Of a DNA stretch of 64,000 nucleotides, positions 1 through 64,000 are shown piece after piece; positions within the stretch are counted from its first letter, which is position 1; every line of letters starts with the position of its first letter. The notes beneath the pieces are model-generated. The model did not search any database. It saw only the letters and a program-made list of their open reading frames with translations, and was not told where the DNA came from. Source of the stretch: an uncultured bacterium (GTDB lineage: Bacteria; Bacillota_I; Bacilli_A; RFN20; CAG-826); contig CASFTG010000001.1 of assembly GCA_949297805.1 (NCBI GenBank), positions 744,001 to 808,000 of the forward strand, written 5' to 3'. Made by a program: the position numbers and the translations under genes.

Positions 1-189
1 AAATTGGGATACCGGTTACGGAACGCGGTGGTCAAGAAGATCCCCTACTCCTTAGTCATCGGTGAGAAGGAAAAGGAGAACCGGACCGTCACCTACCGGG
101 TGTATGGCTCAGAGAAGCAAATAACCGTCAAGCTCGAGGAATTCATTGAATTGCTCGATAAGGCGGTTAAGACCAAAGCGAGGTTCTAG
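1..189 (+). CDS. thrS: Threonyl-tRNA synthetase, C-terminal fragment
   Basis: Only the last 62 codons lie in the window; the gene begins off the left edge. The peptide reads LGYRLRNAVVKKIPYSLVIG, then a Glu/Lys-rich turn, TVTYRVYGSEKQ and a terminal amphipathic helix. This is the standard ending of the anticodon-binding domain of class II threonyl-tRNA synthetase. The enzyme charges tRNA-Thr in the cytosol. A strong hairpin terminator follows the stop codon directly. In Bacillus relatives thrS lies close to infC-rpmI-rplT. Here those genes are about 16 kb to the right, so the eleven-gene surface operon sits between them. Identification rests on the C-terminal domain alone. Confidence 0.88.
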   Translation, partial: KLGYRLRNAVVKKIPYSLVIGEKEKENRTVTYRVYGSEKQITVKLEEFIELLDKAVKTKARF

Positions 190-197
190 TTCGCTTA

Positions 198-224
198 GGG
201 GAGGAATATTCCTCCCCTTTCTTA
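198..224 (+). terminator. Intrinsic terminator of thrS
   Basis: A perfect ten-base-pair inverted repeat (GGGGAGGAAT / ATTCCTCCCC) at 198-217 is followed by a short T-rich run. It lies nine bases after the thrS stop and also separates thrS from the convergent minus-strand operon whose last stop codon is at 222-224. Confidence 0.85.
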
Positions 225-911
225 TACCAAATGGTTCTTATTATAATCGGAGGCTAAATACGATAACCGGTTTAGAAGGAAGAGCAGCAAGACGAAGCCG
301 ACGTAGATACAGCCTTGGGTCAGATAGATAGCCCAAGTCGGATAGGAATCGAAGACATAGCTAAGCAATGACCCATCGAGGATCATGACCAAGGCTTTGC
401 CATTGGGATTGAAGTAAGGAATGGAGATATACCCTTTTATCTGCAGCCAATTGGCAAATAGGGCCGTCGCGGCGACGATGATAGGGAACACCATATACCG
501 CTTCTTGCATTCAAACCCATAGAACAAGAGATAGAGGGATAAGAAGAACAATAACCCATGGGTGAAGATACCGCGGATAACGATGGGTAAACTCATGTTA
601 TGAAGGAAGATGTTGGGGTTGAGGATGACTCCAATCATATAACCTAAGGCCGAGATCAGACCCAAGGCCCCCGAGCCGAAATAGAAGGGCTTAATGAAGA
701 AAGTTAAAGATACCCCGATGATGAGGTAACTAAGGTGGCTTAATTCAGTCGGGACCAAAGGGGTATAGATATATTCGATTGTCTTCCAAATAAGCAAGAT
801 GCAAGCGATGACCCGGCAAGTGATCGAGAAGGCCGGTTTCTTCCGGCGAAACATCAAGAAGATCAGCAGGAAGGCGAGGAAAGTCAAAGGCACCGCATAC
901 CGCATCCACAT
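222..911 (-). CDS. YwaF/TIGR02206-like polytopic membrane protein
   Basis: This 229-residue protein is almost wholly hydrophobic, with six to seven predicted transmembrane segments separated by short charged loops. Its layout (an N-terminal segment ending in FRRKK, a long polar stretch containing YFNPNG, and a last segment ending in a basic tail) resembles the YwaF/TIGR02206 family of uncharacterised membrane proteins. The family match is from memory. It is the last gene of the surface operon and starts two bases after the stop of the beta-helix gene, with only a weak GAGG-like ribosome site inside that gene, so translational coupling is likely. Function is unknown; it may be an accessory to the exporter encoded upstream. 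Confidence 0.7.
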   Translation of the reverse strand: MWMRYAVPLTFLAFLLIFLMFRRKKPAFSITCRVIACILLIWKTIEYIYTPLVPTELSHLSYLIIGVSLTFFIKPFYFGSGALGLISALGYMIGVILNPNIFLHNMSLPIVIRGIFTHGLLFFLSLYLLFYGFECKKRYMVFPIIVAATALFANWLQIKGYISIPYFNPNGKALVMILDGSLLSYVFDSYPTWAIYLTQGCIYVGFVLLLFLLNRLSYLASDYNKNHLV

Positions 912-913
912 AC

Positions 914-3406
914 TTAGGACCTCGCCGCGAGTTCGCTTAGCGATGGGGTCTCACCGAAATAGGGATGCTCGCCCATATCCAAGGTATAGAAGGTATAGTC
1001 CTCAAACCCCATGACGTTAGAGGCGGCCCGAGAAAGGGCGACTTTCATGGTCGAGTACTTAGCCTCATCCGAACCCATAAACTGGTTGTCTGGAACCATC
1101 GTAGCGGAGCGGCTCAAGACATGTTCATAACAATTGACCGAGAAGCTGCCTAGACTATCGTCTTCAAAGACGACATCACTCAAATTGGTTCCGCCACCCA
1201 TCTTCATGATTGGGGTATTGACATAACTGTCGCCATTATAGGAATAAAGGGCTTGGCTCGTTTGGCCGATTAGTTGCCGTAAGGGCAAATAATCATCTTC
1301 GGTGACATCAGCCTTGATTGAGCTGACGCCACCATGGACTTTGATAAAGGTATCGATGTCGTGGGTCAAAAGGGAATCGAAGCTCAAATCGGACAATTTC
1401 TGGTAAGTATAGAAACGATTGTCACCGCTTAAAGTCAACTCGGTCGGCGCCATGGTCAAGGCCCCATCCTTCGGGAAATAATCGATATAATTGCCAAGAA
1501 CCGCATAAAACATCGTGCTGATGTTGTTGTAAAGGAAAGGCCCATTGTAATAGGAATCGAGCCCAATCGAGGAAACGTGGCAATTGTAGAAAAAACAATC
1601 CTTGACCTCGACGTGAGCAGCATATTCTTTACTTCCATCCTCGTTGACAAACCCGGTCGTATTGGTCATGGCCTCTTGCACCGTCTGGGCGCCGGATGAC
1701 ATTTCCTCAAGCGTGAAATGGTCCCGATCGATCATGAAATGGATGAAAGGCGAAATAAACACATTAGCTTGATTGGCGGTTAGGACACCGGCCGAAAGAA
1801 TGGAATCGGCCTTCCCAGAATACATATTGGCCGCCGTGGGGTTGGCTAAATCAAGCGGGGTCACGTAATTGAAAACGGTCGTAGTTTGTTTGTTGCCGTT
1901 ATCGTCGCTATAGGTGATTTGTTTGTTTGGATCGACTCGGTTGAACTCATTCGCTCCAGCTTTAATGCCGTATTCAAGCGCATTTTGGAGCAAGCAATTA
2001 TCGATTACGATGTCAGAGGAATAAGTCCTGATCAGTGACCTCGCCGAAGAAATGACGGAATTGGAGATAACCGTCCGGTCGCCATTAACGTCGATCCCGA
2101 CCCCGGTGGTAATAAGATTTTGATAATTGTTTCCAAAGTCGGCATTCCGAAGCCGGATGTTGTCGATCGTTACCCCATCGCCGTCAACGTAGAGAAGGGA
2201 ATTATCTTGGCCATAAAGAACCAATAATGGTTCCACTCCGTCGGTATTATTCTCATATGGGGAGGCCGGATCGCCGACCGCGGTGTAGATCCGAGGGCCG
2301 CGATATAAATCCGACGGGCTTAAGACCGGAACTACCGTCCCGTCGGAAAGGACGCTGGAACTGCTGGGGTAACAAAGGTCATGGCCATTAATAAGGAAAC
2401 CATTGCCGTAAAGGGATTGGCGGAGGCGGATGCCCGAATGGACTTCCTTTGAGACCTTAAAGGAGATGCCGGCATTCCACCCATCAATGAAATCGTGATT
2501 ATAGGTCGTTTCGAAATCATAAACATAGGTTTCCGGATCGACCGCCCCCTCGACGTTGCCAAAGATATCGTAATGGTCCTTGTCTGAGAGCGAAGCGTAA
2601 TTGGCCTGACTTTCCAAATTGATATGGAGCACCACCGCTTCTCCGTTTTCCGACAAATTGGTGGCCTTAAGCAAATCGGCATAAGAATAGACGTTAACCG
2701 CCTCGACCGCAGTAAAAACGATCTCGATAGGCGGAGTAGTCGTCGAGAAGGGGTGAGTAAAACGGACATAGGAGTCACCTGGAGACAAAACCTTGATTTG
2801 CTCTTTGCTCAAATCGATGGCCAGATTATCGCTGTGCTCTAAATCGAAATCGTAAATATCCATCGATTCGTTCCCATAAACGGCGGCTTCGAAATCGATG
2901 ACGGCCTGTTTCTTCGAATAGGGGGCGTCAATTGAAGCATATTCGATATCTTTCGTTCCCCAATAGTACGATTTCATGCCCGCGGTAGAAAAGGGATAAT
3001 CAAGATTGATTATGAGAGCACCGGCTTCGCCGTAGACGATGGCGGTGAATCGCCGGGTAACGTTGCCTTTAAGGTTGCTGACGGTCACCTCGACTTGACC
3101 TTCGCTTAAAGGAACCAAATAGTAACCGTCTTCTTCCTTATCGATCCGGGCCACGTTCTGGTCCTCGGGTACGGAAAAGACGATTTCGTTTCCTTCCGAT
3201 AACGGATAATCCTGATTGTAGATAGCGTTAGCTTGTAGTTTCTGCTTCCCGTCCTTCAACCCGAAAGGGGCCAAAGCCGGATAATCGATTTCGATATCGG
3301 CGATATCCTGTTCCACCCCTTTGATAAGGTAATCAGAGGTTGTAAAAGCCAAAAAGGCGATTAGAAAAGGGAAAATAAGCAGCAAACCCAAAAGGCCCTT
3401 CTTCAT
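914..3406 (-). CDS. Secreted or anchored right-handed beta-helix protein
   Basis: The 830-residue protein starts with a hydrophobic signal or anchor (MKKGLLGLLLIFPFLIAFLA) without a lipobox. Residues of about 50-230 look like beta-rich Ig-like modules. Residues of about 390-620 carry the spaced pattern of a right-handed parallel beta-helix (VTIDNIRLRNADF, GDRTVISNSVISS, SDIVIDNCLLQNALEYGI, VEVKDCFFYNCHVSSIGLD), as found in pectate-lyase-like and surface adhesin folds. I see no catalytic signature of a polysaccharide lyase. The start codon overlaps the stop of the upstream ABC permease by four bases, so it is co-translated with the exporter. A role as a surface structural or carbohydrate-contacting protein is inferred. 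It has no C-terminal sorting signal. Confidence 0.75.
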   Translation of the reverse strand: MKKGLLGLLLIFPFLIAFLAFTTSDYLIKGVEQDIADIEIDYPALAPFGLKDGKQKLQANAIYNQDYPLSEGNEIVFSVPEDQNVARIDKEEDGYYLVPLSEGQVEVTVSNLKGNVTRRFTAIVYGEAGALIINLDYPFSTAGMKSYYWGTKDIEYASIDAPYSKKQAVIDFEAAVYGNESMDIYDFDLEHSDNLAIDLSKEQIKVLSPGDSYVRFTHPFSTTTPPIEIVFTAVEAVNVYSYADLLKATNLSENGEAVVLHINLESQANYASLSDKDHYDIFGNVEGAVDPETYVYDFETTYNHDFIDGWNAGISFKVSKEVHSGIRLRQSLYGNGFLINGHDLCYPSSSSVLSDGTVVPVLSPSDLYRGPRIYTAVGDPASPYENNTDGVEPLLVLYGQDNSLLYVDGDGVTIDNIRLRNADFGNNYQNLITTGVGIDVNGDRTVISNSVISSARSLIRTYSSDIVIDNCLLQNALEYGIKAGANEFNRVDPNKQITYSDDNGNKQTTTVFNYVTPLDLANPTAANMYSGKADSILSAGVLTANQANVFISPFIHFMIDRDHFTLEEMSSGAQTVQEAMTNTTGFVNEDGSKEYAAHVEVKDCFFYNCHVSSIGLDSYYNGPFLYNNISTMFYAVLGNYIDYFPKDGALTMAPTELTLSGDNRFYTYQKLSDLSFDSLLTHDIDTFIKVHGGVSSIKADVTEDDYLPLRQLIGQTSQALYSYNGDSYVNTPIMKMGGGTNLSDVVFEDDSLGSFSVNCYEHVLSRSATMVPDNQFMGSDEAKYSTMKVALSRAASNVMGFEDYTFYTLDMGEHPYFGETPSLSELAARS

Positions 3407-5013
3407 GCTTGTGCCCTCACCTCGTAACGAATGAATAAGCGATCGGCCCGAATTTCAAAAGCCACGGCGGACACGATGAATAGCGCCGTCGACAGACCGA
3501 GCAACACCCAATTCGGACCCATTAGGCCTAGATTGCCGAAACTGTCGATTAAGGTCAATAAGGCCGGGCCGCCGGCCAGAACGAAAGGAGCGACAAAGGA
3601 AACGATTGGCAGCACTGGGGAATTAGGCCGATTGGCCAATGATTCGACGGCGGCGAAGAAGTATAAAGAAGCCAAGAACAATAAACCGGACAAGGTAATT
3701 AAGGCAAAAGACGGCCAATCCAGACTCCCCAAGCAAGCCAGGGCGAAAGTCGAAACGATAAAAGCCAAGCCGGCCCAAATATAAGGCACGGCGATTTTGA
3801 CCCGCAGCTGGGTTTTGGGGCGAATGGGGAATTGCTTCATCAGCTCAACGCACCGCCCTTCCTTATCCAGCGAGAATCCGCCAGATCCATTGACAACGGA
3901 CAGAAAGAGGAAGAGCAAGGCGATGGAGATGAAGAACTCAAAGCCCGAGAAAAGGATTCGAACGTAATTAAGGTTGCCGGTTCGGAAAATGGCGTTAACC
4001 CCTTGATAAACGGAGATGATGAGAAAAGGCGAAACCAAAACCAAGGAGAAGAAGGAGAGCACCCCTTCATTAGAAGAGGAAAGAACGAAAAATTCTTTTT
4101 TGATCAAAGCCCTGACTGGGGAGGTCATACCGTGGCCATGGGCCCATTTTTCCTTTTTCCGTGATCGAGGGCCGTTTTTAAGGAAGGACGAATAGATGGC
4201 CGACAATACTGGATAGGAAATGACGTAAACCACAAAGCAAATCAACAGAGAAAACAGGAAATTAAGCACATCCGCGCCAAGATAAGACATCTTCAAATAG
4301 GAAGTAAAGGGATAAAGCGAATCGCCGATTCTTAGCAATACCGCCACGAAATCCTTGGTCAAAAGATAATTGAGTGAGTTGCCGACGACCAAATCGACGA
4401 ATAAGCGCAAAATGGCGGAATATAGGAAAGCCAGGCCGGTCATCAAGGCAAAGGAAACCAGCAGCAAAACCCAGATATTCCTTTTGATAAAAGAGGAAAG
4501 CAGCGCAAAAAGTGGGCAAAGCAAGGAAGCGAGCCCAACCGATAGCAAAGGGAAGAACAAAGCAAAAAGAATCGCCACAATATAGAAGGCAAATAAGCCA
4601 TTGGATTTAACGCAATAGGCGATGGATATCGGGAAGGTCGTAAGCAAATGGAAAGCCGTCGCTTGAAAATAGAATAGCAACGCCTTGGCTCCATATAACG
4701 ATCCTGGCTGCAAGGGCAAGGCGCCAACAATCAGCCTTTCCTTCAAAGAAAAGAAACTCCTCGCCATCTTCGGCAGAAGATAGACTACCGAGGCTAAGAG
4801 CAAAACGAAGAGCAAGATGGCGGTCAAAGCCCGGTTGACACCTTGATAGGTTTGGAAAGTATCATAGACTTTGACGTAAATAAAGCATTCAATGGCGGCG
4901 ACCGCCGCCATCCCGATGACATAAAGCAGAACCTGAGGCAGTTTTTTAAGAAACGGCCCGGGCTTAAACAAAGGCAAGGTAAGCAACTCGCGGACGAATA
5001 AGGTCCCGATCAT
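3403..5013 (-). CDS. ABC-2-type exporter permease
   Basis: This 536-residue protein has about twelve hydrophobic segments arranged in two halves, joined by a basic cytosolic loop near residues 285-300 (GPRSRKKEKWAHGHG). The size and doubled topology fit an ABC-2 exporter in which one polypeptide supplies both membrane halves. The phrase SLKERLIVGALPLQPGSLYGAK near residue 90 resembles the coupling-helix region of such permeases. Its start overlaps the ATPase stop by four bases and its stop overlaps the beta-helix gene by four bases. The pair sits inside an operon of secreted proteins, which suggests it exports a component of the same surface structure. The substrate is unknown. Confidence 0.85.
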   Translation of the reverse strand: MIGTLFVRELLTLPLFKPGPFLKKLPQVLLYVIGMAAVAAIECFIYVKVYDTFQTYQGVNRALTAILLFVLLLASVVYLLPKMARSFFSLKERLIVGALPLQPGSLYGAKALLFYFQATAFHLLTTFPISIAYCVKSNGLFAFYIVAILFALFFPLLSVGLASLLCPLFALLSSFIKRNIWVLLLVSFALMTGLAFLYSAILRLFVDLVVGNSLNYLLTKDFVAVLLRIGDSLYPFTSYLKMSYLGADVLNFLFSLLICFVVYVISYPVLSAIYSSFLKNGPRSRKKEKWAHGHGMTSPVRALIKKEFFVLSSSNEGVLSFFSLVLVSPFLIISVYQGVNAIFRTGNLNYVRILFSGFEFFISIALLFLFLSVVNGSGGFSLDKEGRCVELMKQFPIRPKTQLRVKIAVPYIWAGLAFIVSTFALACLGSLDWPSFALITLSGLLFLASLYFFAAVESLANRPNSPVLPIVSFVAPFVLAGGPALLTLIDSFGNLGLMGPNWVLLGLSTALFIVSAVAFEIRADRLFIRYEVRAQA

Positions 5014-5753
5014 GGCTCGTTCCTCCGCTGGGATAAAGACAAGAAATAAGGCGAGACCTCGTAACGCAAACTGGGATCAGCCTTCAAATCAAAAATCCGA
5101 TTGATGACGCCATCGTAAATAATGGCAATTCGATCGGCCAAAGCCGAAACGAGCTCGATATTATGGCTTGCGATGAAAACGGTCCGCCCATGATCGACGA
5201 ACTCCTTCATCATCAAGGTCAACTCATGGCTTGTCACCGCGTCCAAGCCGACCGTTGGCTCATCCATAACCCAAATCTTCGGATTGTGGATAAGCGAGGC
5301 AATAAGCCCAGCTTTCTGCTGCATGCCGTGGGAATATTCCTTGATCGGCCGAGCCAAATCTTCCATCTTCAAGTCCAAACGGGTGGAGAGATAAGTTAAG
5401 TTCTTATCGAAGGTAACGTCATTCACGCCGAAAACCGAAGCGATGAATTCCAAATACCGAAGTCCGCTCATCTCAGAATAAGACAAAGGTTCCGAAGGGA
5501 CGTAACCCAAAACCTTTTTGACCTCGATTGGCTCGGTTTTAATGGAATGACCATCAATAAGAATCTCGCCTTGATTGAAAGTTTTCAACCCAATCATTGA
5601 ATCGATGGTCGTGGACTTGCCGGCGCCGTTCGCCCCGATGAAGGCGAAGAATTCGCCCTCGAAAACCTCAAGGGTGATACCTTTGAGAACTTCTTTGCTT
5701 CCGTAGGATTTACGGAGTCCTTGGATAGATATGGCCACTGGACGTTCGATCAT
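5010..5753 (-). CDS. ABC transporter ATP-binding protein
   Basis: This 247-residue nucleotide-binding subunit carries every expected motif: Walker A GANGAGKST near residue 40, a Q-loop region, the signature-like YSHGMQQKAGL near 143, Walker B IWVMDEPTVGLD near 160 and the switch histidine in IASHN near 195. It belongs to the CcmA/drug-export class that partners ABC-2 permeases. Start and stop codons overlap those of the neighbours by four bases, so production is coupled to the permease downstream and the large secreted protein upstream. It energises transport at the cytoplasmic face of the membrane. Confidence 0.95.
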   Translation of the reverse strand: MIERPVAISIQGLRKSYGSKEVLKGITLEVFEGEFFAFIGANGAGKSTTIDSMIGLKTFNQGEILIDGHSIKTEPIEVKKVLGYVPSEPLSYSEMSGLRYLEFIASVFGVNDVTFDKNLTYLSTRLDLKMEDLARPIKEYSHGMQQKAGLIASLIHNPKIWVMDEPTVGLDAVTSHELTLMMKEFVDHGRTVFIASHNIELVSALADRIAIIYDGVINRIFDLKADPSLRYEVSPYFLSLSQRRNEP

Positions 5754-8626
5754 AAGGCACTCGCTTTACTGGATATGGCCCAGGTTTTATCGGAATTAAG
5801 TTTCATAACTCGGTATACTTCCCGCGCCGAATCGGCGGAGTCAGCATTCGGTTTCTTGCCTTCCTGCCCGACCAATTTCATGATCGAACAAGTATTGCCG
5901 CTTGGATTGAAGGGCATGAAACCACCTTGATAGGAAATATAGTCCTTCCCATTGTAGTTAATATAGATTCCTCCGGCGGAAGTTTGGTTAACGGTGACTT
6001 TTTGGAATGAACCGCTTAAGGAATTGGCGTTGCGGTCACCGGTTAAATTGGTATTGTTCGACCAATAGACGTTATTGGAAGGATTGTCGTTATCGAATAA
6101 GAAGGCATAGGCTTGGTTGCTGCCGATGTAAATAAGCCTAGAGGTGACATCATAGTAAATATTTTGCGGTAAAGAAGAACCGTTACGGCCCGGATAAATC
6201 CCGCTTCCCTCAAGCGGAGTTAATATTTCCCCATTAGAGATAAGCGGGCTATTGTAGAAAGCGGAGATGCCCAGAGTGCGCCGGGCGGCGATTGTTTTGA
6301 CGTCAAGCCCTTCAATAATATCTCCGAGCCCCCCGACATAAGATAAGATGTTCGTCATGTTGCATCCACTGGTCGCCCCACTGGAATAAAGATTGATATT
6401 CACCCCATTCAAAGAAGACAGAAAGGTATCGTTGTCGCGCAGGTTAACGAAGCCCGCCAAAACATAAGGGATGGAATTACCAGAATTGAACGAAAAGGTA
6501 CCGAAATAATCCATTTTGGCCGGTACCTTCGAATAATAATTCCAAAAATCATTCCATTGCCAAACAAGCTGTCCGTAACCATCATAACCAGCACCATAGG
6601 CTTTTCGGGTGTCGTACCATCCAGTCGAGCTGTTAGCTCCGTTCGTAAAGGGATAGTACGTCGTAGCTAGGTTAATTCCTCCGGCATGGTAATTCTTGTG
6701 ATTATCGGCATAATCAAGAGTGCAGTTGCCAATATCGTATGAACCATGTGCGAAAATTAGTTGTGTATTCACGTCACCATATAAATAGCAGCCGGCCATA
6801 AAGATATATTCCTGCTGTAAGGTGATTTTTGAATTATAAGCATAAAAATCAAAGTATGGCGGGATGACTTTTTGATATTTGTATGAGTTGAAAGAGAACG
6901 AAATATTCAAAGCGGAAAGAAACTTCATCGACATGTCGATATTGAAGGAATTGACTACCACGTCCGCATCTTGGAATATGTAGCGGAACCTTTGATACGT
7001 GATGTTATACATCGATACGTTATCCCGCCAATTGGATGGATAGTCGGTTTTTATTTTGTCGTAAAGCTCGGTGTTGTAATAAGTCACCCGTTGAATCTTG
7101 CCGGAATTAAGCTGCAACACGAAAGATGAATCAGGCCCAACGATTCCTATGTCATCAGTGAAATGGCCAGAATTCCCGAGAGATACAAACAATTTACCGT
7201 AAAACTTCGCCCCTCGCTCTACTATCAAAGAACAATCCAAGTATGGGCAGCGGAACATATTCATGTAGTCAGTCCCGTTGAAGTAAGCTTCAGGGATTGC
7301 ATCTTCGCGATACATATTCTCAAAGACTAAAGGTGTATAGAACGTAGAACCGTCTTTTAAAACCAAATTACCAGTGCGATCAGGTGAAGAATCAGTGATA
7401 GATCCGAAGCAATCGAGCATACCTGTTTTGGCTACAGTAGTCTTATAAGTCTGATTCGGAGTCCAATCGCTAGTGTTCTCATACTTTTCGCTATTTCCTT
7501 CGATTATCAAATCGTAACCATTCAGATCGATTTCGGTATAGGCGCCAACCATCAAGCCTTGATAGTTCAACTGAGTCCAATCCAAAGGGACTTTATTCCG
7601 ATCGGTAACTACAAACCCGGTTAGCCCGCCCATCGTAAGTTGGCCAGTATAAACTATGTCGCAGTTAAGCACGAACCTGGTGGCACAATACTCCGACTGA
7701 TTGGTCGCGCGGACGCCTCCGTTATCATCGGAAATGGTACTGATCTCAGACAAATTAATCGGTTTATAGTAATGATTATAGTTTCCCACTCCGTTCGGAT
7801 AATCTGCATTATGCGTTTCCAAACCAATTGAAGCTTTATTTCTGGTATATCCTCTTAACGTACCGCCGGTCCAAACGGTGTCTCCGTTAGAATTCGTCGT
7901 TTGATACTGGCCTTCATAATTGATATTCCAAGTTCCGTTCCGACGCGGATATGCGTAATCTCCAGGACTATCATACGATTTTACAAGACTAGGCATATCG
8001 TCAGGATTACTGGCACCATTATCGCCTTTCACAGTGAGTTGAGTGGTAGAGTATGCATTTTTTGCGTCCTTAATCGTGCCGGTTTTTTTCTTCTCCCATT
8101 TCGACATATACCAGTACTGATTGTTTGCTAGCGAAAAATAGTTATCCAAACCTGCATTTGTATTCTTGTTATCGGCAGTGACTTTATCCAAATTTGTATT
8201 AGGATTCGGATTGACCACTTCCGATGCCCCGGTAGCATACTCTTCATAGTACGTATCTTTTAACCATTTGGCGCTCGTGGAAACAGGGGAGATAGTCAAA
8301 TCGGAACTAACAGTTATATGGTTGTTCAGCATCTGCCCGTTGTTAGCTTTCCAAGCATAAACGGTCAAAGTGCTCCCTGATACGCTGGAGGTAAAAGGCG
8401 CGTCTTTCAAACTAAGCGTATAGCCATCTTCAAAATATTTGACGCAATTGGTGGAACCGTCGGTGTTTGTAAAAGTTATCGCCCGGACATTGTTTCCACC
8501 AGGCGCAACGTTGCTATCAGCCGTATTGACAATCGGGTCTTCTAAAACCAATTTTCCGAAAGCCGGGGCGGCCATGCAAATAACCGAGGTCAGAAATACC
8601 GCAAGCCCCACCGTTAAGCGTCTCAT
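5750..8626 (-). CDS. Large secreted protein of the surface operon
   Basis: The 958-residue product starts with a typical secretion signal (MRRLTVGLAVFLTSVICMAA followed by PAFG). The mature part is rich in Asn, Tyr, Gly and Ser, with alternating beta-strand patterns and no domain I recognise. Between residues of about 330 and 700 there are repeated strand-turn units (LTVYAWKA, LIVERGAKFYGKLFVS, FVLQLNSGKIQRVTYY), suggesting an elongated beta-solenoid. I see no sorting motif, lipobox or catalytic site. It overlaps its neighbours by four bases on each side and is followed directly by the ABC exporter genes. It is probably the main structural or adhesive subunit encoded by the operon, but this is inference from size, composition and context. 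Confidence 0.7.
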   Translation of the reverse strand: MRRLTVGLAVFLTSVICMAAPAFGKLVLEDPIVNTADSNVAPGGNNVRAITFTNTDGSTNCVKYFEDGYTLSLKDAPFTSSVSGSTLTVYAWKANNGQMLNNHITVSSDLTISPVSTSAKWLKDTYYEEYATGASEVVNPNPNTNLDKVTADNKNTNAGLDNYFSLANNQYWYMSKWEKKKTGTIKDAKNAYSTTQLTVKGDNGASNPDDMPSLVKSYDSPGDYAYPRRNGTWNINYEGQYQTTNSNGDTVWTGGTLRGYTRNKASIGLETHNADYPNGVGNYNHYYKPINLSEISTISDDNGGVRATNQSEYCATRFVLNCDIVYTGQLTMGGLTGFVVTDRNKVPLDWTQLNYQGLMVGAYTEIDLNGYDLIIEGNSEKYENTSDWTPNQTYKTTVAKTGMLDCFGSITDSSPDRTGNLVLKDGSTFYTPLVFENMYREDAIPEAYFNGTDYMNMFRCPYLDCSLIVERGAKFYGKLFVSLGNSGHFTDDIGIVGPDSSFVLQLNSGKIQRVTYYNTELYDKIKTDYPSNWRDNVSMYNITYQRFRYIFQDADVVVNSFNIDMSMKFLSALNISFSFNSYKYQKVIPPYFDFYAYNSKITLQQEYIFMAGCYLYGDVNTQLIFAHGSYDIGNCTLDYADNHKNYHAGGINLATTYYPFTNGANSSTGWYDTRKAYGAGYDGYGQLVWQWNDFWNYYSKVPAKMDYFGTFSFNSGNSIPYVLAGFVNLRDNDTFLSSLNGVNINLYSSGATSGCNMTNILSYVGGLGDIIEGLDVKTIAARRTLGISAFYNSPLISNGEILTPLEGSGIYPGRNGSSLPQNIYYDVTSRLIYIGSNQAYAFLFDNDNPSNNVYWSNNTNLTGDRNANSLSGSFQKVTVNQTSAGGIYINYNGKDYISYQGGFMPFNPSGNTCSIMKLVGQEGKKPNADSADSAREVYRVMKLNSDKTWAISSKASAL

Positions 8627-9240
8627 TCTTCAATCCTCAAAGTGAAAGACAGGCTTCCCAGCGAAGGAATTTGGTAACCAGTCGGGAAATCAAAACGGAA
8701 AACGCAGCGGAAAGAAATCGGATTAAAAATATCGTTTATCCCGCTGTATTTGACTAAGGAATTCAGCGAATTGCGATCATAATCAGCCTGAGTCAGCATG
8801 TCATAGACGTAGAATTCGCCTACGACCTGATCGCTAGACGAAGACCGGCGATAAGGGTTGAAAGCCACTCCGTTATACTCTAGGTAGCAATAAGCATAAG
8901 AGGCGACGCTGCTGAGCGAGCCAGACAAGATAAAGCTAGCGTGGTTCCCCATATCTTCAATCGCATCCATCCCATTGGCCTTAATCGTCATATTGACGGC
9001 TACTTGGCAATCGCCGGCCGCTCGGGAGGGGAGGTTCGATTCAAACGAATCGATAGAAAGAATGTCACTTCCGATCGCTCGATAACCAGTTTCGGTCTCG
9101 CAAACGACCTCGGAAGCGCCCAAAGCCGCTTTAACCGGCTCGTTGTTGCCAAGGAAAAGACCGGCATAGGTCGCGGTGACGCTCGAAAGGGGCAGCATTA
9201 AAGCGAAAAACATGACTGGCAGCCGATTGCCCCACCTCAT
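8623..9240 (-). CDS. Small secreted protein with SipW-type signal peptide
   Basis: The start was set at 9240 because it gives an ATGA overlap with the preceding gene, like the other junctions of this operon; a longer in-frame start at 9366 would lie deep inside that gene. The 205-residue protein begins MRWGNRLPVMFFALMLPLSS and continues VTATYAGLF. The end of this signal resembles the TYA-x-x-F pattern of proteins cut by SipW-type signal peptidases, such as TasA-like proteins. The mature region is beta-rich, has five scattered cysteines and ends LSFTLRIEE. A signal peptidase of that type is encoded four genes upstream. It could be a minor fibre subunit or anchor; the function is not known from sequence. 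Confidence 0.75.
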   Translation of the reverse strand: MRWGNRLPVMFFALMLPLSSVTATYAGLFLGNNEPVKAALGASEVVCETETGYRAIGSDILSIDSFESNLPSRAAGDCQVAVNMTIKANGMDAIEDMGNHASFILSGSLSSVASYAYCYLEYNGVAFNPYRRSSSSDQVVGEFYVYDMLTQADYDRNSLNSLVKYSGINDIFNPISFRCVFRFDFPTGYQIPSLGSLSFTLRIEE

Positions 9241-10340
9241 GCCCCAACCTCCTGAAAGCAAGCGTAAACAGTAAGAGTCCGGGTAATGGGAGTAAGGTCG
9301 GTCAATTTGCCACTGGTTGGATCGCTTGGTCCTAGCTGCGATGTATACCAGCCGACGAAGTCGCACCCATCTTTAATGGCATACGGAAGCTTGGCGATGG
9401 CTGAGCCATAGGCAACGGTCATCTCCACACTGGCCATCGGCTGACCGGAAATCCGCCCCCCATTGGTCGCGGCATCGAAAGTGACCGTGACGTCAGGCTG
9501 GGTCAAACGGATGGTGACGGTCCAAAAACCGTTATCGTAAATGTAGATGGTCCCAGTGCTGGTATCGAAGTAAAAGTCGCCATCCTTGGCATCGGGGACG
9601 AAAGTCGGGGCGCCCGCTTCGTAAAACCACACCGTTCCGGGATCGGGCATCGGGAAAGAGAGAATTTCCGGTTCCCCTTCGGTGTAGGAAATCTGCAAGT
9701 AATACATCCCGGCTTCCTCATCGGTTTGAGCGACGATGCTGGTAATTCCCCGCCCGTCTTCCCCGTTCCGATAAGGCAAGGTGATGACCGAGGGTTCAAC
9801 GGTCGGATCGGTATAGGTGATGGTGATAACGATGTCGCCATTCTCCTCTTTGGTTTGGGAGACGTTGGCCACCCCATTCCCATCCCTTCCTTTTGGGAGT
9901 TCGAATTCATGAGTTTCTCCGTCATTCGTGGTAATGGTCACGGTGGTCATCCCCGATTCCTCGTCATAGGACGATTCGATGTCGGTTATCGAGGTGGCAT
10001 TAGGGATAGTCCAAATCGAGGGGGCGAGGGAGGTGTCGCTATAGGTCATGGTGATGACGAGGTCTTTGCCATCCTCGGATACTTTGGAGGAGACGGAGGC
10101 GATGCCGGTGCCCCTCGGGCCCTGTTCGCCGTCTTGTCCGGCTGGGATAGTGAAAGTGACCGGCTTGATGTCATCGTCAGTGAAGGTGATGGTGATGATG
10201 GTCGAGCCATCGGCTTGGGGGGCGGCTAATATCGAATCGATGTAAAGCGATTCCTCGCTGCCCATTATGCCACACGAGGAACCCAGGGCCCCGGTCAAAG
10301 CTAGGCCCAGGCCGAGGAATAAGGATTTAAGCTTGTTCAT
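9237..10340 (-). CDS. Repeat lipoprotein with collagen-like linkers and Flg_new/InlB-B-like end
   Basis: The start at 10340 follows a strong AGGAGGA ribosome site; an upstream in-frame start would remove it. The signal MNKLKSLFLGLGLALTGALG runs into SSC, giving a lipid anchor. The mature region holds about four copies of a 45-60-residue unit: a beta hairpin ending in an Ile/Leu-Pro strand (TFTIPAGQDGEQGPRG, TITTNDGETHEFELPKGRDG, VITLPYRNGEDGRG). Each is followed by a short collagen-like G-x-D-G turn and I-x-S-V or V-A-N-V. Near the C-terminus FYFDTSTGTIYIYDNGFW resembles phage tail-fibre modules, and the last 70 residues (GGRISGQP, FVGWYTS, TLTVYACF) match the Flg_new/InlB B-repeat pattern. 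It overlaps the upstream gene by 14 bases. It is probably an adhesive or structural lipoprotein. Confidence 0.8.
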   Translation of the reverse strand: MNKLKSLFLGLGLALTGALGSSCGIMGSEESLYIDSILAAPQADGSTIITITFTDDDIKPVTFTIPAGQDGEQGPRGTGIASVSSKVSEDGKDLVITMTYSDTSLAPSIWTIPNATSITDIESSYDEESGMTTVTITTNDGETHEFELPKGRDGNGVANVSQTKEENGDIVITITYTDPTVEPSVITLPYRNGEDGRGITSIVAQTDEEAGMYYLQISYTEGEPEILSFPMPDPGTVWFYEAGAPTFVPDAKDGDFYFDTSTGTIYIYDNGFWTVTIRLTQPDVTVTFDAATNGGRISGQPMASVEMTVAYGSAIAKLPYAIKDGCDFVGWYTSQLGPSDPTSGKLTDLTPITRTLTVYACFQEVGA

Positions 10341-11460
10341 GTCGTTCCTCCTCTTTCCCCATAAAGGGCAGATCAAGCAATTGGATGGCCTTTTTCTCGC
10401 CTCGAGTATAGCAATGGAAGGTAGAGTCGCAATAATGGCAGACGTCGCCCGTGCGCTTATTGCCGCATATGGGGCAATAATCCCCTTGGTCGGGGACCGA
10501 TAAGAGCAAGGTTTTCAACGGTAAAGCAGTATCGATGCTCCCAAATAAGCTGATCAGGGCTTTCTTCCCCTCGCCATATAGTTCATAAGACGGGTAGAAG
10601 AAAGACGGCCGAGGCTTGACCTCATAGGATAAGGCGAAGCCATCGTAGATATTAGACGCCTTCATTATGAGCGAATCGCCCAATCTTCTTAAGGAGACCA
10701 AGCAATCGGCGAAGCGGAAGGAAAGAGGCAACTTACCCTCATTCCCTTTGACGATGTCCCGTCCATCAGAAAAATCATTAACGATCTTTTGGATGCTCTT
10801 CTCTGAATCAAAAGAAGCATTCGACAACATATAGGACCGATATAACGCCCCATATAAAGGATCATAAGCCAAGGCATTGGTCTGGTGGACGTTCTCTTCT
10901 TTCAAGGGGATTAAGGTCTGGAAGAAATAAGTCCGCCCTAAGGTCTCGGCCTCTTGCTTCATATAGAGCAATTCATCGAGGAGATGGAGTTTCTTTTCCT
11001 GTTCTCCCCCATTGGCCCCTTCGATGTAATCGAGCAAAGGCAAGGCATTGCCATATTTGGAATAGGAAAGTCCGTTATTGATGATCGGGAGCAAAGAGGA
11101 TTGATAACGGAAATTCGAATAGGCCGCTCCCAGCTCATCAATCAGCCGGACCAAAATCATCTTGGCGAACCGGTTCTCGTAAGTGGAATTATCGTCTTCG
11201 ACTTCTGAGCAAAGGACTTCCTTCGGGGTCAACCGACCATTTAGATAAGCAAAGTGCTTGGCTTTCTTGGCTGTTTCAGCAAAGAGTTTCGGGGAGAAAG
11301 AAGAGGCTTGGCCGAGCTTCTTATACACCGCCTCTTCCTTTAGCCCTTTTCGGGCAAAACGATAGATGTTCTCAAGGCAATCCAAAATATTCCGGCTCGT
11401 CTTCTCCGAGCTGGCCAAGATCGGGGCGAACCCGTTATCTAGTGATAACTGGCCTCTCAT
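10327..11460 (-). CDS. DUF2357-like protein with C-terminal zinc ribbon, partner of McrB-like AAA+
   Basis: This 377-residue cytosolic protein has no signal or membrane segment. Residues of about 88-115 (EVEDDNSTYENRFAKMILVRL) and 200-235 (HQTNALAYDPLYGALYRSYM) resemble the conserved core of DUF2357 proteins, which are commonly encoded beside McrB-like AAA+ ATPases. The C-terminus has a four-cysteine zinc ribbon, CPICGNKRTGDVCHYC, near residue 335. I cannot see the PD-(D/E)xK nuclease signature expected of a cutting McrC-type partner. The gene overlaps the AAA+ gene by four bases, as expected for a stoichiometric complex. The family call is from memory and moderately secure; an adaptor role in a surface-protein operon is inferred. 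Confidence 0.6.
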   Translation of the reverse strand: MRGQLSLDNGFAPILASSEKTSRNILDCLENIYRFARKGLKEEAVYKKLGQASSFSPKLFAETAKKAKHFAYLNGRLTPKEVLCSEVEDDNSTYENRFAKMILVRLIDELGAAYSNFRYQSSLLPIINNGLSYSKYGNALPLLDYIEGANGGEQEKKLHLLDELLYMKQEAETLGRTYFFQTLIPLKEENVHQTNALAYDPLYGALYRSYMLSNASFDSEKSIQKIVNDFSDGRDIVKGNEGKLPLSFRFADCLVSLRRLGDSLIMKASNIYDGFALSYEVKPRPSFFYPSYELYGEGKKALISLFGSIDTALPLKTLLLSVPDQGDYCPICGNKRTGDVCHYCDSTFHCYTRGEKKAIQLLDLPFMGKEEERHEQA

Positions 11461-13247
11461 CCGAGCCTCCTCATTTCCCTATCTATCGTCTCTAAGCTCT
11501 TCTTAAAGGCATCGCCATAGGTTTTCTTCAAATAGTCGCCCATCGAGCGGAGCCCGGCCCGATAACCGGCATCGACCCGGCCTTTGGCTTTCCGGAGGAC
11601 CTTAAAGGCGAAGAGGTAATCAATCGCCCCTTCTTTTGAGCCCGTGATGGCGGCATAAACGGGAGCTAAGTCACTGGCTTGGTTAAGGAACCGGTTGCCG
11701 GTTTTGATGCCAAGGCAATCATCGCCTTCCTTCAATAAAGCCACTAGTTTCTTCTGGTCATTGGCATCGAAAGATAGCTTCTTATCTTTCCGCGCCGCCT
11801 CGGCAAGACTCGCCAAATCCTTATTAGAGACCGCGACCGGCTTGGCCTTGGTCGAGAAGGACAAAGGCTCGTGGAATTCGTCGAAATCAAGAACGATAGC
11901 CCGGTCGATAACCTTATCGGTGATGGCGAAGGTCGAATCGTCGGTATTGCAAGTCCCGATGAAGCGGGTATTGGGGGTGATGAGCAAATCGCCGCCAGCT
12001 AAATGAACCGGGGCGTCCTCCCCGACGTTAACGATATGGATCCGCCTTTGATCCTCAGGGAACTCCATAACTGAGAGGAAGTCGGCGAAGTAATATTCAA
12101 CCCGGGAGATGTTCATTTCGTCTAAGACCATCAGGTTAAGATGGTTAAGCCGATAAGTGGCTTCATAAAGCCGTTTTAAGAACTCGGTCTCGAAATAGAC
12201 CCCGGTGAAGTCGTTGTAATAGCCCAAGATGTCATCCCGATCCTTATAGGTCATCTGGACCGATTCGAAGTAGGCGTTCTCGCCAATGAACTTGGCGAAA
12301 TACCGAGGCAACGAAGATTTACCAGTGCCGGAGACGCCCTCAAGGATCGTTAACGGAGTGGTCAAAATGGCCGAGACGAAGACCGCCAGATCATCTAAGG
12401 AATAATATAAGGAGCAGGTGGTAGCCAAATAGTTTTGTAGATCCTCGACGAAGCGGCGAAGCGTCAAGCCGGTCGGAAGGAAAGGCAAGGCCTGCTCCCC
12501 CAGCAAGAAACGGTCATCGATGGCGACGAGCCCCGGGAACACCCGAGTCTTGTCGTAGGCTAAAGGGGCGCCGCCTGTCCCCGAGCCGATGGCGACCCCG
12601 GCTCCCGCGGCTACCCCACCGGCGGCTCCGCTGCTCCCGCCTTTTTTCTCGGTGTCAAAGGTATTAGAGAGGTCGGCTTCGCTCTTTTCCTCTTCCTCCG
12701 GCTCATCCTTAGCTTCCGAACCGATGCTGACCGCGTTTCTCGCCGTAAATGGCAAGGCCATAACTAGAAGGTAGATAGCCAAGACGATGGCGTAGATAGC
12801 AGCAAAAGCCACGATGGAAATAAGCAGGGTCTCGCCGACGAAAGTGATGTTCCGCTTTAACCCTTCGGCCCCTTCGGGAATGGTGAAGAGGAGCCCTAAG
12901 CCGACGAAGACGATGAACCCGACGACTCCAATGAGGATGACATAAGGGAGCATCCCGGAGTTAACGAGTTTCTTTCCGTCTTCATGGATCTTATTCAAGG
13001 CGATGAAGAGGGAGATGACCCCGGCGATGAGATAAAGGGCGATGAATAGAAGCAGGACATAGGCCGAGCTTTGGGGCGCGATGGCGGCGAAGTTAAGCAA
13101 TTCGCCGATCCCGGCAATTGGGTTGTTCTTCTTGAAGATAATGTAATTGGCGTCTAACCCGCCGGCGATGAAGAAGCTCAGCAAAGCGAACAAAATGACC
13201 GAAGCCGTGAGGGCTTTCTGGCGGGGGCTGAATTTGAATATTTTCAC
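11457..13247 (-). CDS. Membrane-anchored McrB-like AAA+ ATPase
   Basis: The 596-residue protein has three parts. Residues 1-175 contain four transmembrane helices. Residues of about 176-230 form an acidic then glycine/alanine-rich linker (GSSGAAGGVAAGAGVAIGSG). The remaining residues form a McrB/dynein-class AAA+ domain with Walker A GVSGTGKSS, an MTYKDRDDILGYYN segment, Walker B LMVLDEMNISRVEYYFADFL, sensor 1 FIGTCNTDDST and an arginine-bearing KVIDRAIVLDF. The NTPase should form a ring at the cytosolic face of the membrane, which is unusual for McrB relatives; most act on nucleic acid in the cytosol. It overlaps the signal peptidase gene and the DUF2357-like gene by four bases each. The substrate is unknown. 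Confidence 0.85.
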   Translation of the reverse strand: MKIFKFSPRQKALTASVILFALLSFFIAGGLDANYIIFKKNNPIAGIGELLNFAAIAPQSSAYVLLLFIALYLIAGVISLFIALNKIHEDGKKLVNSGMLPYVILIGVVGFIVFVGLGLLFTIPEGAEGLKRNITFVGETLLISIVAFAAIYAIVLAIYLLVMALPFTARNAVSIGSEAKDEPEEEEKSEADLSNTFDTEKKGGSSGAAGGVAAGAGVAIGSGTGGAPLAYDKTRVFPGLVAIDDRFLLGEQALPFLPTGLTLRRFVEDLQNYLATTCSLYYSLDDLAVFVSAILTTPLTILEGVSGTGKSSLPRYFAKFIGENAYFESVQMTYKDRDDILGYYNDFTGVYFETEFLKRLYEATYRLNHLNLMVLDEMNISRVEYYFADFLSVMEFPEDQRRIHIVNVGEDAPVHLAGGDLLITPNTRFIGTCNTDDSTFAITDKVIDRAIVLDFDEFHEPLSFSTKAKPVAVSNKDLASLAEAARKDKKLSFDANDQKKLVALLKEGDDCLGIKTGNRFLNQASDLAPVYAAITGSKEGAIDYLFAFKVLRKAKGRVDAGYRAGLRSMGDYLKKTYGDAFKKSLETIDREMRRLG

Positions 13248-14146
13248 TTGGCTGAACTCCTTGTGTAAGTGATAGCGACTTGGTCGGATTTCTTCTTTTT
13301 GTCGGTGGTTCCTCGATAAGCGGAATCGAATTCAATCGTTCCTTCGGGGCAGGAATAGGTGAGCAGACTCACCCCATCCTTGAACTTCGCGTCATAGAAC
13401 TTAAGCCGATTCTCTCGAAGTTTGTCGTTGAACCCGGAATAGATCTCATAGGCGATGATGCAATAGGCGATAGCCGACATCCCGAGGATCCCATAATCGT
13501 CTTGAAGATAGAAGGTGATGGAACCAAAGAAGGGGATGCGGGTCCCGGTGTAGACCCCGTTGACCATATCGAGGGTGATGCGGATGTTGTCATCCTTATC
13601 GACGGCATCGCCTCGGGTCATGTAGTAGTCATCGCCGATGAACACCACCCGATGGATGACGTTGATCCCTTGGGGATGGCGGTAGGAGATGACGTCATAG
13701 AGTTGCACGTCATCAAACGAGTTGACTTCTTTGAGAATAACGATGTCGTTGATTTGGATCCGCTCATCGATGTCTTTAAGATACCATTCATTGGATGGAT
13801 CGACCTTGGACATCGAACCGGTCCGAACGGCCTCGAGGGAATAAGGGATCCCGAGCCCGGGCATCGCGCGCGTGAATATAAGCGTTCCGCATAGGAGCAA
13901 GACGACGAGGAATCCGATGTTGGCCAAAACCGAACCGGCCTTGCACCACTTCGCCATCTTTGGACTAAGGGAGCTCTTGGCGACCTTATCTTCCAATACG
14001 TCGAAATCGAGCTTCCCCTCGCCCATTTCCTTCTTGCTGGTGAAATATATCCAGAACAAGAAGACAGTTAGGGCGAGGAGAAGGACGATGATGCTCACCA
14101 TCAAGACGGTGAAGACGGTTGATAGATAGATCGGCAATAGAGGCAT
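13244..14146 (-). CDS. SipW-type (S26B) signal peptidase I
   Basis: The 300-residue membrane peptidase has two N-terminal transmembrane helices and another near residue 210. The catalytic serine lies in RTGSMSK near residue 110. Instead of the lysine of the usual bacterial enzyme, a histidine appears in NVIHRVVFI near 168, followed by the conserved YMTRGDAVDKDDN. The Ser-His dyad defines the archaeal/ER-like class that includes Bacillus SipW, which matures TasA-like fibre proteins. It lies 39 bases downstream of a gene with a SipW-type signal, its likely substrate. The ribosome site TAGGAG sits in the loop of a small hairpin just before the start codon, which may hold its output below that of its substrate. 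The C-terminal 60 residues are hydrophilic. Confidence 0.88.
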   Translation of the reverse strand: MPLLPIYLSTVFTVLMVSIIVLLLALTVFLFWIYFTSKKEMGEGKLDFDVLEDKVAKSSLSPKMAKWCKAGSVLANIGFLVVLLLCGTLIFTRAMPGLGIPYSLEAVRTGSMSKVDPSNEWYLKDIDERIQINDIVILKEVNSFDDVQLYDVISYRHPQGINVIHRVVFIGDDYYMTRGDAVDKDDNIRITLDMVNGVYTGTRIPFFGSITFYLQDDYGILGMSAIAYCIIAYEIYSGFNDKLRENRLKFYDAKFKDGVSLLTYSCPEGTIEFDSAYRGTTDKKKKSDQVAITYTRSSAK

Positions 14147-14164
14147 CCGCTTCTCCTAAAGCGG
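14147..14164 (-). promoter_or_regulatory. Hairpin enclosing the ribosome binding site of the signal peptidase gene
   Basis: On the minus strand a six-base stem CCGCTT / AAGCGG encloses the loop TAGGAG, which is the only Shine-Dalgarno sequence for the start codon at 14146. Folding would limit ribosome access unless it is unwound, for example by ribosomes finishing the upstream gene. Seen in sequence; effect inferred. Confidence 0.5.
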
Positions 14165-14185
14165 AGGATAACAGAAATATAGGAA

Positions 14186-14842
14186 TTAAGCGCTAGCGCC
14201 GCTGTTCATGGTAACAGTGACGGTCGCGGTGAGCTTGGCTCCGTTAACGGCGGTTTGGAAAGTCTGCATGGCCCCCCAAGCGCCGTCAGAGTCAGAGGGA
14301 TAAGTCGAATTCACCCAATTGAGGAACCCGCCTTGATAGCCCGGGGTAACCCAAGTGATCTCAATGTCAGCTTTAGTCATGGATTTGACGGTCGCGGCAT
14401 CGCTGCCAGAGGTTTGCCAAGCAGAATCATCATTTTCGATTTTGATGTCAGCCGGCTTATTGAGATAGGCGGCGACATTTTCATTCGACCAGGCAAAAGT
14501 AACGGTGATGTAGGACCAAGCATCCGGTTCGCCGGTGACGGAAAGATCCAAGGAGAACTTCCGGTCGTTGGCTTCGTCGCCATCGACAAGGCCAGTGTCG
14601 TTATCGGTCGGATCTTCATAGCCATCGACGTTAAGCGTTCCGGTGCCTTCGGTGACGCCAATGCCGAGTTTAATGACTTGGTTGGAGATTACGACGGTGT
14701 CAATGGAGATTCCATCTTGAAGATCCTTGGTAGAATCGCCACCGGTGAGCGTTAGCGCAGCATACGTGCCGCCAACCGCCCCGGTCGCGCCAAAAGCTAA
14801 GACGCTAGAGACGATGAGTTTGATTTTTGAGGTTTTGGTCAT
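14186..14842 (-). CDS. TasA/camelysin-like secreted protein with SipW-dependent signal
   Basis: The start was set at the ATG at 14842, eight bases after a perfect AGGAGGT; a TTG six bases further up lies too close to it. The 218-residue protein begins MTKTSKIKLIVSSVLAFGAT and continues GAVGGTYAALTLTGG, a textbook SipW-dependent signal peptide ending in GGTYA. The mature part is Asp/Thr-rich and beta-rich (FSLDLSVTG, YITVTFAWSN, LTATVTVTMNSG), like TasA and camelysin, which assemble into extracellular fibres. It is the first gene of the operon, has the best ribosome site and is followed by its presumed peptidase. It is likely the abundant fibre subunit. Subfamily assignment is inferred from signal and context rather than full alignment. 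Confidence 0.82.
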   Translation of the reverse strand: MTKTSKIKLIVSSVLAFGATGAVGGTYAALTLTGGDSTKDLQDGISIDTVVISNQVIKLGIGVTEGTGTLNVDGYEDPTDNDTGLVDGDEANDRKFSLDLSVTGEPDAWSYITVTFAWSNENVAAYLNKPADIKIENDDSAWQTSGSDAATVKSMTKADIEITWVTPGYQGGFLNWVNSTYPSDSDGAWGAMQTFQTAVNGAKLTATVTVTMNSGASA

Positions 14843-14893
14843 AAGCAATGACCTCCTTTATGCGAGTTAGGTTATAGGGTTAACGTCGGCGCG

Positions 14894-14908
14894 AAAAAAA
14901 AAAAAAAA
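14894..14908 (-). repeat. Homopolymeric T15 tract in operon leader
   Basis: Fifteen uninterrupted A residues on the plus strand (T on the transcript) lie between the predicted promoter and the ribosome site of the TasA-like gene. Such runs change length by slippage. It follows GGGGCG but has no stable hairpin, so it is not a convincing terminator. Confidence 0.85.
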
Positions 14909-14924
14909 CGCCCCTTTGCGTATA

Positions 14925-14954
14925 TATATAGAATTTAGGGCCTTTGATTGACAA
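14925..14954 (-). promoter_or_regulatory. Promoter of the surface operon
   Basis: On the minus strand, TTGTCA (14949-14954) and TATATA (14925-14930) are separated by 18 bases. Transcription would start near 14917, giving a leader of about 75 bases that contains a run of 15 T residues (14894-14908) and the AGGAGGT site. No better promoter is seen in the 314-base gap up to the divergent gene. Confidence 0.6.
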
Positions 14955-15121
14955 CCAATTTTGCGTTGCGCTCTTTTCATTTTGATTACCGGTTTACCGA
15001 TATAGTACCTAGAGAGGCTTTAGCAATGTAAAATTTAGGTTAAATTTGGCTAGTTTCCGTACAATAATTCGTTTTTGTACGTATTCAGGCTATTTTTATA
15101 TATAAGATAATATATCTTCTC

Positions 15122-15150
15122 TTTAAAACCATCGATTTGGTCGATATAAT
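15122..15150 (+). promoter_or_regulatory. Promoter of Fic-like gene, leaderless arrangement
   Basis: TTTAAA (15122-15127) and a perfect TATAAT (15145-15150) are spaced by 17 bases. Transcription starting six or seven bases later would begin at the ATG at 15157. There is no Shine-Dalgarno sequence. Confidence 0.6.
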
Positions 15151-15156
15151 ATGACT

Positions 15157-16116
15157 ATGGAAAAAGTGAATCCGCCCTATCGGGCCAGCTTCTCGACTAG
15201 CAACGCCGTGGTCATGGCCTTGACCTCTTTGTGCTTCAAAGTTGGCCGTTTATCGGCTATTTCTTCGCCGGTGCCGGCTTTAGAGGCTAGTGCGAACGAG
15301 GCCGCCGCCTATTTGGAAAAGAAGGGGAAACGGCTGACCCCTTCCCAGTTACGGGGACTCTATCGCGGGGAAGACATCGCTTCTGTCCCCTTGGCGAAGC
15401 GGATTTGCGGGCTTTTTTATCAATCAAGCAAGCTAGACCCAAGCGATTATTCGTTTTTAAAAACCTATGAATCGACCCTTTGGGGCGAGGATGTGCCGGT
15501 CCGGCTTTCCCGCCGGATCGAGTCCTATCCTTATTCGATCCCGCCCCACGCTAAGGTCGAGGAACTACTGAAGCGGACCTTCCTCTTCGTGAAGAACGCC
15601 CAACCCCATGTCTCCCCGATCCTTTTGTCAGGGTTATTGCTATTCATGCTTCCGGCCATCATGCCCTACCGCGAGCATCCCTACCTCTTGGCTTTCCTTT
15701 ATGCCAAAGCGGAATTGATTCGTTTTAAGAAGGACCTGCTCGGTATCAAGTTGCTTAAGCACCTCTTTAAGAACGAAGACAAGCTCAAGACGGCCTATGA
15801 GAAGGCGGTCAACAAAGAAGACATGGCCCCCTTCCTCATTGCTTACATGGAGACGATTGAAGAGGCGATTGAAGAAAGCATTAAGCATTCTTTATTAACT
15901 AGAGGTGGCTTAACCCCAATGGCTAAGCGGATGCTCGAAGCGATGGAGCCGGATAAGTACTACTCGGCGACCGAGCTATTGAGCCTATTGGGATTGAAGT
16001 CGAGGTTAGGCTTGCATAAAAACTATCTCAAGCCGGCTTTAGAGGCCAATAAGATCGAGATGAGCAACCCCCTCTCCCCAACCGATCGGAATCAGCGGTA
16101 CCGGAAAAAGCCATGA
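15157..16116 (+). CDS. Fic-fold protein lacking the Fic active-site motif
   Basis: The start is placed at 15157 because an ATG two codons earlier touches the -10 box. The 319-residue protein shows Fic-family order. A helical core spans about 130-195; DMAPFLIAYMETIEEAIEES near 222 matches the helix after the active site. At the C-terminus a winged helix includes YYSATELLSLLGLKSR and NYLKPALEANKIEMSNPLSP, like the Fic-associated ending. The catalytic HPFxxGNGR loop is absent: the corresponding stretch reads LLFMLPAIMPYREHPYLLAF, with the His, Gly-Asn-Gly and Arg lost. It therefore probably does not transfer AMP. It overlaps a small membrane protein gene by four bases and is divergent from the surface operon, so a regulatory role there is possible. 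Fic assignment is moderate. Confidence 0.6.
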   Translation: MEKVNPPYRASFSTSNAVVMALTSLCFKVGRLSAISSPVPALEASANEAAAYLEKKGKRLTPSQLRGLYRGEDIASVPLAKRICGLFYQSSKLDPSDYSFLKTYESTLWGEDVPVRLSRRIESYPYSIPPHAKVEELLKRTFLFVKNAQPHVSPILLSGLLLFMLPAIMPYREHPYLLAFLYAKAELIRFKKDLLGIKLLKHLFKNEDKLKTAYEKAVNKEDMAPFLIAYMETIEEAIEESIKHSLLTRGGLTPMAKRMLEAMEPDKYYSATELLSLLGLKSRLGLHKNYLKPALEANKIEMSNPLSPTDRNQRYRKKP

Positions 16117-16523
16117 TCTTCTTAGTCTTGTTAGTCTTGGGACTGGCCTTTGATGTGGCCGGCAGTTTCTTTAAGAAGAAGCCTTTGATCCTTTATCCCC
16201 TTTTGGGCGTAGCCTCGATATTCATCCTGGTCGGCTCAATCTATTTCGTCTTCTATTTCCAGTCGAAGTTCATTGAGGAAGAACCGGGCTGGGTCAACTG
16301 GACCTTCGCTTCCTTCGCTCTCTGCTTCCTCTTCTTGCAGCTGCTCTATATATCCTCTTATATAAAGAAAATCGGAAAGTACCTTGGGATGGCTTTTACC
16401 TTCCTCTTCTTCGTCTTTGCCTTAACCGGAGTCGGGATGCTTTGCTATTTCGGCCGGATCGCCTTAGAAAATGAGTCGATGTCATCGAATATTACGAATC
16501 TGCTCGCGATTTTGCTTGCATGA
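16113..16523 (+). CDS. Small four-helix membrane protein
   Basis: This 136-residue protein has four strongly hydrophobic segments (starting FLVLLVLGLAFDVAG, LILYPLLGVASIFILVGSIY, WTFASFALCFLFLQLLYISS and YLGMAFTFLFFVFALTGVGM) with short loops. I do not recognise the family. Its start overlaps the stop of the Fic-like gene by four bases, so the two are co-translated. The promoter of the infC operon lies across its last codons. A partnership between a cytosolic Fic-fold protein and a membrane protein is suggested by the overlap only. Confidence 0.75.
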   Translation: MIFLVLLVLGLAFDVAGSFFKKKPLILYPLLGVASIFILVGSIYFVFYFQSKFIEEEPGWVNWTFASFALCFLFLQLLYISSYIKKIGKYLGMAFTFLFFVFALTGVGMLCYFGRIALENESMSSNITNLLAILLA

Positions 16524-16543
16524 GTCTCGGAAAAGGGTATACT
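16516..16543 (+). promoter_or_regulatory. Promoter of the infC-rpmI-rplT operon
   Basis: TTGCAT (16516-16521), 16-base spacer, TATACT (16538-16543). The predicted start near 16550 leaves a structured leader of about 140 bases before infC. The same TTGCAT -35 hexamer precedes rpsD. Confidence 0.7.
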
Positions 16544-16549
16544 TCCCCC

Positions 16550-16690
16550 TGTCGAAAGACGTAGAAAGCAGTCGCGTCCGGCGGCTCGCCAGATTCCCAA
16601 TGGGAATTGGCCACCCTGCTACCTAACCAAAAATGCAGATCAGCCGGAGGATTGCCTTCCGGCTATTTTCGACTAATGGAGGAAAAAGAA
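16550..16690 (+). promoter_or_regulatory. L20-type leader with attenuator hairpin upstream of infC
   Basis: The leader holds paired GC-rich segments (GTAGAAAGCAGTCGCG, AGATTCCCAATGGGAATTGG, CACCCTGCTACC) followed by a terminator-like hairpin AGCCGGAGG / CCTTCCGGCT and ATTTTC at about 16642-16671. In Firmicutes, L20 binds such leaders and causes premature termination when it is in excess. Position before infC-rpmI-rplT and the hairpin support the call; I could not align it to the covariance model. Confidence 0.6.
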
Positions 16691-16691
16691 C

Positions 16692-17252
16692 ATCGCCTAC
16701 TTTGACAGAAACGATCGGACCCGCCCCCAGAAGCGGTTCGACCCCATCAACGAACACATCCGTTACCCGGAAGTCATCGTCATCGGACCGGATGGCAACA
16801 ACCTGGGGAGAATGAGTTCCCGGCAAGCCAATGAACTAGCCGCCAGCTACTCCCTCGACCTCTTCTGCGTCGCCCCCCAAGCCAATCCCCCGGTCTGCAA
16901 GATACTGAACTACGGAAAGTATCGCTTCGAGAAGCAGAAATCCGATCGGGCCCAACGGAAGAACGCCAAGGCGACCCAACTCAAGGAGATCCAACTCCAC
17001 ATCTCGATCGGCGAGCATGATTTGCGCACCAAAGCCAAGCATGCCGTTAAATTCCTGTGTGATGGCGATAAGGTCAACATCCGCGTCGTCTTAAAAGGAA
17101 GAGAGATGGCCCATCAGGACTTAGGGGAAGAACTCTTGAAGCGGTTCGTGTCTGTCTTAGCCGAATCCCTCACCGTGACGATGGAGAAGCCGCCCTTCTG
17201 GGAAGGGAAAGTCTACTCGGCCATCGTCAGCAACAAGGCGAAGAAACAATAG
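16692..17252 (+). CDS. infC: Translation initiation factor IF-3, ATC start
   Basis: The protein continues in frame 40 codons upstream of the first ATG (16812). The extra residues include PINEHIRYPEVIVIGPDGNN, the hallmark N-terminal domain of IF-3, so starting at 16812 would cut off a conserved domain. In this frame a TAA stop lies at 16674 and the codons after it are TGG, AGG, AAA, AAG, AAC, ATC. The only plausible initiator is ATC at 16692, nine bases after a GGAGG site. Rare AUU/AUC starts in infC allow IF-3 to repress itself, as known in enterobacteria. The 186-residue product has the usual two domains. rpmI and rplT follow. Confidence 0.9.
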   Translation: MAYFDRNDRTRPQKRFDPINEHIRYPEVIVIGPDGNNLGRMSSRQANELAASYSLDLFCVAPQANPPVCKILNYGKYRFEKQKSDRAQRKNAKATQLKEIQLHISIGEHDLRTKAKHAVKFLCDGDKVNIRVVLKGREMAHQDLGEELLKRFVSVLAESLTVTMEKPPFWEGKVYSAIVSNKAKKQ

Positions 17253-17264
17253 GAGGAATACTCA

Positions 17265-17459
17265 ATGCCGAAAATGAAATCGAATCGGTCCTTGATGAAG
17301 CGGATCAAGGTCACCGGCAATGGCAAAATCAAATTCATTCACGCTTACAAGGGACACCACGCCCCGTATAAAACCGCGAAACAATGCCGCCAGCTTCGCC
17401 GCTCGGGCATGATGGACAAGACCGACTACAGCCGGATCAAGTTCATGATCGTTAAGTAA
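17265..17459 (+). CDS. rpmI: 50S ribosomal protein L35
   Basis: The 64-residue basic protein reads [20 protein letters not shown] and continues with [19 protein letters not shown], typical of L35, a small protein of the large ribosomal subunit. It lies 12 bases after infC with a GGAGGAA site and 14 bases before rplT, the standard bacterial order. It should be controlled with its neighbours by L20 acting on the upstream leader. Confidence 0.96.
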
Positions 17460-17473
17460 GGAGGAAAGAAACA

Positions 17474-17833
17474 ATGGCAAGAGTCAAAGGCGGAACCGTC
17501 ACCCGCGCCCGCCGCAAAAAGATTTTGAAGGCCGCCGAGGGTTACTTCGGTTCCAAGCACCTTCTGTTCAAGACCGCCAAAGAGCAGGTCTGCCACTCGC
17601 TCAAGTACGCCTATGAGTCCCGTCGGCTCATCAAGCGCGACTTCCGCAAACTCTGGATCAAGCGGATCAACGCCGCCTGCCACCAGAACGGCCTCTCCTA
17701 TTCGAAGTTCATGTCCGGTCTCAAGAAGAGCGGAATCCTCCTCAACCGGAAAGTCCTCTCGGAAATGGCCATCAATGACCCGAAGGCCTTCGCTTCCTTA
17801 GCCGAGAAAGCCAAGAAAGCCATCGCCGCCTAA
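17474..17833 (+). CDS. rplT: 50S ribosomal protein L20
   Basis: The 119-residue protein starts [20 protein letters not shown] and contains [19 protein letters not shown] and [20 protein letters not shown], diagnostic for L20. The protein binds 23S rRNA early in large-subunit assembly and represses its own operon by binding the mRNA leader. An AAGGAGGAAA site precedes the ATG. A hairpin terminator follows at 17853. Confidence 0.97.
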
Positions 17834-17852
17834 GGTTAAGTCAAAACTCTAT

Positions 17853-17874
17853 ACCCGCCTTTTGGCGGGTTTTC
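17853..17874 (+). terminator. Intrinsic terminator after rplT
   Basis: ACCCGCC / GGCGGGT with a four-base T loop, followed by TTTTCTT. It closes the infC operon. Confidence 0.9.
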
Positions 17875-17933
17875 TTGACTATTGGGCGAGATAGTGATTA
17901 CCTACTGGCAGTCAATAAAGGAATCAAACCAAC

Positions 17934-19481
17934 ATGATCATCAAAGACTATGGGAAACTCTCCTTTTACGAGATTTACCCCGCCACCTTCCGCGATGCCA
18001 ATGGCGATGGCATTGGCGATTTAAAGGGGATCGAGGAGAAACTCCCCTACATCCGTTCCCTCGGCTTCACCGGCATCTGGATCAACCCGATCTTCCTCTC
18101 CCCCTTCCGCGATGGGGGCTATGACATCGCCGATTACTATAAGGTCGATCCCCGGTTCGGAACCGAAGAGGATTTGGATTCGCTCCTTAAAGCCGCCCAT
18201 TCGCAAGGGATCGCCGTCTTCTTAGACTTAGTCCCCGGGCACGCCTCAATCGACAATAAGGATTTCTTAAAAACGGCCCAGGCTGACTCGACCGATGATC
18301 TATTCATCTGGACCCGCGACCCCTGGCATTACTATCCTTCCTGCGCTGGCAACCTCGTTAAAGGGCTCTTTGACCGGAACGGCCAATACTACGTCAACTT
18401 CTTCTGCCATCAACCGGCCTTAAACTATGGGTTCAATAATATTGAATACCCGGAGTTTGAATTAAGCTATAAGAGCGAGCCGGCCGAAAAGACCCGGCAT
18501 TACATCGCCAAAGTCATGAAGCATTACCTGAAGCTTGGGGTCGATGGCTTCCGGGTCGACATGGCCGATTCCTTAGTTAAAAACGACGAGAAGAAAGAAG
18601 CGACCATCTGGACTTGGCAGCAAATCATCGCCGAGGTCGAAAAAGAATGCGGGAAGTTCTATATGGTCTCGGAATGGGCTAATCCCCATCAGTCGTTAGA
18701 AGCCGGCTTCGACTCCGACTTCGTCTTAGACCATGAGGATAACTTCTGCCATGGCTTCTTTAGGATCGGGACCAATGGAAATCCGAAAGAAGAAGAAGGG
18801 CTGAAACCCTTGATCGTCGAATTCAACGAAAAGATCTATGACCAATACCTCCCGGAGATGCTTGACGAGATCAAAACCGCCGAACTCCATCCAGGCAAAT
18901 GGTTATCGCCGATCTCTGGCAACCACGATGTATATCGGCTAGCCGATATGATCAAAGGGGATTCGCTGAAGTTAGCCTATGTCCTCTTATTCACTCTGCC
19001 GGGCGTCCCCTTCGTCTTCGCTGGCGATGAAATCGAGCAATTGACCACTCGAGGGTATCCATCCAAAGACGGCGGCTTCCACCGGACCGGGGCCCGCTTA
19101 GCGATGAGCTGGGACGATTCCAAACCGAGCCGCGGCTTCTCCTCGAAACCAGAAGAAGAATGCTATCTCCCGACCAGCCAACAGTCCCCGTCGGCAGAAA
19201 ATCGCCTCGCCGATCCCGATTCGATCGTTAACCTCATCAAGAAACTCAACGCCATCCGTTCAAGCGATCCCGACTTAACAAGCCATGAAGGATTCGAATT
19301 GCTTCCCGCCCCCTTATCCTTCACCCGGGGTCAGACCATCGTCGGGCTGAACCTTAAGGACGAGGAGATGGTCTTAGACTTAGGGGAAGGTGAAGTCCTC
19401 TTGAGCGTCGGCAATCCGATGATTAAAGACGGCAAGGCTTATCTAGCCAAACATCAAGCCATCATCTTCCAGCAGAAATAA
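17934..19481 (+). CDS. GH13 alpha-glucosidase-type glycoside hydrolase
   Basis: The 515-residue protein has no signal peptide and so acts in the cytosol. GH13 landmarks appear in order: FYEIYPATFRDANGDGIGDL near the start, FTGIWINPIF near 45, region I FLDLVPGHAS near 95 (Gly replaces the usual Asn before His), region II GFRVDMADS near 205 with the nucleophile Asp, region III FYMVSEW near 240 with the acid Glu, and region IV ISGNHDVYR near 328. It probably releases glucose from imported oligosaccharides (oligo-1,6-glucosidase or maltodextrin glucosidase type). It stands alone between two terminators, has a weak AAAGGA site and no adjacent sugar transporter. The exact linkage cannot be read from sequence. 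Confidence 0.88.
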   Translation: MIIKDYGKLSFYEIYPATFRDANGDGIGDLKGIEEKLPYIRSLGFTGIWINPIFLSPFRDGGYDIADYYKVDPRFGTEEDLDSLLKAAHSQGIAVFLDLVPGHASIDNKDFLKTAQADSTDDLFIWTRDPWHYYPSCAGNLVKGLFDRNGQYYVNFFCHQPALNYGFNNIEYPEFELSYKSEPAEKTRHYIAKVMKHYLKLGVDGFRVDMADSLVKNDEKKEATIWTWQQIIAEVEKECGKFYMVSEWANPHQSLEAGFDSDFVLDHEDNFCHGFFRIGTNGNPKEEEGLKPLIVEFNEKIYDQYLPEMLDEIKTAELHPGKWLSPISGNHDVYRLADMIKGDSLKLAYVLLFTLPGVPFVFAGDEIEQLTTRGYPSKDGGFHRTGARLAMSWDDSKPSRGFSSKPEEECYLPTSQQSPSAENRLADPDSIVNLIKKLNAIRSSDPDLTSHEGFELLPAPLSFTRGQTIVGLNLKDEEMVLDLGEGEVLLSVGNPMIKDGKAYLAKHQAIIFQQK

Positions 19482-19485
19482 TCAG

Positions 19486-19515
19486 AAGGCGAGGGGAACG
19501 CCCCCGCCTTTTTTC
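19486..19515 (+). terminator. Intrinsic terminator after GH13 gene
   Basis: AAGGCGAGGGG and CCCCCGCCTT pair around an AACG-type loop, followed by six T residues. It lies directly after the GH13 stop codon. Confidence 0.88.
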
Positions 19516-19520
19516 GTACT

Positions 19521-19550
19521 AAAAAACCGACCGCCCTTGGACGATCGGCT
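19521..19550 (-). terminator. Intrinsic terminator of the ezrA-thiI operon
   Basis: On the minus strand CCGATCGTCC and GGGCGGTCGG form an imperfect stem followed by six T residues, eight bases after the thiI stop. It faces the GH13 terminator back to back. Confidence 0.85.
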
Positions 19551-19558
19551 AAAGACTA

Positions 19559-20743
19559 TTATTTTGGCGTCACTTCTTCCCCATCGGCCATATAGATGGA
19601 GGTGATGCCGTCTAATGCTTCCTCCAATAAGGGCTCGAAGTCGAAGAAGGATTCATAACGGAGGACGTGCTCGATATTAGGATGGGTCTTCGGTTTCTTG
19701 GGCTTGAAGATGGTGCAGCAATCCTCGAAGGGACGGATCGAGATGTCATAGGTCCCGATCTTCTTGGCTAAATCAATGACCTCGACCTTATCGGAAACGC
19801 ATAAAGGACGAAGGACCGGGAAGTTGGTGACGGAATTAATAACTTGCAATGACTCCAGGGTCTGGGAGGCGACTTGCCCGATCGATTCGCCAGTCGCGAT
19901 GGCTAAGCTCTTCCTTTTCTTGGCCCACCTTTCGGCGAGTCGCATCATCATCCGCCGCATGATGGTGATGCAATACGGTTCAGGAACATGCTCATAGATG
20001 GCTTCTTGGATCTTGGTGAAGGGGACAATATCGAGCCGGATGTCGCTTTGGAAGGTATTAAGGACGGCGAGAATATCCTTTAGCTTATCGATGACCGCCA
20101 TCGAGGTATAAGGAGGCGAAGCAAAATGCAGCCCTTCGATCTTGATGCCTCTTCGCAATAACGAATAGGCCGCGACCGGGCTATCGATGCCGCCGGATAG
20201 CAATAAAGTCACTTTCCCATTCATCCCCAGCGGATACCCGCCTAAGCCGGTATAGGAAGTAAGGGAAAGATAGGCGGCGTCTTCCCGGAGGTTGCACCGT
20301 AAAGTCACCTCGGGGTTATGGACATCGACGCTGAGGCCTTTGTTCTCCTTTAAGGCGGCGCCGGCGATCAGGCGGCAGATTCCATAAGAATCGAGCGGGT
20401 ATGTCTTATCGCTCCGCTTGGTCTCGACTTTGAATTTGCTTTTGCCGGATTCGATGATCAACTCCGCCCCGGCCTTGGCTAATTCCGCTTGTTCCCGATT
20501 GACCTTATACACCGGGGAAATCCGCTGGATCCCCGAGACCAAAAGAAGCCTTTGAACGGCTTCGGCCTCGATATCGGGCGAGCCTAAATGGACATAGATA
20601 TGGTCTCGCTTGCCAGAAACTTGGCAATCGAGCCCTTTAAGGGCATGGCGGACGTTATGGGTCAAACATTGGATAAAGGCTTTCTTGTTCTCGCCCTTAG
20701 TCGAGAGTTCGCCATAATGGACCATTAAATAATCGCAGTTCAT
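19559..20743 (-). CDS. thiI: tRNA 4-thiouridine synthase ThiI
   Basis: The 394-residue protein matches ThiI without a rhodanese extension, as is usual in Firmicutes. It opens MVHYGELSTKGENKKAFIQC, has a THUMP region to about residue 165 (VSGIQRISPVYKV) and the PP-loop KVTLLLSGGIDSPVAAYSLL near 178. Later come FHFxSPPYTS-like LHFASPPYTS, ATGESIGQVASQTLES near 292 and the late cysteine pair in FEDCCTIFKPKKPKTHP. It adenylates uridine-8 of tRNA and inserts sulfur donated by a cysteine desulfurase. That partner is encoded directly upstream with a four-base overlap. The order ezrA-desulfurase-thiI is conserved in Bacillus relatives. Confidence 0.95.
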   Translation of the reverse strand: MNCDYLMVHYGELSTKGENKKAFIQCLTHNVRHALKGLDCQVSGKRDHIYVHLGSPDIEAEAVQRLLLVSGIQRISPVYKVNREQAELAKAGAELIIESGKSKFKVETKRSDKTYPLDSYGICRLIAGAALKENKGLSVDVHNPEVTLRCNLREDAAYLSLTSYTGLGGYPLGMNGKVTLLLSGGIDSPVAAYSLLRRGIKIEGLHFASPPYTSMAVIDKLKDILAVLNTFQSDIRLDIVPFTKIQEAIYEHVPEPYCITIMRRMMMRLAERWAKKRKSLAIATGESIGQVASQTLESLQVINSVTNFPVLRPLCVSDKVEVIDLAKKIGTYDISIRPFEDCCTIFKPKKPKTHPNIEHVLRYESFFDFEPLLEEALDGITSIYMADGEEVTPK

Positions 20744-21867
20744 ATCGTCTTCACCTCATTGAATAGTTGCTCTAGGGCATCTAACAGCCCTTTGACGTCA
20801 TCCTCAGTCGAATTAAGGCCGAAAGAGACCCTGATCGGATTGGCAGCCTCAGTCTTGCTCACCCCTTCCGCCTCTAGGACGTAAGAGGTGTTCTCCTTCT
20901 TCGAGGAGCAGGCGGAAACGCTCGAGACCATGATGCCCTTATTCGATAACCCTTCGACGATGACCGAGGCCTTATGGCGGATGGTTGAGAAGCAAAGGAC
21001 ATAGGGGGATTGCCTTTGATGGTCATGGATCTTGACGAAGGGGGATAATGCCTCGAGTCCCTTATGCAAAAGCGCATGCAAATGCTCGGTTTTTGCAAGG
21101 TTTTCCTTAAGATTCGCATAGCTTTCCTTTAAAGCCATGGCTAAACAATAAGCCCCGGCGACATTAACCGTCCCGGCCCGGAAGCCGTTTTCTTGCTCGC
21201 CCCCATCGATTAAGGGAGTCAGCTTAATGCCTTTTTTGACTAGAAGCGCTCCGCTGCCCTTAAGGGCCCCGATCTTATGACCCGAAAAGGAAATAAAATC
21301 GGCTTTAGAGTAATCAAGAGCCAACTTCCCCATCGCTTGGGTAGCGTCAAGCAACAACAGACACTTGGGATGGTTAGCACGGAATTGATAAAAGGCGGTA
21401 ATATCGGAAAGGGCCCCGGTTTCGTTATTGACTGCCATTAAGCAAGCTAGAATCGCCCCGTGGCTATTTGAATCTAATTGGTCAGGATCGGGCGCCCCAT
21501 CCTTTAAGGGGATCTTAATGGCTTCGAACCCTTCTTTTTCCAAGGCCAAGCAAGCATTGATGACTGAAGGATGCTCCCCCGCCCCATAAAGTATTTTATT
21601 GCCCCTTGCTTTAAACGAATGGGCCACCCCTTTGATGGCGAGGTTATTGGCTTCGCTCGCCCCGGAAAGAAAATAGCAGTCGTGGGTTTTAGTTAGATTT
21701 AGGGTATCGAGGATAATCTTGCGGGCCTTATCTAGATACCGTTTAGCCTCATATCCGACTTCATGGATAGAAGACGGGTTGCCCCAATGTTTCGAGGCGA
21801 CCTCTAAATAGGCGTCTAAAGCCACCGGAGAGGGAGCCCCGGTGGCGGCGTTATCAAGATAGATCAT
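20740..21867 (-). CDS. Cysteine desulfurase (NifZ/IscS type)
   Basis: This 375-residue PLP enzyme removes sulfur from cysteine. Visible hallmarks are MIYLDNAATGAPSPVALDAY at the start, FLSGASEANNLAIKG near 70, H of GAGEHPSV near 98, DATQAMGKL near 170, and SFSGHKIGALKGSGALLV near 195 with the PLP lysine. The catalytic cysteine region reads VSSVSACSSKKENTSYVL near 320. It overlaps both ezrA and thiI by four bases, so it most likely serves as sulfur donor for tRNA thiolation, like NifZ of Bacillus. No SufU or IscU scaffold is adjacent. Confidence 0.93.
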   Translation of the reverse strand: MIYLDNAATGAPSPVALDAYLEVASKHWGNPSSIHEVGYEAKRYLDKARKIILDTLNLTKTHDCYFLSGASEANNLAIKGVAHSFKARGNKILYGAGEHPSVINACLALEKEGFEAIKIPLKDGAPDPDQLDSNSHGAILACLMAVNNETGALSDITAFYQFRANHPKCLLLLDATQAMGKLALDYSKADFISFSGHKIGALKGSGALLVKKGIKLTPLIDGGEQENGFRAGTVNVAGAYCLAMALKESYANLKENLAKTEHLHALLHKGLEALSPFVKIHDHQRQSPYVLCFSTIRHKASVIVEGLSNKGIMVSSVSACSSKKENTSYVLEAEGVSKTEAANPIRVSFGLNSTEDDVKGLLDALEQLFNEVKTI

Positions 21868-23570
21868 TCGCCCCGCAGTCTCCGGATGGCGGCGGTCACA
21901 TCGTCATAGCTCTTCTTAAATTCGCCAGCCTGATAGAACCCTTCGGCTTGCTTAAGTTGGGCGTCGAGGTCCGAGAGGCGGAAGCGGTCGCGATTGGCGA
22001 AGGTAATGGCCCCATCGGCGGCGATCATCGCTTCGTAATCCCTCTTGATTCCCGAAAGCGCCTCATCCCCTTCTTTCGATAGCTCGAAGCTGACCTTGTT
22101 GATGGCGGCTACATCGATCGGGGTCTGATGTAAGGTTTTGTTGATGAAGTCAATCTTATCAAGGCATTCATCCAAGGTCGGGAGGTATTTCTCGCTTAAC
22201 GAAGGCAAAGCGATCTCTCGTAAGGTGTATTTAGCGTCCTTTAAGGCCGAATAGTAGCTTTCGACCTTAGCGAGGGCGGTCTCGCTGTCGGTTTTTAGGG
22301 ATAAAAGATAACGGTTGAAGTCCTCGATGGCGGCCTCGTTTTCCTTCGCCTCATCGCTAAGTTCGTTCATCTTCTCGAGCAAAAGCGAATACGGCTGCTT
22401 GGTCGGGGAATGGATGAGGTTATCGAGGTAGCGTTTGGTCGCCCCCATCTTGTTGATGGTGTTCTTAATGGCATTGATCTTATCGGATTGGGCCGGCTCG
22501 ATGACGTAAAGCCCTTCGACGTTGGGGAGGGCGTTGCAAAGCCGGATGTACTTCTTCTCGACCGAAGAGGCATAGGCATAAGCCTGCTCGCAGCCCGATT
22601 CAAAGGCGACCCGGGAATCCTTTTCCTTGTCGAACCCTTCTAAATATCCATCGATCTGGGCTTGAATGGCATCCAACCGTCCTTGGATATTGCTCCGTTT
22701 AAAAGATTTGACGTCTTTGGCGATGGCGGCCAGTTCGGCTTCAATCTCTTCAATGGCTGGAGAGGAAAGCAGATGTTGAAGCGGATACCCCGAGGAGCGC
22801 ATCTCCTCGTAGGCGTTTTTCAAGGTCACGAGCTTATCGGGGATGACGTGCTCGATGCAGGCGCAGTAATCGGGGAAGTCCTTGATGGCTCTAGCCAATT
22901 GATCAAGCACTTTCTCAATCGGGCCGATCATCGACTTAGCCTCCTCGTATTGGGCCGAGGAGACGAGTTCAGCGAAGCGATCGAACTGCTTATCGAGCTT
23001 ATCGAAGACCGATTCAAAGGACTCCTTGCATAAGGAGAGTTCGCTTTGCTTAACGAAGTAGTCCTGCTTGATCGAACGGAACTGCTCCTTCATATGGAGG
23101 GAATCGGCGTTGCATTCCTCCATCGGGAGGATGAGGGCGTGGAGGTCGTTATGGAGGGAATTGGCGGCGTCGTCGTATTCCTGCATGATCCGCCTGGCTT
23201 CCGGCAAAGCGGCTTTCAATCCCTTATAATCCCGGTCCTCGATCAGGTCCTTGAGGTCATTGACCGCCTTTTGGGCCGAGGCGTCGCCCCGGTCGCGGAG
23301 TTCCTTAAACCGCTTCTCGAAAGTTTGGTGACGGGAGGCGAAAAGCAAGTTGGTGGTGGCAATCCGCTCGATGGTCTTGACCCAATGGGCGTCTTGGCCG
23401 ATCAAGAGGCTATGGAGGTATTCAAATCGCCTGATCAGTTCCTTAGCCTGGGCCTTGGCCCGCATGTGCTGGAACAAGACGAAATAAAGGAGCACCCCGA
23501 TGCCGGCGATGACAAGGAGGGCCGCAACGACGATAAGGGCAACGAGCCCAGTAGACAGGAGTATGTTCAT
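21864..23570 (-). CDS. ezrA: Septation ring formation regulator EzrA
   Basis: The 568-residue protein has one N-terminal transmembrane helix (residues about 7-33) followed by a wholly alpha-helical, coiled-coil cytoplasmic domain. This is the bitopic topology of EzrA, which restrains FtsZ ring assembly and links it to wall synthesis. Family-like phrases include YEEAKSMIGPIEKVLDQLA, LVTLKNAYEEMRSSGYPLQH and SLSEKYLPTLDECLDKIDFINKTL. The first two match the repeated spectrin-like helices. The start follows a TACAAT box by nine bases with no ribosome site, so the transcript may be nearly leaderless. It heads the ezrA-desulfurase-thiI operon. Confidence 0.88.
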   Translation of the reverse strand: MNILLSTGLVALIVVAALLVIAGIGVLLYFVLFQHMRAKAQAKELIRRFEYLHSLLIGQDAHWVKTIERIATTNLLFASRHQTFEKRFKELRDRGDASAQKAVNDLKDLIEDRDYKGLKAALPEARRIMQEYDDAANSLHNDLHALILPMEECNADSLHMKEQFRSIKQDYFVKQSELSLCKESFESVFDKLDKQFDRFAELVSSAQYEEAKSMIGPIEKVLDQLARAIKDFPDYCACIEHVIPDKLVTLKNAYEEMRSSGYPLQHLLSSPAIEEIEAELAAIAKDVKSFKRSNIQGRLDAIQAQIDGYLEGFDKEKDSRVAFESGCEQAYAYASSVEKKYIRLCNALPNVEGLYVIEPAQSDKINAIKNTINKMGATKRYLDNLIHSPTKQPYSLLLEKMNELSDEAKENEAAIEDFNRYLLSLKTDSETALAKVESYYSALKDAKYTLREIALPSLSEKYLPTLDECLDKIDFINKTLHQTPIDVAAINKVSFELSKEGDEALSGIKRDYEAMIAADGAITFANRDRFRLSDLDAQLKQAEGFYQAGEFKKSYDDVTAAIRRLRGE

Positions 23571-23579
23571 AACGGGGCT

Positions 23580-23585
23580 ATTGTA
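23580..23585 (-). promoter_or_regulatory. -10 box of ezrA operon
   Basis: TACAAT on the minus strand ends nine bases before the ezrA ATG (23570). The -35 region is weak. The predicted transcript start is two or three bases before the ATG. Confidence 0.4.
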
Positions 23586-23606
23586 GCATTAACCGAGATA
23601 AAGCCA

Positions 23607-24890
23607 TTAGGCTTTTTGGAAACGTTTCTTCAGATTTTGCGTCGTCCGCTCGGCTTCCTCGATTATCGAGGCGTCCGTTTGGGAGAGGCAGAACTTGTGG
23701 TCAGCATAAAGGATCTTCCCTTCGACCATGGTGAACTTGACATCATCTTTAGCCCCGGAATAGACGAGGTTATTGGCTAAATCGTTAAAGGGCCGCATAT
23801 TCGGCCGGTTCAGATCGATGAGGACTAAGTCGGCCCGTTGTCCGACCTTAACGTATTTAGCGTTAGCAAGCCCCATGGCGATGGCCCCGCCGACGCAGGC
23901 GGCCCGGAGGGCGCTCGTGCCTTTGAAGGCGCTCGGATCGCCATTCCGGAGCTTCTGCAGCACGCAGGCTAACCGCATCTCGTAGAAGAAATCGAGCCCG
24001 TTGTTGCTGCCGGGCCCATCGGTCCCAAGGGCGAGGTTGAGGCCGGCCCTCTCCATTTCAAGAAGAGGGGCGATGCCGCTGGCGAGCTTGCTATTCGACC
24101 CCGGGCAGGAGACGAGGGAGCAATTATGCTTTTTGTAAATCTCGATGTCCGACGGGCTGAAGGCCACCCCATGGAATCCCCCGCCGCCATAATCGAGTAA
24201 GCCGAGGTGCTCGGCGTATTCGACCGGGTTCATCCCGTTATGCCGCGCCCGGCACTCCTCGTATTCCTTTTTGGTCTCCGAGGTATGGGAATAGACCGGG
24301 CATTTGAGCTCATGGCTCGCCTTCGAGAGTTCGCGGAGCACCTCTTCGGAGCAGGTGTATTCGGCGTGGAACCCCAACTGATAGGAAACGAGTTTGCTCT
24401 TTCCGTTGATGCTCTTATAGTAATCGACCATCTCGCCGACCGATTCCCTCTCGTCGGTCACCGTGCCGAGGAGGACGGTCTTAAAGCCGAGTTCCTCGCT
24501 CGCCCTCGCCATCTCCAGCGGGGAATAGTACATATCGAAGCAGGCGGTGATGCCGGAGGTCAGGTATTCGAGGATCGCCAACTTGCAAAGGCGGTACTGG
24601 TCGCCGGGCTCTATCAAGTCCTCTAAGGGGAAGATCCGCTGGAACAGCCATTCCTGAAGGGGCAGATCGTCGGAGAAGCTCCGGGCGAAGGTCATCGGCG
24701 AGTGGGTGTGGGCGTTTTTGAATCCCGGCAGCAGCAAGTTCCCCTCGCAATCGTAGGTTTCCGATGGAGAAAAGCGCAAATCCTTGCCGATTTGCTTGAT
24801 TTCCCCGTCTTCGATATAGACATCGGCCCGATAGATTTCCTCTCCGGGAACCATTGAGAGGATGCGGGCGTCTTTCAGTAAAATACTCAT
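23607..24890 (-). CDS. mtaD: 5'-methylthioadenosine/S-adenosylhomocysteine deaminase-like amidohydrolase
   Basis: The 427-residue protein is a metal-dependent amidohydrolase of the MtaD/SsnA branch. It shows LLLPGFKNAHTHSPMTFARS near 52 with the HxH metal ligands. FHAEYTCSEEVL near 172 and PVYSHTSETKKEYEEC near 198 follow. GGGGFHGVAFS near 235 and LALGTDGPGSNNGLDFFYEM near 285 carry the last ligand Asp. The late ADLVLIDLNRPNMRPF is typical of this group. The family deaminates S-adenosylhomocysteine, methylthioadenosine or guanine-like compounds in the cytosol; the substrate cannot be chosen with certainty. The ATG follows a perfect TATAAT by six bases without a ribosome site, so the mRNA is predicted to be leaderless. 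Confidence 0.85.
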   Translation of the reverse strand: MSILLKDARILSMVPGEEIYRADVYIEDGEIKQIGKDLRFSPSETYDCEGNLLLPGFKNAHTHSPMTFARSFSDDLPLQEWLFQRIFPLEDLIEPGDQYRLCKLAILEYLTSGITACFDMYYSPLEMARASEELGFKTVLLGTVTDERESVGEMVDYYKSINGKSKLVSYQLGFHAEYTCSEEVLRELSKASHELKCPVYSHTSETKKEYEECRARHNGMNPVEYAEHLGLLDYGGGGFHGVAFSPSDIEIYKKHNCSLVSCPGSNSKLASGIAPLLEMERAGLNLALGTDGPGSNNGLDFFYEMRLACVLQKLRNGDPSAFKGTSALRAACVGGAIAMGLANAKYVKVGQRADLVLIDLNRPNMRPFNDLANNLVYSGAKDDVKFTMVEGKILYADHKFCLSQTDASIIEEAERTTQNLKKRFQKA

Positions 24891-24896
24891 ATGTAG

Positions 24897-24902
24897 ATTA
24901 TA
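24897..24902 (-). promoter_or_regulatory. -10 box of mtaD-like gene, leaderless arrangement
   Basis: A perfect TATAAT on the minus strand lies six bases upstream of the start codon at 24890, so transcription should begin at or next to the ATG. The -35 region is poor (TAGCGC at 17 bases). No Shine-Dalgarno sequence is present. Confidence 0.5.
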
Positions 24903-24960
24903 GGGAAAAGAGGCGGGAAGCGCTAGAGACCAGGCGCAAAGAAAGGGGCGGCCCTAAGCC

Positions 24961-25068
24961 GATATACCATCGCCGGCCACGCTCAATGCGCGCAAGGGCG
25001 GATTCACCGAGGAATTAGCAAAAGAAGCCGATGGCGAGCAGAACATCAAGCCGATCAAGGAATTTTAA
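24961..25068 (+). pseudogene. Possible C-terminal remnant of a lost gene
   Basis: In the 217-base gap between two minus-strand genes the plus strand has 35 open codons with protein-like composition (ARKGGFTEELAKEADGEQNI, then KPIKEF and TAA). There is no start codon or ribosome site, and a stop lies two codons before the listed start. The phrase GGFTEELAKEA resembles endings of some nuclease-like or AAA ATPase proteins, but I cannot assign it. It may be chance. Confidence 0.25.
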
Positions 25069-25100
25069 AAGGCCCAAGCGGGATAAAACCGCCTAGGGCC
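25064..25100 (-). terminator. Intrinsic terminator of the Big2 lipoprotein gene
   Basis: On the minus strand GGCCCTAGGCGG and CCCGCTTGGGCC pair with some mismatches around TTTTAT, followed by TTTTAAAA. It lies just after the stop codon at 25108. Confidence 0.6.
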
Positions 25101-25107
25101 GATAGAG

Positions 25108-26898
25108 TTAGAAATCCATCCCCGGGGTGCCGTTGATGACCCGGACGAATCCCCGATCGGCGTTTTTCATCAAGACGATGCTCGAGACGCGGTAATTATC
25201 CGCGTCGATGGTCTTGCGGTAGGTGACGCTTTGCTTGCCGGTGTAGGCGTAGGAATACCCGGCCGATTCAAGGGCTTCGACCAAACAGGAATAGATCGAT
25301 TCGACGTTCCCGTAAATGAAGCATTCCGGCTCGTTGTAATAGCCATACTCCAAGAACTCATAGGTGTAGGTCGGCTTCAATAGCTCGACTTTCGAACCGC
25401 TCGGCAAGACGGCGGCGAAGCGGGCGCTTTCGCCGTAATAAGAGACGACCGCCTCCTCGAACTCCGATAGACTATCGGAGGTGATGGCCGATAAAGGCCT
25501 CTCGGATTGATAGATCATGGCTTCGATCCGATAGGAGTATTCGTCGTGGCCGGCATAGGTGTAGTCGCTAGTCGGGTAATAGGCGAGGTCGACATAGACC
25601 CGATTCTCCCCGTCGCCTTTATACATAACGTAATGGGAAGAGCCCCAGGTGATATAGGTGTAGATGGTCCCATCGGCATTCCGATAGAAGGAATACCCCT
25701 TCTCGCGGTAGCCGTTATAGACATCCTGGTAGCCGTTGTAGTCCAAGTCAATGGTGAAGCAATGCAGCGGCGCTTCCTCCGAGAAGTCGTTCCCGGCGAA
25801 ATTGAGCAACGCGAAATGGCCGTAATCGGCGGAATAGCTGTTTTCCGGCTTGACGAAATCGGACAGGGCGAAGAAATCGCCGACCGTTTCCTCCAACACT
25901 TCCTCAATCCGCTCGCCTTGGATCAGCTCGCCCCGATAAACCCACATCTGGACCGAGTGATTGCCAGAGCCGAACATCGCGTTGCCGATAAGCATATCGA
26001 CGACGCAGCCGTCGTAAGAGTAGATCTCATGCCGGGAGCCGCCGGTATCGCGGATCTCATCGGACTTGACGAATCCATAAGCGGCCAATTCGGCTTTGAA
26101 GTCCGCTAACTCCGAGGGGGTCACGTTATTGCCGCCGTAGAAGACGCCGGTGACCTCGGGTTCGCCGGGATAACCGGAATAGTTTTCGGCCTTAGTCACG
26201 GTCCCGGAGGCGACGTTGCCCGCTTTCTCCACCGCCCCATTTACCGCGGTTTCCATCGCGCCTTTAAGGTCGGTGATGGTCAAGAGGACGGTATCGGAAG
26301 CTTCGCCGACGGCGACTTTGACGGTGATCTTGCCGGCGATAGTCCCGGTATATAACGACCCGGTGGCGGCATCGATGGTCGCGTCCATGGTCGTCGGGTC
26401 TTTGGCAATCGACCAAGCGGGGGTCAAGGTTCCCCCGTTTTCGATTTTAGCGGATAAAGCGATCGTTTGCCCGGTGTAGATGGTTCCGGTCGGGACGCCG
26501 GTGATCTCGACGCTCACGGGCTTAGGGGCTTCGGTGACGGTGACCTTCCCGGCCTTGACGCCGGTGAGGACGCCGTTTGCGTCGATGGTGGCGACGCTCG
26601 TGTCTCCGCTGGTCCAGGTCACCTTGTCGTCTTCATCCCCGTTGGTGACGGCGGCGGTCAAGGTGATGGTCTTGCCGGCCTCGACGGTGGTGACGGTGCT
26701 GGTGATCTCGACCGTTATTTGCTTCTCCTCGCTCGAAGAGCTCGAAGAGGAGCTGCTTGAGGTCGATTCATCGGAATCGGTTAATGAAGAGGGGGGGGTG
26801 GATTCCGCGGGGCTTCCGGTACTCGACGTATCCGTGGGCCCGCAAGACCCCAAAACAAAAACGGCGGAGGCGACAAACAACAATGATTTTTTCTTCAT
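25108..26898 (-). CDS. Lipoprotein with Big2-type Ig-like domain
   Basis: The 596-residue protein starts MKKKSLLFVASAVFVLGSCG with a clear lipobox (LGSC). A Ser/Thr/Pro tether to about residue 57 includes a run of serines. Residues of about 60-125 form a Big2 module (VEAGKTITLTAAVTNG, VTWTSGDTSVATIDANGVLT, GVKAGKVTV) and 126-210 a second, more divergent one. Residues 215-596 are unassigned, with repeated Tyr-rich beta segments. The anchor places it outside the membrane. It shares lipobox, tether and Big2 design with the 38-53 kb lipoproteins, so it is an outlier of the same expanded set. Ligand unknown. Confidence 0.8.
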   Translation of the reverse strand: MKKKSLLFVASAVFVLGSCGPTDTSSTGSPAESTPPSSLTDSDESTSSSSSSSSSSEEKQITVEITSTVTTVEAGKTITLTAAVTNGDEDDKVTWTSGDTSVATIDANGVLTGVKAGKVTVTEAPKPVSVEITGVPTGTIYTGQTIALSAKIENGGTLTPAWSIAKDPTTMDATIDAATGSLYTGTIAGKITVKVAVGEASDTVLLTITDLKGAMETAVNGAVEKAGNVASGTVTKAENYSGYPGEPEVTGVFYGGNNVTPSELADFKAELAAYGFVKSDEIRDTGGSRHEIYSYDGCVVDMLIGNAMFGSGNHSVQMWVYRGELIQGERIEEVLEETVGDFFALSDFVKPENSYSADYGHFALLNFAGNDFSEEAPLHCFTIDLDYNGYQDVYNGYREKGYSFYRNADGTIYTYITWGSSHYVMYKGDGENRVYVDLAYYPTSDYTYAGHDEYSYRIEAMIYQSERPLSAITSDSLSEFEEAVVSYYGESARFAAVLPSGSKVELLKPTYTYEFLEYGYYNEPECFIYGNVESIYSCLVEALESAGYSYAYTGKQSVTYRKTIDADNYRVSSIVLMKNADRGFVRVINGTPGMDF

Positions 26899-27015
26899 GG
26901 TTTTTTACCTTTCCTTATCTTGAAGTTGGCTTCAGCCGGTTAAATGCTAAAGTCAGTCGAAACGTGTCAAATGTTTTTTCAAATGGGTGATTAGAGGCGA
27001 AGGCCCGAGTGATTA

Positions 27016-27047
27016 TTGACTAGAATCGTCACGAACGCATATATAAT
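27016..27047 (+). promoter_or_regulatory. Promoter of the lipoprotein-protease cassette, leaderless arrangement
   Basis: TTGACT (27016-27021) and TATAAT (27042-27047) are spaced by 20 bases; an overlapping TATATA at 27040 gives 18. The ATG at 27054 is six bases past TATAAT, with no ribosome binding site. Confidence 0.55.
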
Positions 27048-27053
27048 AAAGAT

Positions 27054-27440
27054 ATGCAGAAAGGCGCGATTGTCTCGTTATTTGCTCTATCCTTGTTCTC
27101 TTGTTCTAACGTAGGGGATTTTCCTTTGTACCGGGAAACTTTGACCAACAGCGAACAAGTCGACATCTACGTTTGGCTCGACTACGACGGAGAATGGGAA
27201 AGCGGCTGCCTCCCCTCTTACGACTCCATTCCGAACTATCAAACGCTTCGTGACCTGCAATGCAATCATCCCTGCCCATTGAAAACGATGAATAAGATAA
27301 TAAAGCGATCAGGCAAAGAGAGAGGGAACATCGACGTCTATGAGATAAGATATCCGATGCAAAATACATTCTACGAAAACGCTGAACTTGTCGAACTGAC
27401 GTGCTATAAGCAATATATATTGAGTTCTTTATTTGAATGA
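27054..27440 (+). CDS. Small cysteine-containing lipoprotein, paralogue A
   Basis: The 128-residue protein has a short lipoprotein signal (MQKGAIVSLFALSLFSC, lipobox LFSC). The mature part matches the product of the gene at 29798 along its length: shared pieces are VWLDYDGEW, CNHPCPLKTM, SGKERGN with DVYEIRYPM, and a late Cys-Tyr-Lys before the last helix. Conserved cysteines could form a disulfide outside the cell. I recognise no named family. It lies 10 bases upstream of a large secreted cysteine-peptidase-like protein, and the paralogue lies directly after that gene. This suggests the pair inhibit, chaperone or anchor the peptidase (inference). The region is AT-richer than its surroundings. 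Confidence 0.75.
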   Translation: MQKGAIVSLFALSLFSCSNVGDFPLYRETLTNSEQVDIYVWLDYDGEWESGCLPSYDSIPNYQTLRDLQCNHPCPLKTMNKIIKRSGKERGNIDVYEIRYPMQNTFYENAELVELTCYKQYILSSLFE

Positions 27441-27450
27441 AGGTAACGCA

Positions 27451-29820
27451 ATGATTGGAGTACTGTTTGCCTTAATCTGTTCGATTGGATCGGTTCCAAT
27501 GAACAACGGGCCCGCGGAAATTCGCTCTAACGCAAGCGTTACAGATTGGCGAGTTCAGCAACTAATCGCCGATTTGAGCAACAAAGACGTTCAAACAATA
27601 CAAAACCAATATTACGAAACGGTTTATTTTCCGAATTTGAAATCAAACTTTGGACTCAATACGCATGGTACATGCAATTATGTCGCTTTAGGAATGCTAT
27701 TAAGTTTCTACGACACTTATTGGGATGATTCTTTTATTCCCGAGACTTACGATCAAGGCGAGACATATACGATCGGGAATTCGGAATCAGATTTTGCCTT
27801 ACCCTCTTATTATTCCGAATCGCCCGGAATCAAGATGGAACCATACTACGAAGTAGCTAATCTCAACGACAACGAGTACTTAAATTACGTAAATAAAAAT
27901 AAGAACGTGTATTTCCAATCTAAACTAATTGATTTGAGTTTAAATTATTTCGGCGATGCCAAATTCGAATCATCGACTAACCCTTTCGGAATGACGATGA
28001 ACGAGCTATCGGATTTTACACAGTATTATCTTTACCATTATCTAGGCTTTTCGAAACAAAACATAGAAGTTACGGTCGAGACAAACAAAGCGAACCTAAG
28101 GAATTTTTTGGCAAACAATATATTAAGTGGAACACCAGTTCTTATAAGAGTAGAGTCTGATAGCATCGGCGCTCATACAATGATTGCTTTCGATTGCAAT
28201 AACAATGGTTCTGATTTTCGTGTACACACCGGTTGGATTAACGAGAATGGTCAATCGATCACAAACGTTGGTTTAAAGCTTATCGATACCGCAGAAATAA
28301 TTGACGCAATGGCCATTACCATTAATTCGTCCCATCTTCATTCCGATAATTATATTTCGCCTACTGGATCGAAGGGATGCGCCTGCATGTTTGCCTTTCC
28401 ACAGGAAATAGAAATTGATCAAACAACAAATTATCGCGACAAAAACCCAACATTTGCTTGGAAATCTCTTATTAGAGAAACATGGTATGACTATCCCACA
28501 AAGTTCAAGTTATCTTTCCTCTCAAACAACCGATATGAAATTTTTTCGACTTACTCAACCGAAAATCAAATAACCCTCACCAGCGTTCAATGGGATTCGG
28601 TCCTTTATGCAAATAATAGCGGAACATATTTTGTCTATGCTGAATTGTGTTCTGATGCCGTAACTGGTCTTGATGATTATTATTCTATAGCGGAATTTTC
28701 CAAACCGACCGCCTATAAATCAATTCCTGTATTAGAGCCGAATAAATACGGTTTTAAGGATGAATACCCCGAAGACAGCGAGACAAAAAATGTCTTCGAA
28801 GCCATCGATCAACAAACAGACATAAAAGTGGAGACGAGGCGTTTCCGTACCGGCTATATCCATGATGAATATATTGTTATGTCACCTATATCAGAAGGAG
28901 TATCGTCGGCTTTTATTGAATATCGGTTCAGCACCGCAATATCGAGAATAGACGTCCAATTAAGCCATTGGCGCCCGTTTTCCTCAGAATGGCTAGATTC
29001 AGACAGCGGAACCGCCCAACTTTCGATATATGGAGATGAAGGCTGGGAGGTATGGCAGGATTTGCTTAGCCCGGATTTCGGAATGCCTCAAGATCGTTCG
29101 CAAATCAAAACATTCACCTTTACGTTCGACAGACCAATATATCGCCTCAAATTCTCTGCCGACGTTTTCGAGCCGATTGACACGCCCAACAACAAGGGCC
29201 GTATTTGCATAGGCGACATGGCAATCTACCCAACCGAATATAATATGGCTCTTTCTGGCTCTGAACTGAACTATAATCCGAATTATTGGTCCACGAAACT
29301 CGTTTATATAGAAGAGGCTTTTTCGTGGAAGGAGTTAGAGAAAGTGACAAACTGCTATTCATATGCGGTGAACTCAGAACTGAATCCCGTTACCATGACA
29401 GCCTTGCCAATGCAGCCGGGCCTAACAACGGACACCCCCCTTACACCCGAAAAAGCCGAACTGATAAAACTGCCGAATTATGTTAGAAGTTTAATTGAAA
29501 AAGACGCAGAAAAACTTGGTTTTGAATTTCTTCCAGTTCCAAAAGAAACCCCTTGTCAAGCTGGACGTTATAAGGTCGCTCTTTGCCTGGATGATATAGG
29601 ATATGACTTAGATTATCACTGGTACAGGCAGAACCCCGATGGCTCGTGGCCTCATAAACCGGGGGGTGAATCCGTAACAAACAAAGATTCTTCTGGACGC
29701 CTTATTCTCGATCCCGAAAATTGTTCAAAAGATTATTCTTACACAAACAACTACACTAATTTCGTTGGTTTTTTCTCCGTAAAACCTTTGAATATTTATG
29801 CACCGACTGAACCTTATTAA
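27451..29820 (+). CDS. Large secreted protein with C39-like cysteine peptidase domain and second NCYxYA domain
   Basis: The start at 27451 follows GAAGGTAA; a TTG 18 bases upstream overlaps the previous gene. The 789-residue protein starts with a signal (MIGVLFALICSIGSVPMNNG). Residues of about 60-260 look like a papain-fold peptidase of C39/C70 type: GTCNYVALGMLLSFYDTYW holds the candidate nucleophile Cys, GAHTMIAFDCN the candidate His, and RVHTGWINENGQS follows. The centre (about 340-620) is beta-rich. The last 170 residues hold NCYSYAVNSE, then MQPGLTTDTPLT, CLDDIGYDLDYHWYRQNPDG and SWPHKPGG, a second Cys...His pattern recalling CHAP/NlpC-like hydrolases. It is flanked by two paralogous lipoproteins and overlaps the second. 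Codon use is AT-rich, suggesting transfer. Activity is inferred. Confidence 0.65.
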   Translation: MIGVLFALICSIGSVPMNNGPAEIRSNASVTDWRVQQLIADLSNKDVQTIQNQYYETVYFPNLKSNFGLNTHGTCNYVALGMLLSFYDTYWDDSFIPETYDQGETYTIGNSESDFALPSYYSESPGIKMEPYYEVANLNDNEYLNYVNKNKNVYFQSKLIDLSLNYFGDAKFESSTNPFGMTMNELSDFTQYYLYHYLGFSKQNIEVTVETNKANLRNFLANNILSGTPVLIRVESDSIGAHTMIAFDCNNNGSDFRVHTGWINENGQSITNVGLKLIDTAEIIDAMAITINSSHLHSDNYISPTGSKGCACMFAFPQEIEIDQTTNYRDKNPTFAWKSLIRETWYDYPTKFKLSFLSNNRYEIFSTYSTENQITLTSVQWDSVLYANNSGTYFVYAELCSDAVTGLDDYYSIAEFSKPTAYKSIPVLEPNKYGFKDEYPEDSETKNVFEAIDQQTDIKVETRRFRTGYIHDEYIVMSPISEGVSSAFIEYRFSTAISRIDVQLSHWRPFSSEWLDSDSGTAQLSIYGDEGWEVWQDLLSPDFGMPQDRSQIKTFTFTFDRPIYRLKFSADVFEPIDTPNNKGRICIGDMAIYPTEYNMALSGSELNYNPNYWSTKLVYIEEAFSWKELEKVTNCYSYAVNSELNPVTMTALPMQPGLTTDTPLTPEKAELIKLPNYVRSLIEKDAEKLGFEFLPVPKETPCQAGRYKVALCLDDIGYDLDYHWYRQNPDGSWPHKPGGESVTNKDSSGRLILDPENCSKDYSYTNNYTNFVGFFSVKPLNIYAPTEPY

Positions 29821-30232
29821 AACATTAACCATACTGGCGTCTGTCTGCTGTTCCTCCTGTTCCGCTGACCCACGCTCGCAATATGCCGACTATTACGAGC
29901 TTTTAACAACGAAAGAAGCGCCGACGGTCATTGTCTGGCTGGATAACGAAGGAACTTGGAATTCATGCGTGGTCAAATACCTCAATTTCTTCCCAATCGA
30001 AAAAGTGGCTTATTGCCAAAAGAATAATCCATGCCCGTTAAGGACCATGGGTGAATTGGTTGCGCTTTCAGGCGTAACCCCAAGCGAAGTCAGCGTCGAG
30101 GAAGTGCCATATCCGATTGAAGATTACGATATCGGCTCAACCCTCGACCGGTGGTGTCTGAAACCATGGGTCCTCAAACAGCTTAACCTCTACGAAGAGT
30201 GGCGTTTCAGCCTTTGGGTCCCCTGCGCCTAA
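29798..30232 (+). CDS. Small cysteine-containing lipoprotein, paralogue B
   Basis: The 144-residue product starts MHRLNLIKTLTILASVCCSS and then CS, a lipoprotein-like signal. It aligns with the 27054 protein: VIVWLDNEGTWNS, CQKNNPCPLRTMGELVALSG, EVSVEEVPYPIEDYD and a late WCLKPWVLKQL. The CxxN-PCPL(R/K)TM core is nearly identical in both. Its start lies inside the last codons of the large peptidase-like gene (23-base overlap), so the two are co-expressed. The GC content rises toward the end, near the boundary of the AT-rich segment. Function is unknown; a role as inhibitor or cell-surface partner of the peptidase is a hypothesis. Confidence 0.72.
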   Translation: MHRLNLIKTLTILASVCCSSCSADPRSQYADYYELLTTKEAPTVIVWLDNEGTWNSCVVKYLNFFPIEKVAYCQKNNPCPLRTMGELVALSGVTPSEVSVEEVPYPIEDYDIGSTLDRWCLKPWVLKQLNLYEEWRFSLWVPCA

Positions 30233-30240
30233 GAAACCAT

Positions 30241-30269
30241 TTGCATTCCCCCGCTAGGTGGGGTATCAT
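30241..30269 (+). promoter_or_regulatory. rpsD promoter
   Basis: TTGCAT (30241-30246), 17-base spacer, TATCAT (30264-30269). The predicted transcript starts near 30276. Confidence 0.7.
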
Positions 30270-30275
30270 CCTGCC

Positions 30276-30423
30276 TGCGTATGAAGCAGCACGGACCTAC
30301 TCTTCCGTCTGACGTCGCGATTAGCAATAAAGTAAGCCATAGCTACGTGGCCGAAGCTGCGACACCCGGGGAGAAGGAAGTTCCGCTCTAGTCTTCGTAG
30401 GCGAAGAAAGGAGACATTTAGAT
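30276..30423 (+). promoter_or_regulatory. Probable S4 autoregulatory leader of rpsD
   Basis: About 148 bases between promoter and the rpsD start contain several complementary segments (for example AGCCATAGCTACGTGGCC and CTTCGTAGGCGAAG just before AAAGGAG). In Firmicutes S4 represses its own mRNA by binding a leader pseudoknot. Length, position and structure fit; I could not test the fold. Confidence 0.45.
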
Positions 30424-31029
30424 ATGTCTAGGTACACTGACAGCGTGTGGAAGAAATCACGCCATCTCGGTTTCTCGGTCCTCGAAACCGGCGATGAACT
30501 CAAGAAACGGGCTTATGGCCCCGGACAACATGGGCAGGATCGGAAACGGAAACCCTCCGAATACGGCGTCCAGCTCCTCGAGAAGCAGAAGCTCCGCACC
30601 CTCTATGGGGTTAACGAGAGACAATTCCGCCGTCTCTTCCTCATCGCGAAGAAAGAGCCGACCGTCACTGGCTTAGCCTTCTTCCGCGTCCTCGAGTCCC
30701 GGCTTGACAACCTCGTCTTCCGGATGGGCTTTGCCCGGACCCGCGCCGCGGCCCGCCAACTCGTCAACCACGGCCACATCTTGGTCAACGGCAAGAAGTG
30801 CGACATCCCCTCCGCCCTCTGCAAAGTCGGCGACAAGATCTCGCTTAAAGGCGATAAGCCCCTCAAGGTCGTTAAGGAATCGCTTGATTCCCGCCCGACC
30901 AGCGTCGGCTATGTGAATGTCGATGCCGAGAAGTTCGAAGGCGTCTACACCCGGGAACCGGAAAGAAACGAACTCCCGAGCGACATCAACGAATCGGCTA
31001 TCATCGAGTACTACAACCGGAAGCTCTAA
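30424..31029 (+). CDS. rpsD: 30S ribosomal protein S4
   Basis: The 201-residue protein is S4: MSRYTDSVWKKSRHLGFSVL at the start, KRAYGPGQHGQ near 35, YGVQLLEKQKLRTLYGVNERQFRRLF, then the S4 RNA-binding fold RLDNLVFRMGFARTRAAARQ and LVNHGHILVNGKK. S4 nucleates 30S assembly on 16S rRNA. It is transcribed alone, as in Bacillus, where rpsD lies between ezrA and tyrS as it does here. An AAAGGAG site precedes the ATG by eleven bases, and a strong terminator follows. Confidence 0.97.
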   Translation: MSRYTDSVWKKSRHLGFSVLETGDELKKRAYGPGQHGQDRKRKPSEYGVQLLEKQKLRTLYGVNERQFRRLFLIAKKEPTVTGLAFFRVLESRLDNLVFRMGFARTRAAARQLVNHGHILVNGKKCDIPSALCKVGDKISLKGDKPLKVVKESLDSRPTSVGYVNVDAEKFEGVYTREPERNELPSDINESAIIEYYNRKL

Positions 31030-31052
31030 TCCTATACAAGGATAAGACCATT

Positions 31053-31078
31053 AGCCCTGGGTTCGCCCCAGGGCTTTT
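31053..31078 (+). terminator. rpsD terminator
   Basis: AGCCCTGGG / CCCAGGGCT with loop TTCGC, followed by TTTTGC. Confidence 0.9.
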
Positions 31079-31085
31079 GCTTAGG

Positions 31086-31115
31086 AAAAGGCCTCCCCAA
31101 GGAGTAAGGGAGGCC
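31086..31115 (-). terminator. Terminator of the three-repeat lipoprotein gene
   Basis: On the minus strand GGCCTCCC pairs with GGGGAGGCC and is followed by TTTTCC. It lies 20 bases after the stop codon at 31136 and faces the rpsD terminator. Confidence 0.85.
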
Positions 31116-31135
31116 AAGGAAGAAAGGAAGACGAA

Positions 31136-32407
31136 TTAAGCAGGAATAGCCACGGTGGCGGTAAAGTTAAAGGTCAATTCCCCCACTAGGGGCACATTCG
31201 CAACCATGGTGCAGGTATAGACGATATTCCCAGGATTCGAGACGGCATCAAAAGCGACGGTATAGGTATCCTCAGCCAAGACGTTCGCGGCGTCACTAGT
31301 GACCGTTAAGGTCATCCCAGTATAACCTTCCATCGCCCAAGTTCCCGAGGCGGACTCGACATAATCCATCCCGGTATAATAAGAGATACCTAAGGCCCAA
31401 GTATTGTCGGTGTAGAGGTCAAGCTTGCCCGATTGGCCACCTGCGGTTTGGGCGCTAAGGCTGACCTGCGGGGTCTTTTCCGGCTCTGCCTCAACGTTAG
31501 AGAGGGTGAATTCAAAGGTCATCCCCGAGGAGACGAAAGCGAATTCGCAGGTATAGACCAGATTCGCCGGATCGGTGTAATCGACGGTTAAAGTGAGGGT
31601 ATCGGGCATCGAATCCTCCGCCGTTTCCTCCACCACGGTCAAGGTCGTAACATAAGTGGTCATATCGACCGCCCAGCTGCCCGAGGCCGCGAGGAGGTAA
31701 TCCTCACTAACTCCGGGAGAAGTCTTCACATAGAAGTCCCAGGTATTGTCGGTATAAACGTCGAGTTTGCCCTCGGCCTTGATCTCCATCCCCGCCATCG
31801 AGGCGGAGGTCGACCCGCTTAAGCTGACCTGAATGGTCTTCTCTGGGTCGGAATCGGTGTCCGTATCGGCATCAGTATCCGAATCGGAGGCTTCATCGGT
31901 TTTCGAATCGCTGACTTCCGGCTTTTGATCCTCGCCCACTTTGTCATTGACCGGATCGAGCTCGAAGTCGATAACCCCAGCACTCGGGATCCCGACGCCG
32001 ATGGTATAGACCCCGTCTTCAAGGGAATAAGTCTTGGCCACGCCCGGGGTCGTGCCGTCAAGGGTGGTCGGGGATTCAGAAGACGCATCCCAACTGGCGG
32101 TCAAGGTCAGATCGCCAAAGGTCCCGTTTTCCTCTTCCAAGACGTAATTGCCGCTTAACCAAGCTGAATACCCATCGCCGGCATCGACGTTGACTTTAAA
32201 GACATAGCCCGAGAGTTCGCCTTCTTCGGCTTCTTCAACGTATTCAAAGGTCATATAGGCATGGCCAACGCCAATCCAAAACGATTCGACGCTGGTTTGA
32301 TAGATGACCCCTTCTTTAGCCGCCGGGGGTTCGGTCGAGCAACTGGCTAAGACGAAGCTGGCCGAGGCGACGCCGAGCAAGGCGAAGCCGAACAATTTGT
32401 TTTTCAT
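31136..32407 (-). CDS. Lipoprotein with three related beta domains and Asp/Ser/Thr linker
   Basis: The 423-residue protein starts MKNKLFGFALLGVASASFVL and continues ASCS, a lipobox. Three domains of about 90-110 residues follow. The second and third align clearly: GKLDVYTDNTWDFYV with GKLDLYTDNTWALGI, SGSWAVDMTTYVTTLTV with SGTWAMEGYTGMTLTV, and NLVYTCEF with NIVYTCTM. The first is a more divergent copy (FGDLTLTASWDASS). Between the first two lies an acidic linker of repeated Asp-Ser/Asp-Thr (DSDTDADTDTDSD) near residues 170-190, which could be flexible or bind calcium. The domain looks like a small lipocalin-like or META-like beta barrel, but I do not recognise it. A GGAGAG ribosome site precedes the start. 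Confidence 0.75.
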   Translation of the reverse strand: MKNKLFGFALLGVASASFVLASCSTEPPAAKEGVIYQTSVESFWIGVGHAYMTFEYVEEAEEGELSGYVFKVNVDAGDGYSAWLSGNYVLEEENGTFGDLTLTASWDASSESPTTLDGTTPGVAKTYSLEDGVYTIGVGIPSAGVIDFELDPVNDKVGEDQKPEVSDSKTDEASDSDTDADTDTDSDPEKTIQVSLSGSTSASMAGMEIKAEGKLDVYTDNTWDFYVKTSPGVSEDYLLAASGSWAVDMTTYVTTLTVVEETAEDSMPDTLTLTVDYTDPANLVYTCEFAFVSSGMTFEFTLSNVEAEPEKTPQVSLSAQTAGGQSGKLDLYTDNTWALGISYYTGMDYVESASGTWAMEGYTGMTLTVTSDAANVLAEDTYTVAFDAVSNPGNIVYTCTMVANVPLVGELTFNFTATVAIPA

Positions 32408-32578
32408 ATTCTCTCCTAGATATTAGGAAAACGCTTGACGGTCATTCCAAAGAATCACCTTCGTTTCGTTTTCCGTCTTCTAGGTTAGATGAAACCGCTT
32501 ACATGAGTATTGCATATTTGTTCCGAATTTTTGAATTTTGTTCCCGATTTATGGGATTGTTATGGCTAATTGCAGGGT

Positions 32579-32598
32579 TTTTCTTTATATAAAGAAAA
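32579..32598. repeat. Perfect 20-base palindrome
   Basis: TTTTCTTTATATAAAGAAAA is a perfect inverted repeat located immediately downstream of the second HipA-like frame. It could be a weak AT-rich terminator or a binding site. The remaining sequence up to the lipoprotein start at 32407 is AT-rich and shows no gene. Confidence 0.5.
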
Positions 32599-32601
32599 GC
32601 G

Positions 32602-33653
32602 TTAATGGCATTGTAGCAATCGATTGGCTTGATGCTTGATAACCGCTTCCAACGTCTTTAATTGACTAACAGGAAGGTTATATCGTGGATGCCTAGGAAC
32701 AACGAAATCCTTTAGGGTAAGCAGTTTCTTCCTTCCCCTTTCATTAAGAAGGCTTTGGGTAAAGGAAAGCGAGTCAAAACGCCATAGAGGCGAAAGGAAG
32801 ACAAGGCCCGTTGCCAATTTGAAGGAAAGCCATAGCTAAATAAACCCGCCCCAAAATCAAATAAAGGGGCGAAACCCTCAACTAAGTTCGTATCCTTGTC
32901 CACTAAGAAACCGAAATTTCGGAAATGCCGATCGCCATTGGCCAAAAGGAAATCGAGGATAATCATATCGGCGAAGGCGTTGAGCCATTCTTCCCCTTGG
33001 CTCTGACAATAATCTCGAATCTGACAAATTTCCCCACTAGGGAATAACAAACTGGCCGGAGCGAAATAGCTATCCTCATCAAGAAATAAGGGGCATCTTG
33101 AATAAAGCACTTCGTCCTGTTTCAAAAGGTCATAGTCAAGGGCATTGATACCTAAAAAGGACGCCAACTTCGATCCATAGTACTCAGAATACTGCTCCGT
33201 GCCCTCGACCGTGGATCCCTTATATAGATAAAGCTGGCCCTCCTTCCGAAACCAAGCTTTCGGCATGACCCCTTGATTGGTCCACTCCGGGGATAAACTA
33301 GCGCGCGAGGGCAACCCGTGACCAGTCAAGGCCAAACGGGCCCGGTCCCGGTTTAAAGGTTGAAGGCGGAAATATACTTCAGAAAACTCTTCATCCAAGG
33401 AATAAGCGATCCAAAAATCATCGGTCAAAGACAACCCGCGAGAAAAGGCGAGCAGTTCGGCTTGATTCCGGAGGTTGAAGCCACAATTGAGGGTCAAATT
33501 CAAAGCAAAGGCGCGATGGAAAGACAAAAGGCGATTGGCAAGAAATCGCCGCAAACTAGAGCTATCGGGCGCAAAACCAACCGGAAAGAACCGTTTTCCG
33601 TCTGGTAAAAGGCTAAACGAGGTAATTGTCAGTCCTTGAACGTCGTCCTTCAT
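32602..33653 (-). pseudogene. HipA-like kinase disrupted by a frameshift
   Basis: The intact frame (32712-33653) gives 313 residues with HipA/CtkA-type kinase features: WTNQGVMPKAWFRKEG near 125, a Lys in LYLYKGSTVEG, FLLANGDRHFRNFGFLVD near 240 with catalytic Asp and metal-binding Asn, and APLFDFGAGL near 268. It then ends in FPLPKAFLMKGEGRNCLP, which looks unlike a kinase. In another frame of the same strand (32602-32817) an open stretch reads SPLWRFDSLSFTQSLLNERG and VVPRHPRYNLPVSQLKTLEA, a plausible natural C-terminus. A one-base shift near 32780-32830 would join them. No HipB-like repressor is adjacent. It was probably the toxin of a type II toxin-antitoxin or a serine kinase, now inactive or recently broken. 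A sequencing error is possible. Confidence 0.65.
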
Positions 33654-33787
33654 TGAGAATAACGCAAGATTCCGATCGCCGTTTTTGAAAACGAAAGGCT
33701 TTTAACAATCCAGTCTCTCCCTAATTTCCTCTTGTATCTTTTGAATGTTCATCTCCCGATCCTCCATCTTATCTTTGGCCATATAGC

Positions 33788-33811
33788 AAAAAACGCCTAT
33801 CGCTAGGCGTT
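33788..33811 (-). terminator. tyrS terminator
   Basis: On the minus strand AACGCCTA / TAGGCGTT with loop GCGA is followed by a T run. It lies shortly after the tyrS stop codon. Confidence 0.88.
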
Positions 33812-33827
33812 AGTTGATTAAGGCTAA

Positions 33828-35078
33828 TCAGAAAGAGGCGAGATAGTAGTTCTTCTTGCCCCGCTTGACGATGACGTATTTGCCGTGCAATAACATAGAC
33901 TGATCGATCATCGCCTTCGGATCGGTAACCTTGGTTCCGTTGATGGCGACCGAGTTGCCAGTCACGAAGGTCCGGGCTTCCCGCTTGGAGGTCGCGGCTC
34001 CAAGTTCAATCAGCAAGTCCTCTAAGGCGATCGGCCCTTGGACTTCTTTCTTGAATTCGCCAAAGAGTTCTTCGATCTCCTTTTCGCTTAAGGAGGCGAC
34101 TTCGCCGGAGAACAGGGCTTGGCTCATCTTGATGGCTTCGTTGGCGGCTTCTTCACCATGGATGTCTTTAGTGACCTCGAAGGCGACCCGTTTCTGCCCG
34201 ATTCGGGCCCCCGGGGCAGCGAAGTGCTCTTTGGCCACTTCCTCGATCTCTGCTTGCGAAAGGAAGGAGAACACCTTGAGGAAGCGGATGGCGTCCTCAT
34301 CGGTGACGTTCATGAAATATTGGTATAAGGCGTAAGGCGAGGTGAGGTTCGGGTCGAGGAAGAGGGCGCCCTTCTCTGACTTGCCGAACTTCTTGCCATC
34401 GCTTCGAAGGATAAGATGGGCGGTCATGGCCCCGACCGGGGCTTCGTCGCCTTCAATCTTCCGGATCAATTCGAGGCCGGAAGTGAGGTTGCCCCATTGA
34501 TCGTTGCCGCCTAACTGAATCTTTACCCCGAGGGTCCGATAGAGATGGAGGAAGTCGATCGACTGGAGAATCTGATAAGCGAATTCGGTGAAGGAGATGC
34601 CCGCTTCTAGGCGGCTTTTGACGATCTCTTTCGACAGCATGTAATTGATTGAGAAGTATTTGCCATAGTCCCGGAGGAACTCGATCGTGGTCATATTCCC
34701 CAGCCATTCATAGTTGGAGATGACTTGGCCTTTCTCCGGGTCGCTTAAATCGATATAGCGTTCCAACTGGGCTTTGATCGAGGCGGTGTTCTTTTCCAAA
34801 GCCTCAACGGTCTGGAGGTTCCGTTCCTTGCTCTTCCCCGAGGGATCGCCGATCATCCCGGTCGCTCCGCCGACTAAGGCGATGACCTTATGGCCAGATC
34901 GCTGGAACCGCTTCAAAAGGGAGATCATGACGTAATTGCCAAGGTGCATCGAAGAGGCGCTGGGATCGAAGCCACAATAAACGGGGGCTTTCTCATCCAA
35001 CAGCTTCGCGATTTTCTCTTCGTCGGAGAATTGCTCAATCAGGCCGCGATACCTGAGTTCATCCAATAAGGTGCTCAT
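33828..35078 (-). CDS. tyrS: Tyrosyl-tRNA synthetase
   Basis: The start at 35078 (MSTLLDELRYRGLIEQFSDE) gives the normal TyrRS N-terminus and a 416-residue protein; a longer frame to 35186 would cross the promoter. Class I landmarks are PVYCGFDPSASSMHLGNYV (HIGH-equivalent), GGATGMIGDPSGKS, VKIQLGGNDQWGNLTSGLEL and the KMSKS-equivalent KKFGKSEKGALFL near 230. A C-terminal S4-like domain ends the protein (SKREARTFVTGNSVAINGTK). It attaches tyrosine to tRNA. No T-box leader is present: TAGAAT ends ten bases before the ATG, so the transcript is nearly leaderless and lacks a ribosome site. That is notable, since Bacillus tyrS is usually T-box controlled. Confidence 0.95.
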   Translation of the reverse strand: MSTLLDELRYRGLIEQFSDEEKIAKLLDEKAPVYCGFDPSASSMHLGNYVMISLLKRFQRSGHKVIALVGGATGMIGDPSGKSKERNLQTVEALEKNTASIKAQLERYIDLSDPEKGQVISNYEWLGNMTTIEFLRDYGKYFSINYMLSKEIVKSRLEAGISFTEFAYQILQSIDFLHLYRTLGVKIQLGGNDQWGNLTSGLELIRKIEGDEAPVGAMTAHLILRSDGKKFGKSEKGALFLDPNLTSPYALYQYFMNVTDEDAIRFLKVFSFLSQAEIEEVAKEHFAAPGARIGQKRVAFEVTKDIHGEEAANEAIKMSQALFSGEVASLSEKEIEELFGEFKKEVQGPIALEDLLIELGAATSKREARTFVTGNSVAINGTKVTDPKAMIDQSMLLHGKYVIVKRGKKNYYLASF

Positions 35079-35088
35079 AACGGCCATA

Positions 35089-35116
35089 ATTCTACCTAAA
35101 AGGTAGCCGTTTACAA
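35089..35116 (-). promoter_or_regulatory. tyrS promoter, near-leaderless
   Basis: On the minus strand TTGTAA (35111-35116) and TAGAAT (35089-35094) are spaced by 16 bases. Transcription should begin three or four bases before the ATG at 35078. Confidence 0.6.
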
Positions 35117-35241
35117 GGAGAACCCATCGTTTTCCATCAAAGCCCGACCGACGGCTAATACCCGATAAGGGAGGAAAAGGAAACATCTTTTGCTTTGTTC
35201 ATAATTAAGTAGGAACATTTTGACCTCGGAGGCTCTTATCC

Positions 35242-35536
35242 ATGATCATCGTTCCCATAAGCGAACTCGCCAACCCTGCAGCGTTAGAACGCCGTTGCCT
35301 AGAGGCGAGTGGACCGGTCTTTGTCAAGAAAGGTGATAATCCCCGTCTCGTGGTAATGGATATGGATTATTTCGAAAAATTCATCCGTGAACGGGACCTC
35401 ATTTCCACTATCAATGAAGGTTCAAAGACGCACAATGGGCCGGTTCGTCAATGGAGAAGAGGCCAAACGAAGGATCGAAAAGCGGTTGGAGATAAAAGAA
35501 AAAGATTCGATAGAATCGGACCCAACCCTTCGCTAA
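35242..35536 (+). pseudogene. Phd/YefM-like antitoxin, probably frameshifted
   Basis: The first 56 residues read MIIVPISELANPAALERRCL, then GPVFVKKGDNPRLVVMDMDYF and EKFIRERDLIS, matching Phd/YefM antitoxins that bind DNA and neutralise RelE- or Doc-type toxins. After about 35412 the frame becomes unlikely (HNGPVRQWRRGQTKDRK). Shifting by one base gives QRRTMGRFVNGEEAKRRIEK and RLEIKEKDSIESDPTLR before TAA at 35534, which looks like a real helical C-terminus. No toxin gene lies on either side. The frameshift could be real decay, a sequencing error or, less likely, recoding. The -35 box of the next operon overlaps its last bases. Confidence 0.6.
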
Positions 35537-35537
35537 T

Positions 35538-35566
35538 TTGACACCTCCCCCGTCTCCGCGTATAAT
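35538..35566 (+). promoter_or_regulatory. Perfect-consensus promoter of the CNNM operon
   Basis: TTGACA (35538-35543), exactly 17 bases, TATAAT (35561-35566). Transcription should begin near 35573, five bases before the ATG at 35578. There is no Shine-Dalgarno sequence. Confidence 0.85.
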
Positions 35567-35577
35567 TCGCCCGTCAT

Positions 35578-36681
35578 ATGAACGTTCCTCTTGTTGATTC
35601 GCTCGACCCGGACTGTAGTAGTTACATAACCGTCTACGGCATGCCCTTATGGGGCGCAATAGTTTTGATCGCGGTCCTATTGCTGGTGTCGGGCCTATTT
35701 TCCGCTTCGGAAAACTCCTTCTCCAACTGCGATAAATACCATTTCAAGGTCGAGGCCGACAAAGGCTCGTTGACCAGCAAAATCATCGTCAGGCTCACCG
35801 AGCGCTTCGAAGACACCTTGGTCACCGTCTTAGTCGGGAATAACATCGTCCAGACCTTGATGTCCTCGATCGCCGCGGTCATTTTCCACGAAGTCTGCTT
35901 ACAAGCCGGGATGCCTGAGCTCGAAGCCATCTTCTCGACCGTCGTCATGGGCTTTTTGGTCTATATCGTCAGCGACACTTGCCCCAAGATCCTATCCAAA
36001 GCTATACCGAATAAAATGGCCATCATCTTAGCTTGGCCCGATTTCTTAGTCGGTATCGTCTTATATCCGGTCATCGTCTTGTTCCGCTTATTGCTGAAGG
36101 GAGTCCATAAGATCTTTAAGATCAGCGACGAGAACATGCTGACGAAAGAAGACTTCATCGAACGGGCCAAGGAAGCCAAAAGCGAGGACGAGATCACTGA
36201 AAAGGAAGAGGATCTCTTTGAAGCCAATGAGCAAGCCCTCTTATCAAAAGCCTTCGTTTTCGACTCAATCCCCGTCAAACAGGTTTTGACGAAGAAAGAG
36301 AACATCGCCTATATCAAGGAAAAGGACTTGACCATCGCCAACGTCAATTCGTTATTGTTGAGCTCGCCCTATTCCCGCTTCCCGGTCATCGATGACGAGG
36401 AAAAGGAATGCATCGGGATCTTATCCGCGAACGTCTATTTCCAAGAATATAACCTTGATGAGCACCTTTCGATCCGCTCGACCTTACTCCCCCCGGTCTA
36501 TGTCGAAGAAGACGAGACTCTAGATGACGCCTTCGATATCCTTAACGAAGAGCAGACCCACATGGCTCTAGTCAAAGGGAAGGATGGAGCAATCGTCGGC
36601 TTGGTCACGATGGATGACTTATTAAGCGAACTGGTCGGGAAGCTCGACGAGATCCCAGCCAAGAAAAAGGAGGCCAAATAA
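35578..36681 (+). CDS. CNNM/CorC-family transporter, short form (DUF21-CBS)
   Basis: This 367-residue protein begins with an extracellular or short cytosolic stretch, then DUF21 transmembrane helices (WGAIVLIAVLLLVSGLFSAS, where SASENSFSNCDKYHF is the family pattern; DTLVTVLVGNNIVQTLMSSI; DTCPKILSKAIPNKMAIILA). A CBS pair follows (PVKQVLTKKENIAYIKEKD; SSPYSRFPVIDDEEKECIGI; TLDDAFDILNEEQTHMALVK; IVGLVTMDDLLSELVG). It ends without the CorC_HlyC domain found in its neighbour. The family exports magnesium or cobalt. It is the first gene of a two-gene operon, separated by one base from a longer paralogue; the two may form a heteromer. Substrate is inferred. Confidence 0.88.
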   Translation: MNVPLVDSLDPDCSSYITVYGMPLWGAIVLIAVLLLVSGLFSASENSFSNCDKYHFKVEADKGSLTSKIIVRLTERFEDTLVTVLVGNNIVQTLMSSIAAVIFHEVCLQAGMPELEAIFSTVVMGFLVYIVSDTCPKILSKAIPNKMAIILAWPDFLVGIVLYPVIVLFRLLLKGVHKIFKISDENMLTKEDFIERAKEAKSEDEITEKEEDLFEANEQALLSKAFVFDSIPVKQVLTKKENIAYIKEKDLTIANVNSLLLSSPYSRFPVIDDEEKECIGILSANVYFQEYNLDEHLSIRSTLLPPVYVEEDETLDDAFDILNEEQTHMALVKGKDGAIVGLVTMDDLLSELVGKLDEIPAKKKEAK

Positions 36682-36682
36682 G

Positions 36683-37978
36683 ATGATCGCCGTCTATTTC
36701 ATCATATTGTTGGTCCTGCTTTTCCTCTCGATATTCTTCTCCTCGGCCGACATGGCTTTCGGCTCAGTCTCAATCGCCCGACTTGAAAGTGAGAAACGGA
36801 GCAAGAAAAACGATTTAGCCATCAAATTGTCGCGAGGCTATGACAAGACCATCTCGACGATTCTTTTGTTCAATGACACCGTGAATGCCGCTCTCGACAC
36901 CATCTCGACCTTATTGGGTATGTTGGTCGCGGCCGAATGGTTCCACGTCGTTGATCCCGATGCCCAGGAAACCTATGGCTTAGCCTGCTCGATGATCTTT
37001 CTGGTCTTGAAGATTATCTTTGGCGAGATCATCGCCAAATCCTTAGGCAAGGTTTATAACCGTGGCTTAGTCCGGGCCTATGCCTATATCATCCAGGCCT
37101 GCTACTACCTCACTTACCCCATCACCTTCTTAGTCGGGGGGTTCGGCTCATTGGTCACCCACCCGGTCACTCAAACCGTCCAGGATGATTCCCCTAGCGA
37201 CGACGAACTCCACGAAATGACGGATGAGTTAGAGGAAAAAGGCGAGATCGACGAACAGGCCGCCGAGTTGTTGCGGGGGACCATCGATTACGCCACCACC
37301 GAAGCCTATGAGATCATGACCCCAAGAGCCAAGGTGTACGCCATCGCCTTAGAAGATACCCTAAAGGACATATTCAAAGACAACGAGACCTTTCACCATT
37401 CTAGAATCCCGGTGTATGAAGATGATTTCGACACCATCTCTGGTTTCGTGAAAAGCAAAGACTTAATCCGTCTCCATCTTGAAGGGAAGCAGCTGATTGA
37501 GGAAAGCATCATCAACCCCGTCCTCTTCATCCCCCGGACGGTCGAGATCAACGATCTCTTTCAGCGGATGAAGAAAGAAAAAGCCCAGATGGCCATCGTC
37601 ATGGATGAATACGGGGCGGTCGAAGGGATCATCACCATGGAAGACATCGTCGAGGAAATCGTCGGTGAAATCTGGGATGAGACCGATAAGGCCGATGAGC
37701 CGATCGAGGAAGCGGGCGAGAATGAATACATCGTCGATGGCTCGGTCACCTTACGGGAATTCTGTTCCTACTTCGACCTCGACTTCGATTCGATCGAGAC
37801 CGAGTACGACACCATCGGGGGGTTCATCGTCGACCTATTAGGCGATCGCTTCGCCAAGCAAGGGGACGAAGTCGAATACGAAGGGCTCAAGCTCAAAGTC
37901 CTCCATGTCGAAGGGACCGCGGTCGATAAAGTGCTGGTCACCGCCCCGCCGAAAGAAGACGAAAAGAAAGAAGAATAA
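36683..37978 (+). CDS. CNNM/CorC-family transporter, full form (DUF21-CBS-CorC_HlyC)
   Basis: The 431-residue protein has DUF21 helices (FLSIFFSSADMAFGSVSIAR, then NDTVNAALDTISTLLGMLVA). Near 205-330 is a CBS pair (EIMTPRAKVYAIALEDTLKD, HHSRIPVYEDDFDTISGFVK, KEKAQMAIVMDEYGAVEGII, TMEDIVEEIVGEIWDE). The end is a CorC_HlyC domain (EYIVDGSVTLREFCSYFDLD; YDTIGGFIVDLLGDRF). An acidic stretch EDEKKEE closes it. It has an AAGGAGG site within the end of the previous gene. The DUF21 proteins couple ion gradients to Mg2+ or Co2+ efflux. It is the paralogue of the preceding short form. Confidence 0.92.
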   Translation: MIAVYFIILLVLLFLSIFFSSADMAFGSVSIARLESEKRSKKNDLAIKLSRGYDKTISTILLFNDTVNAALDTISTLLGMLVAAEWFHVVDPDAQETYGLACSMIFLVLKIIFGEIIAKSLGKVYNRGLVRAYAYIIQACYYLTYPITFLVGGFGSLVTHPVTQTVQDDSPSDDELHEMTDELEEKGEIDEQAAELLRGTIDYATTEAYEIMTPRAKVYAIALEDTLKDIFKDNETFHHSRIPVYEDDFDTISGFVKSKDLIRLHLEGKQLIEESIINPVLFIPRTVEINDLFQRMKKEKAQMAIVMDEYGAVEGIITMEDIVEEIVGEIWDETDKADEPIEEAGENEYIVDGSVTLREFCSYFDLDFDSIETEYDTIGGFIVDLLGDRFAKQGDEVEYEGLKLKVLHVEGTAVDKVLVTAPPKEDEKKEE

Positions 37979-37999
37979 CGGCCTACGGGCCGTTTTTTT
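37978..37999 (+). terminator. Terminator of CNNM operon
   Basis: ACGGCC / GGCCGT with loop TACG followed by seven T residues, beginning at the last base of the stop codon. Confidence 0.88.
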
Positions 38000-38184
38000 C
38001 TTCGCCAACCTCAAAGAAGTAAACCCCTCTTTGAAAAGAAGTTGAAAAGAAGTAATAGAGAAGTTGGACTTTACTCAATGTCTGCAAAAAGCAAGATGGC
38101 GACGATACTTTTTGATATGGAACCATAAGGTCGATTTTATAAAACCAAATCATTTGTAGTCGGGGTTTTCGGAATCCGGCTAAG

Positions 38185-38210
38185 AAAAAAGGAGCCGATC
38201 GCTCGGCTCC
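38185..38210 (-). terminator. Terminator of leftward lipoprotein operon
   Basis: On the minus strand GGAGCCGA / TCGGCTCC with loop GCGA is followed by six T residues. The 185 bases between this and the CNNM terminator hold no recognisable gene; they contain short repeated pieces (GAAAAGAAGT twice). Confidence 0.9.
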
Positions 38211-38227
38211 CGAAGATGTTTTCCCTA

Positions 38228-39910
38228 CTAGGCGTTCGCCGCAAGGTATTGGTCGAGGATGGCGACGTTCCCATGTCCGAAGCCAGTGTATTCGGTGTAG
38301 ATGGGGGGCAACACCATCCCGAAATAATCGGCGAACTCAAACATACCGCCGATGGCGATGATGCTTTGGGAGGGGTCGAATTCGTTTAACTCCATCCCGA
38401 GGCTCAGCGCATAGGCCGTGCCTCCCGCCCCTTGGGCGTCCTCATCGAGGGCGGAAGCGATCTCGAGGCTGACGTCCGCGTCGCTGATATATTCGATGGC
38501 ATTATCCGACATCATCCCCGACCCGCCGGATAAGGGGGTGAAGGTATAAAGCCGCCCCGCTTCCTTGATGATATCGAGGATGAGCCACGGATTGGGATAG
38601 TAGTCTTGGTAACGGGTATATAGTTGCCCCGCCCCATCGACGTATTCCCATTTGTCGCCGAGGGCGATGGACTCATTCTCATCGACGAAGAAGGTATAGA
38701 CCCCGTCGGAGAGGTTGATATAGCCGCCACGGCTGAGCTTTTCCCCGTATTCCTCCATTTCCTTGTTGTAGTAATCGAGGAATTCGTCAGTGTAATCGAA
38801 ATAGACGTAATCGGAGGTGAATTTTGCTGACCCTTGCTCGATTTGTTCCAAAAGGTCGCCGGTATTGTCCTCATAAATGCCGATGGCCCCGAGGTCATTG
38901 ACGTAATTGCCTTTGGAGACGAGTTCATAGGCTTTCTCGACGTCCTCATACACCTCCGGAGTCTTAATGTCCGGCTTGGCAAAGAATTCGTCGAGCCAGG
39001 GAAGGGAGACCGAATTGATATCGGAGACGGTGACGTCAATCGGGTTGACCTTTCCGGAAAGCGACTCAATCTCCATGTGGAAGATTAGGGTATTGGGATC
39101 AGGAACCTCGGCGTCGAATACCGTTAAGGAATCCAAAGAGAAATTGGCCGTGATCGAAGGGAGATTGGTATGCTGGAAAAGCAAATTCATCAGCAAAACC
39201 GAATCATCGCTCCCCAAAAGGTCATAAAGTCCCTCTTCATTCGGCTGAAGAGAGAAATAGTTCCCGGTCAAGCCCTTGAGGGTCAAAGTCAAATCGTTAT
39301 AGGAAGAGTAATTGTACCGGAAGTAGGTGGCGTCACTCACTCTCCCGTCAACTAGCTGGAACTCAAAGGCATCATAACCATAGGTTCCATAGCCGACCGA
39401 ATCGAAGGCCGGGCACCCATTGGCATCGTAATAATAGACATAAGGGGTAACGTATTCCTTCATCTCCAGTTCATAATTGGTACCCATGAACGACAAGGAG
39501 CCGGTGTAATCGACCTTAAAGGAAGAGGCCGAGAGGATCTTTTGAGTGACCGAGAAAAGGCTCTTCGATTCGCCGACCGTGATCTCGATCGAAGCCGAAG
39601 GATAGCCATCAGCGGTGACGTTGATGGTGACCGTCCCGTAGGCGACGCCTTTGACGACGCCGGAGGAGGAAACGGTGGCGATGCTCTTATCAGAGGAGCT
39701 AAAGCTGGCGTTCACCGCCTCACCCTTCTCATTGGCGACCGAAAGCTGGGCGTATTCGTTGACCCCGATGTAAGTGACGTCGCTAGTGACGGTCAAGGCC
39801 TTAGTCGGGGCCACCGGGGTCGATTCCGGAGTCGAAGAGGAAGAAGCCGAGGGAGCGCAGGCGAAGAGAGGGAGGCCGGCTAAAAGCAGGCAAGCAAGAC
39901 GCTTTTTCAT
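38228..39910 (-). CDS. Lipoprotein with Big2 domain (leftward operon, gene 3)
   Basis: The start at 39910 overlaps the previous stop by four bases; an earlier in-frame start would run 84 bases into that gene. The 560-residue protein starts MKKRLACLLLAGLPLFACAP (lipobox LFAC) with a Ser/Pro tether to about residue 36. Residues 38-115 form a Big2 Ig-like module (YIGVNEYAQLSVANEKGEAV, SSSDKSIATVSSSGVVKGVA, YGTVTINVTADG). The remaining 440 residues are Tyr/Asp-rich with beta and helical stretches and no known domain. It is exposed on the outer face of the membrane. The last gene of its operon, closed by a terminator. Confidence 0.8.
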   Translation of the reverse strand: MKKRLACLLLAGLPLFACAPSASSSSTPESTPVAPTKALTVTSDVTYIGVNEYAQLSVANEKGEAVNASFSSSDKSIATVSSSGVVKGVAYGTVTINVTADGYPSASIEITVGESKSLFSVTQKILSASSFKVDYTGSLSFMGTNYELEMKEYVTPYVYYYDANGCPAFDSVGYGTYGYDAFEFQLVDGRVSDATYFRYNYSSYNDLTLTLKGLTGNYFSLQPNEEGLYDLLGSDDSVLLMNLLFQHTNLPSITANFSLDSLTVFDAEVPDPNTLIFHMEIESLSGKVNPIDVTVSDINSVSLPWLDEFFAKPDIKTPEVYEDVEKAYELVSKGNYVNDLGAIGIYEDNTGDLLEQIEQGSAKFTSDYVYFDYTDEFLDYYNKEMEEYGEKLSRGGYINLSDGVYTFFVDENESIALGDKWEYVDGAGQLYTRYQDYYPNPWLILDIIKEAGRLYTFTPLSGGSGMMSDNAIEYISDADVSLEIASALDEDAQGAGGTAYALSLGMELNEFDPSQSIIAIGGMFEFADYFGMVLPPIYTEYTGFGHGNVAILDQYLAANA

Positions 39911-41586
39911 TCGGCCTCGCTCGCGGCCACCGCGGCTTGATATTCGCTTAAGCTCGACCCATAATGGATATTGGCCGCCTCTTCGACAATCCATTTATCC
40001 GAGAACCCGGCCGGAATCGCGGTCAAGGGGGTGTAGTAATTGACGACCCCGTCGCCGATCTGATTGTACTGGAAGGCGCAGTCGGCGATGCTCTCCAAAG
40101 TCGAGGGGAGATAGACGTTCTTCAACTCGGCGATGTCACCAAAGGCCCATTCGCCGATGCTCTTCAACCCCTCGTTGAGCTCAACGTTAACCAAGGTGGT
40201 GTTTTGGAACGCTTGATCGCCGATCGAAGTCAAAGTCGAGGGGAATTTTACCTCGCTCACCGAGGTATTGTAGAAGACGACGTTGCCGATGGTCGTGACT
40301 TTGGTCTTGGACAGATCGACCGTCCCAAGGCCGGTCTGGGTGAAGGCCCGATCGCCGATCGAAGAGAGCCCCGCCGGGAAATCGACCCGACCTAAGGCGT
40401 TGCAATAGGCGAAAGCGCCTTCGGGAATGGCGGTAACTTTCTCAGGAATGGTGATCGAGGTGAGCGACCGGCAACCTTCAAAGGCCCCGGTCCCGATCTC
40501 TTCCAGCCCCGCCGGGAGGTTCAAGATTGAGAGGGCGCCGCAGGAAGCGAAGGCGTCAGCCCCGATGCTTTTGACCGTCGAAGGGATCGAAACGGTGGCG
40601 AGCTTGGAGCAACCTTCAAAGAAGGAAGCGGGGATGGCGGAAGGCTGATTGAGGAAGGAGACGGAGGTCAGATAGTAATCGCCATCGAAGACCCCTTCCC
40701 CGAGCGTTTCGACGCTTAAAGGGATGATGAAGGTGCTGATGCCATGATTCTCGGCAAAGGCCCGATCGCCGATAACTTTAAGTTTGGAAGAGGTCGGGTT
40801 GACGGTGATTTGGGTGCAGTTGAATAAAGCGGCGCAGGCCCGTTCCTCAATTGTTTCGACGCTGTCGGGGATGGTGAGGGAAGAAAGGTTCGAGGCCCCG
40901 TAGAAAGCATGGGAAGCCAATACTTTAACGTCTTTGGGGATATCGTAAGTGGTATTGGCTTTGCCTTCGGGATAGACGTAAAGGGTGGTCCCGTCTTTGC
41001 TGAAGAGGACCCCATTCACGTCCTTGAAGTATTCGTTGCCTTCGGCGACGTTGATTTCCTTGAAGCCATCGGCTAAGCCAAAAGCCTTTTGCCCAACGCT
41101 CTTCAAAGTGGAAGGCAAAGAGACGGTCTTGAGGGTGCTGATGTAATAGAAGGATTCGTTTCCGATTTCCTCCACCCCCTCGGGGACGACGAGGTCGACT
41201 AAGCCGGTGACCCCTTCAAAAGCGTTGTCATCAATCTTCCTTAAGGAAATGGGCAGCTCGATGGCGGTGATATCGTCATATTGGAAGCACTCCGGGCCGA
41301 TTTCCCGAACCGGGAGCCCTTCGTAAAGCTCCGGCAGCACCACCTCTTCCTCAATTGAGAGGTAATCGGTGACAATGTAGCCATCGCCCGCTTCATTGAG
41401 TTCGAACATCAGCCCGTCGGTATAGTCAGTCTTGGTGTAGACCTCCGAAGAAGTCGGGGTATCGGTGAGGGAAGGGGTCTCGGACCCGTCCGGTGTCGAG
41501 AGGCTCGAGCTGCCCGGGATTTGGTCGCAGCCGGCCAACCCGAAGGCCAATAAGGCCGAAGCAGCAAGGAATAGTTTTTGTTTCAT
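39907..41586 (-). CDS. BspA-like leucine-rich-repeat lipoprotein (leftward operon, gene 2)
   Basis: The 559-residue protein starts MKQKLFLAASALLAFGLAGC (lipobox LAGC) with a Ser/Thr/Pro tether. From about residue 85 to 530 it holds tandem LRR_5 (BspA/TpLRR) repeats of 22-24 residues, each with the pattern I-x-x-x-A-F-x-x-(C/T)-x-x-L-x-x-(I/V)-x-x-P: IDDNAFEGVTGLVDLVVPEG, VGQKAFGLADGFKEINVAEG, IPASFFEGCSKLATVSIPST, IGADAFASCGALSILNLPAG, IGTGAFEGCRSLTSITIPEK, IPEGAFAYCNALGRVDFPAG. Such repeats form a curved surface used for adhesion or protein binding, often in gut and oral bacteria. It lies three bases after the first lipoprotein gene and overlaps the next by four. Confidence 0.92.
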   Translation of the reverse strand: MKQKLFLAASALLAFGLAGCDQIPGSSSLSTPDGSETPSLTDTPTSSEVYTKTDYTDGLMFELNEAGDGYIVTDYLSIEEEVVLPELYEGLPVREIGPECFQYDDITAIELPISLRKIDDNAFEGVTGLVDLVVPEGVEEIGNESFYYISTLKTVSLPSTLKSVGQKAFGLADGFKEINVAEGNEYFKDVNGVLFSKDGTTLYVYPEGKANTTYDIPKDVKVLASHAFYGASNLSSLTIPDSVETIEERACAALFNCTQITVNPTSSKLKVIGDRAFAENHGISTFIIPLSVETLGEGVFDGDYYLTSVSFLNQPSAIPASFFEGCSKLATVSIPSTVKSIGADAFASCGALSILNLPAGLEEIGTGAFEGCRSLTSITIPEKVTAIPEGAFAYCNALGRVDFPAGLSSIGDRAFTQTGLGTVDLSKTKVTTIGNVVFYNTSVSEVKFPSTLTSIGDQAFQNTTLVNVELNEGLKSIGEWAFGDIAELKNVYLPSTLESIADCAFQYNQIGDGVVNYYTPLTAIPAGFSDKWIVEEAANIHYGSSLSEYQAAVAASEAE

Positions 41587-41589
41587 GGC

Positions 41590-43050
41590 TTAAGCTCCTA
41601 AATTGGCGATGTAATCCGGCAGGACGGTGCTATCCAGGCCAGAATAGGAAATCGCATCGACTAAGGCGATGGTATCGTAGGATTCATCGGCGTAGGCGGA
41701 ATAGGTCAATTCAACCCGATCGATGTCATCCCCTTCCATATAGACGGTCATGTTGTTTTTGGTCGAGGAGAAGGAATAGGTCGCCCCGAAAGGGAATAAG
41801 GCCGAAGAGGCGTATTCATAGGTGGCGATGTAGGGGGCGAACTTGCCCGAACCTAAATCCTTATACCCCGCCCCGCAAAGTAAGGGGAACAAGGGAACAA
41901 GCGAATAGAAGGAATAAGCGCTCGAAGTGCCGAAGTATTCGTTAAAATCGGCGGTCTTGACGACCTCGTGGGTCTCGGCGTTTAAATCAAACAGCATCAA
42001 CTTCCCGTCGTTGGTGGTGTTATCATCAGACAAATCGATGTCCTCCCCCACTTGCTTATACACCGAGAAGCATTCATAGCTGCTGACCACTTCCCCGTTT
42101 TCGTCATAGACGTTCTTGGTGAAGGGGACCGGATCGACGAAGGTGTAAGACTCGAAGTCGAGCAAGTAATCGTAATCGGAATAGGTGGTCTTGCCATCGA
42201 TCGTCTTGGTGGTGGCGTTGATGGTCAAACTCTTAGCCTCGGCCAGTTTGGTCAAAGCGGCCTGCAGTTTCTTATTCCCCTCGGTTTCCGGATATGGGGT
42301 GACTTCCTTAGCGCTCGCTTCTCCGAAGGCCCCAAGCTGTAAGGTGAACAGGTACTGCTCGGCGTAAGTCGGTTCGGAATAATCGTCGTAATATTCCATC
42401 AAGATCCGCATCTGGTCGAAGTTATCGCCGTCGAAGTGGATGGCAAACTGGGCGACGTCGAGGGCAGAGGTGTCATAGCCGGTCAGGAAATAAACCGCTT
42501 CATCGACGAGGTCACCATTATTTATCTCATACCATTGCAATTGGCCCTTAATGGCCTCGAAATCAGCCACCTTCAATTCAAGGAAGGGGTTGGCCATGAC
42601 CACATCGTAATTCTCGGTGGAGATGAGTTCTTCCACCTCGTTGGTCATGGGGTTGAGGACCTCGCGGGCAAGTTTCCCGTCTTCGTTTTTAAGGAACCGC
42701 TCCTCCATGATGACCTCATTGCTGGCCAAATCGTTCTCCGAATAATAATAGGCATCTTCCAAGACATCGATCTGGGTCCGATAGGTGGCGGAATCAAGCG
42801 TCGAGCCGCCGCTTAGGTCATAGGCCCCGTATTCGAGGGTGCCGCTGCAGGTAAAGTTGCTTAGGTTGGCGATGGCCCGGGTCAACTTTGTGTAAAGCCC
42901 TTCTGAATGGACCGGGGACGAGGAACCGCTACCGGGCGTGGACTCCGGTGTATTGACTGGGGAGGAGGAAGAGGATGGGGTATTGGGCGAACAGGCCGAT
43001 AGCAGCAAAGCCGCCGCCAAGGCCAAGACCCCTTTGGGGGTTTTATTCAT
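41590..43050 (-). CDS. Lipoprotein of unknown family (leftward operon, gene 1)
   Basis: The 486-residue protein starts MNKTPKGVLALAAALLLSAC (lipobox LSAC) with a tether SSSSSPVNTPESTPGSGSSS. The mature part has two similar halves, each opening with a helix then a beta sheet (LYTKLTRAIANLSNFTCSGT at about 53; KLQAALTKLAEAKSLTINAT at about 265), a pattern reminiscent of LolA/LppX-like lipid-binding folds. The 51725 gene product has the same two-halved design (ATKAYQQLKQIKDSANYTLF), so the two are probably paralogues on opposite arms of the island. A strong AAGGAGG site precedes the start. Ligand unknown. Confidence 0.78.
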   Translation of the reverse strand: MNKTPKGVLALAAALLLSACSPNTPSSSSSPVNTPESTPGSGSSSPVHSEGLYTKLTRAIANLSNFTCSGTLEYGAYDLSGGSTLDSATYRTQIDVLEDAYYYSENDLASNEVIMEERFLKNEDGKLAREVLNPMTNEVEELISTENYDVVMANPFLELKVADFEAIKGQLQWYEINNGDLVDEAVYFLTGYDTSALDVAQFAIHFDGDNFDQMRILMEYYDDYSEPTYAEQYLFTLQLGAFGEASAKEVTPYPETEGNKKLQAALTKLAEAKSLTINATTKTIDGKTTYSDYDYLLDFESYTFVDPVPFTKNVYDENGEVVSSYECFSVYKQVGEDIDLSDDNTTNDGKLMLFDLNAETHEVVKTADFNEYFGTSSAYSFYSLVPLFPLLCGAGYKDLGSGKFAPYIATYEYASSALFPFGATYSFSSTKNNMTVYMEGDDIDRVELTYSAYADESYDTIALVDAISYSGLDSTVLPDYIANLGA

Positions 43051-43090
43051 AAGTTAGGTAAGCATGCCTCCTTAAGCAATGTGCCAAAGG

Positions 43091-43118
43091 ATAATAAACT
43101 AGGGTTGCCAAATGTAAA
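43091..43118 (-). promoter_or_regulatory. Promoter of leftward lipoprotein operon
   Basis: On the minus strand TTTACA (43113-43118) and TATTAT (43091-43096) are spaced by 16 bases, with an AAGGAGG site further on before the ATG at 43050. Confidence 0.65.
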
Positions 43119-43236
43119 GCAAAGATTGAAGTTAAGTCCAATTTTTATCCAGCTGGACGAAAACGATCGAATTTCGACCATCAGGCGTTGACGCATTGAT
43201 AGAAATCCGTTTTCACGAATCCCATCGAAAAAATCC

Positions 43237-43264
43237 TTTACAAATCTGGAGTTAGGTTTACATT
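43237..43264 (+). promoter_or_regulatory. Possible promoter of rightward lipoprotein operon
   Basis: TTTACA (43237-43242) and TACATT (43259-43264) are spaced by 16 bases and sit in the 222-base region shared with the divergent operon. Transcription would begin almost at the ATG at 43273. The -10 box is weak (four of six). Confidence 0.4.
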
Positions 43265-43272
43265 TCCAACCG

Positions 43273-45948
43273 ATGTGCTTGCGAATGAAACGAAAAACCG
43301 CCTTCCTACCATTACTTTTAGCCCTTTTAAGCGTTGCCGGTTGCCAGCCCTCGACTAGCCAGACCAGCCAATCTCCCAGCCAGACCCCAGCCGGGTCCCC
43401 GACCAATTCCGACAAATGTTCGGAAGATGAGTCCTATTATCTTATCGGCAATAACGGATCCAATGGCGAGTTGACCCTCGATGATGGCACCCCGACCATC
43501 GAAGGCGTCGCCCTCCACCGGGGCGATAGCTTCGCCATCGAAGGAAAGGAACGATATGGCTATGACGATATCGCCGAAAGCGGTAAGGCCGGATTTGAAA
43601 AGGGAAAAGATGGTTCAGCCATCGTCTTAATCGAAGGCGTCTATACCATATCAATAAATGACGGGAAGATTCATCTAGTCAAGACCGACTCGGTCTATTC
43701 CAAAGTCGAATTGGTCACTAACGACGCCCGTTACCCCTTCGTTAAGCAAGCGGATTTCTCTTTCTTATTAGAGGATGCCCCTCTTCGATATCGGGAAAAG
43801 TTCATTGTCGAAGCCGACGAAGATGTCTTCGCCTATGAATCCCTCTCCCCTTCCGATGCCCTTAAAGCCGGCTTCTATAAAGACGGTGATAAGATCGTTT
43901 CCGAATGGAACGGAACCTTTGATTTTCGCCTCGACTTCACCTTAACCGATCCACTTATCATCAGTTCCGATACCTATCGAGAACCCACGCCGTTATTGAA
44001 GGACGAAAGCGATTTCGCCGCCTTCCTGGATATTTTGCCTGATCAAGTCGAAGAGGAGGCCACTTCCACCACCCTTGTCATCATCGATGAGGATATCGAA
44101 AACAAGACCGAGATTAAAGACGAATACCTTACCGTCCGCTCGCTGAACCAAAGCTACGAGAAACAAACCGAAACTTACCTAGAAGAAACAAGTTCCAGCA
44201 CCAGAGCCGAGTTCTTTGATGAAAAGCAGTACTACCAACTGACGGTCAAAGACAATGGTTCCGGCCAAGCCGATGGGGTCCGGATCGTTGAAAGCGAAGA
44301 CCAAGACGGCTACACCGAAGAGAAAGCGAGGAAACAAGTTGCCGCTTTCTCCGGCCAAGAGACGGTCTTCCTCAATTCGACCCTGGGCCAATTGATTAAA
44401 GGCAGTTACTTAAACGACTCGCAAATCCCCGATTATCAAGCCGGATTGGATTTGGAATGCGTTTATGCCGGTGAGGTCGGCGAGGCGCTGCAAATCAATG
44501 CCCACAACATCGAATTTGCCACCGTCAATTCCGCTCTCCGGGCTTTTGAATATGAAGCCGAGATCCTAACCGATGACCAAGGGCGAATAGTCGAGGCCGA
44601 ATTCTTCAGATTAACTTACTCCTCCAGCGCCATCGAAGAAAACGATGACGGTTACCTCTTAAAGGAAACGGCCGAACCCATCGAGAAAAAGACCGCGAAC
44701 TTCTTAGCTGAATACGGTAAAAAGACGATGGTCGACGCTTTCATCCTCGACCCCGCCGTCTATTACGTCAGCACCGTCTTCGCCGTCGGAGCCAACCTCG
44801 AAGTCGGCAAGACCTTCGATGAAACCGATCTCGGCCTCATCTACCTGCCAGCCACCGCCCTCGACAAAGACAACTTCTCAATCGTTGACTATGACGAGGA
44901 CTATATCCGGAAGAATTACGCCAATTACTCAGTCGTCAAAGCCGGCCAAACCGCCCTCACCATCGGCAATGGCTATAACGATGTCAAGGCCAGCGCCCTC
45001 ATCAACGCCGTCGCCCCGGCCGGGACCAAGATCGAAGTCACCGACATGAGTTACAACTCGGCTTACTTCGCCGGGCAAACCTACCAATTCAAATCAACCG
45101 TCAGCCCGACCTATGCCATTCAAACCGTCGAGGTCGTCTCTTTGACCCCCGACATCGCCGAAGTCAGCAACCTAACCCCAAGCGAAACCGGCTCTTACTA
45201 TGTCTATGACGTCAAGTTCCTAAAGGAAGGGGAGGCAAAAATCAAAGTCACCTCGACCGAGAACGCAAACCTAACCACCACCCTTACCTATCAAGTGGAG
45301 CCAGAGTTGACCTTGGCCACCCTAGCCGGCGACTACATAACAAGCGATGAGGATGACTATCCCCATCGGATCAATATCGATGATGCTGGTCGCTTAACAA
45401 TCGATTATGGCGATTCGAACTTAGTCCAAGCCGAATTGGAACTCCAAGGCAACAAACTCGCCCTTAAAGGGACCCATACGGAAATATCCGCCATCACCGC
45501 CACCATTTACCCCGGCGAAAGTCTACGAAGCCCGACTCGTCTCTCTAGCTTCTGCGTCTATTACCAAACCGGTTCTGGCCATAGCAATATCTCCTATGAG
45601 ACATTCTATCGGGCTAACCCCTACCAAGGGACGTTCTTAGACGAAGAACACGGAGCGAGTTTAAGTTTCACCTACTCTTCCTATAGCAGCCTAAACCAAG
45701 GAGAAGGAGTTATTACCATCGGGAAAAGGACCATCAATTTCGATTGGACCTTCCTTGATGGCGACACCTATGTGGAAGCAACTTCAATCTCCGAATTCCA
45801 AATTAGCGATACCGAAGGAATGGTGACCACCATCAAGGTCACCGCCGTTAGCTTCACGGAAATTGCCCTCGCTTTGAACGATATAAACGGCCAAACCGAA
45901 GAGTATCATTTCACCCGCCAAACGGGTTATACCGACGTTTTGAATTGA
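43273..45948 (+). CDS. Lipoprotein with Ig-like domain (rightward operon, gene 1)
   Basis: The start could be 43273 or 43285 (MKRKTAFLPLLLALLSVAGC); neither has a ribosome site. The lipobox is VAGC, followed by a Ser/Thr/Gln/Pro tether. Residues of about 55-130 (YYLIGNNGSNGELTLDDGTP, GVYTISINDGKIHLVK) resemble a starch-binding-like beta module of the type seen in other Firmicute lipoproteins. Near 590-680 is an Ig-like Big domain (GQTYQFKSTVSPTYAIQTVE, KEGEAKIKVTSTEN). The last 190 residues form an eight-stranded-like domain (LAGDYITSDEDDYPHRINID). At 891 residues it is a large surface lipoprotein. No enzyme motif is visible. Confidence 0.78.
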   Translation: MCLRMKRKTAFLPLLLALLSVAGCQPSTSQTSQSPSQTPAGSPTNSDKCSEDESYYLIGNNGSNGELTLDDGTPTIEGVALHRGDSFAIEGKERYGYDDIAESGKAGFEKGKDGSAIVLIEGVYTISINDGKIHLVKTDSVYSKVELVTNDARYPFVKQADFSFLLEDAPLRYREKFIVEADEDVFAYESLSPSDALKAGFYKDGDKIVSEWNGTFDFRLDFTLTDPLIISSDTYREPTPLLKDESDFAAFLDILPDQVEEEATSTTLVIIDEDIENKTEIKDEYLTVRSLNQSYEKQTETYLEETSSSTRAEFFDEKQYYQLTVKDNGSGQADGVRIVESEDQDGYTEEKARKQVAAFSGQETVFLNSTLGQLIKGSYLNDSQIPDYQAGLDLECVYAGEVGEALQINAHNIEFATVNSALRAFEYEAEILTDDQGRIVEAEFFRLTYSSSAIEENDDGYLLKETAEPIEKKTANFLAEYGKKTMVDAFILDPAVYYVSTVFAVGANLEVGKTFDETDLGLIYLPATALDKDNFSIVDYDEDYIRKNYANYSVVKAGQTALTIGNGYNDVKASALINAVAPAGTKIEVTDMSYNSAYFAGQTYQFKSTVSPTYAIQTVEVVSLTPDIAEVSNLTPSETGSYYVYDVKFLKEGEAKIKVTSTENANLTTTLTYQVEPELTLATLAGDYITSDEDDYPHRINIDDAGRLTIDYGDSNLVQAELELQGNKLALKGTHTEISAITATIYPGESLRSPTRLSSFCVYYQTGSGHSNISYETFYRANPYQGTFLDEEHGASLSFTYSSYSSLNQGEGVITIGKRTINFDWTFLDGDTYVEATSISEFQISDTEGMVTTIKVTAVSFTEIALALNDINGQTEEYHFTRQTGYTDVLN

Positions 45949-45978
45949 GCGCAACGACAACGGAAGGAGGAACCAAAA

Positions 45979-48900
45979 ATGAAGAAACTGCCGAAATGTT
46001 TGTTGCTCGCCTCGCTATTCGCCCTAGGGCTCACCGGCTGCGATACGCCGCAAACCAGCACTAGCGAGAGCACCCCCGCCCCTGAGCCGACCGAAACGGT
46101 CTCGCCCACCGAAAGCGAATCGAATGCATCGCCAACCGAGAGCGAAACCCCGGAGTCGACCCCGACCACCCCGGTCAAGCAGGCCCACGCCATCACGGTC
46201 GTCGAGGTCACCGGCGCCAAGGTCAGCACCGACAAGAACGAGGCCAAAGAAGGGGAGACCGTCACCGTCACCATCAGCGAATACGCCGAGGATAAGGTGT
46301 TTGGGTCAATCGTCATCAATGACGGCGCGGTCACGGCAACCGAGCTGACCAAAGGCGAAAAATACACCTTCGTCATGCCGGATGGCGAAGTGACGATCAA
46401 AGTCACCATCGCCGACAAGGTCTACGAAGCCCACGCCCTCACCGTCAATGCCATCGATGGCTTCTCGGTTAAATTCTATAAAGACAACCAGACGGTTACG
46501 GAGGCCACTTACCGCGACCAGATCACCGTCAAGGTTGAGTCCAATTCCACCACTCAACGGTTTAAGTCTTTGACCAGCGCCGACGTAACCCTAACCCCCG
46601 GGGCAGATGCCAATACCTTCACTTTCACGATGCCGGATAAGGCCGTCGCCTTAACCCTCGCCGTCGAGAATATACCTTCACACGCTTTAAGCTCAACTTT
46701 AGGCAAAGGGATCAGCAACGCTACCTTTAAAGTCGAAGGGGTCGATGCAACCGCCGCTTTAGAAGGGGCGACCGTCATCTTCAGTTTCCTCTTCGACAGT
46801 GAGAACTACACGATTGAGGAAATCGTCTGGACCGGGATCAGCGATCCGACGGTCGTAAGCGATACGGCGACCGCTAAAGCCTATCAATTCGTCATGCCGA
46901 CCACCGATGTTTCGGTCCAAGTCAAAACTGCCGAGATCCCAAGCTATGCCATAACCATCGACCCGGTCGATCACGGCTCGGTCGAGGCTAGCGTCGATGG
47001 CGATCCCGTCAGTAGCGCCAAAGCCGGCGACCTCATCACCCTCGACCTTTCCGCCGAAACCCATTACAAGTTCAAATCCCTCACCGTCACCAGCGGTGAG
47101 ACGGAAGTTGAGCTAACCACCGTCACCGCCGAGGCGAAATACACCTTTGAAATGCCGGCCGGCCCGGTCAAAATCACCTTCGTCACCGAGTACGTTGAGC
47201 AATACTTTAAGATCAACAGCATCACCTTGATCGATCCCAAGGCCTCTATCGCCACCGACATAAAAGAAGGCGACGACGTATTGGAAGGGACCGAGATCGA
47301 AGTTACTTATTCCCGTGGCACCTACAACATCAACGGCGGAGCAATAATGGAAGTAAACGGGACTGCTTATGCCTTAGAGGAGTATTACGACAGCGAAACC
47401 TATTCGACCAAATACACCGGCAAATTCATAATGCCTTCGGCCAATGCCGATATCGTGATTTACCCCACCAACGCCATCAGCGACTCTGGGATTGAATTAT
47501 CAGCCATCGACGTGGATGAAACTTTAGCAAAAGTCTACGGGGCAACCGTGGGCGAAAAGTACTCTACCAGCAGCTTCTATTTCTTCATCGTTCCGGAAAG
47601 CGGCGTCAAGATCAATTCCGTCAAATGCTATTTGGACGATAGCACCTCTTCGTCTGGATATGTATCTGAACAATCGTCCCACCTTTATTATTGGGGCAAC
47701 TGGAGCAGCGCGGAGACCTTCCGGATCGAAATCGACGCTGAATACGTCGGCGTCAAGCAAATCAAACTGAATCCCGTCGAAGGGGCGATCGTCGATATCG
47801 ATGAGGAAGGATACACCCCGGGCAACAAGGTCGAGATAAAAATCGAAGCCGAACCCGGCTATTACATTAAAGACGCCGAAGCCGAACGGGAAGACGGATC
47901 CTATTTCTATGCCTCCTATTCCGAATATAGCGGTTCTTTGTCCTTCACCATGCCGGAAGACAACGTCATCGTGACCGTGGAAGTTGGGCAAACCGTCAGT
48001 GCCACCATCGAAGATAATCCCAACATCGAATCGGCCTACATCTCCGACTCGTCCTATGGCGGCGATCCGATTGAGCTCACTGGCTTGGTCCCAGGTGAAA
48101 CCTACTACGTCTATGCCACCCCAGTCGAAGGTTACGAAATCGTCGCCATTTATTACCAAGATGGCAAAGAATGTTACGAAAGCTGGAGCAACTGGTCCTT
48201 CACCGCGCCGGAAGATGGCGGAATCGAAATCACTTTCGAAGTCGCCCAGCGTCACGTCGTCACCGTCGATGAATCCGAAGCCTACGAAGTCACGAGACTT
48301 GAGGAAAACTACTTGCCGGGCGATGAAGTCGAATTCAAAGTCGCTCATACGCTCGGTCACAAAGTCACCGGTGTTTCCTCGAATGTCGATGGTCTCGTCA
48401 TCACTGAAGACGAATACACTTCGGGACTCTACAGCTTCACCATGCCGAGCGAAGATGTGCAATTGATCATCACGACCGAAGAAGTCGCGACCCACACCCT
48501 GACCTTCGTTAAGCCTGAAGGGATGGGCAGCATCAGTATCCGCGACGAGAACGGCGATTACATCACTTCCGGCGACCAAGTCAACGAAGGCGAAACCCTA
48601 ACCATGGGCCTCGGCAAGCCGTCGACCGGCTTCACCCTTGACGCCATCGAACTCGTCAGCGACGACACCCGCACTCCGTTAACCGCCGGAACTGGTGGCG
48701 AATATGAGTTCGCTATGCCTTCAGCCGATGCGGAGATTGTCCTGACTGTCACCGAAGAAGCCAAGCATCCAATCACCATCAGCACCGAAGACGATCGAAT
48801 CTCCTTAACCATCAAAGAAAACTCATATGGCGAAGAATTCGAACAAGGGTATGTTGGCCATAGCATCTACGCCACCGTCACCCTTACCGATTCGACCGGC

Positions 48901-49359
48901 AACTACTACCTTGATGCTTCGGAATTCACCATTAAGACCGCCAGCGGCGCCGACGTTGAGTTGGAAAACACCCTCTACGACGGCAAAGAAGTGCTTATCC
49001 GCTTCACCATGCCGGACGAAGAGGTCATCATCACCCCGGTCGTAGCCCAATACGAAACCTATGTTGCAACATTGACCGACAACGCCAAGGCATATATCGC
49101 AAGCTACAACCTCGACAGCAAATACGGGACAGAACTTGATCCGACCGCCGGTTATAAGGAAACGACCAAAATAACCGTTACCTCGGCCGCAACGCTCGAT
49201 ACAGACAACTACACCTATACTCTTTACGTTTATTACCTTAATGGCGAAGAAGAGGTCAAAGTCTACGAAAATACCTTCTCCTATGCCGGCGATTATTGGT
49301 CGTTCAACGTCCCGGCCTCCGATTACGTCATCGATGTCGTCGTCACCCCTAAAACTTAA
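45979..49359 (+). CDS. Giant repeat lipoprotein with about twelve InlB-B/Flg_new-like modules (gene 2)
   Basis: The 1126-residue protein starts MKKLPKCLLLASLFALGLTG before Cys (lipobox LTGC), then a Glu/Ser/Thr/Pro tether to about residue 65. About twelve modules of 75-100 residues follow. Each opens with a strand, has a Gly-containing turn, a central G-(E/D)-x-(V/I) strand and closes with a Y/F-x-F-x-M-P-(D/S)-x-(D/E)-V strand: YTFVMPDGEVTIKVTI, FTFTMPDKAVALTLAV, YQFVMPTTDVSVQVKT, YTFEMPAGPVKITFVT, LSFTMPEDNVIVTVEV, YSFTMPSEDVQLIITT, YEFAMPSADAEIVLTV. This is the bacterial repeat family related to InlB B-repeats. It would make a long stalk or adhesin reaching out from the membrane. An AAGGAGG site precedes the start. 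Confidence 0.88.
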   Translation: MKKLPKCLLLASLFALGLTGCDTPQTSTSESTPAPEPTETVSPTESESNASPTESETPESTPTTPVKQAHAITVVEVTGAKVSTDKNEAKEGETVTVTISEYAEDKVFGSIVINDGAVTATELTKGEKYTFVMPDGEVTIKVTIADKVYEAHALTVNAIDGFSVKFYKDNQTVTEATYRDQITVKVESNSTTQRFKSLTSADVTLTPGADANTFTFTMPDKAVALTLAVENIPSHALSSTLGKGISNATFKVEGVDATAALEGATVIFSFLFDSENYTIEEIVWTGISDPTVVSDTATAKAYQFVMPTTDVSVQVKTAEIPSYAITIDPVDHGSVEASVDGDPVSSAKAGDLITLDLSAETHYKFKSLTVTSGETEVELTTVTAEAKYTFEMPAGPVKITFVTEYVEQYFKINSITLIDPKASIATDIKEGDDVLEGTEIEVTYSRGTYNINGGAIMEVNGTAYALEEYYDSETYSTKYTGKFIMPSANADIVIYPTNAISDSGIELSAIDVDETLAKVYGATVGEKYSTSSFYFFIVPESGVKINSVKCYLDDSTSSSGYVSEQSSHLYYWGNWSSAETFRIEIDAEYVGVKQIKLNPVEGAIVDIDEEGYTPGNKVEIKIEAEPGYYIKDAEAEREDGSYFYASYSEYSGSLSFTMPEDNVIVTVEVGQTVSATIEDNPNIESAYISDSSYGGDPIELTGLVPGETYYVYATPVEGYEIVAIYYQDGKECYESWSNWSFTAPEDGGIEITFEVAQRHVVTVDESEAYEVTRLEENYLPGDEVEFKVAHTLGHKVTGVSSNVDGLVITEDEYTSGLYSFTMPSEDVQLIITTEEVATHTLTFVKPEGMGSISIRDENGDYITSGDQVNEGETLTMGLGKPSTGFTLDAIELVSDDTRTPLTAGTGGEYEFAMPSADAEIVLTVTEEAKHPITISTEDDRISLTIKENSYGEEFEQGYVGHSIYATVTLTDSTGNYYLDASEFTIKTASGADVELENTLYDGKEVLIRFTMPDEEVIITPVVAQYETYVATLTDNAKAYIASYNLDSKYGTELDPTAGYKETTKITVTSAATLDTDNYTYTLYVYYLNGEEEVKVYENTFSYAGDYWSFNVPASDYVIDVVVTPKT

Positions 49360-49371
49360 GGATCATCAATC

Positions 49372-51732
49372 ATGAACAAACGCCATATCCTACTGGCGCT
49401 TGCCGCCATCGCCCTCGCCTCGTGCGGGGGCGATGGTGGTTCTAGCAGCGCCCTCTCCACCCCCGAATCCACCCCGGTTTCAACTCCAACCGAATCGAAC
49501 TCCGACAGCGGTTCCCCCTCCGTCGATTCCACCCCCTCGACCACACCAGGCAGCGAGCAAGAAGTAACTTTAACCGCCGATGCCACCAACGTGGAGCTTT
49601 CGGTCGGTGAATCGAAAAACATCAGCCTAACCGTCACCCCGGAAAATACCCAAATCGAGATGACTTACGACACTGGTTTCATCGAGGCCAAGCTCGACGG
49701 GAAGACATTGTCCGTCAAAGGGATAGCCGCGGGCCAATCCTCAATTGTCTTAAAAGCCGGCGAGGCCCAATTGACCATCGCCGTCACCGTCAAAGCCGCC
49801 GCCATCTTGCCGACGGCCATCACCACCGATTTCAACCGGAAGATCATCGGCATCGGGGAGGAAGTCCAGGTTAACGTCACCTTCGCGCCGGAAAATACCA
49901 GCGAGAAGACGCTCCGCTACATCTCCAGCAACCCAAGTGTCGCCTCCATCTCCCCCACCGGCTTAATCCGCGGCATCGCCAAAGGAGAAGCCGTCATCAC
50001 CATTAGCTCGGTTTCCGCCCCCGACATCGTGCCGATCACCATCTCCTTATCGGTGAGCGATGATGAGAACACCGTCAACAACGACAAAGTCACCGCCAGC
50101 TTAGGCGAGGCCTTGGAGAAAGAGGGGACTGACGTCGTCTCCGGCCAAATCGAACTGGTTTCGAAACTCCGTAACGACAGCGAACCCTCAACCTTCAAAA
50201 ACGATTACCAAATCTATAATGACGTCGTCTACAACGACATCACCGATTACGACGCCACCACCCGCTTCGATTTCTATGGCCTCTATGAAGGCAAGGTTTA
50301 TTACCAGAGCCAGCGGGGACCGGACATCCTCGCCCAAAAAGCCTACGGAATCGACGATTCCGGCTTCTTCTCCTCCGATTTAACTACCGAGGAGGCATAT
50401 GATCGAACCCATCTGCCGGCCATCCGCCCCTACACCTACAGCAGTTCCGATTCCTTTGGCGTCGGGGATTATGTCCAAAACCTCATCGAATACACCTTCC
50501 TCGGAACCCATTCAAGCGAAACCAAAGTCGTCTCCGACAACGGGACTTTGACCCTATCGCGGAGCGAATCGACGATCGCCTATGTCTCCTATTACGAACT
50601 AACCCTGGCCTTCGCCAATGGAACCTTCAAGACGGTCGAGTATTCCTTCTCCGAATACTCCGTCGATTCCCTTGATGAGGACGGGAACCTCCTTCCTGAT
50701 TCCACTAGGACCGCCTATGACGATTTCACCGCCACCTTAACCACCGGCGTGAAAACCGCCGATACAGAGCCAAAGGTCAACCCGGCCAATTTCTTCTATT
50801 CCGACTTCGATGCGAAATTCTATCTAACCAGTCAAACCGTCGACCAGGCCAAGACCACCTTCAACGTCAAAGACAACATCATCTTCAAGATCGTGAATCC
50901 AACCCCGGCGACTGCTTCCTCAATATTCGACCGAATCGAGATCACCGCGGTCAGCGACCCCACCGTCATCGATATCGGGGCCAATAAGACCTCGATGTTC
51001 GCTTTAGCTCCGGGACAATGCACCGTCACCCTCTCGAGCGCCAACGTCGATAAGCAGTTCACCCTGACCGTGGTCGAGCCGCCTTTAGAGAGCCTGGCCT
51101 TCTCCAGCGGCTTGCCCGATTCCCTTGGTTCGAACGAGACCGCCACCTTCCTCGTCGAATTGACTCCGGCCGGGGCTAAAGACGACATCAAGGTCGAGCT
51201 CGGCGAAGGGGATGACGCCTATGCCACTCTCGGCATGACCGACTATGGCTATTATTACCTAAGCGGCAATCCTTCCATGGCCGAGAAATCAGCCGTCGTC
51301 ACCGTCACCGCCTATAGCGAGTCTCATCCCGAGGTCAAAGTCAGCAAAGAAGTCACCATCGTCAAGCAATTGACCGACCGGGAAATCGTCGATATCCTGA
51401 CCGCCAAAACCTACGTGAGCGAGGTCAATACCAGTTATTACAACTACTCCGCCTCATTTACTCTCGTTGAGGAAGGCCGGACTGGGACCATCGTCATCAA
51501 TAATCCAAGCGGCGGCATATTCGAGACCTGCTATTTCACTTGGATCATCAGCAATGGGACCCTCACCATCGCCAGCCAAACCTACTTAAACGATTACTTC
51601 TCGAGCCTCAGCATCGACCTCACCTCAGCTGACCTCAGCAGTTTCGAAGTCAGCTTCATGGACGAGATTGAGACCGATGATGAATATGGATCCTACATCG
51701 ACTTCGTCTTCTTAGGAGCAACCAATGAATAA
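49372..51732 (+). CDS. Lipoprotein with tandem Big2 Ig-like domains (gene 3)
   Basis: The 786-residue protein starts MNKRHILLALAAIALASCGG (lipobox LASC) with a Ser/Thr/Pro tether to about 62. Residues 64-142 and 145-230 are two Big2 modules (VELSVGESKNISLTVTPENT, and IIGIGEEVQVNVTFAPENTS with LRYISSNPSVASISPTGLIR). Near 545-610 a third Ig-like domain occurs, and near 570-660 another (LPDSLGSNETATFLVELTPA). The region of about 235-480 resembles parts of other island lipoproteins with a helix then Tyr-rich strands. The final 110 residues form a small domain also similar in design to the C-terminus of the 43273 protein (LTAKTYVSEVNTSYYNYSAS). It overlaps the next gene by eight bases. Confidence 0.82.
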   Translation: MNKRHILLALAAIALASCGGDGGSSSALSTPESTPVSTPTESNSDSGSPSVDSTPSTTPGSEQEVTLTADATNVELSVGESKNISLTVTPENTQIEMTYDTGFIEAKLDGKTLSVKGIAAGQSSIVLKAGEAQLTIAVTVKAAAILPTAITTDFNRKIIGIGEEVQVNVTFAPENTSEKTLRYISSNPSVASISPTGLIRGIAKGEAVITISSVSAPDIVPITISLSVSDDENTVNNDKVTASLGEALEKEGTDVVSGQIELVSKLRNDSEPSTFKNDYQIYNDVVYNDITDYDATTRFDFYGLYEGKVYYQSQRGPDILAQKAYGIDDSGFFSSDLTTEEAYDRTHLPAIRPYTYSSSDSFGVGDYVQNLIEYTFLGTHSSETKVVSDNGTLTLSRSESTIAYVSYYELTLAFANGTFKTVEYSFSEYSVDSLDEDGNLLPDSTRTAYDDFTATLTTGVKTADTEPKVNPANFFYSDFDAKFYLTSQTVDQAKTTFNVKDNIIFKIVNPTPATASSIFDRIEITAVSDPTVIDIGANKTSMFALAPGQCTVTLSSANVDKQFTLTVVEPPLESLAFSSGLPDSLGSNETATFLVELTPAGAKDDIKVELGEGDDAYATLGMTDYGYYYLSGNPSMAEKSAVVTVTAYSESHPEVKVSKEVTIVKQLTDREIVDILTAKTYVSEVNTSYYNYSASFTLVEEGRTGTIVINNPSGGIFETCYFTWIISNGTLTIASQTYLNDYFSSLSIDLTSADLSSFEVSFMDEIETDDEYGSYIDFVFLGATNE

Positions 51733-53053
51733 GAAAATCCTTCTTTTGGCTTTGCCTTGCCTGCTTTCCGCCTGCAGCCCGACCGAAACTTCTTCCTCTT
51801 CCCCTTCGGGTAGCGAAACCCCATCCACCGCTCCGACCCCGACCCAATCGACCACGCCGGAAGAATCGGTGGACTTGGCGACCAAGGCTTATCAACAGCT
51901 CAAGCAAATCAAAGACAGCGCCAACTACACCCTCTTCATCGAAGATGATGACGGGGACTTCACCCAATACTTCAACCCCAAAGCCTGGAGCTACACCTTC
52001 GATGACGGAGCCACCTATGATGGCTATCTCGAGGATGAAAACGGGGTCTACCCGATTGAAGTCGACGAAGAGGGGACGCTGCAAAACGCCTACTATGACC
52101 TCGACTTGATGTATGAGCCGGTCCGAGGTATATACGAGAACATCACCTACTCCCTAGCCGACCTTACCCTATCCCCGCTTTGTTACAAAGACGGGGAGGG
52201 GGACGAATTGATCTTAAAGGACAATTTTGCCAGTAATGCCGACGCCCTCACCCTCTTCGCTTTAGCCGGCTACATCCCCGACGACACCTTCTTCGGGATC
52301 GACCAGGTTGAATCGATGAGTTTCGGCTATGACAAGGACGGCAATCTATCCTTCACCATCGATTTCCTCGAAAGCAGCGACCGGGGCCCCACCATCGCCC
52401 ATATCAAGAACATCGGGACCACCAAGCAGCCAACCGCCATCCAAACCTACATCGATAATGGCGGCACCGGCATCGAACGGGTCCCGACTGACGATCCGTT
52501 ATTCGGGTATCTGGCTTCCTTAAAGAACCTCCGGAACTTCACCTTGGAAGTCCGAAGCGATTATGCAGCCGCCTATAACAACTACACCTTGACCTCTAAG
52601 TATATGGCCAATGCCTATTACTCACATTCTTCCAGAGCCGAGGAAAAGGACATCGGCTATTACGAAGACGATAAAGGGGTCCATATCCTCGGCATCGATT
52701 CGCTTAATGGCGACACCGTCATCGGCGATCTAGTCAAGGATAGCCAAGGGAATACCTTCACCGACCTTTACGAGGAGGCGATCTTCTCCTTCGCCGACAC
52801 CTATTGGGATTACGCCTTCGAATCGCAATATGCTGAAGAGGGTTACCGAATCGACGATTACCAATATATCACCGACACCGCCCAGATGACCGATGCCTAT
52901 GTGTTCCGGTTTGAGATCAGCCATCTCCTCTTCGACTATGACGAGACGACGAAGGAATACCACTTCGACTACGTCTTCACCAATGGCGACCATATCTATA
53001 TGGACGTAGTCGACATCGGAACGACGCAAATCGGCAATCTTCCTATCGAATAA
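51725..53053 (+). CDS. Lipoprotein of unknown family (gene 4)
   Basis: The 442-residue protein starts MNKKILLLALPCLLSACSPT (lipobox LSAC) with a Ser/Thr/Pro tether to about 48. Two similar halves follow, each starting with a helix and amphipathic strands (AYQQLKQIKDSANYTLFIED near 56; YLASLKNLRNFTLEVRSDYA near 262), the same plan as the 41590 product. It may bind a hydrophobic or carbohydrate ligand, but nothing in the sequence proves this. It is the last gene of the rightward operon and is followed by a terminator. Confidence 0.78.
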   Translation: MNKKILLLALPCLLSACSPTETSSSSPSGSETPSTAPTPTQSTTPEESVDLATKAYQQLKQIKDSANYTLFIEDDDGDFTQYFNPKAWSYTFDDGATYDGYLEDENGVYPIEVDEEGTLQNAYYDLDLMYEPVRGIYENITYSLADLTLSPLCYKDGEGDELILKDNFASNADALTLFALAGYIPDDTFFGIDQVESMSFGYDKDGNLSFTIDFLESSDRGPTIAHIKNIGTTKQPTAIQTYIDNGGTGIERVPTDDPLFGYLASLKNLRNFTLEVRSDYAAAYNNYTLTSKYMANAYYSHSSRAEEKDIGYYEDDKGVHILGIDSLNGDTVIGDLVKDSQGNTFTDLYEEAIFSFADTYWDYAFESQYAEEGYRIDDYQYITDTAQMTDAYVFRFEISHLLFDYDETTKEYHFDYVFTNGDHIYMDVVDIGTTQIGNLPIE

Positions 53054-53070
53054 ACCCGTTTATTCCAATT

Positions 53071-53100
53071 AAGCCTCAAGTTAACCGCTTGGGGCTTTTT
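53071..53100 (+). terminator. Terminator of rightward lipoprotein operon
   Basis: AAGCCTCAAG / CTTGGGGCTT with one G-T pair, followed by five T residues. Confidence 0.88.
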
Positions 53101-53345
53101 GCACGGTCTTTGCAGCCTTTGAGCAATTTTCACAGCAAAATACAAACCAGATGTATTGACCAACGGAACGATATTTTCTCGACCCCTACTGCCCGTTAAT
53201 TGATGACCGTAACGTGCCAAGAAGACAATCGACATTGCTACCTCCTTGACTTGCCAATCTATATCGAGACGGAAAATCCCATTTTAGATATATGCCCAAG
53301 ACGCTGAATCTGACTGATGATTCCAGCGTCGATTTTACATTCTCT

Positions 53346-53463
53346 CCTATTAGATAAAACTGTGTGGTGACACACTTTCATATAACAGCCACAAGATGAA
53401 TTGGGCACTTTCGAAAAATCCTATTGGATAAAAATGTGTGGACACACACTTTCGTATAATAGG
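53346..53463. repeat. Two copies of a 44-base near-palindrome in a gene-free stretch
   Basis: Copy one (53346-53387) and copy two (53420-53463) share CCTATT-GATAAAA-TGTGTGG and ACACAC-TTTC-TATAA. Copy two is self-complementary over most of its length: CCTATT with AATAGG, ATA with TAT, AAA with TTT and TGTGTG with CACACA. The copies start 74 bases apart. They lie in a 523-base gap between the lipoprotein operon and groEL that holds no gene I can support. They may be regulator-binding sites, RNA hairpins or a small repeat element. Confidence 0.8.
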
Positions 53464-53527
53464 ATTGCACATCCCCAAAAAGCAGAGATGCAATCAAAGG
53501 ATGGAACTTAATACCCGTTCGGGTACG

Positions 53528-53558
53528 AAAAAACCGCCTAGCCCTAAGACTAGACGGT
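53528..53558 (-). terminator. groESL terminator
   Basis: On the minus strand ACCGTCTAG and CTAGGCGGT pair around TCTTAGGG, followed by six T residues, shortly after the groEL stop. Confidence 0.88.
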
Positions 53559-53576
53559 TGAGAGGTTGGGATTAGA

Positions 53577-55217
<1,641 letters not shown>

Positions 55218-55496
55218 TTATTCGATGGTGGCGAGGATGTCCTCGTCCTTGATGAGGATGTATTTCTTCCCATCCTCTTCGACGTCGGTGCCGGAGTATT
55301 CGCGGTAGACGACTTTATCGCCGGCTTTGAGGTTGATGGCGATGAGGTTGCCCTTCTCGTCCTTCTTGCCTGGGCCGACGGCGACGACGGTCGCGACATT
55401 GCCCGACTTCTTCTCGGTGGTCAAGACGATCGAGCCGACTTTCTTCTCGCTCGGGGTCTTCTCGAGCAGGAGGTAATCATTCAATGGTTTAATCAT
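55218..55496 (-). CDS. groES: 10 kDa co-chaperonin GroES
   Basis: The 92-residue protein reads MIKPLNDYLLLEKTPSEKKV, with GSIVLTTEKKSGNVATVVAVGPGK, a mobile-loop region and GDKVVYREYSGTDVEEDGKK, typical of GroES. It caps the GroEL ring. An AAAGGAG site lies 11 bases before the ATG. It is the first gene of the operon. Confidence 0.97.
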   Translation of the reverse strand: MIKPLNDYLLLEKTPSEKKVGSIVLTTEKKSGNVATVVAVGPGKKDEKGNLIAINLKAGDKVVYREYSGTDVEEDGKKYILIKDEDILATIE

Positions 55497-55527
55497 TTTT
55501 TAGCATGCTCCTTTGTGGTGCATGTAA

Positions 55528-55555
55528 ATGATAATGAGGTTTTTGGCACTGTCAA
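55528..55555 (-). promoter_or_regulatory. groESL promoter
   Basis: On the minus strand TTGACA (55550-55555) and TATCAT (55528-55533) are spaced by 16 bases. The -35 box lies inside the CIRCE operator, so bound HrcA would block RNA polymerase. Confidence 0.75.
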
Positions 55556-55569
55556 GTGGAGAGTGCTAA
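55543..55569 (-). promoter_or_regulatory. CIRCE operator (HrcA binding site)
   Basis: TTGGCACTG - nine bases - GAGTGCTAA on the plus strand matches the CIRCE consensus TTAGCACTC-N9-GAGTGCTAA with two mismatches in one arm. HrcA represses groESL here and releases on heat stress. Confidence 0.92.
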
Positions 55570-55642
55570 ATATTTTTGCCGCTTCGTTTGCCTCCGTTAA
55601 AAAAAGCCGGTATATTCGACCTATTATATAAAGGTAATTATC

Positions 55643-55992
55643 ATGACGATGGGCGAAAGACGGGCGAAGTGGTTACTCTGGCTTGACACCGAGGAAAGCT
55701 TAAAAGGCCAAGCTAAAGCAAGAGGCCTTTGTCAGGAATTCAATGCGTCCAAGGCGACGGAAATCGATAAAAGGAAGGGGCTTCTGCAAAAGATATTCGG
55801 TTTTTGCGACAATTCGACCTGGATTGAAACGACGTTGAATCTCGCGATGGGGAAAACAATTAAATCGGCAAAGGCTCAGCTACCGGGGCCGGGGCGGTCG
55901 TCACCAAAGACATCCCGGCCATGTCTTTAGCGGTCGGCGTCCCAACCAAAGTCATCCGCCCTATAACCAACGAGGATAAGGCCGATTACTAA
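55643..55992 (+). pseudogene. Sugar O-acetyltransferase (maltose/galactoside type) with internal deletion
   Basis: The first reading frame (from the ATG at 55643) carries AKARGLCQEFNASKATEIDK and LLQKIFGFCDNSTWIETTLN, then MGKTI, matching the N-terminal Mac domain of maltose or galactoside O-acetyltransferases. From 55882 another frame reads [20 protein letters not shown] then [16 protein letters not shown] and TAA, the exact ending of the same family. The roughly 100-residue left-handed beta-helix between them is missing and the frame is shifted. The gene is therefore a deletion remnant. The stop is shared with the terminator of the neighbouring lacI-type gene. Confidence 0.85.
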
Positions 55993-56012
55993 AAAAGGAC
56001 CCGCGGGTCCTT
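55991..56012 (-). terminator. Terminator overlapping the stop codon of the LacI-type gene
   Basis: AAGGACCCGCGGGTCCTT is a perfect palindrome followed by TTTTTT on the minus strand. It overlaps the stop codon at 56011-56013. Confidence 0.88.
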
Positions 56013-57012
56013 AGTTAATGGTCGAGGTCCCTTTGACGAAGCTCGCCTCGAAGCGGTACGTCTTATCGACTAAATTCTGATTGAGCAAATCAGTCAGCAT
56101 GTACATCGACCGTTTCCCGACCTCCGACATATCGATATGGAAGGAAGAGAGGGTGGGCCTCACGATGGCAGCATACTTGGTCCCGACGATGGAGACGACC
56201 TCGATGTCCTCCGGGACTTTAAGCCCCGAATCGGTCGCGGCGTTCATGATCGCGGCCGCGATAGAATCCCGGTAGCAAAGGAAATAACCGGTCTTGGTGT
56301 TTTTGAAATACTGGACGAAATCGGCGTAGGTCCTTGAATAGGAATCATCGCAATTGACGATCTTATAGGAGGCCCCGAGCTTTTGGTGCATCTTAATGAA
56401 GGAGCGTTCGCACCGATCGAGCAACCGGCCTCCGTTATGGACGTGGAGGAAGGTCATCTCCTTATGGTCGGGGGAGGCGCAGTAGGTGGCGACTAGCCGC
56501 GAGACGTTGGAATCGTAATCGAGCAAGACATCGCCGATCTTCTCCCCGCTGACTTTGGCGTCGATGACGACGGTCGGGACGTTGTAGCTCGAGATCCGGG
56601 CGACGTCATCCTGCCCTAACTGGTCATCGAAGATGATGGCCCCGTCGACGTGGGCGGTGATGACCTTATCGATCATCGATAAGGCTTCCTCCCGAGAATG
56701 GGAGGTGGAGAATAAGGTTAAGACATAGCCTTTCTCCCTCCCAATCGAGGCGATGCCGTTTAAGAAGTTCGAGATATAAACGTAGTTGGCGCTCGGGATG
56801 ATGACGCCGATATTGGTGGTCCGATTGGTGGCTAAGGCCTGGGCTAAGGCCGAAGGCTTATAACCGAGCGCGGCGATGGTCTCCTCGACCCGTTGCTTAG
56901 TGGCCTCGGTGACGGAACCGGATTTATTGATGACGCGGGAGACGGTGGCTAACGACACCCCGGCCGCTTGGGCCACTTGATAGATGGTGACCCGGTCTTT
57001 CAGATTTTTCAT
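56011..57012 (-). CDS. LacI-family transcriptional regulator
   Basis: The start at 57012 follows GGGGG by seven bases and matches the normal LacI N-terminus; a start at 57039 would overlap the -10 box. The 333-residue protein opens MKNLKDRVTIYQVAQAAGVS, then LATVSRVINKSGSVTEATKQ, the HTH and hinge, and ETIAALGYKPSALAQALATN. A periplasmic-binding-like effector domain follows (TNIGVIIPSANYVYISNFLN, VVIDAKVSGEKIGDVLLDYD). It binds DNA as a dimer and probably responds to a sugar. No intact sugar gene is adjacent: its only neighbour is an acetyltransferase remnant, so its target may be elsewhere or lost. Confidence 0.93.
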   Translation of the reverse strand: MKNLKDRVTIYQVAQAAGVSLATVSRVINKSGSVTEATKQRVEETIAALGYKPSALAQALATNRTTNIGVIIPSANYVYISNFLNGIASIGREKGYVLTLFSTSHSREEALSMIDKVITAHVDGAIIFDDQLGQDDVARISSYNVPTVVIDAKVSGEKIGDVLLDYDSNVSRLVATYCASPDHKEMTFLHVHNGGRLLDRCERSFIKMHQKLGASYKIVNCDDSYSRTYADFVQYFKNTKTGYFLCYRDSIAAAIMNAATDSGLKVPEDIEVVSIVGTKYAAIVRPTLSSFHIDMSEVGKRSMYMLTDLLNQNLVDKTYRFEASFVKGTSTIN

Positions 57013-57037
57013 TGGAATACCCCCTATGACTGAGCCC

Positions 57038-57065
57038 ATTTTACACAGTCGTATGAAAATGTAAA
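57038..57065 (-). promoter_or_regulatory. Promoter of LacI-type gene
   Basis: On the minus strand TTTACA (57060-57065) and TAAAAT (57038-57043) are spaced by 16 bases. The preferred start codon is about 25 bases downstream of the -10 box, with a GGGGG ribosome site. Confidence 0.65.
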
Positions 57066-57120
57066 TGTAAATCTTTTCTTAAATTTTCAAGGCGTTTTCA
57101 TAGATAATTTCCCAAAAATA

Positions 57121-57151
57121 AACAAAAATCCGGGTTTTCGAGCCCGGATTT
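57121..57151 (-). terminator. Terminator of the coaX-pncB operon
   Basis: AAATCCGGG / CCCGGATTT stem followed by TTTGTT on the minus strand, about 40 bases after the pncB stop codon. Confidence 0.9.
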
Positions 57152-57189
57152 GGTTCGCCTAGCGAATTAAATGTATGAAGGGAAAATGC

Positions 57190-58293
57190 TTACAAAGACA
57201 TGAGGTCGACTTTTTCTAGCCGGCTCGAAGGGATGTTATGCCGCCCTTCTTTGGCTTCGGGATGGCCGTCTAATTCAACTAAATCGCCGGTGAAGCCGCA
57301 GGTAGTGTTGTTGATTAGATACGTCCCAACCCCATACATATCGACCGGGACCCCGAGTTTGACCCACTCGGCGATCTTTTCCGGGGTAAAGCCGCTGGAA
57401 ACGACGATCTGAACATAGTCGAACCCATTATCATCAAGGGCTTTCCGCAAGGCGAAGATCAATTCCTTGCACACCCCGTGGGGATCGAAGCCGCTGGTGT
57501 CCTTATCATCGAAATAATGGTCGATGAGCGATTTCGAGGTATCGACCCGGATAGCCTTGAGCTTATGGCCAAGGTGCTTAGCTAAGGTCACGGCATCGAC
57601 GGTGACGTTATTATGGTAATCGATAAGGCAAGTGACCGGGGCATCAGGATAGGCTTCTAAATAAAGATCGGCGGCCTTGCAGACATCGCCCCCACTCACT
57701 TCGATTAAGGCATGAGGCATGGTCCCCATCCCCTTGATCCCGACCCAAGCCCCCTGGGCATCGGTCGAATAGGCTTTGATGCCGCCGACATAGGTGGCAT
57801 AGCCATCGCCAGTCTGGGTGAGATAATCGTCTTGCCGATCAGCCATCGAGAAGGTTTTAGCCCCTGCAAGGGCCCGAACGGTCCGCATTGTATTGGTCGC
57901 GACTGAGCTTCGCCGGGCCAAGATCCCGTCGATAAGCGATTCGAGGAAACCGAAGTCCTCATATCGTCCGGTGACTTTTAAAACCGGTTCATTCGCCGAA
58001 ATAAGATCGCCATCGTTTAAAGCCTCGATAACGAGGTCTTCCGGATGGGCGGCGAACTTGCGGAGGACCGCGAGTGACTCATCGATCCCGCACACCATCG
58101 CGTCATCGGTCCGTTGGAACCATTGCTCGGTGACGATGTGGCCGGGGGCGAATTTGGCGACGATCTCCCGCGACTTCAAAAAATAGTTGGCCGAGTAATA
58201 CCCTTTCCCGATCCGGGGATCGAGCTTAAAGGTCTTGTCGGTCAGCCGCTTGATCTTTCCTTCTTCCTTCAACTTGATTTCGAGTTCTTCCAT
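57190..58293 (-). CDS. pncB: Nicotinate phosphoribosyltransferase
   Basis: The 367-residue protein is a NAPRTase of the short Firmicute type. Conserved landmarks are GKGYYSANYFLKSREIVAKF near 30, then LESLIDGILARRSSVATNTM near 115, FSMADRQDDY with GDGYATYVGGIKAYSTD near 155, GTMPHALIEV near 190 and IRVDTSKSL near 250. VVSSGFTPEKIAEWVKLGVP with DMYGVGTYLIN follows near 308. It joins nicotinic acid to PRPP with ATP to make nicotinate mononucleotide, the first step of NAD salvage. It is the last gene of the operon and lies four bases after the ytpR-like gene. Confidence 0.93.
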   Translation of the reverse strand: MEELEIKLKEEGKIKRLTDKTFKLDPRIGKGYYSANYFLKSREIVAKFAPGHIVTEQWFQRTDDAMVCGIDESLAVLRKFAAHPEDLVIEALNDGDLISANEPVLKVTGRYEDFGFLESLIDGILARRSSVATNTMRTVRALAGAKTFSMADRQDDYLTQTGDGYATYVGGIKAYSTDAQGAWVGIKGMGTMPHALIEVSGGDVCKAADLYLEAYPDAPVTCLIDYHNNVTVDAVTLAKHLGHKLKAIRVDTSKSLIDHYFDDKDTSGFDPHGVCKELIFALRKALDDNGFDYVQIVVSSGFTPEKIAEWVKLGVPVDMYGVGTYLINNTTCGFTGDLVELDGHPEAKEGRHNIPSSRLEKVDLMSL

Positions 58294-58297
58294 AGTT

Positions 58298-58882
58298 TTA
58301 CGCGCGGAAATAATCCTCGCCCTCCTTTTTGGCTTTCTCGATATAGGCGGCCTTGCTTTCCTCTCCGATCTTTAAATCAAAGGGGGAGCAAACTTCCCCA
58401 TCAATGGCGATGTTTTTCTCCACCCGCGGGGAGAAGATGGTCCCATCTAACCGATAACCGCCGGTTTTGACGACGATTCGGTCGCCCTTTTGGCAATTTT
58501 GGTAACGGGTCACGGTGGTCAGTTTCTTCTGTCCATCGTTTAAATAGAGGATCCGGGCGTTCTCATAAAGGGGATGCTCTTCGCTGCTCTCGATTAAGCA
58601 GACGGTGTATTCAGATCCCGTCGGAGCTTTTTCGATTGGGTAACCGACTTCTTTGGCTAGTTCCGCTAACTTGTCGTAGCCTTCGAGCTTGGCATTGAAC
58701 CCGTCAACTGGATTAATCAGATAAGACCGAGGGTTAAAAAGGTTATAGCCGATGACCTTCCCCTCTTTCAATAAGACGGTTAAATCCCCAACCTTGACCG
58801 TCTTCTCCGGCTTCGAAGAGGCCGAATCGGTCAGGAAGAGGCAATCAAGAGACGGATTGTAGAAGATAGCGATCATGTTCAT
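58298..58882 (-). CDS. ytpR: YtpR-like tRNA-binding-domain protein
   Basis: The 194-residue protein matches YtpR, a DUF4479 plus tRNA-binding (EMAP/PheT-N like) protein. The start MNMIAIFYNPSLDCLFLTDS and GKVIGYNLFNPRSYLI near 60 are typical. The OB-fold reads YTVCLIESSEEHPLYENARI, LTTVTRYQNCQKGDRIVVKT and PRVEKNIAIDGEVCSPFDLK. The role is unknown; it may bind tRNA. Its start overlaps the trmB stop by four bases, and in Bacillus ytpR also lies close to trmB. Confidence 0.88.
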   Translation of the reverse strand: MNMIAIFYNPSLDCLFLTDSASSKPEKTVKVGDLTVLLKEGKVIGYNLFNPRSYLINPVDGFNAKLEGYDKLAELAKEVGYPIEKAPTGSEYTVCLIESSEEHPLYENARILYLNDGQKKLTTVTRYQNCQKGDRIVVKTGGYRLDGTIFSPRVEKNIAIDGEVCSPFDLKIGEESKAAYIEKAKKEGEDYFRA

Positions 58883-59493
58883 TTCTCCTCTTTACTTAGG
58901 ATCAGGTAATGGATGGGGATGCCGAACTCCCGGAACTGGGCTTCGTATTCGGTTAGGGCATCGTCATCGCTTAGCTGGTAATCGTCGTCTTGGCGGAGTA
59001 CTTTAAGCTTAGCGAGGGCGGCTTGCTCTAACGAATAGGCGAATAAATCGGCGTTATCGGTCTTGAAGCGGATCTCCCCGCCTTCCTCTAGCAACCTAGC
59101 CATCGTCTGAAGGCGACTTGCTTCGGCCAGCCGTCTTTTATGGTGACGGAGCTTGGGCCAAGGGTCAGGAAAGTTAAGGTAGATCCGGTGGAATCGGTAG
59201 CCTTCTTCGAGGAAAGCGATAGCCAATTCATCGAAGTCCCCGGGAAAAAGACAAACGTTCTTTAACTCGGCATTAAGGGCCTTCTTCCCGGCGACCGCCG
59301 CGACCGAATGGTCTTTTTCGATGGCGAGGTAAGAACCAGGTTGTTTGGCGGCCATCTGAAGCAGGAACCCGCCTTTGCCGCAGCCGATTTCTAAGGAAGA
59401 GGGCGGAACTAACTCCAGCCCCTTCGCCGAGGGGAAGAGATCAGGATGGGCGAGGATGAAGGGGTCGGCCCACTTCTTCTTTCGGCTCCTCAC
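58879..59493 (-). CDS. trmB: tRNA (guanine-N7)-methyltransferase TrmB
   Basis: The 204-residue protein shows MRSRKKKWADPFILAHPDLF at the start, the SAM-binding LEIGCGKGGFLLQMAAKQPG near 36 and YLAIEKDHSV, then YRFHRIYLNFPDPWPKLRHH and KRRLAEASRL near 120 (the NFPDPWPKxxHxKRR signature). It methylates G46 in the tRNA variable loop. It overlaps its neighbours by four bases each. Confidence 0.97.
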   Translation of the reverse strand: MRSRKKKWADPFILAHPDLFPSAKGLELVPPSSLEIGCGKGGFLLQMAAKQPGSYLAIEKDHSVAAVAGKKALNAELKNVCLFPGDFDELAIAFLEEGYRFHRIYLNFPDPWPKLRHHKRRLAEASRLQTMARLLEEGGEIRFKTDNADLFAYSLEQAALAKLKVLRQDDDYQLSDDDALTEYEAQFREFGIPIHYLILSKEEK

Positions 59494-60866
59494 TTGGCGG
59501 CCTTCCCGAGCTGATAGATCGCGTCGGCGTAAATGGCGATCTGAGCGAAGAAATCATCTAGATAGATGTATTCGTTTGGGGAATGGATGTCGCCCGGATG
59601 GTTTTTGAAGGCCGATCCATAGGCGACGGTGTTTTTGGCTTCTTTGGCATAAGTCCCCCCGCCGATGGCCATCGGCTTATCGAAGAACTTATGGGTCATA
59701 TGGCGATAACTCTTCATTAGGGTCGCGACCAAGGTCGACTTCTTATCATAAAGCAAAGGGGCGGTATAGCTGGCCTTGGCGAAATTCATGTCGAGGTAAT
59801 CCTCGGCTTTTTTGATATTGGCTTCGTAATCGACCTCCTCCCCGAACCGGTAATCCAAGGAGAGGGAGAGGCTATGCTTATTGGAATCGTATTTGACCAT
59901 CCCCGAGCAATAAGTCGACTTGCCCAGTTCAACGGCCGTATGCTCCCCACCGAACACCGAACCATCGGTCGAGGCAACGAATAAGCCGAGTTTGGAGAGG
60001 AACGGGTTGTCGAGGACGGTCCCTAAGGTCAAGAAAGCCTTAGCGATGGCCGATTCCCCCAGTTCCGGGGTCGAGGCGTGGGCGCTTTTGCCTTTGAAGA
60101 CGGCGATGCCAAGCATCCCTTCCTCGCTATAATCGCCTAAAGAGGGATCGGCTTTGAAGGCGGCCTTCACTTTCTTATTGGCAGTCAAAGTGACCATGAC
60201 CTTATCGCAGACGGCGTTATAAGCGACCCCGCCTTCGATGGCGACGATCGGGCTTAGATCGATCGATTTGAGGAAATGGCCATGGACGATGCCTTTCTCA
60301 GCATAAATAAGGGGGAAATCGGCGTCGGGAGTGAAGCCAAGGGCACAGTCTTCTTTTTTCGCTTCGGCAAAATAATGCTCTAAGCAGGAGGAGCCCCGTT
60401 CTTCGTCGCCTCCGGCCACTAAGCGGACCCGGTAACCATCGATGAGGCCGTTGTCTTTAAGCAATTTCATCGCGTAATAGGCCGCCACCAAGGGGCCTTT
60501 GTCATCGCTCGTCCCGCGGCCAATCATCTTCTTTTCTTTCCCTTCGCCGATGATTTTCGCTTCAAAGGGCGGGTTGTCCCATTTGCCAGTCGCCGGAACG
60601 ACATCGAGGTGGGCATAGACGCCGATAAGCGGGCCCTTCTCGCCATAAGCGACCTCGGCGCAGCGATTTAAGGTCTTCTCGGTCTTAAAGCCATGCTCCT
60701 TGGCTAAGGTTAAGAAAGCCGATAAAGCCTCGTCGACCCCTTTCCCATAAGGACTAGCCGGGGTGACGGTCTTTTCATCGTAGACCGAATTGATCTTCAC
60801 TAAATCCTGGAGGGTGAGCACGGCGTTATGCTCATAGTTTTTGGCGAGTTTCTTGAAATTAGGCAT
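59490..60866 (-). CDS. pepV: Dipeptidase PepV (M20 family)
   Basis: The 458-residue protein has M20/PepV features: KINSVYDEKTVTPASPYGKG near 25, YAHLDVVPATGKW near 83 with metal-binding His and Asp, GRGTSDDKGPLVAAYYAMKL near 115, LVAGGDEERGSSCLEHYF near 147, GFTPDADFPLIYAEKG near 177, and MAIGGGTYAKEAKNTVAYGS near 405. It hydrolyses dipeptides in the cytosol. It overlaps the ECF S-component gene by eight bases upstream and trmB by four downstream, like ytjP-trmB in Bacillus. Confidence 0.95.
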   Translation of the reverse strand: MPNFKKLAKNYEHNAVLTLQDLVKINSVYDEKTVTPASPYGKGVDEALSAFLTLAKEHGFKTEKTLNRCAEVAYGEKGPLIGVYAHLDVVPATGKWDNPPFEAKIIGEGKEKKMIGRGTSDDKGPLVAAYYAMKLLKDNGLIDGYRVRLVAGGDEERGSSCLEHYFAEAKKEDCALGFTPDADFPLIYAEKGIVHGHFLKSIDLSPIVAIEGGVAYNAVCDKVMVTLTANKKVKAAFKADPSLGDYSEEGMLGIAVFKGKSAHASTPELGESAIAKAFLTLGTVLDNPFLSKLGLFVASTDGSVFGGEHTAVELGKSTYCSGMVKYDSNKHSLSLSLDYRFGEEVDYEANIKKAEDYLDMNFAKASYTAPLLYDKKSTLVATLMKSYRHMTHKFFDKPMAIGGGTYAKEAKNTVAYGSAFKNHPGDIHSPNEYIYLDDFFAQIAIYADAIYQLGKAAK

Positions 60867-61578
60867 GATGGTTCTCCTGTCGTTTCTCGGTGAGGCCGGC
60901 TTTCCTTAGGGCTAAATAGAGGGCGGGGGTCAAGAAGGCGGCGAGGCCGGTCTCGCCCGCCGCGCCTAACAAGATGCAGGTTAAGAAGGTCAAGGCCGTT
61001 CCCTGCCCTAAAGGGGAGCTGCTGCTAAGGTATCCCGCGACCTCGGTCGGGAAGAAGATGTAGAGGTCGAGGAAGACGAGGCCGGTATGCAAAATCGTGA
61101 GCCCAGCCGCGGCCAAGGCTAAGTATAGGCTTTCTTTCCCTGAATGGGAAATTTTCCTTATAAAGGAAAACGCTAGCCCGGCGATAAAGCCAAACAGGAG
61201 CCGGGGCGGGATGGCGGTCCAAGGGTAGATGAAGAGGAGATTGAACCCGGCGCCTTGTAACATCGCCTGGACCATCGAGCAGATCCCGAAGACCAATCCA
61301 TAGAAAGCGCCCCGCTTCGGCCCGAATAAACAAGCCCCGACTAAAACTGGGATATGGAGCAAAGTAAAGGAGATAAAAGGGGTGACGAAGATGAATCCCA
61401 TGTTCGGCACGAAGGTCATGATGACGATCAGGGCGATGAGGACCGCATCGGCGCTCATGCGGCGAATGGTTTGCCCTTTATCTTTCTCCTTGGGGAAAGA
61501 ATGGGTAAAGAAGACGGCGGTCAAGAGCAATAAGACGCAAAGCAGGATCAGCCCGCTTAATTGGAGATAGTTATTCAT
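60859..61578 (-). CDS. ECF transporter S component, probably pantothenate
   Basis: The 239-residue membrane protein has about six helices and the ECF S-component hallmarks: a cytosolic basic stretch KEKDKGQTIRRMSADAVLIA, then SFTLLHIPVLVGACLFGPKR, FGICSMVQAMLQGAGFNLLF and PPRLLFGFIAGLA. It needs an EcfAT energising module, which is not in this window. It overlaps coaX, the pantothenate kinase gene, by eight bases, which points to pantothenate as ligand (PanT-like); this is inferred from context. Confidence 0.8.
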   Translation of the reverse strand: MNNYLQLSGLILLCVLLLLTAVFFTHSFPKEKDKGQTIRRMSADAVLIALIVIMTFVPNMGFIFVTPFISFTLLHIPVLVGACLFGPKRGAFYGLVFGICSMVQAMLQGAGFNLLFIYPWTAIPPRLLFGFIAGLAFSFIRKISHSGKESLYLALAAAGLTILHTGLVFLDLYIFFPTEVAGYLSSSSPLGQGTALTFLTCILLGAAGETGLAAFLTPALYLALRKAGLTEKRQENHHA

Positions 61579-62329
61579 TGGCGTTCCTCAGATAAATCGA
61601 TTGAAGGCCCCGGAGGAGCAAATCCCGGTCATAGGTGAAAGACGGCAATAATTCCTTCGCGAACTCGGCATAGCCGCCGGTCAAAATAAACCGCGGGGAT
61701 TTCAATTCTTTCCCAATCGAGGCCCCAATGTCCTTAATGGCGGCCGCCGTCCCGAACAAAAGCCCCGATTGGATGGCGTGGACTGTATTCCGGCCTAATG
61801 GGGAAGGGGGGATTTGATAAGCGACTTTCGGCAAAGCCGCCGTCCCCGAGCTTAAGGCGTTCATCCCAAGGCCAAGCCCCGGCATGATCGAGACGCCGAT
61901 GAATCCTTTTTCCTTCGAGAAGGCGATGATTTTGGTCGCGGTCCCAAGGTCGGCGATGACGCAGTCGCCTTCATAAGTTGCCAGGGCGCCGGCGCAATCG
62001 GCGACCAAATCATTACCGACTTCGCTCGGGACTGGGACATCGATTCTTATGCCAGTCTTAAGCTTCCGGCCGAGGATTAAAGAATCGATGTGGAAAAGGT
62101 CGGAGAGAACCTCGGAATAAATATCGATATAGAGGGGGACGACCGAACAGATGATGGCCCCCTTAACGTCTTCTTTGTTAATACCCTGGTCTTTACAATA
62201 AAGGGAGAGGCGGGTCCGTTCCTCGTCTTTGGTCCCCCCTTCCTTAAACCGGGCGATTTGGATGAGCTTCCCCTTATCGAAGAAGCCGATGTCGGTCAAA
62301 GTGTTGCCGACGTCGATGCAGATGATCAT
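61571..62329 (-). CDS. coaX: Type III pantothenate kinase
   Basis: The 252-residue protein shows MIICIDVGNTLTDIGFFDKG at the start (phosphate 1 motif), ICSVVPLYIDIYSEVL near 65, NDLVADCAGALATYEGDCVI near 108, ADLGTATKIIAF near 127 (phosphate 2) and GVSIMPGLGLGMNALSSGTA near 145, typical of CoaX. It phosphorylates pantothenate, the first step of coenzyme A synthesis. It is the first gene of the operon, with GGAGGT about ten bases upstream, and overlaps the ECF S component gene. Confidence 0.95.
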   Translation of the reverse strand: MIICIDVGNTLTDIGFFDKGKLIQIARFKEGGTKDEERTRLSLYCKDQGINKEDVKGAIICSVVPLYIDIYSEVLSDLFHIDSLILGRKLKTGIRIDVPVPSEVGNDLVADCAGALATYEGDCVIADLGTATKIIAFSKEKGFIGVSIMPGLGLGMNALSSGTAALPKVAYQIPPSPLGRNTVHAIQSGLLFGTAAAIKDIGASIGKELKSPRFILTGGYAEFAKELLPSFTYDRDLLLRGLQSIYLRNANE

Positions 62330-62410
62330 TGGTTTTCGCTACCTCCGGCTTCAGCCCGCTTTCGCGGTGCCTAGCGGGCCTATCATACCCTTTTTGATCC
62401 AAAAAGACAT

Positions 62411-62443
62411 AAAAAGCCGTCAGCCTCTAGTTAACTGACGGCT
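62411..62443 (-). terminator. leuS terminator
   Basis: AGCCGTCAG / CTGACGGCT stem followed by TTTTT on the minus strand, immediately after the leuS stop codon. Confidence 0.92.
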
Positions 62444-62448
62444 AGTGC

Positions 62449-64000
62449 TTAAGCGACGACGATGTTAAGGATCCGCCCCGGGACGAAGATGACCTTCTTG
62501 ATGGTTTTCCCTTCAAGATAGGGCTTGATCTTGTTCGAAGCGCTCGCTTCTTTCAAGGCCCCGTCTTGGTCGATCTCGGCGTCCATCTCGATGACGTCGC
62601 GGGTCTTGCCGTTGATCGAAACGGCGATCTTCTTTTTGGCGATGACGAGGTGCTTCTCATCATAACTCGGCCAGCTCTCATAGGTGATGAGGTCTTGATG
62701 GCCCAACCGGTGCCACATCTCCTCGCCGACAAAGGGACAGACGCAGGAGAAGATCTTAACGAACCCTTCGAGGTAAGGCTTATAGATCGACTTGGCCTTA
62801 TAGCATTCGTTCACGAACACCATCATGGCCGAGATGGCGGTATTGAAGGCGAGGGCTTCATAGTCCTCGCTGCACTTCTTGACCAAAGAGGCGTAGGCGA
62901 AATTTAAGGAACCATCGTTAGTATCGCTGATTAATTTGGCCATGTTCTCATCATCGACTAAGCGATAAACCCGTTCGATGAACCGTTTCGCCCCATCTAA
63001 GCCAGTGGTCGACCAGGGCTTAGCTTCTTCTAGAGGCCCAGCGAACATCTCGAATAGCCGGAGGGCATCGGCTCCGTGGCTTTTGACGATGTCGTCGGGA
63101 TTGACGACGTTGCCCCGCGACTTCGACATCTTCTCCCCGTTGGCCCCGAGGATCATCCCTTGATGGAACAGTTTCTTAAACGGCTCCTTGCAGGAGACGA
63201 CCCCGATGTCATAAAGGAATTTATGCCAGAAACGGGCGTAGAGGAGATGGAGGACCGCATGCTCGGCCCCGCCGACGTAAAGGTCGACCGGGAGCCAGTG
63301 GTCCAAGAGTTTTTTATCAGCCAATGCTTTATCGTTATGGGGATCGATGTAACGGATGTAATACCAGCAGGATCCGGCCCATTGGGGCATGGTGTTGGTT
63401 TCCCGTTCGCCATGCCTTCCATCTTCGGTGGTATAGGAAAGCCATTCGGAGCCCGCTTTCGATAACGGCGGTTTCCCGTCTTTGCTCGGCTCATAGGAAT
63501 CGAGTTCGGGCAACACTAACGGCAATTGATCATCCGGTAAGGGGTATTCGGTCCCGTCATCAAGCCGGACGACCGGGATCGGCTCGCCCCAATAACGCTG
63601 ACGCGAGAAAATCCAGTCGCGGAGCTTGTAATTGATGACTTTCTTGCCCTTCCCCATTTCTTCGAGATGAGAAATGATCGCGGCTTTGGCCTCTTCGATA
63701 TTGAGCCCATCGGCATAGTCGGAATTGATATGCTTCCCATCCTCGACGTAGGCGGTTTCACTGATGTCGCCTTCTAAGACCTGGATCAGCGGGAGGCCAT
63801 GCTTCTTGGCGAATTCATAGTCCCGTTCATCGTGGGCCGGGACAGCCATGACGGCGCCCGAACCATAAGAACCTAAGACGTAATCAGCGACATAGACCGG
63901 GACTTCTTTCCCGTTGATGGGATTGATGGCATAGGCCCCGGTGAAGACGCCGGTTTTGCCCTTGACGTCTTTGCTCCGGGCAAGGTCGCTTCTAGATTTC
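62449..64000 (-). CDS. leuS: Leucyl-tRNA synthetase, C-terminal part
   Basis: The gene begins beyond the right edge; 517 codons are visible. The frame remains open from the edge through [20 protein letters not shown] and [15 protein letters not shown], which belong to the leucine editing domain. Next come [20 protein letters not shown], then the KMSKS loop [20 protein letters not shown] near the middle and the alpha-helical anticodon domain ([20 protein letters not shown]). The C-terminus [13 protein letters not shown] is normal. It charges tRNA-Leu in the cytosol. No break is seen in the visible part. Confidence 0.97.

Follow-up and report, generated by a model that had tools for sequence, protein, structure and literature searches.

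What is a restriction-type AAA+ machine doing in an operon of secreted proteins? The question is raised by a minus-strand run of eleven open reading frames, all without internal stops, at positions 222-14842 of the window (the whole 64,000-nucleotide stretch of DNA that was analysed), which belongs to an uncultured bacterium whose genome, 94% complete, amounts to 1.65 Mb on 11 contigs. On the best reading, the operon encodes a nuclease-less, membrane-anchored McrBC machine that makes or remodels surface filaments. The genes, numbered along the operon, and a feature just past them are as follows:

14186..14842, minus strand: gene 1, 218-aa secreted protein with signal peptide ...GGTYA/ALTL
13244..14146, minus strand: gene 2, SipW/archaeal-type signal peptidase of 300 aa (motif plus sub-threshold family score)
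11457..13247, minus strand: gene 3, McrB-like AAA+ protein of the NxD clade, 596 aa, anchored by four transmembrane (TM) segments
10327..11460, minus strand: gene 4, McrC-like DUF2357 protein, 377 aa, with a Cys4 zinc ribbon
9237..10340, minus strand: gene 5, lipoprotein (lipobox-like GSSCG)
8623..9240, minus strand: gene 6, 205-aa secreted protein with a second SipW-type signal (...TATYAGLFLG)
5750..8626, minus strand: gene 7, secreted protein of 958 aa, a single hydrophobic segment at its N terminus
5010..5753, minus strand: gene 8, ABC ATPase (DrrA/GldA-like)
3403..5013, minus strand: gene 9, multi-TM ABC permease without a named family
914..3406, minus strand: gene 10, anchored exported protein with Ig-type domains and a right-handed beta-helix
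222..911, minus strand: gene 11, multi-TM membrane protein, putatively YwaF-like on first impression
197..218: 9-bp inverted repeat just past gene 11, a possible operon end (consensus match only)

Computed from starts with a Shine-Dalgarno-like sequence, the gaps at successive junctions are +39, -4, -4, -14, -4, -4, -4, -4, -4, and +2 bases. For genes 5 and 6, whose mechanically listed longer reading frames overlap neighbouring genes, better starts lie at 10340 and 9240, respectively. The preliminary description, which had reported eleven genes in a single minus-strand run with nine of ten junctions overlapping or two bases apart, agrees with these results. The inverted repeat at 197-218 scored as terminator-like on the plus strand only, and no Rfam or tRNA features were found in the window. 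Two genes (321 and 136 aa) at 15151-16523 diverge from the operon; this pair also adjoins it in same-genus copies, near IF-3/L20-like genes.

To place the operon among its relatives, contigs were scanned using eleven aligned AAA+ proteins as the query, and the best 80 of 301 candidate stretches, flanks included, were scored for gene content using profiles made from window-type genes. Among these 80, the core order of SipW-type peptidase, 4-TM McrB-like AAA+, DUF2357/zinc-ribbon protein, ABC ATPase, permease, beta-helix protein, and lipoprotein was kept in 57 of 58 sufficiently long loci, the last four genes lying on the same strand in 57 of the 58 loci that extend 9 kb or more downstream. The DUF2357 gene was found 3' of the AAA+ gene in all 76 of these loci with enough sequence, a count that takes in three that failed the strict distance test through overlaps and in which the gene is visible. 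Among the 73 whose upstream sequence was long enough, all but four (L122, L123, L128, and L131) carried the peptidase upstream of the AAA+ gene, including L104 and L116, in which it is present and failed the distance test only through overlaps. When the search was begun from the beta-helix gene instead, the AAA+ gene appeared in 15 of 19 neighbourhoods. Because the order is conserved in dozens of genomes, chance can be excluded as the origin of the gene set, and the check suggested at the outset, for co-occurrence of peptidase, AAA+, and DUF2357-like genes in related genomes, comes out positive in almost every locus. Window-type loci have the lipoprotein and genes 6 and 7 inserted between the DUF2357 and ABC genes, whereas in the commoner arrangement the ABC genes follow DUF2357 directly; the position of gene 11 differs between genera. 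Three loci (L122, L123, and L128) contain membrane AAA+/DUF2357 pairs for which the sequence covered shows neither a peptidase nor an ABC module close by, and these may be reduced forms.

The related loci come from uncultured gut metagenome-assembled genomes titled Bacilli, Acholeplasmatales, Erysipelotrichaceae, and Clostridia, and also Oscillospiraceae, of which the Clostridia and Oscillospiraceae titles may be older names. Close copies occur in records titled Candidatus Alloenteromonas and uncultured Bacilli. In a phylum sample of 392 genomes, 26 carried the beta-helix gene, every one of them from the same family, order, or class, and the AAA+ profile matched 79 at E ≤ 1e-40, none outside the class, with full-length 4-TM forms accounting for about 24 of the 79. 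Presence is patchy, in that three of the five same-genus genomes among those listed contained the beta-helix gene.

In the AAA+ protein, gene 3, four hydrophobic segments at the N terminus and a charged, low-complexity linker precede the AAA+ domain, in keeping with the four-helix-anchored McrB-like ATPase described at the outset; no coiled coil is evident in the protein. Its Walker A motif reads GVSGTGKS and its signature GTCNTDDST; the form GTxN[TKN]DDST, shared with its homologues, fits the NxD motif by which the CoCoNuT paper (eLife 2024, PMC11090510) sets apart one clade of McrB GTPases. Window-type AAA+ proteins group tightly in the tree (100/100). Deep placement from a tree with E. coli McrB was dropped, because long branches make it unreliable at depth.

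For gene 4, the DUF2357 domain scored above the Pfam cut-off, and four cysteines are the only invariant residues past residue 203 across 66 DUF2357 relatives, as expected of the zinc-ribbon DUF2357-like protein that had been proposed. Its AlphaFold model (mean pLDDT 80.5) resembles McrC over residues ~12-216: four McrC structures rank 1-4 with Z scores of 8.3-8.9 and rmsd values of 3.6-4.4 over 132-141 residues, the next unrelated row having Z 6.0. Beyond the McrC N-terminal fold, the model places a beta domain and the Cys4 ribbon, and shows no long coiled-coil extension in its 377 aa. None of the 66 DUF2357 proteins matched PDDEXK_7, the McrC nuclease family, an absence that is weak on its own because several plasmid CoCoNuT-like McrC proteins escape this Pfam model too. 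The argument therefore rests on the fold model together with the absence of any conserved Asp, Glu, or Lys past residue 203 in the 66 relatives; according to the model, the nuclease is replaced by the beta domain and Cys4 ribbon, with no PD-(D/E)xK fold detected.

Gene 2 matches the NCBIfam family TIGR02228/SipW at E ~1e-8, below both curated cut-offs, and has two N-terminal hydrophobic segments. Ser111, His165, and Asp180 are invariant in 11 homologues, and its profile found no other homologue in the host genome. The invariant Ser111 and His165, with the sub-cut-off family match, support the Ser-His signal peptidase first suggested and make a SipW type probable. Directly upstream of the peptidase, most loci encode 1-7 short secreted proteins with signals of an aromatic-A-x-W type that end in, for example, GFASW, GFATW, GGTYA, or SSALAAY. 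Gene 1 is a member of this single family, which is highly divergent (mean column identity 12%). Gene 1 and 90 relatives gave no match in Pfam, NCBIfam, or PDB sequences, TasA and camelysin included. Of the TasA-like fibre module originally proposed, the GGTYA-type signal peptide was found; TasA homology was not detected by family or sequence search, and the fibre is hypothetical. Secreted proteins in tandem beside a dedicated peptidase are what the subunits of an extracellular polymer would show, and we infer that the gene 1 family plays this part.

The ABC ATPase encoded by gene 8 scores best against drug and peptide exporter models. Gene 9, which has no Pfam or NCBIfam match, encodes a multi-TM protein and always lies 3' of the ATPase gene; the exporter claimed earlier is thus retained as an ABC ATPase with a multi-TM permease, whereas the ABC-2 label lacks Pfam or NCBIfam support. 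The model of gene 10 (AF2, mean pLDDT 88.7) comprises a TM segment (residues 3-27), an Ig/Big_2-type domain resembling S-layer and adhesin domains (32-127), a second Ig-like domain (~130-236), and a right-handed beta-helix (237-814), the fold giving Z 14.6 to pectate lyase 5gt5. A PDB sequence search with the beta-helix profile returned antibody-like noise over the Ig domains only. Among 54 beta-helix homologues, 7 matched the generic Pfam Beta_helix family. Membership of NosD was considered and found no support in Pfam; NosD's absence from the fold list is no evidence against it. Gene 5 contains repeated GxDG segments and a C-terminal List_Bact_rpt/Flg_new domain. Secreted beta proteins, which had been predicted, are supported, as is the lipoprotein.

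Both halves of this cassette recur beside type IV pilus genes, whose names were assigned by eye from sequence. The host's own type IV pilus cluster includes a paralogous trio of ATPase, permease, and beta-helix genes (contig 2, ~284.5-298.2 kb; L171 570-13641), adjoining genes for prepilins, a prepilin peptidase, and PilC (the last two by eye), and another is present in a same-genus genome (L175). At L131 (3-8286), a pilD-pilM-pilC-pilB-like run leads straight into a close membrane AAA+ and DUF2357 zinc-ribbon pair. As each half is seen separately in pilus loci, each occurs independently beside filament machinery. In L176-L178, the ABC-permease-beta-helix trio is followed by very large secreted proteins (1882-2563 aa), without the AAA+ gene.

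The loss of the nuclease, the membrane anchor, and a conserved operon with a peptidase, secreted proteins, and an ABC complex point to the building of surface structures, probably, and not to the cutting of DNA. We consider it reasonably probable that the operon serves the biogenesis of a surface structure and draws its power from a repurposed McrBC machine, and a role in surface biogenesis in general, for which the context support is good, is favoured to about the same degree. Precursors encoded by genes 1 and 6 would pass through Sec and be cut by the dedicated SipW-type peptidase, as their signal peptides and its adjacency suggest. The AAA+ protein may form a hexamer that its four TM helices hold at the membrane and that the DUF2357 protein activates through its McrC-like domain, the nuclease output having been lost. 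NTP energy would then be spent on envelope substrates, in extracting, threading, or resetting the peptidase or the assembly of subunits; the assignment of this particular step to the motor is doubtful. The ABC ATPase and permease, with the anchored beta-helix ectodomain and the lipoprotein, could supply energy to the growing extracellular structure or export for it. Filament formation, the hexamer, NTPase activity, and complex formation are all putative. Only tentatively can this be extended to a wider scheme, in which a McrBC-derived AAA+ was domesticated as the motor of an undescribed assembly path for filaments or surface proteins. Such a path could be coupled either to SipW-type secretion or to type IV pili, and its ABC/beta-helix partner would be of the mechanotransmission type. 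The earlier idea that the AAA+ pair and exporter jointly build or remodel an extracellular structure gains from the clustering of the genes, from neighbours that are not defence genes, and from the modules in pilus operons; the fibre itself is hypothetical. Counted against the surface reading are the patchy presence, the lack of TasA/camelysin homology in gene 1, a PADLOC match, and the three possibly reduced loci (L122, L123, and L128).

Some of these points would fit the main rival reading, envelope-linked antiviral defence, in which the McrBC-like pair senses infection at the membrane and the peptidase and ABC genes are accessory effectors. Plasmid-borne CoCoNuT-like loci, which are defence systems, form its sister clades, the AAA+ protein matches the PADLOC candidate-defence model PDC-M26A (E 4e-38), and its presence is patchy, but the DUF2357 protein shows no nuclease fold and none is apparent alongside it. 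The 119 neighbouring proteins show no defence enrichment: 5 match PDC-S01, the other matches are singletons or near-singletons, and several of the matched models represent housekeeping-like enzymes. Same-genus copies have a conserved chromosomal setting, with one divergent neighbour in common and a ribosomal-protein-like context; phage records gave 2 matches, to the AAA+ domain only, and viral contigs no confirmed relative. Defence of this kind is judged unlikely. A restriction or defence island was dropped after the scan of neighbours, and the pair does not keep company with restriction or defence genes only, a pattern that the preliminary description had held would count against it.

The AAA+ protein might instead act as a chaperone in quality control or turnover, pulling failed SipW substrates, or complexes of the peptidase, out of the membrane and so disassembling structures, not building them. 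Its gene sits between those for the peptidase and the ABC proteins, it is membrane-anchored, and the host genome has one peptidase of the gene 2 kind, all of which would suit this role; the AAA+/DUF2357 pair 3' of a pilB-like gene in a pilus operon suggests assembly, although recycling is still compatible with it. Turnover and assembly cannot be separated by sequence, and we give turnover a small chance of being correct. Export of a polysaccharide, lipid, or peptide, with the remaining genes regulating it, would accord with the best scores of the ABC ATPase and with the frequency of beta-helix folds among carbohydrate enzymes. However, no biosynthesis enzymes were found in the operon by Pfam or NCBIfam, and the ABC-beta-helix paralogues go with pilins and giant surface proteins, making this quite improbable. 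If surface-structure biogenesis is correct, a restriction-type AAA+ machine has been put to work in making or reshaping the cell surface, and uncultured gut Bacilli have an assembly pathway of their own, each gene of which is open to test.

The ABC ATPase, permease, and beta-helix exoprotein, plus a lipoprotein, are reminiscent of NosDFY, a likeness that suggests mechanotransmission; here, however, the beta-helix protein has Ig domains and a TM anchor, and none of its 54 homologues matched the Pfam NosD family. In the Bacillus SipW-TasA-TapA matrix operon, the SipW peptidase likewise adjoins a small secreted protein with a GGT(Y/W)A-like signal, and TasA-type fibre proteins are matured by SipW, whereas the secreted protein here has no detectable TasA/camelysin homology. 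To our knowledge, AAA+, DUF2357, and ABC genes are absent from the Bacillus operon. With McrBC and CoCoNuT systems, the operon shares the McrB AAA+ core and the fold of the McrC N-terminal domain, and some CnuC proteins of CoCoNuT have zinc ribbons, as gene 4 does; it differs in its membrane-anchored AAA+ protein and in having no specificity domain, no detected PD-(D/E)xK fold, and no recognised HEPN or other nuclease adjoining.

The closest likeness is to CoCoPALM, a large clade in which McrB is fused to a TM/coiled-coil region, McrC has a coiled coil, and proteins of the signal peptidase family are associated, which the text of PMC11090510 bearing on it names, leaves unanalysed, and defers to a later publication. 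No such later paper was found in the literature covered, and searches on McrB with SipW, on PDC-M26, and on a gut Mollicutes SipW system gave nothing relevant. The initial statement that no described system has this gene set needs amending, as McrBC homologues with signal peptidases were so named in 2024; it may still hold for the ABC/beta-helix part and the 4-TM form, of which the CoCoPALM text of PMC11090510 makes no mention. That text describes a GTPase fused to an FtsB-like TM/coiled-coil domain and a McrC homologue that is usually coiled-coil-fused. The host itself carries a canonical-looking CoCoPALM locus (contig 1, 456-475 kb; L224) with a long McrC, a SipW-like peptidase, TYAWF-signal proteins, a nucleosidase-like protein, and two EAL proteins, the only ones found in the genome, which has two GGDEF proteins elsewhere. 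In related CoCoPALM-type loci, too, EAL domains of c-di-GMP signalling are encoded next to the peptidase and the secreted proteins, which counts in favour of the surface reading. The nucleosidase-like (PNP_UDP_1) protein is conserved in such loci, and the one at L043 11466-12218 is weakly similar to the Spiroplasma fibril protein Fib model. If the surface reading is correct, the CoCoPALM group gains a functional direction, namely signal-peptide processing, type IV pili, and c-di-GMP. As far as the CoCoPALM text goes, the operon shares with that group an NxD-type McrB GTPase with a membrane segment, a DUF2357 McrC homologue, and an adjacent signal-peptidase-family protein, two of these features, the NxD motif and the conserved neighbour gene 2, being found directly here. 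In contrast to the same description, its AAA+ protein carries four TM segments without an evident coiled coil, its DUF2357 protein is short with a zinc ribbon in place of a coiled-coil tail, and a near-obligate ABC-permease-beta-helix-lipoprotein module is attached. Given these shared and differing features, the operon is most aptly described as a variant, 4-TM and ABC-linked, of the named, uncharacterised CoCoPALM group.
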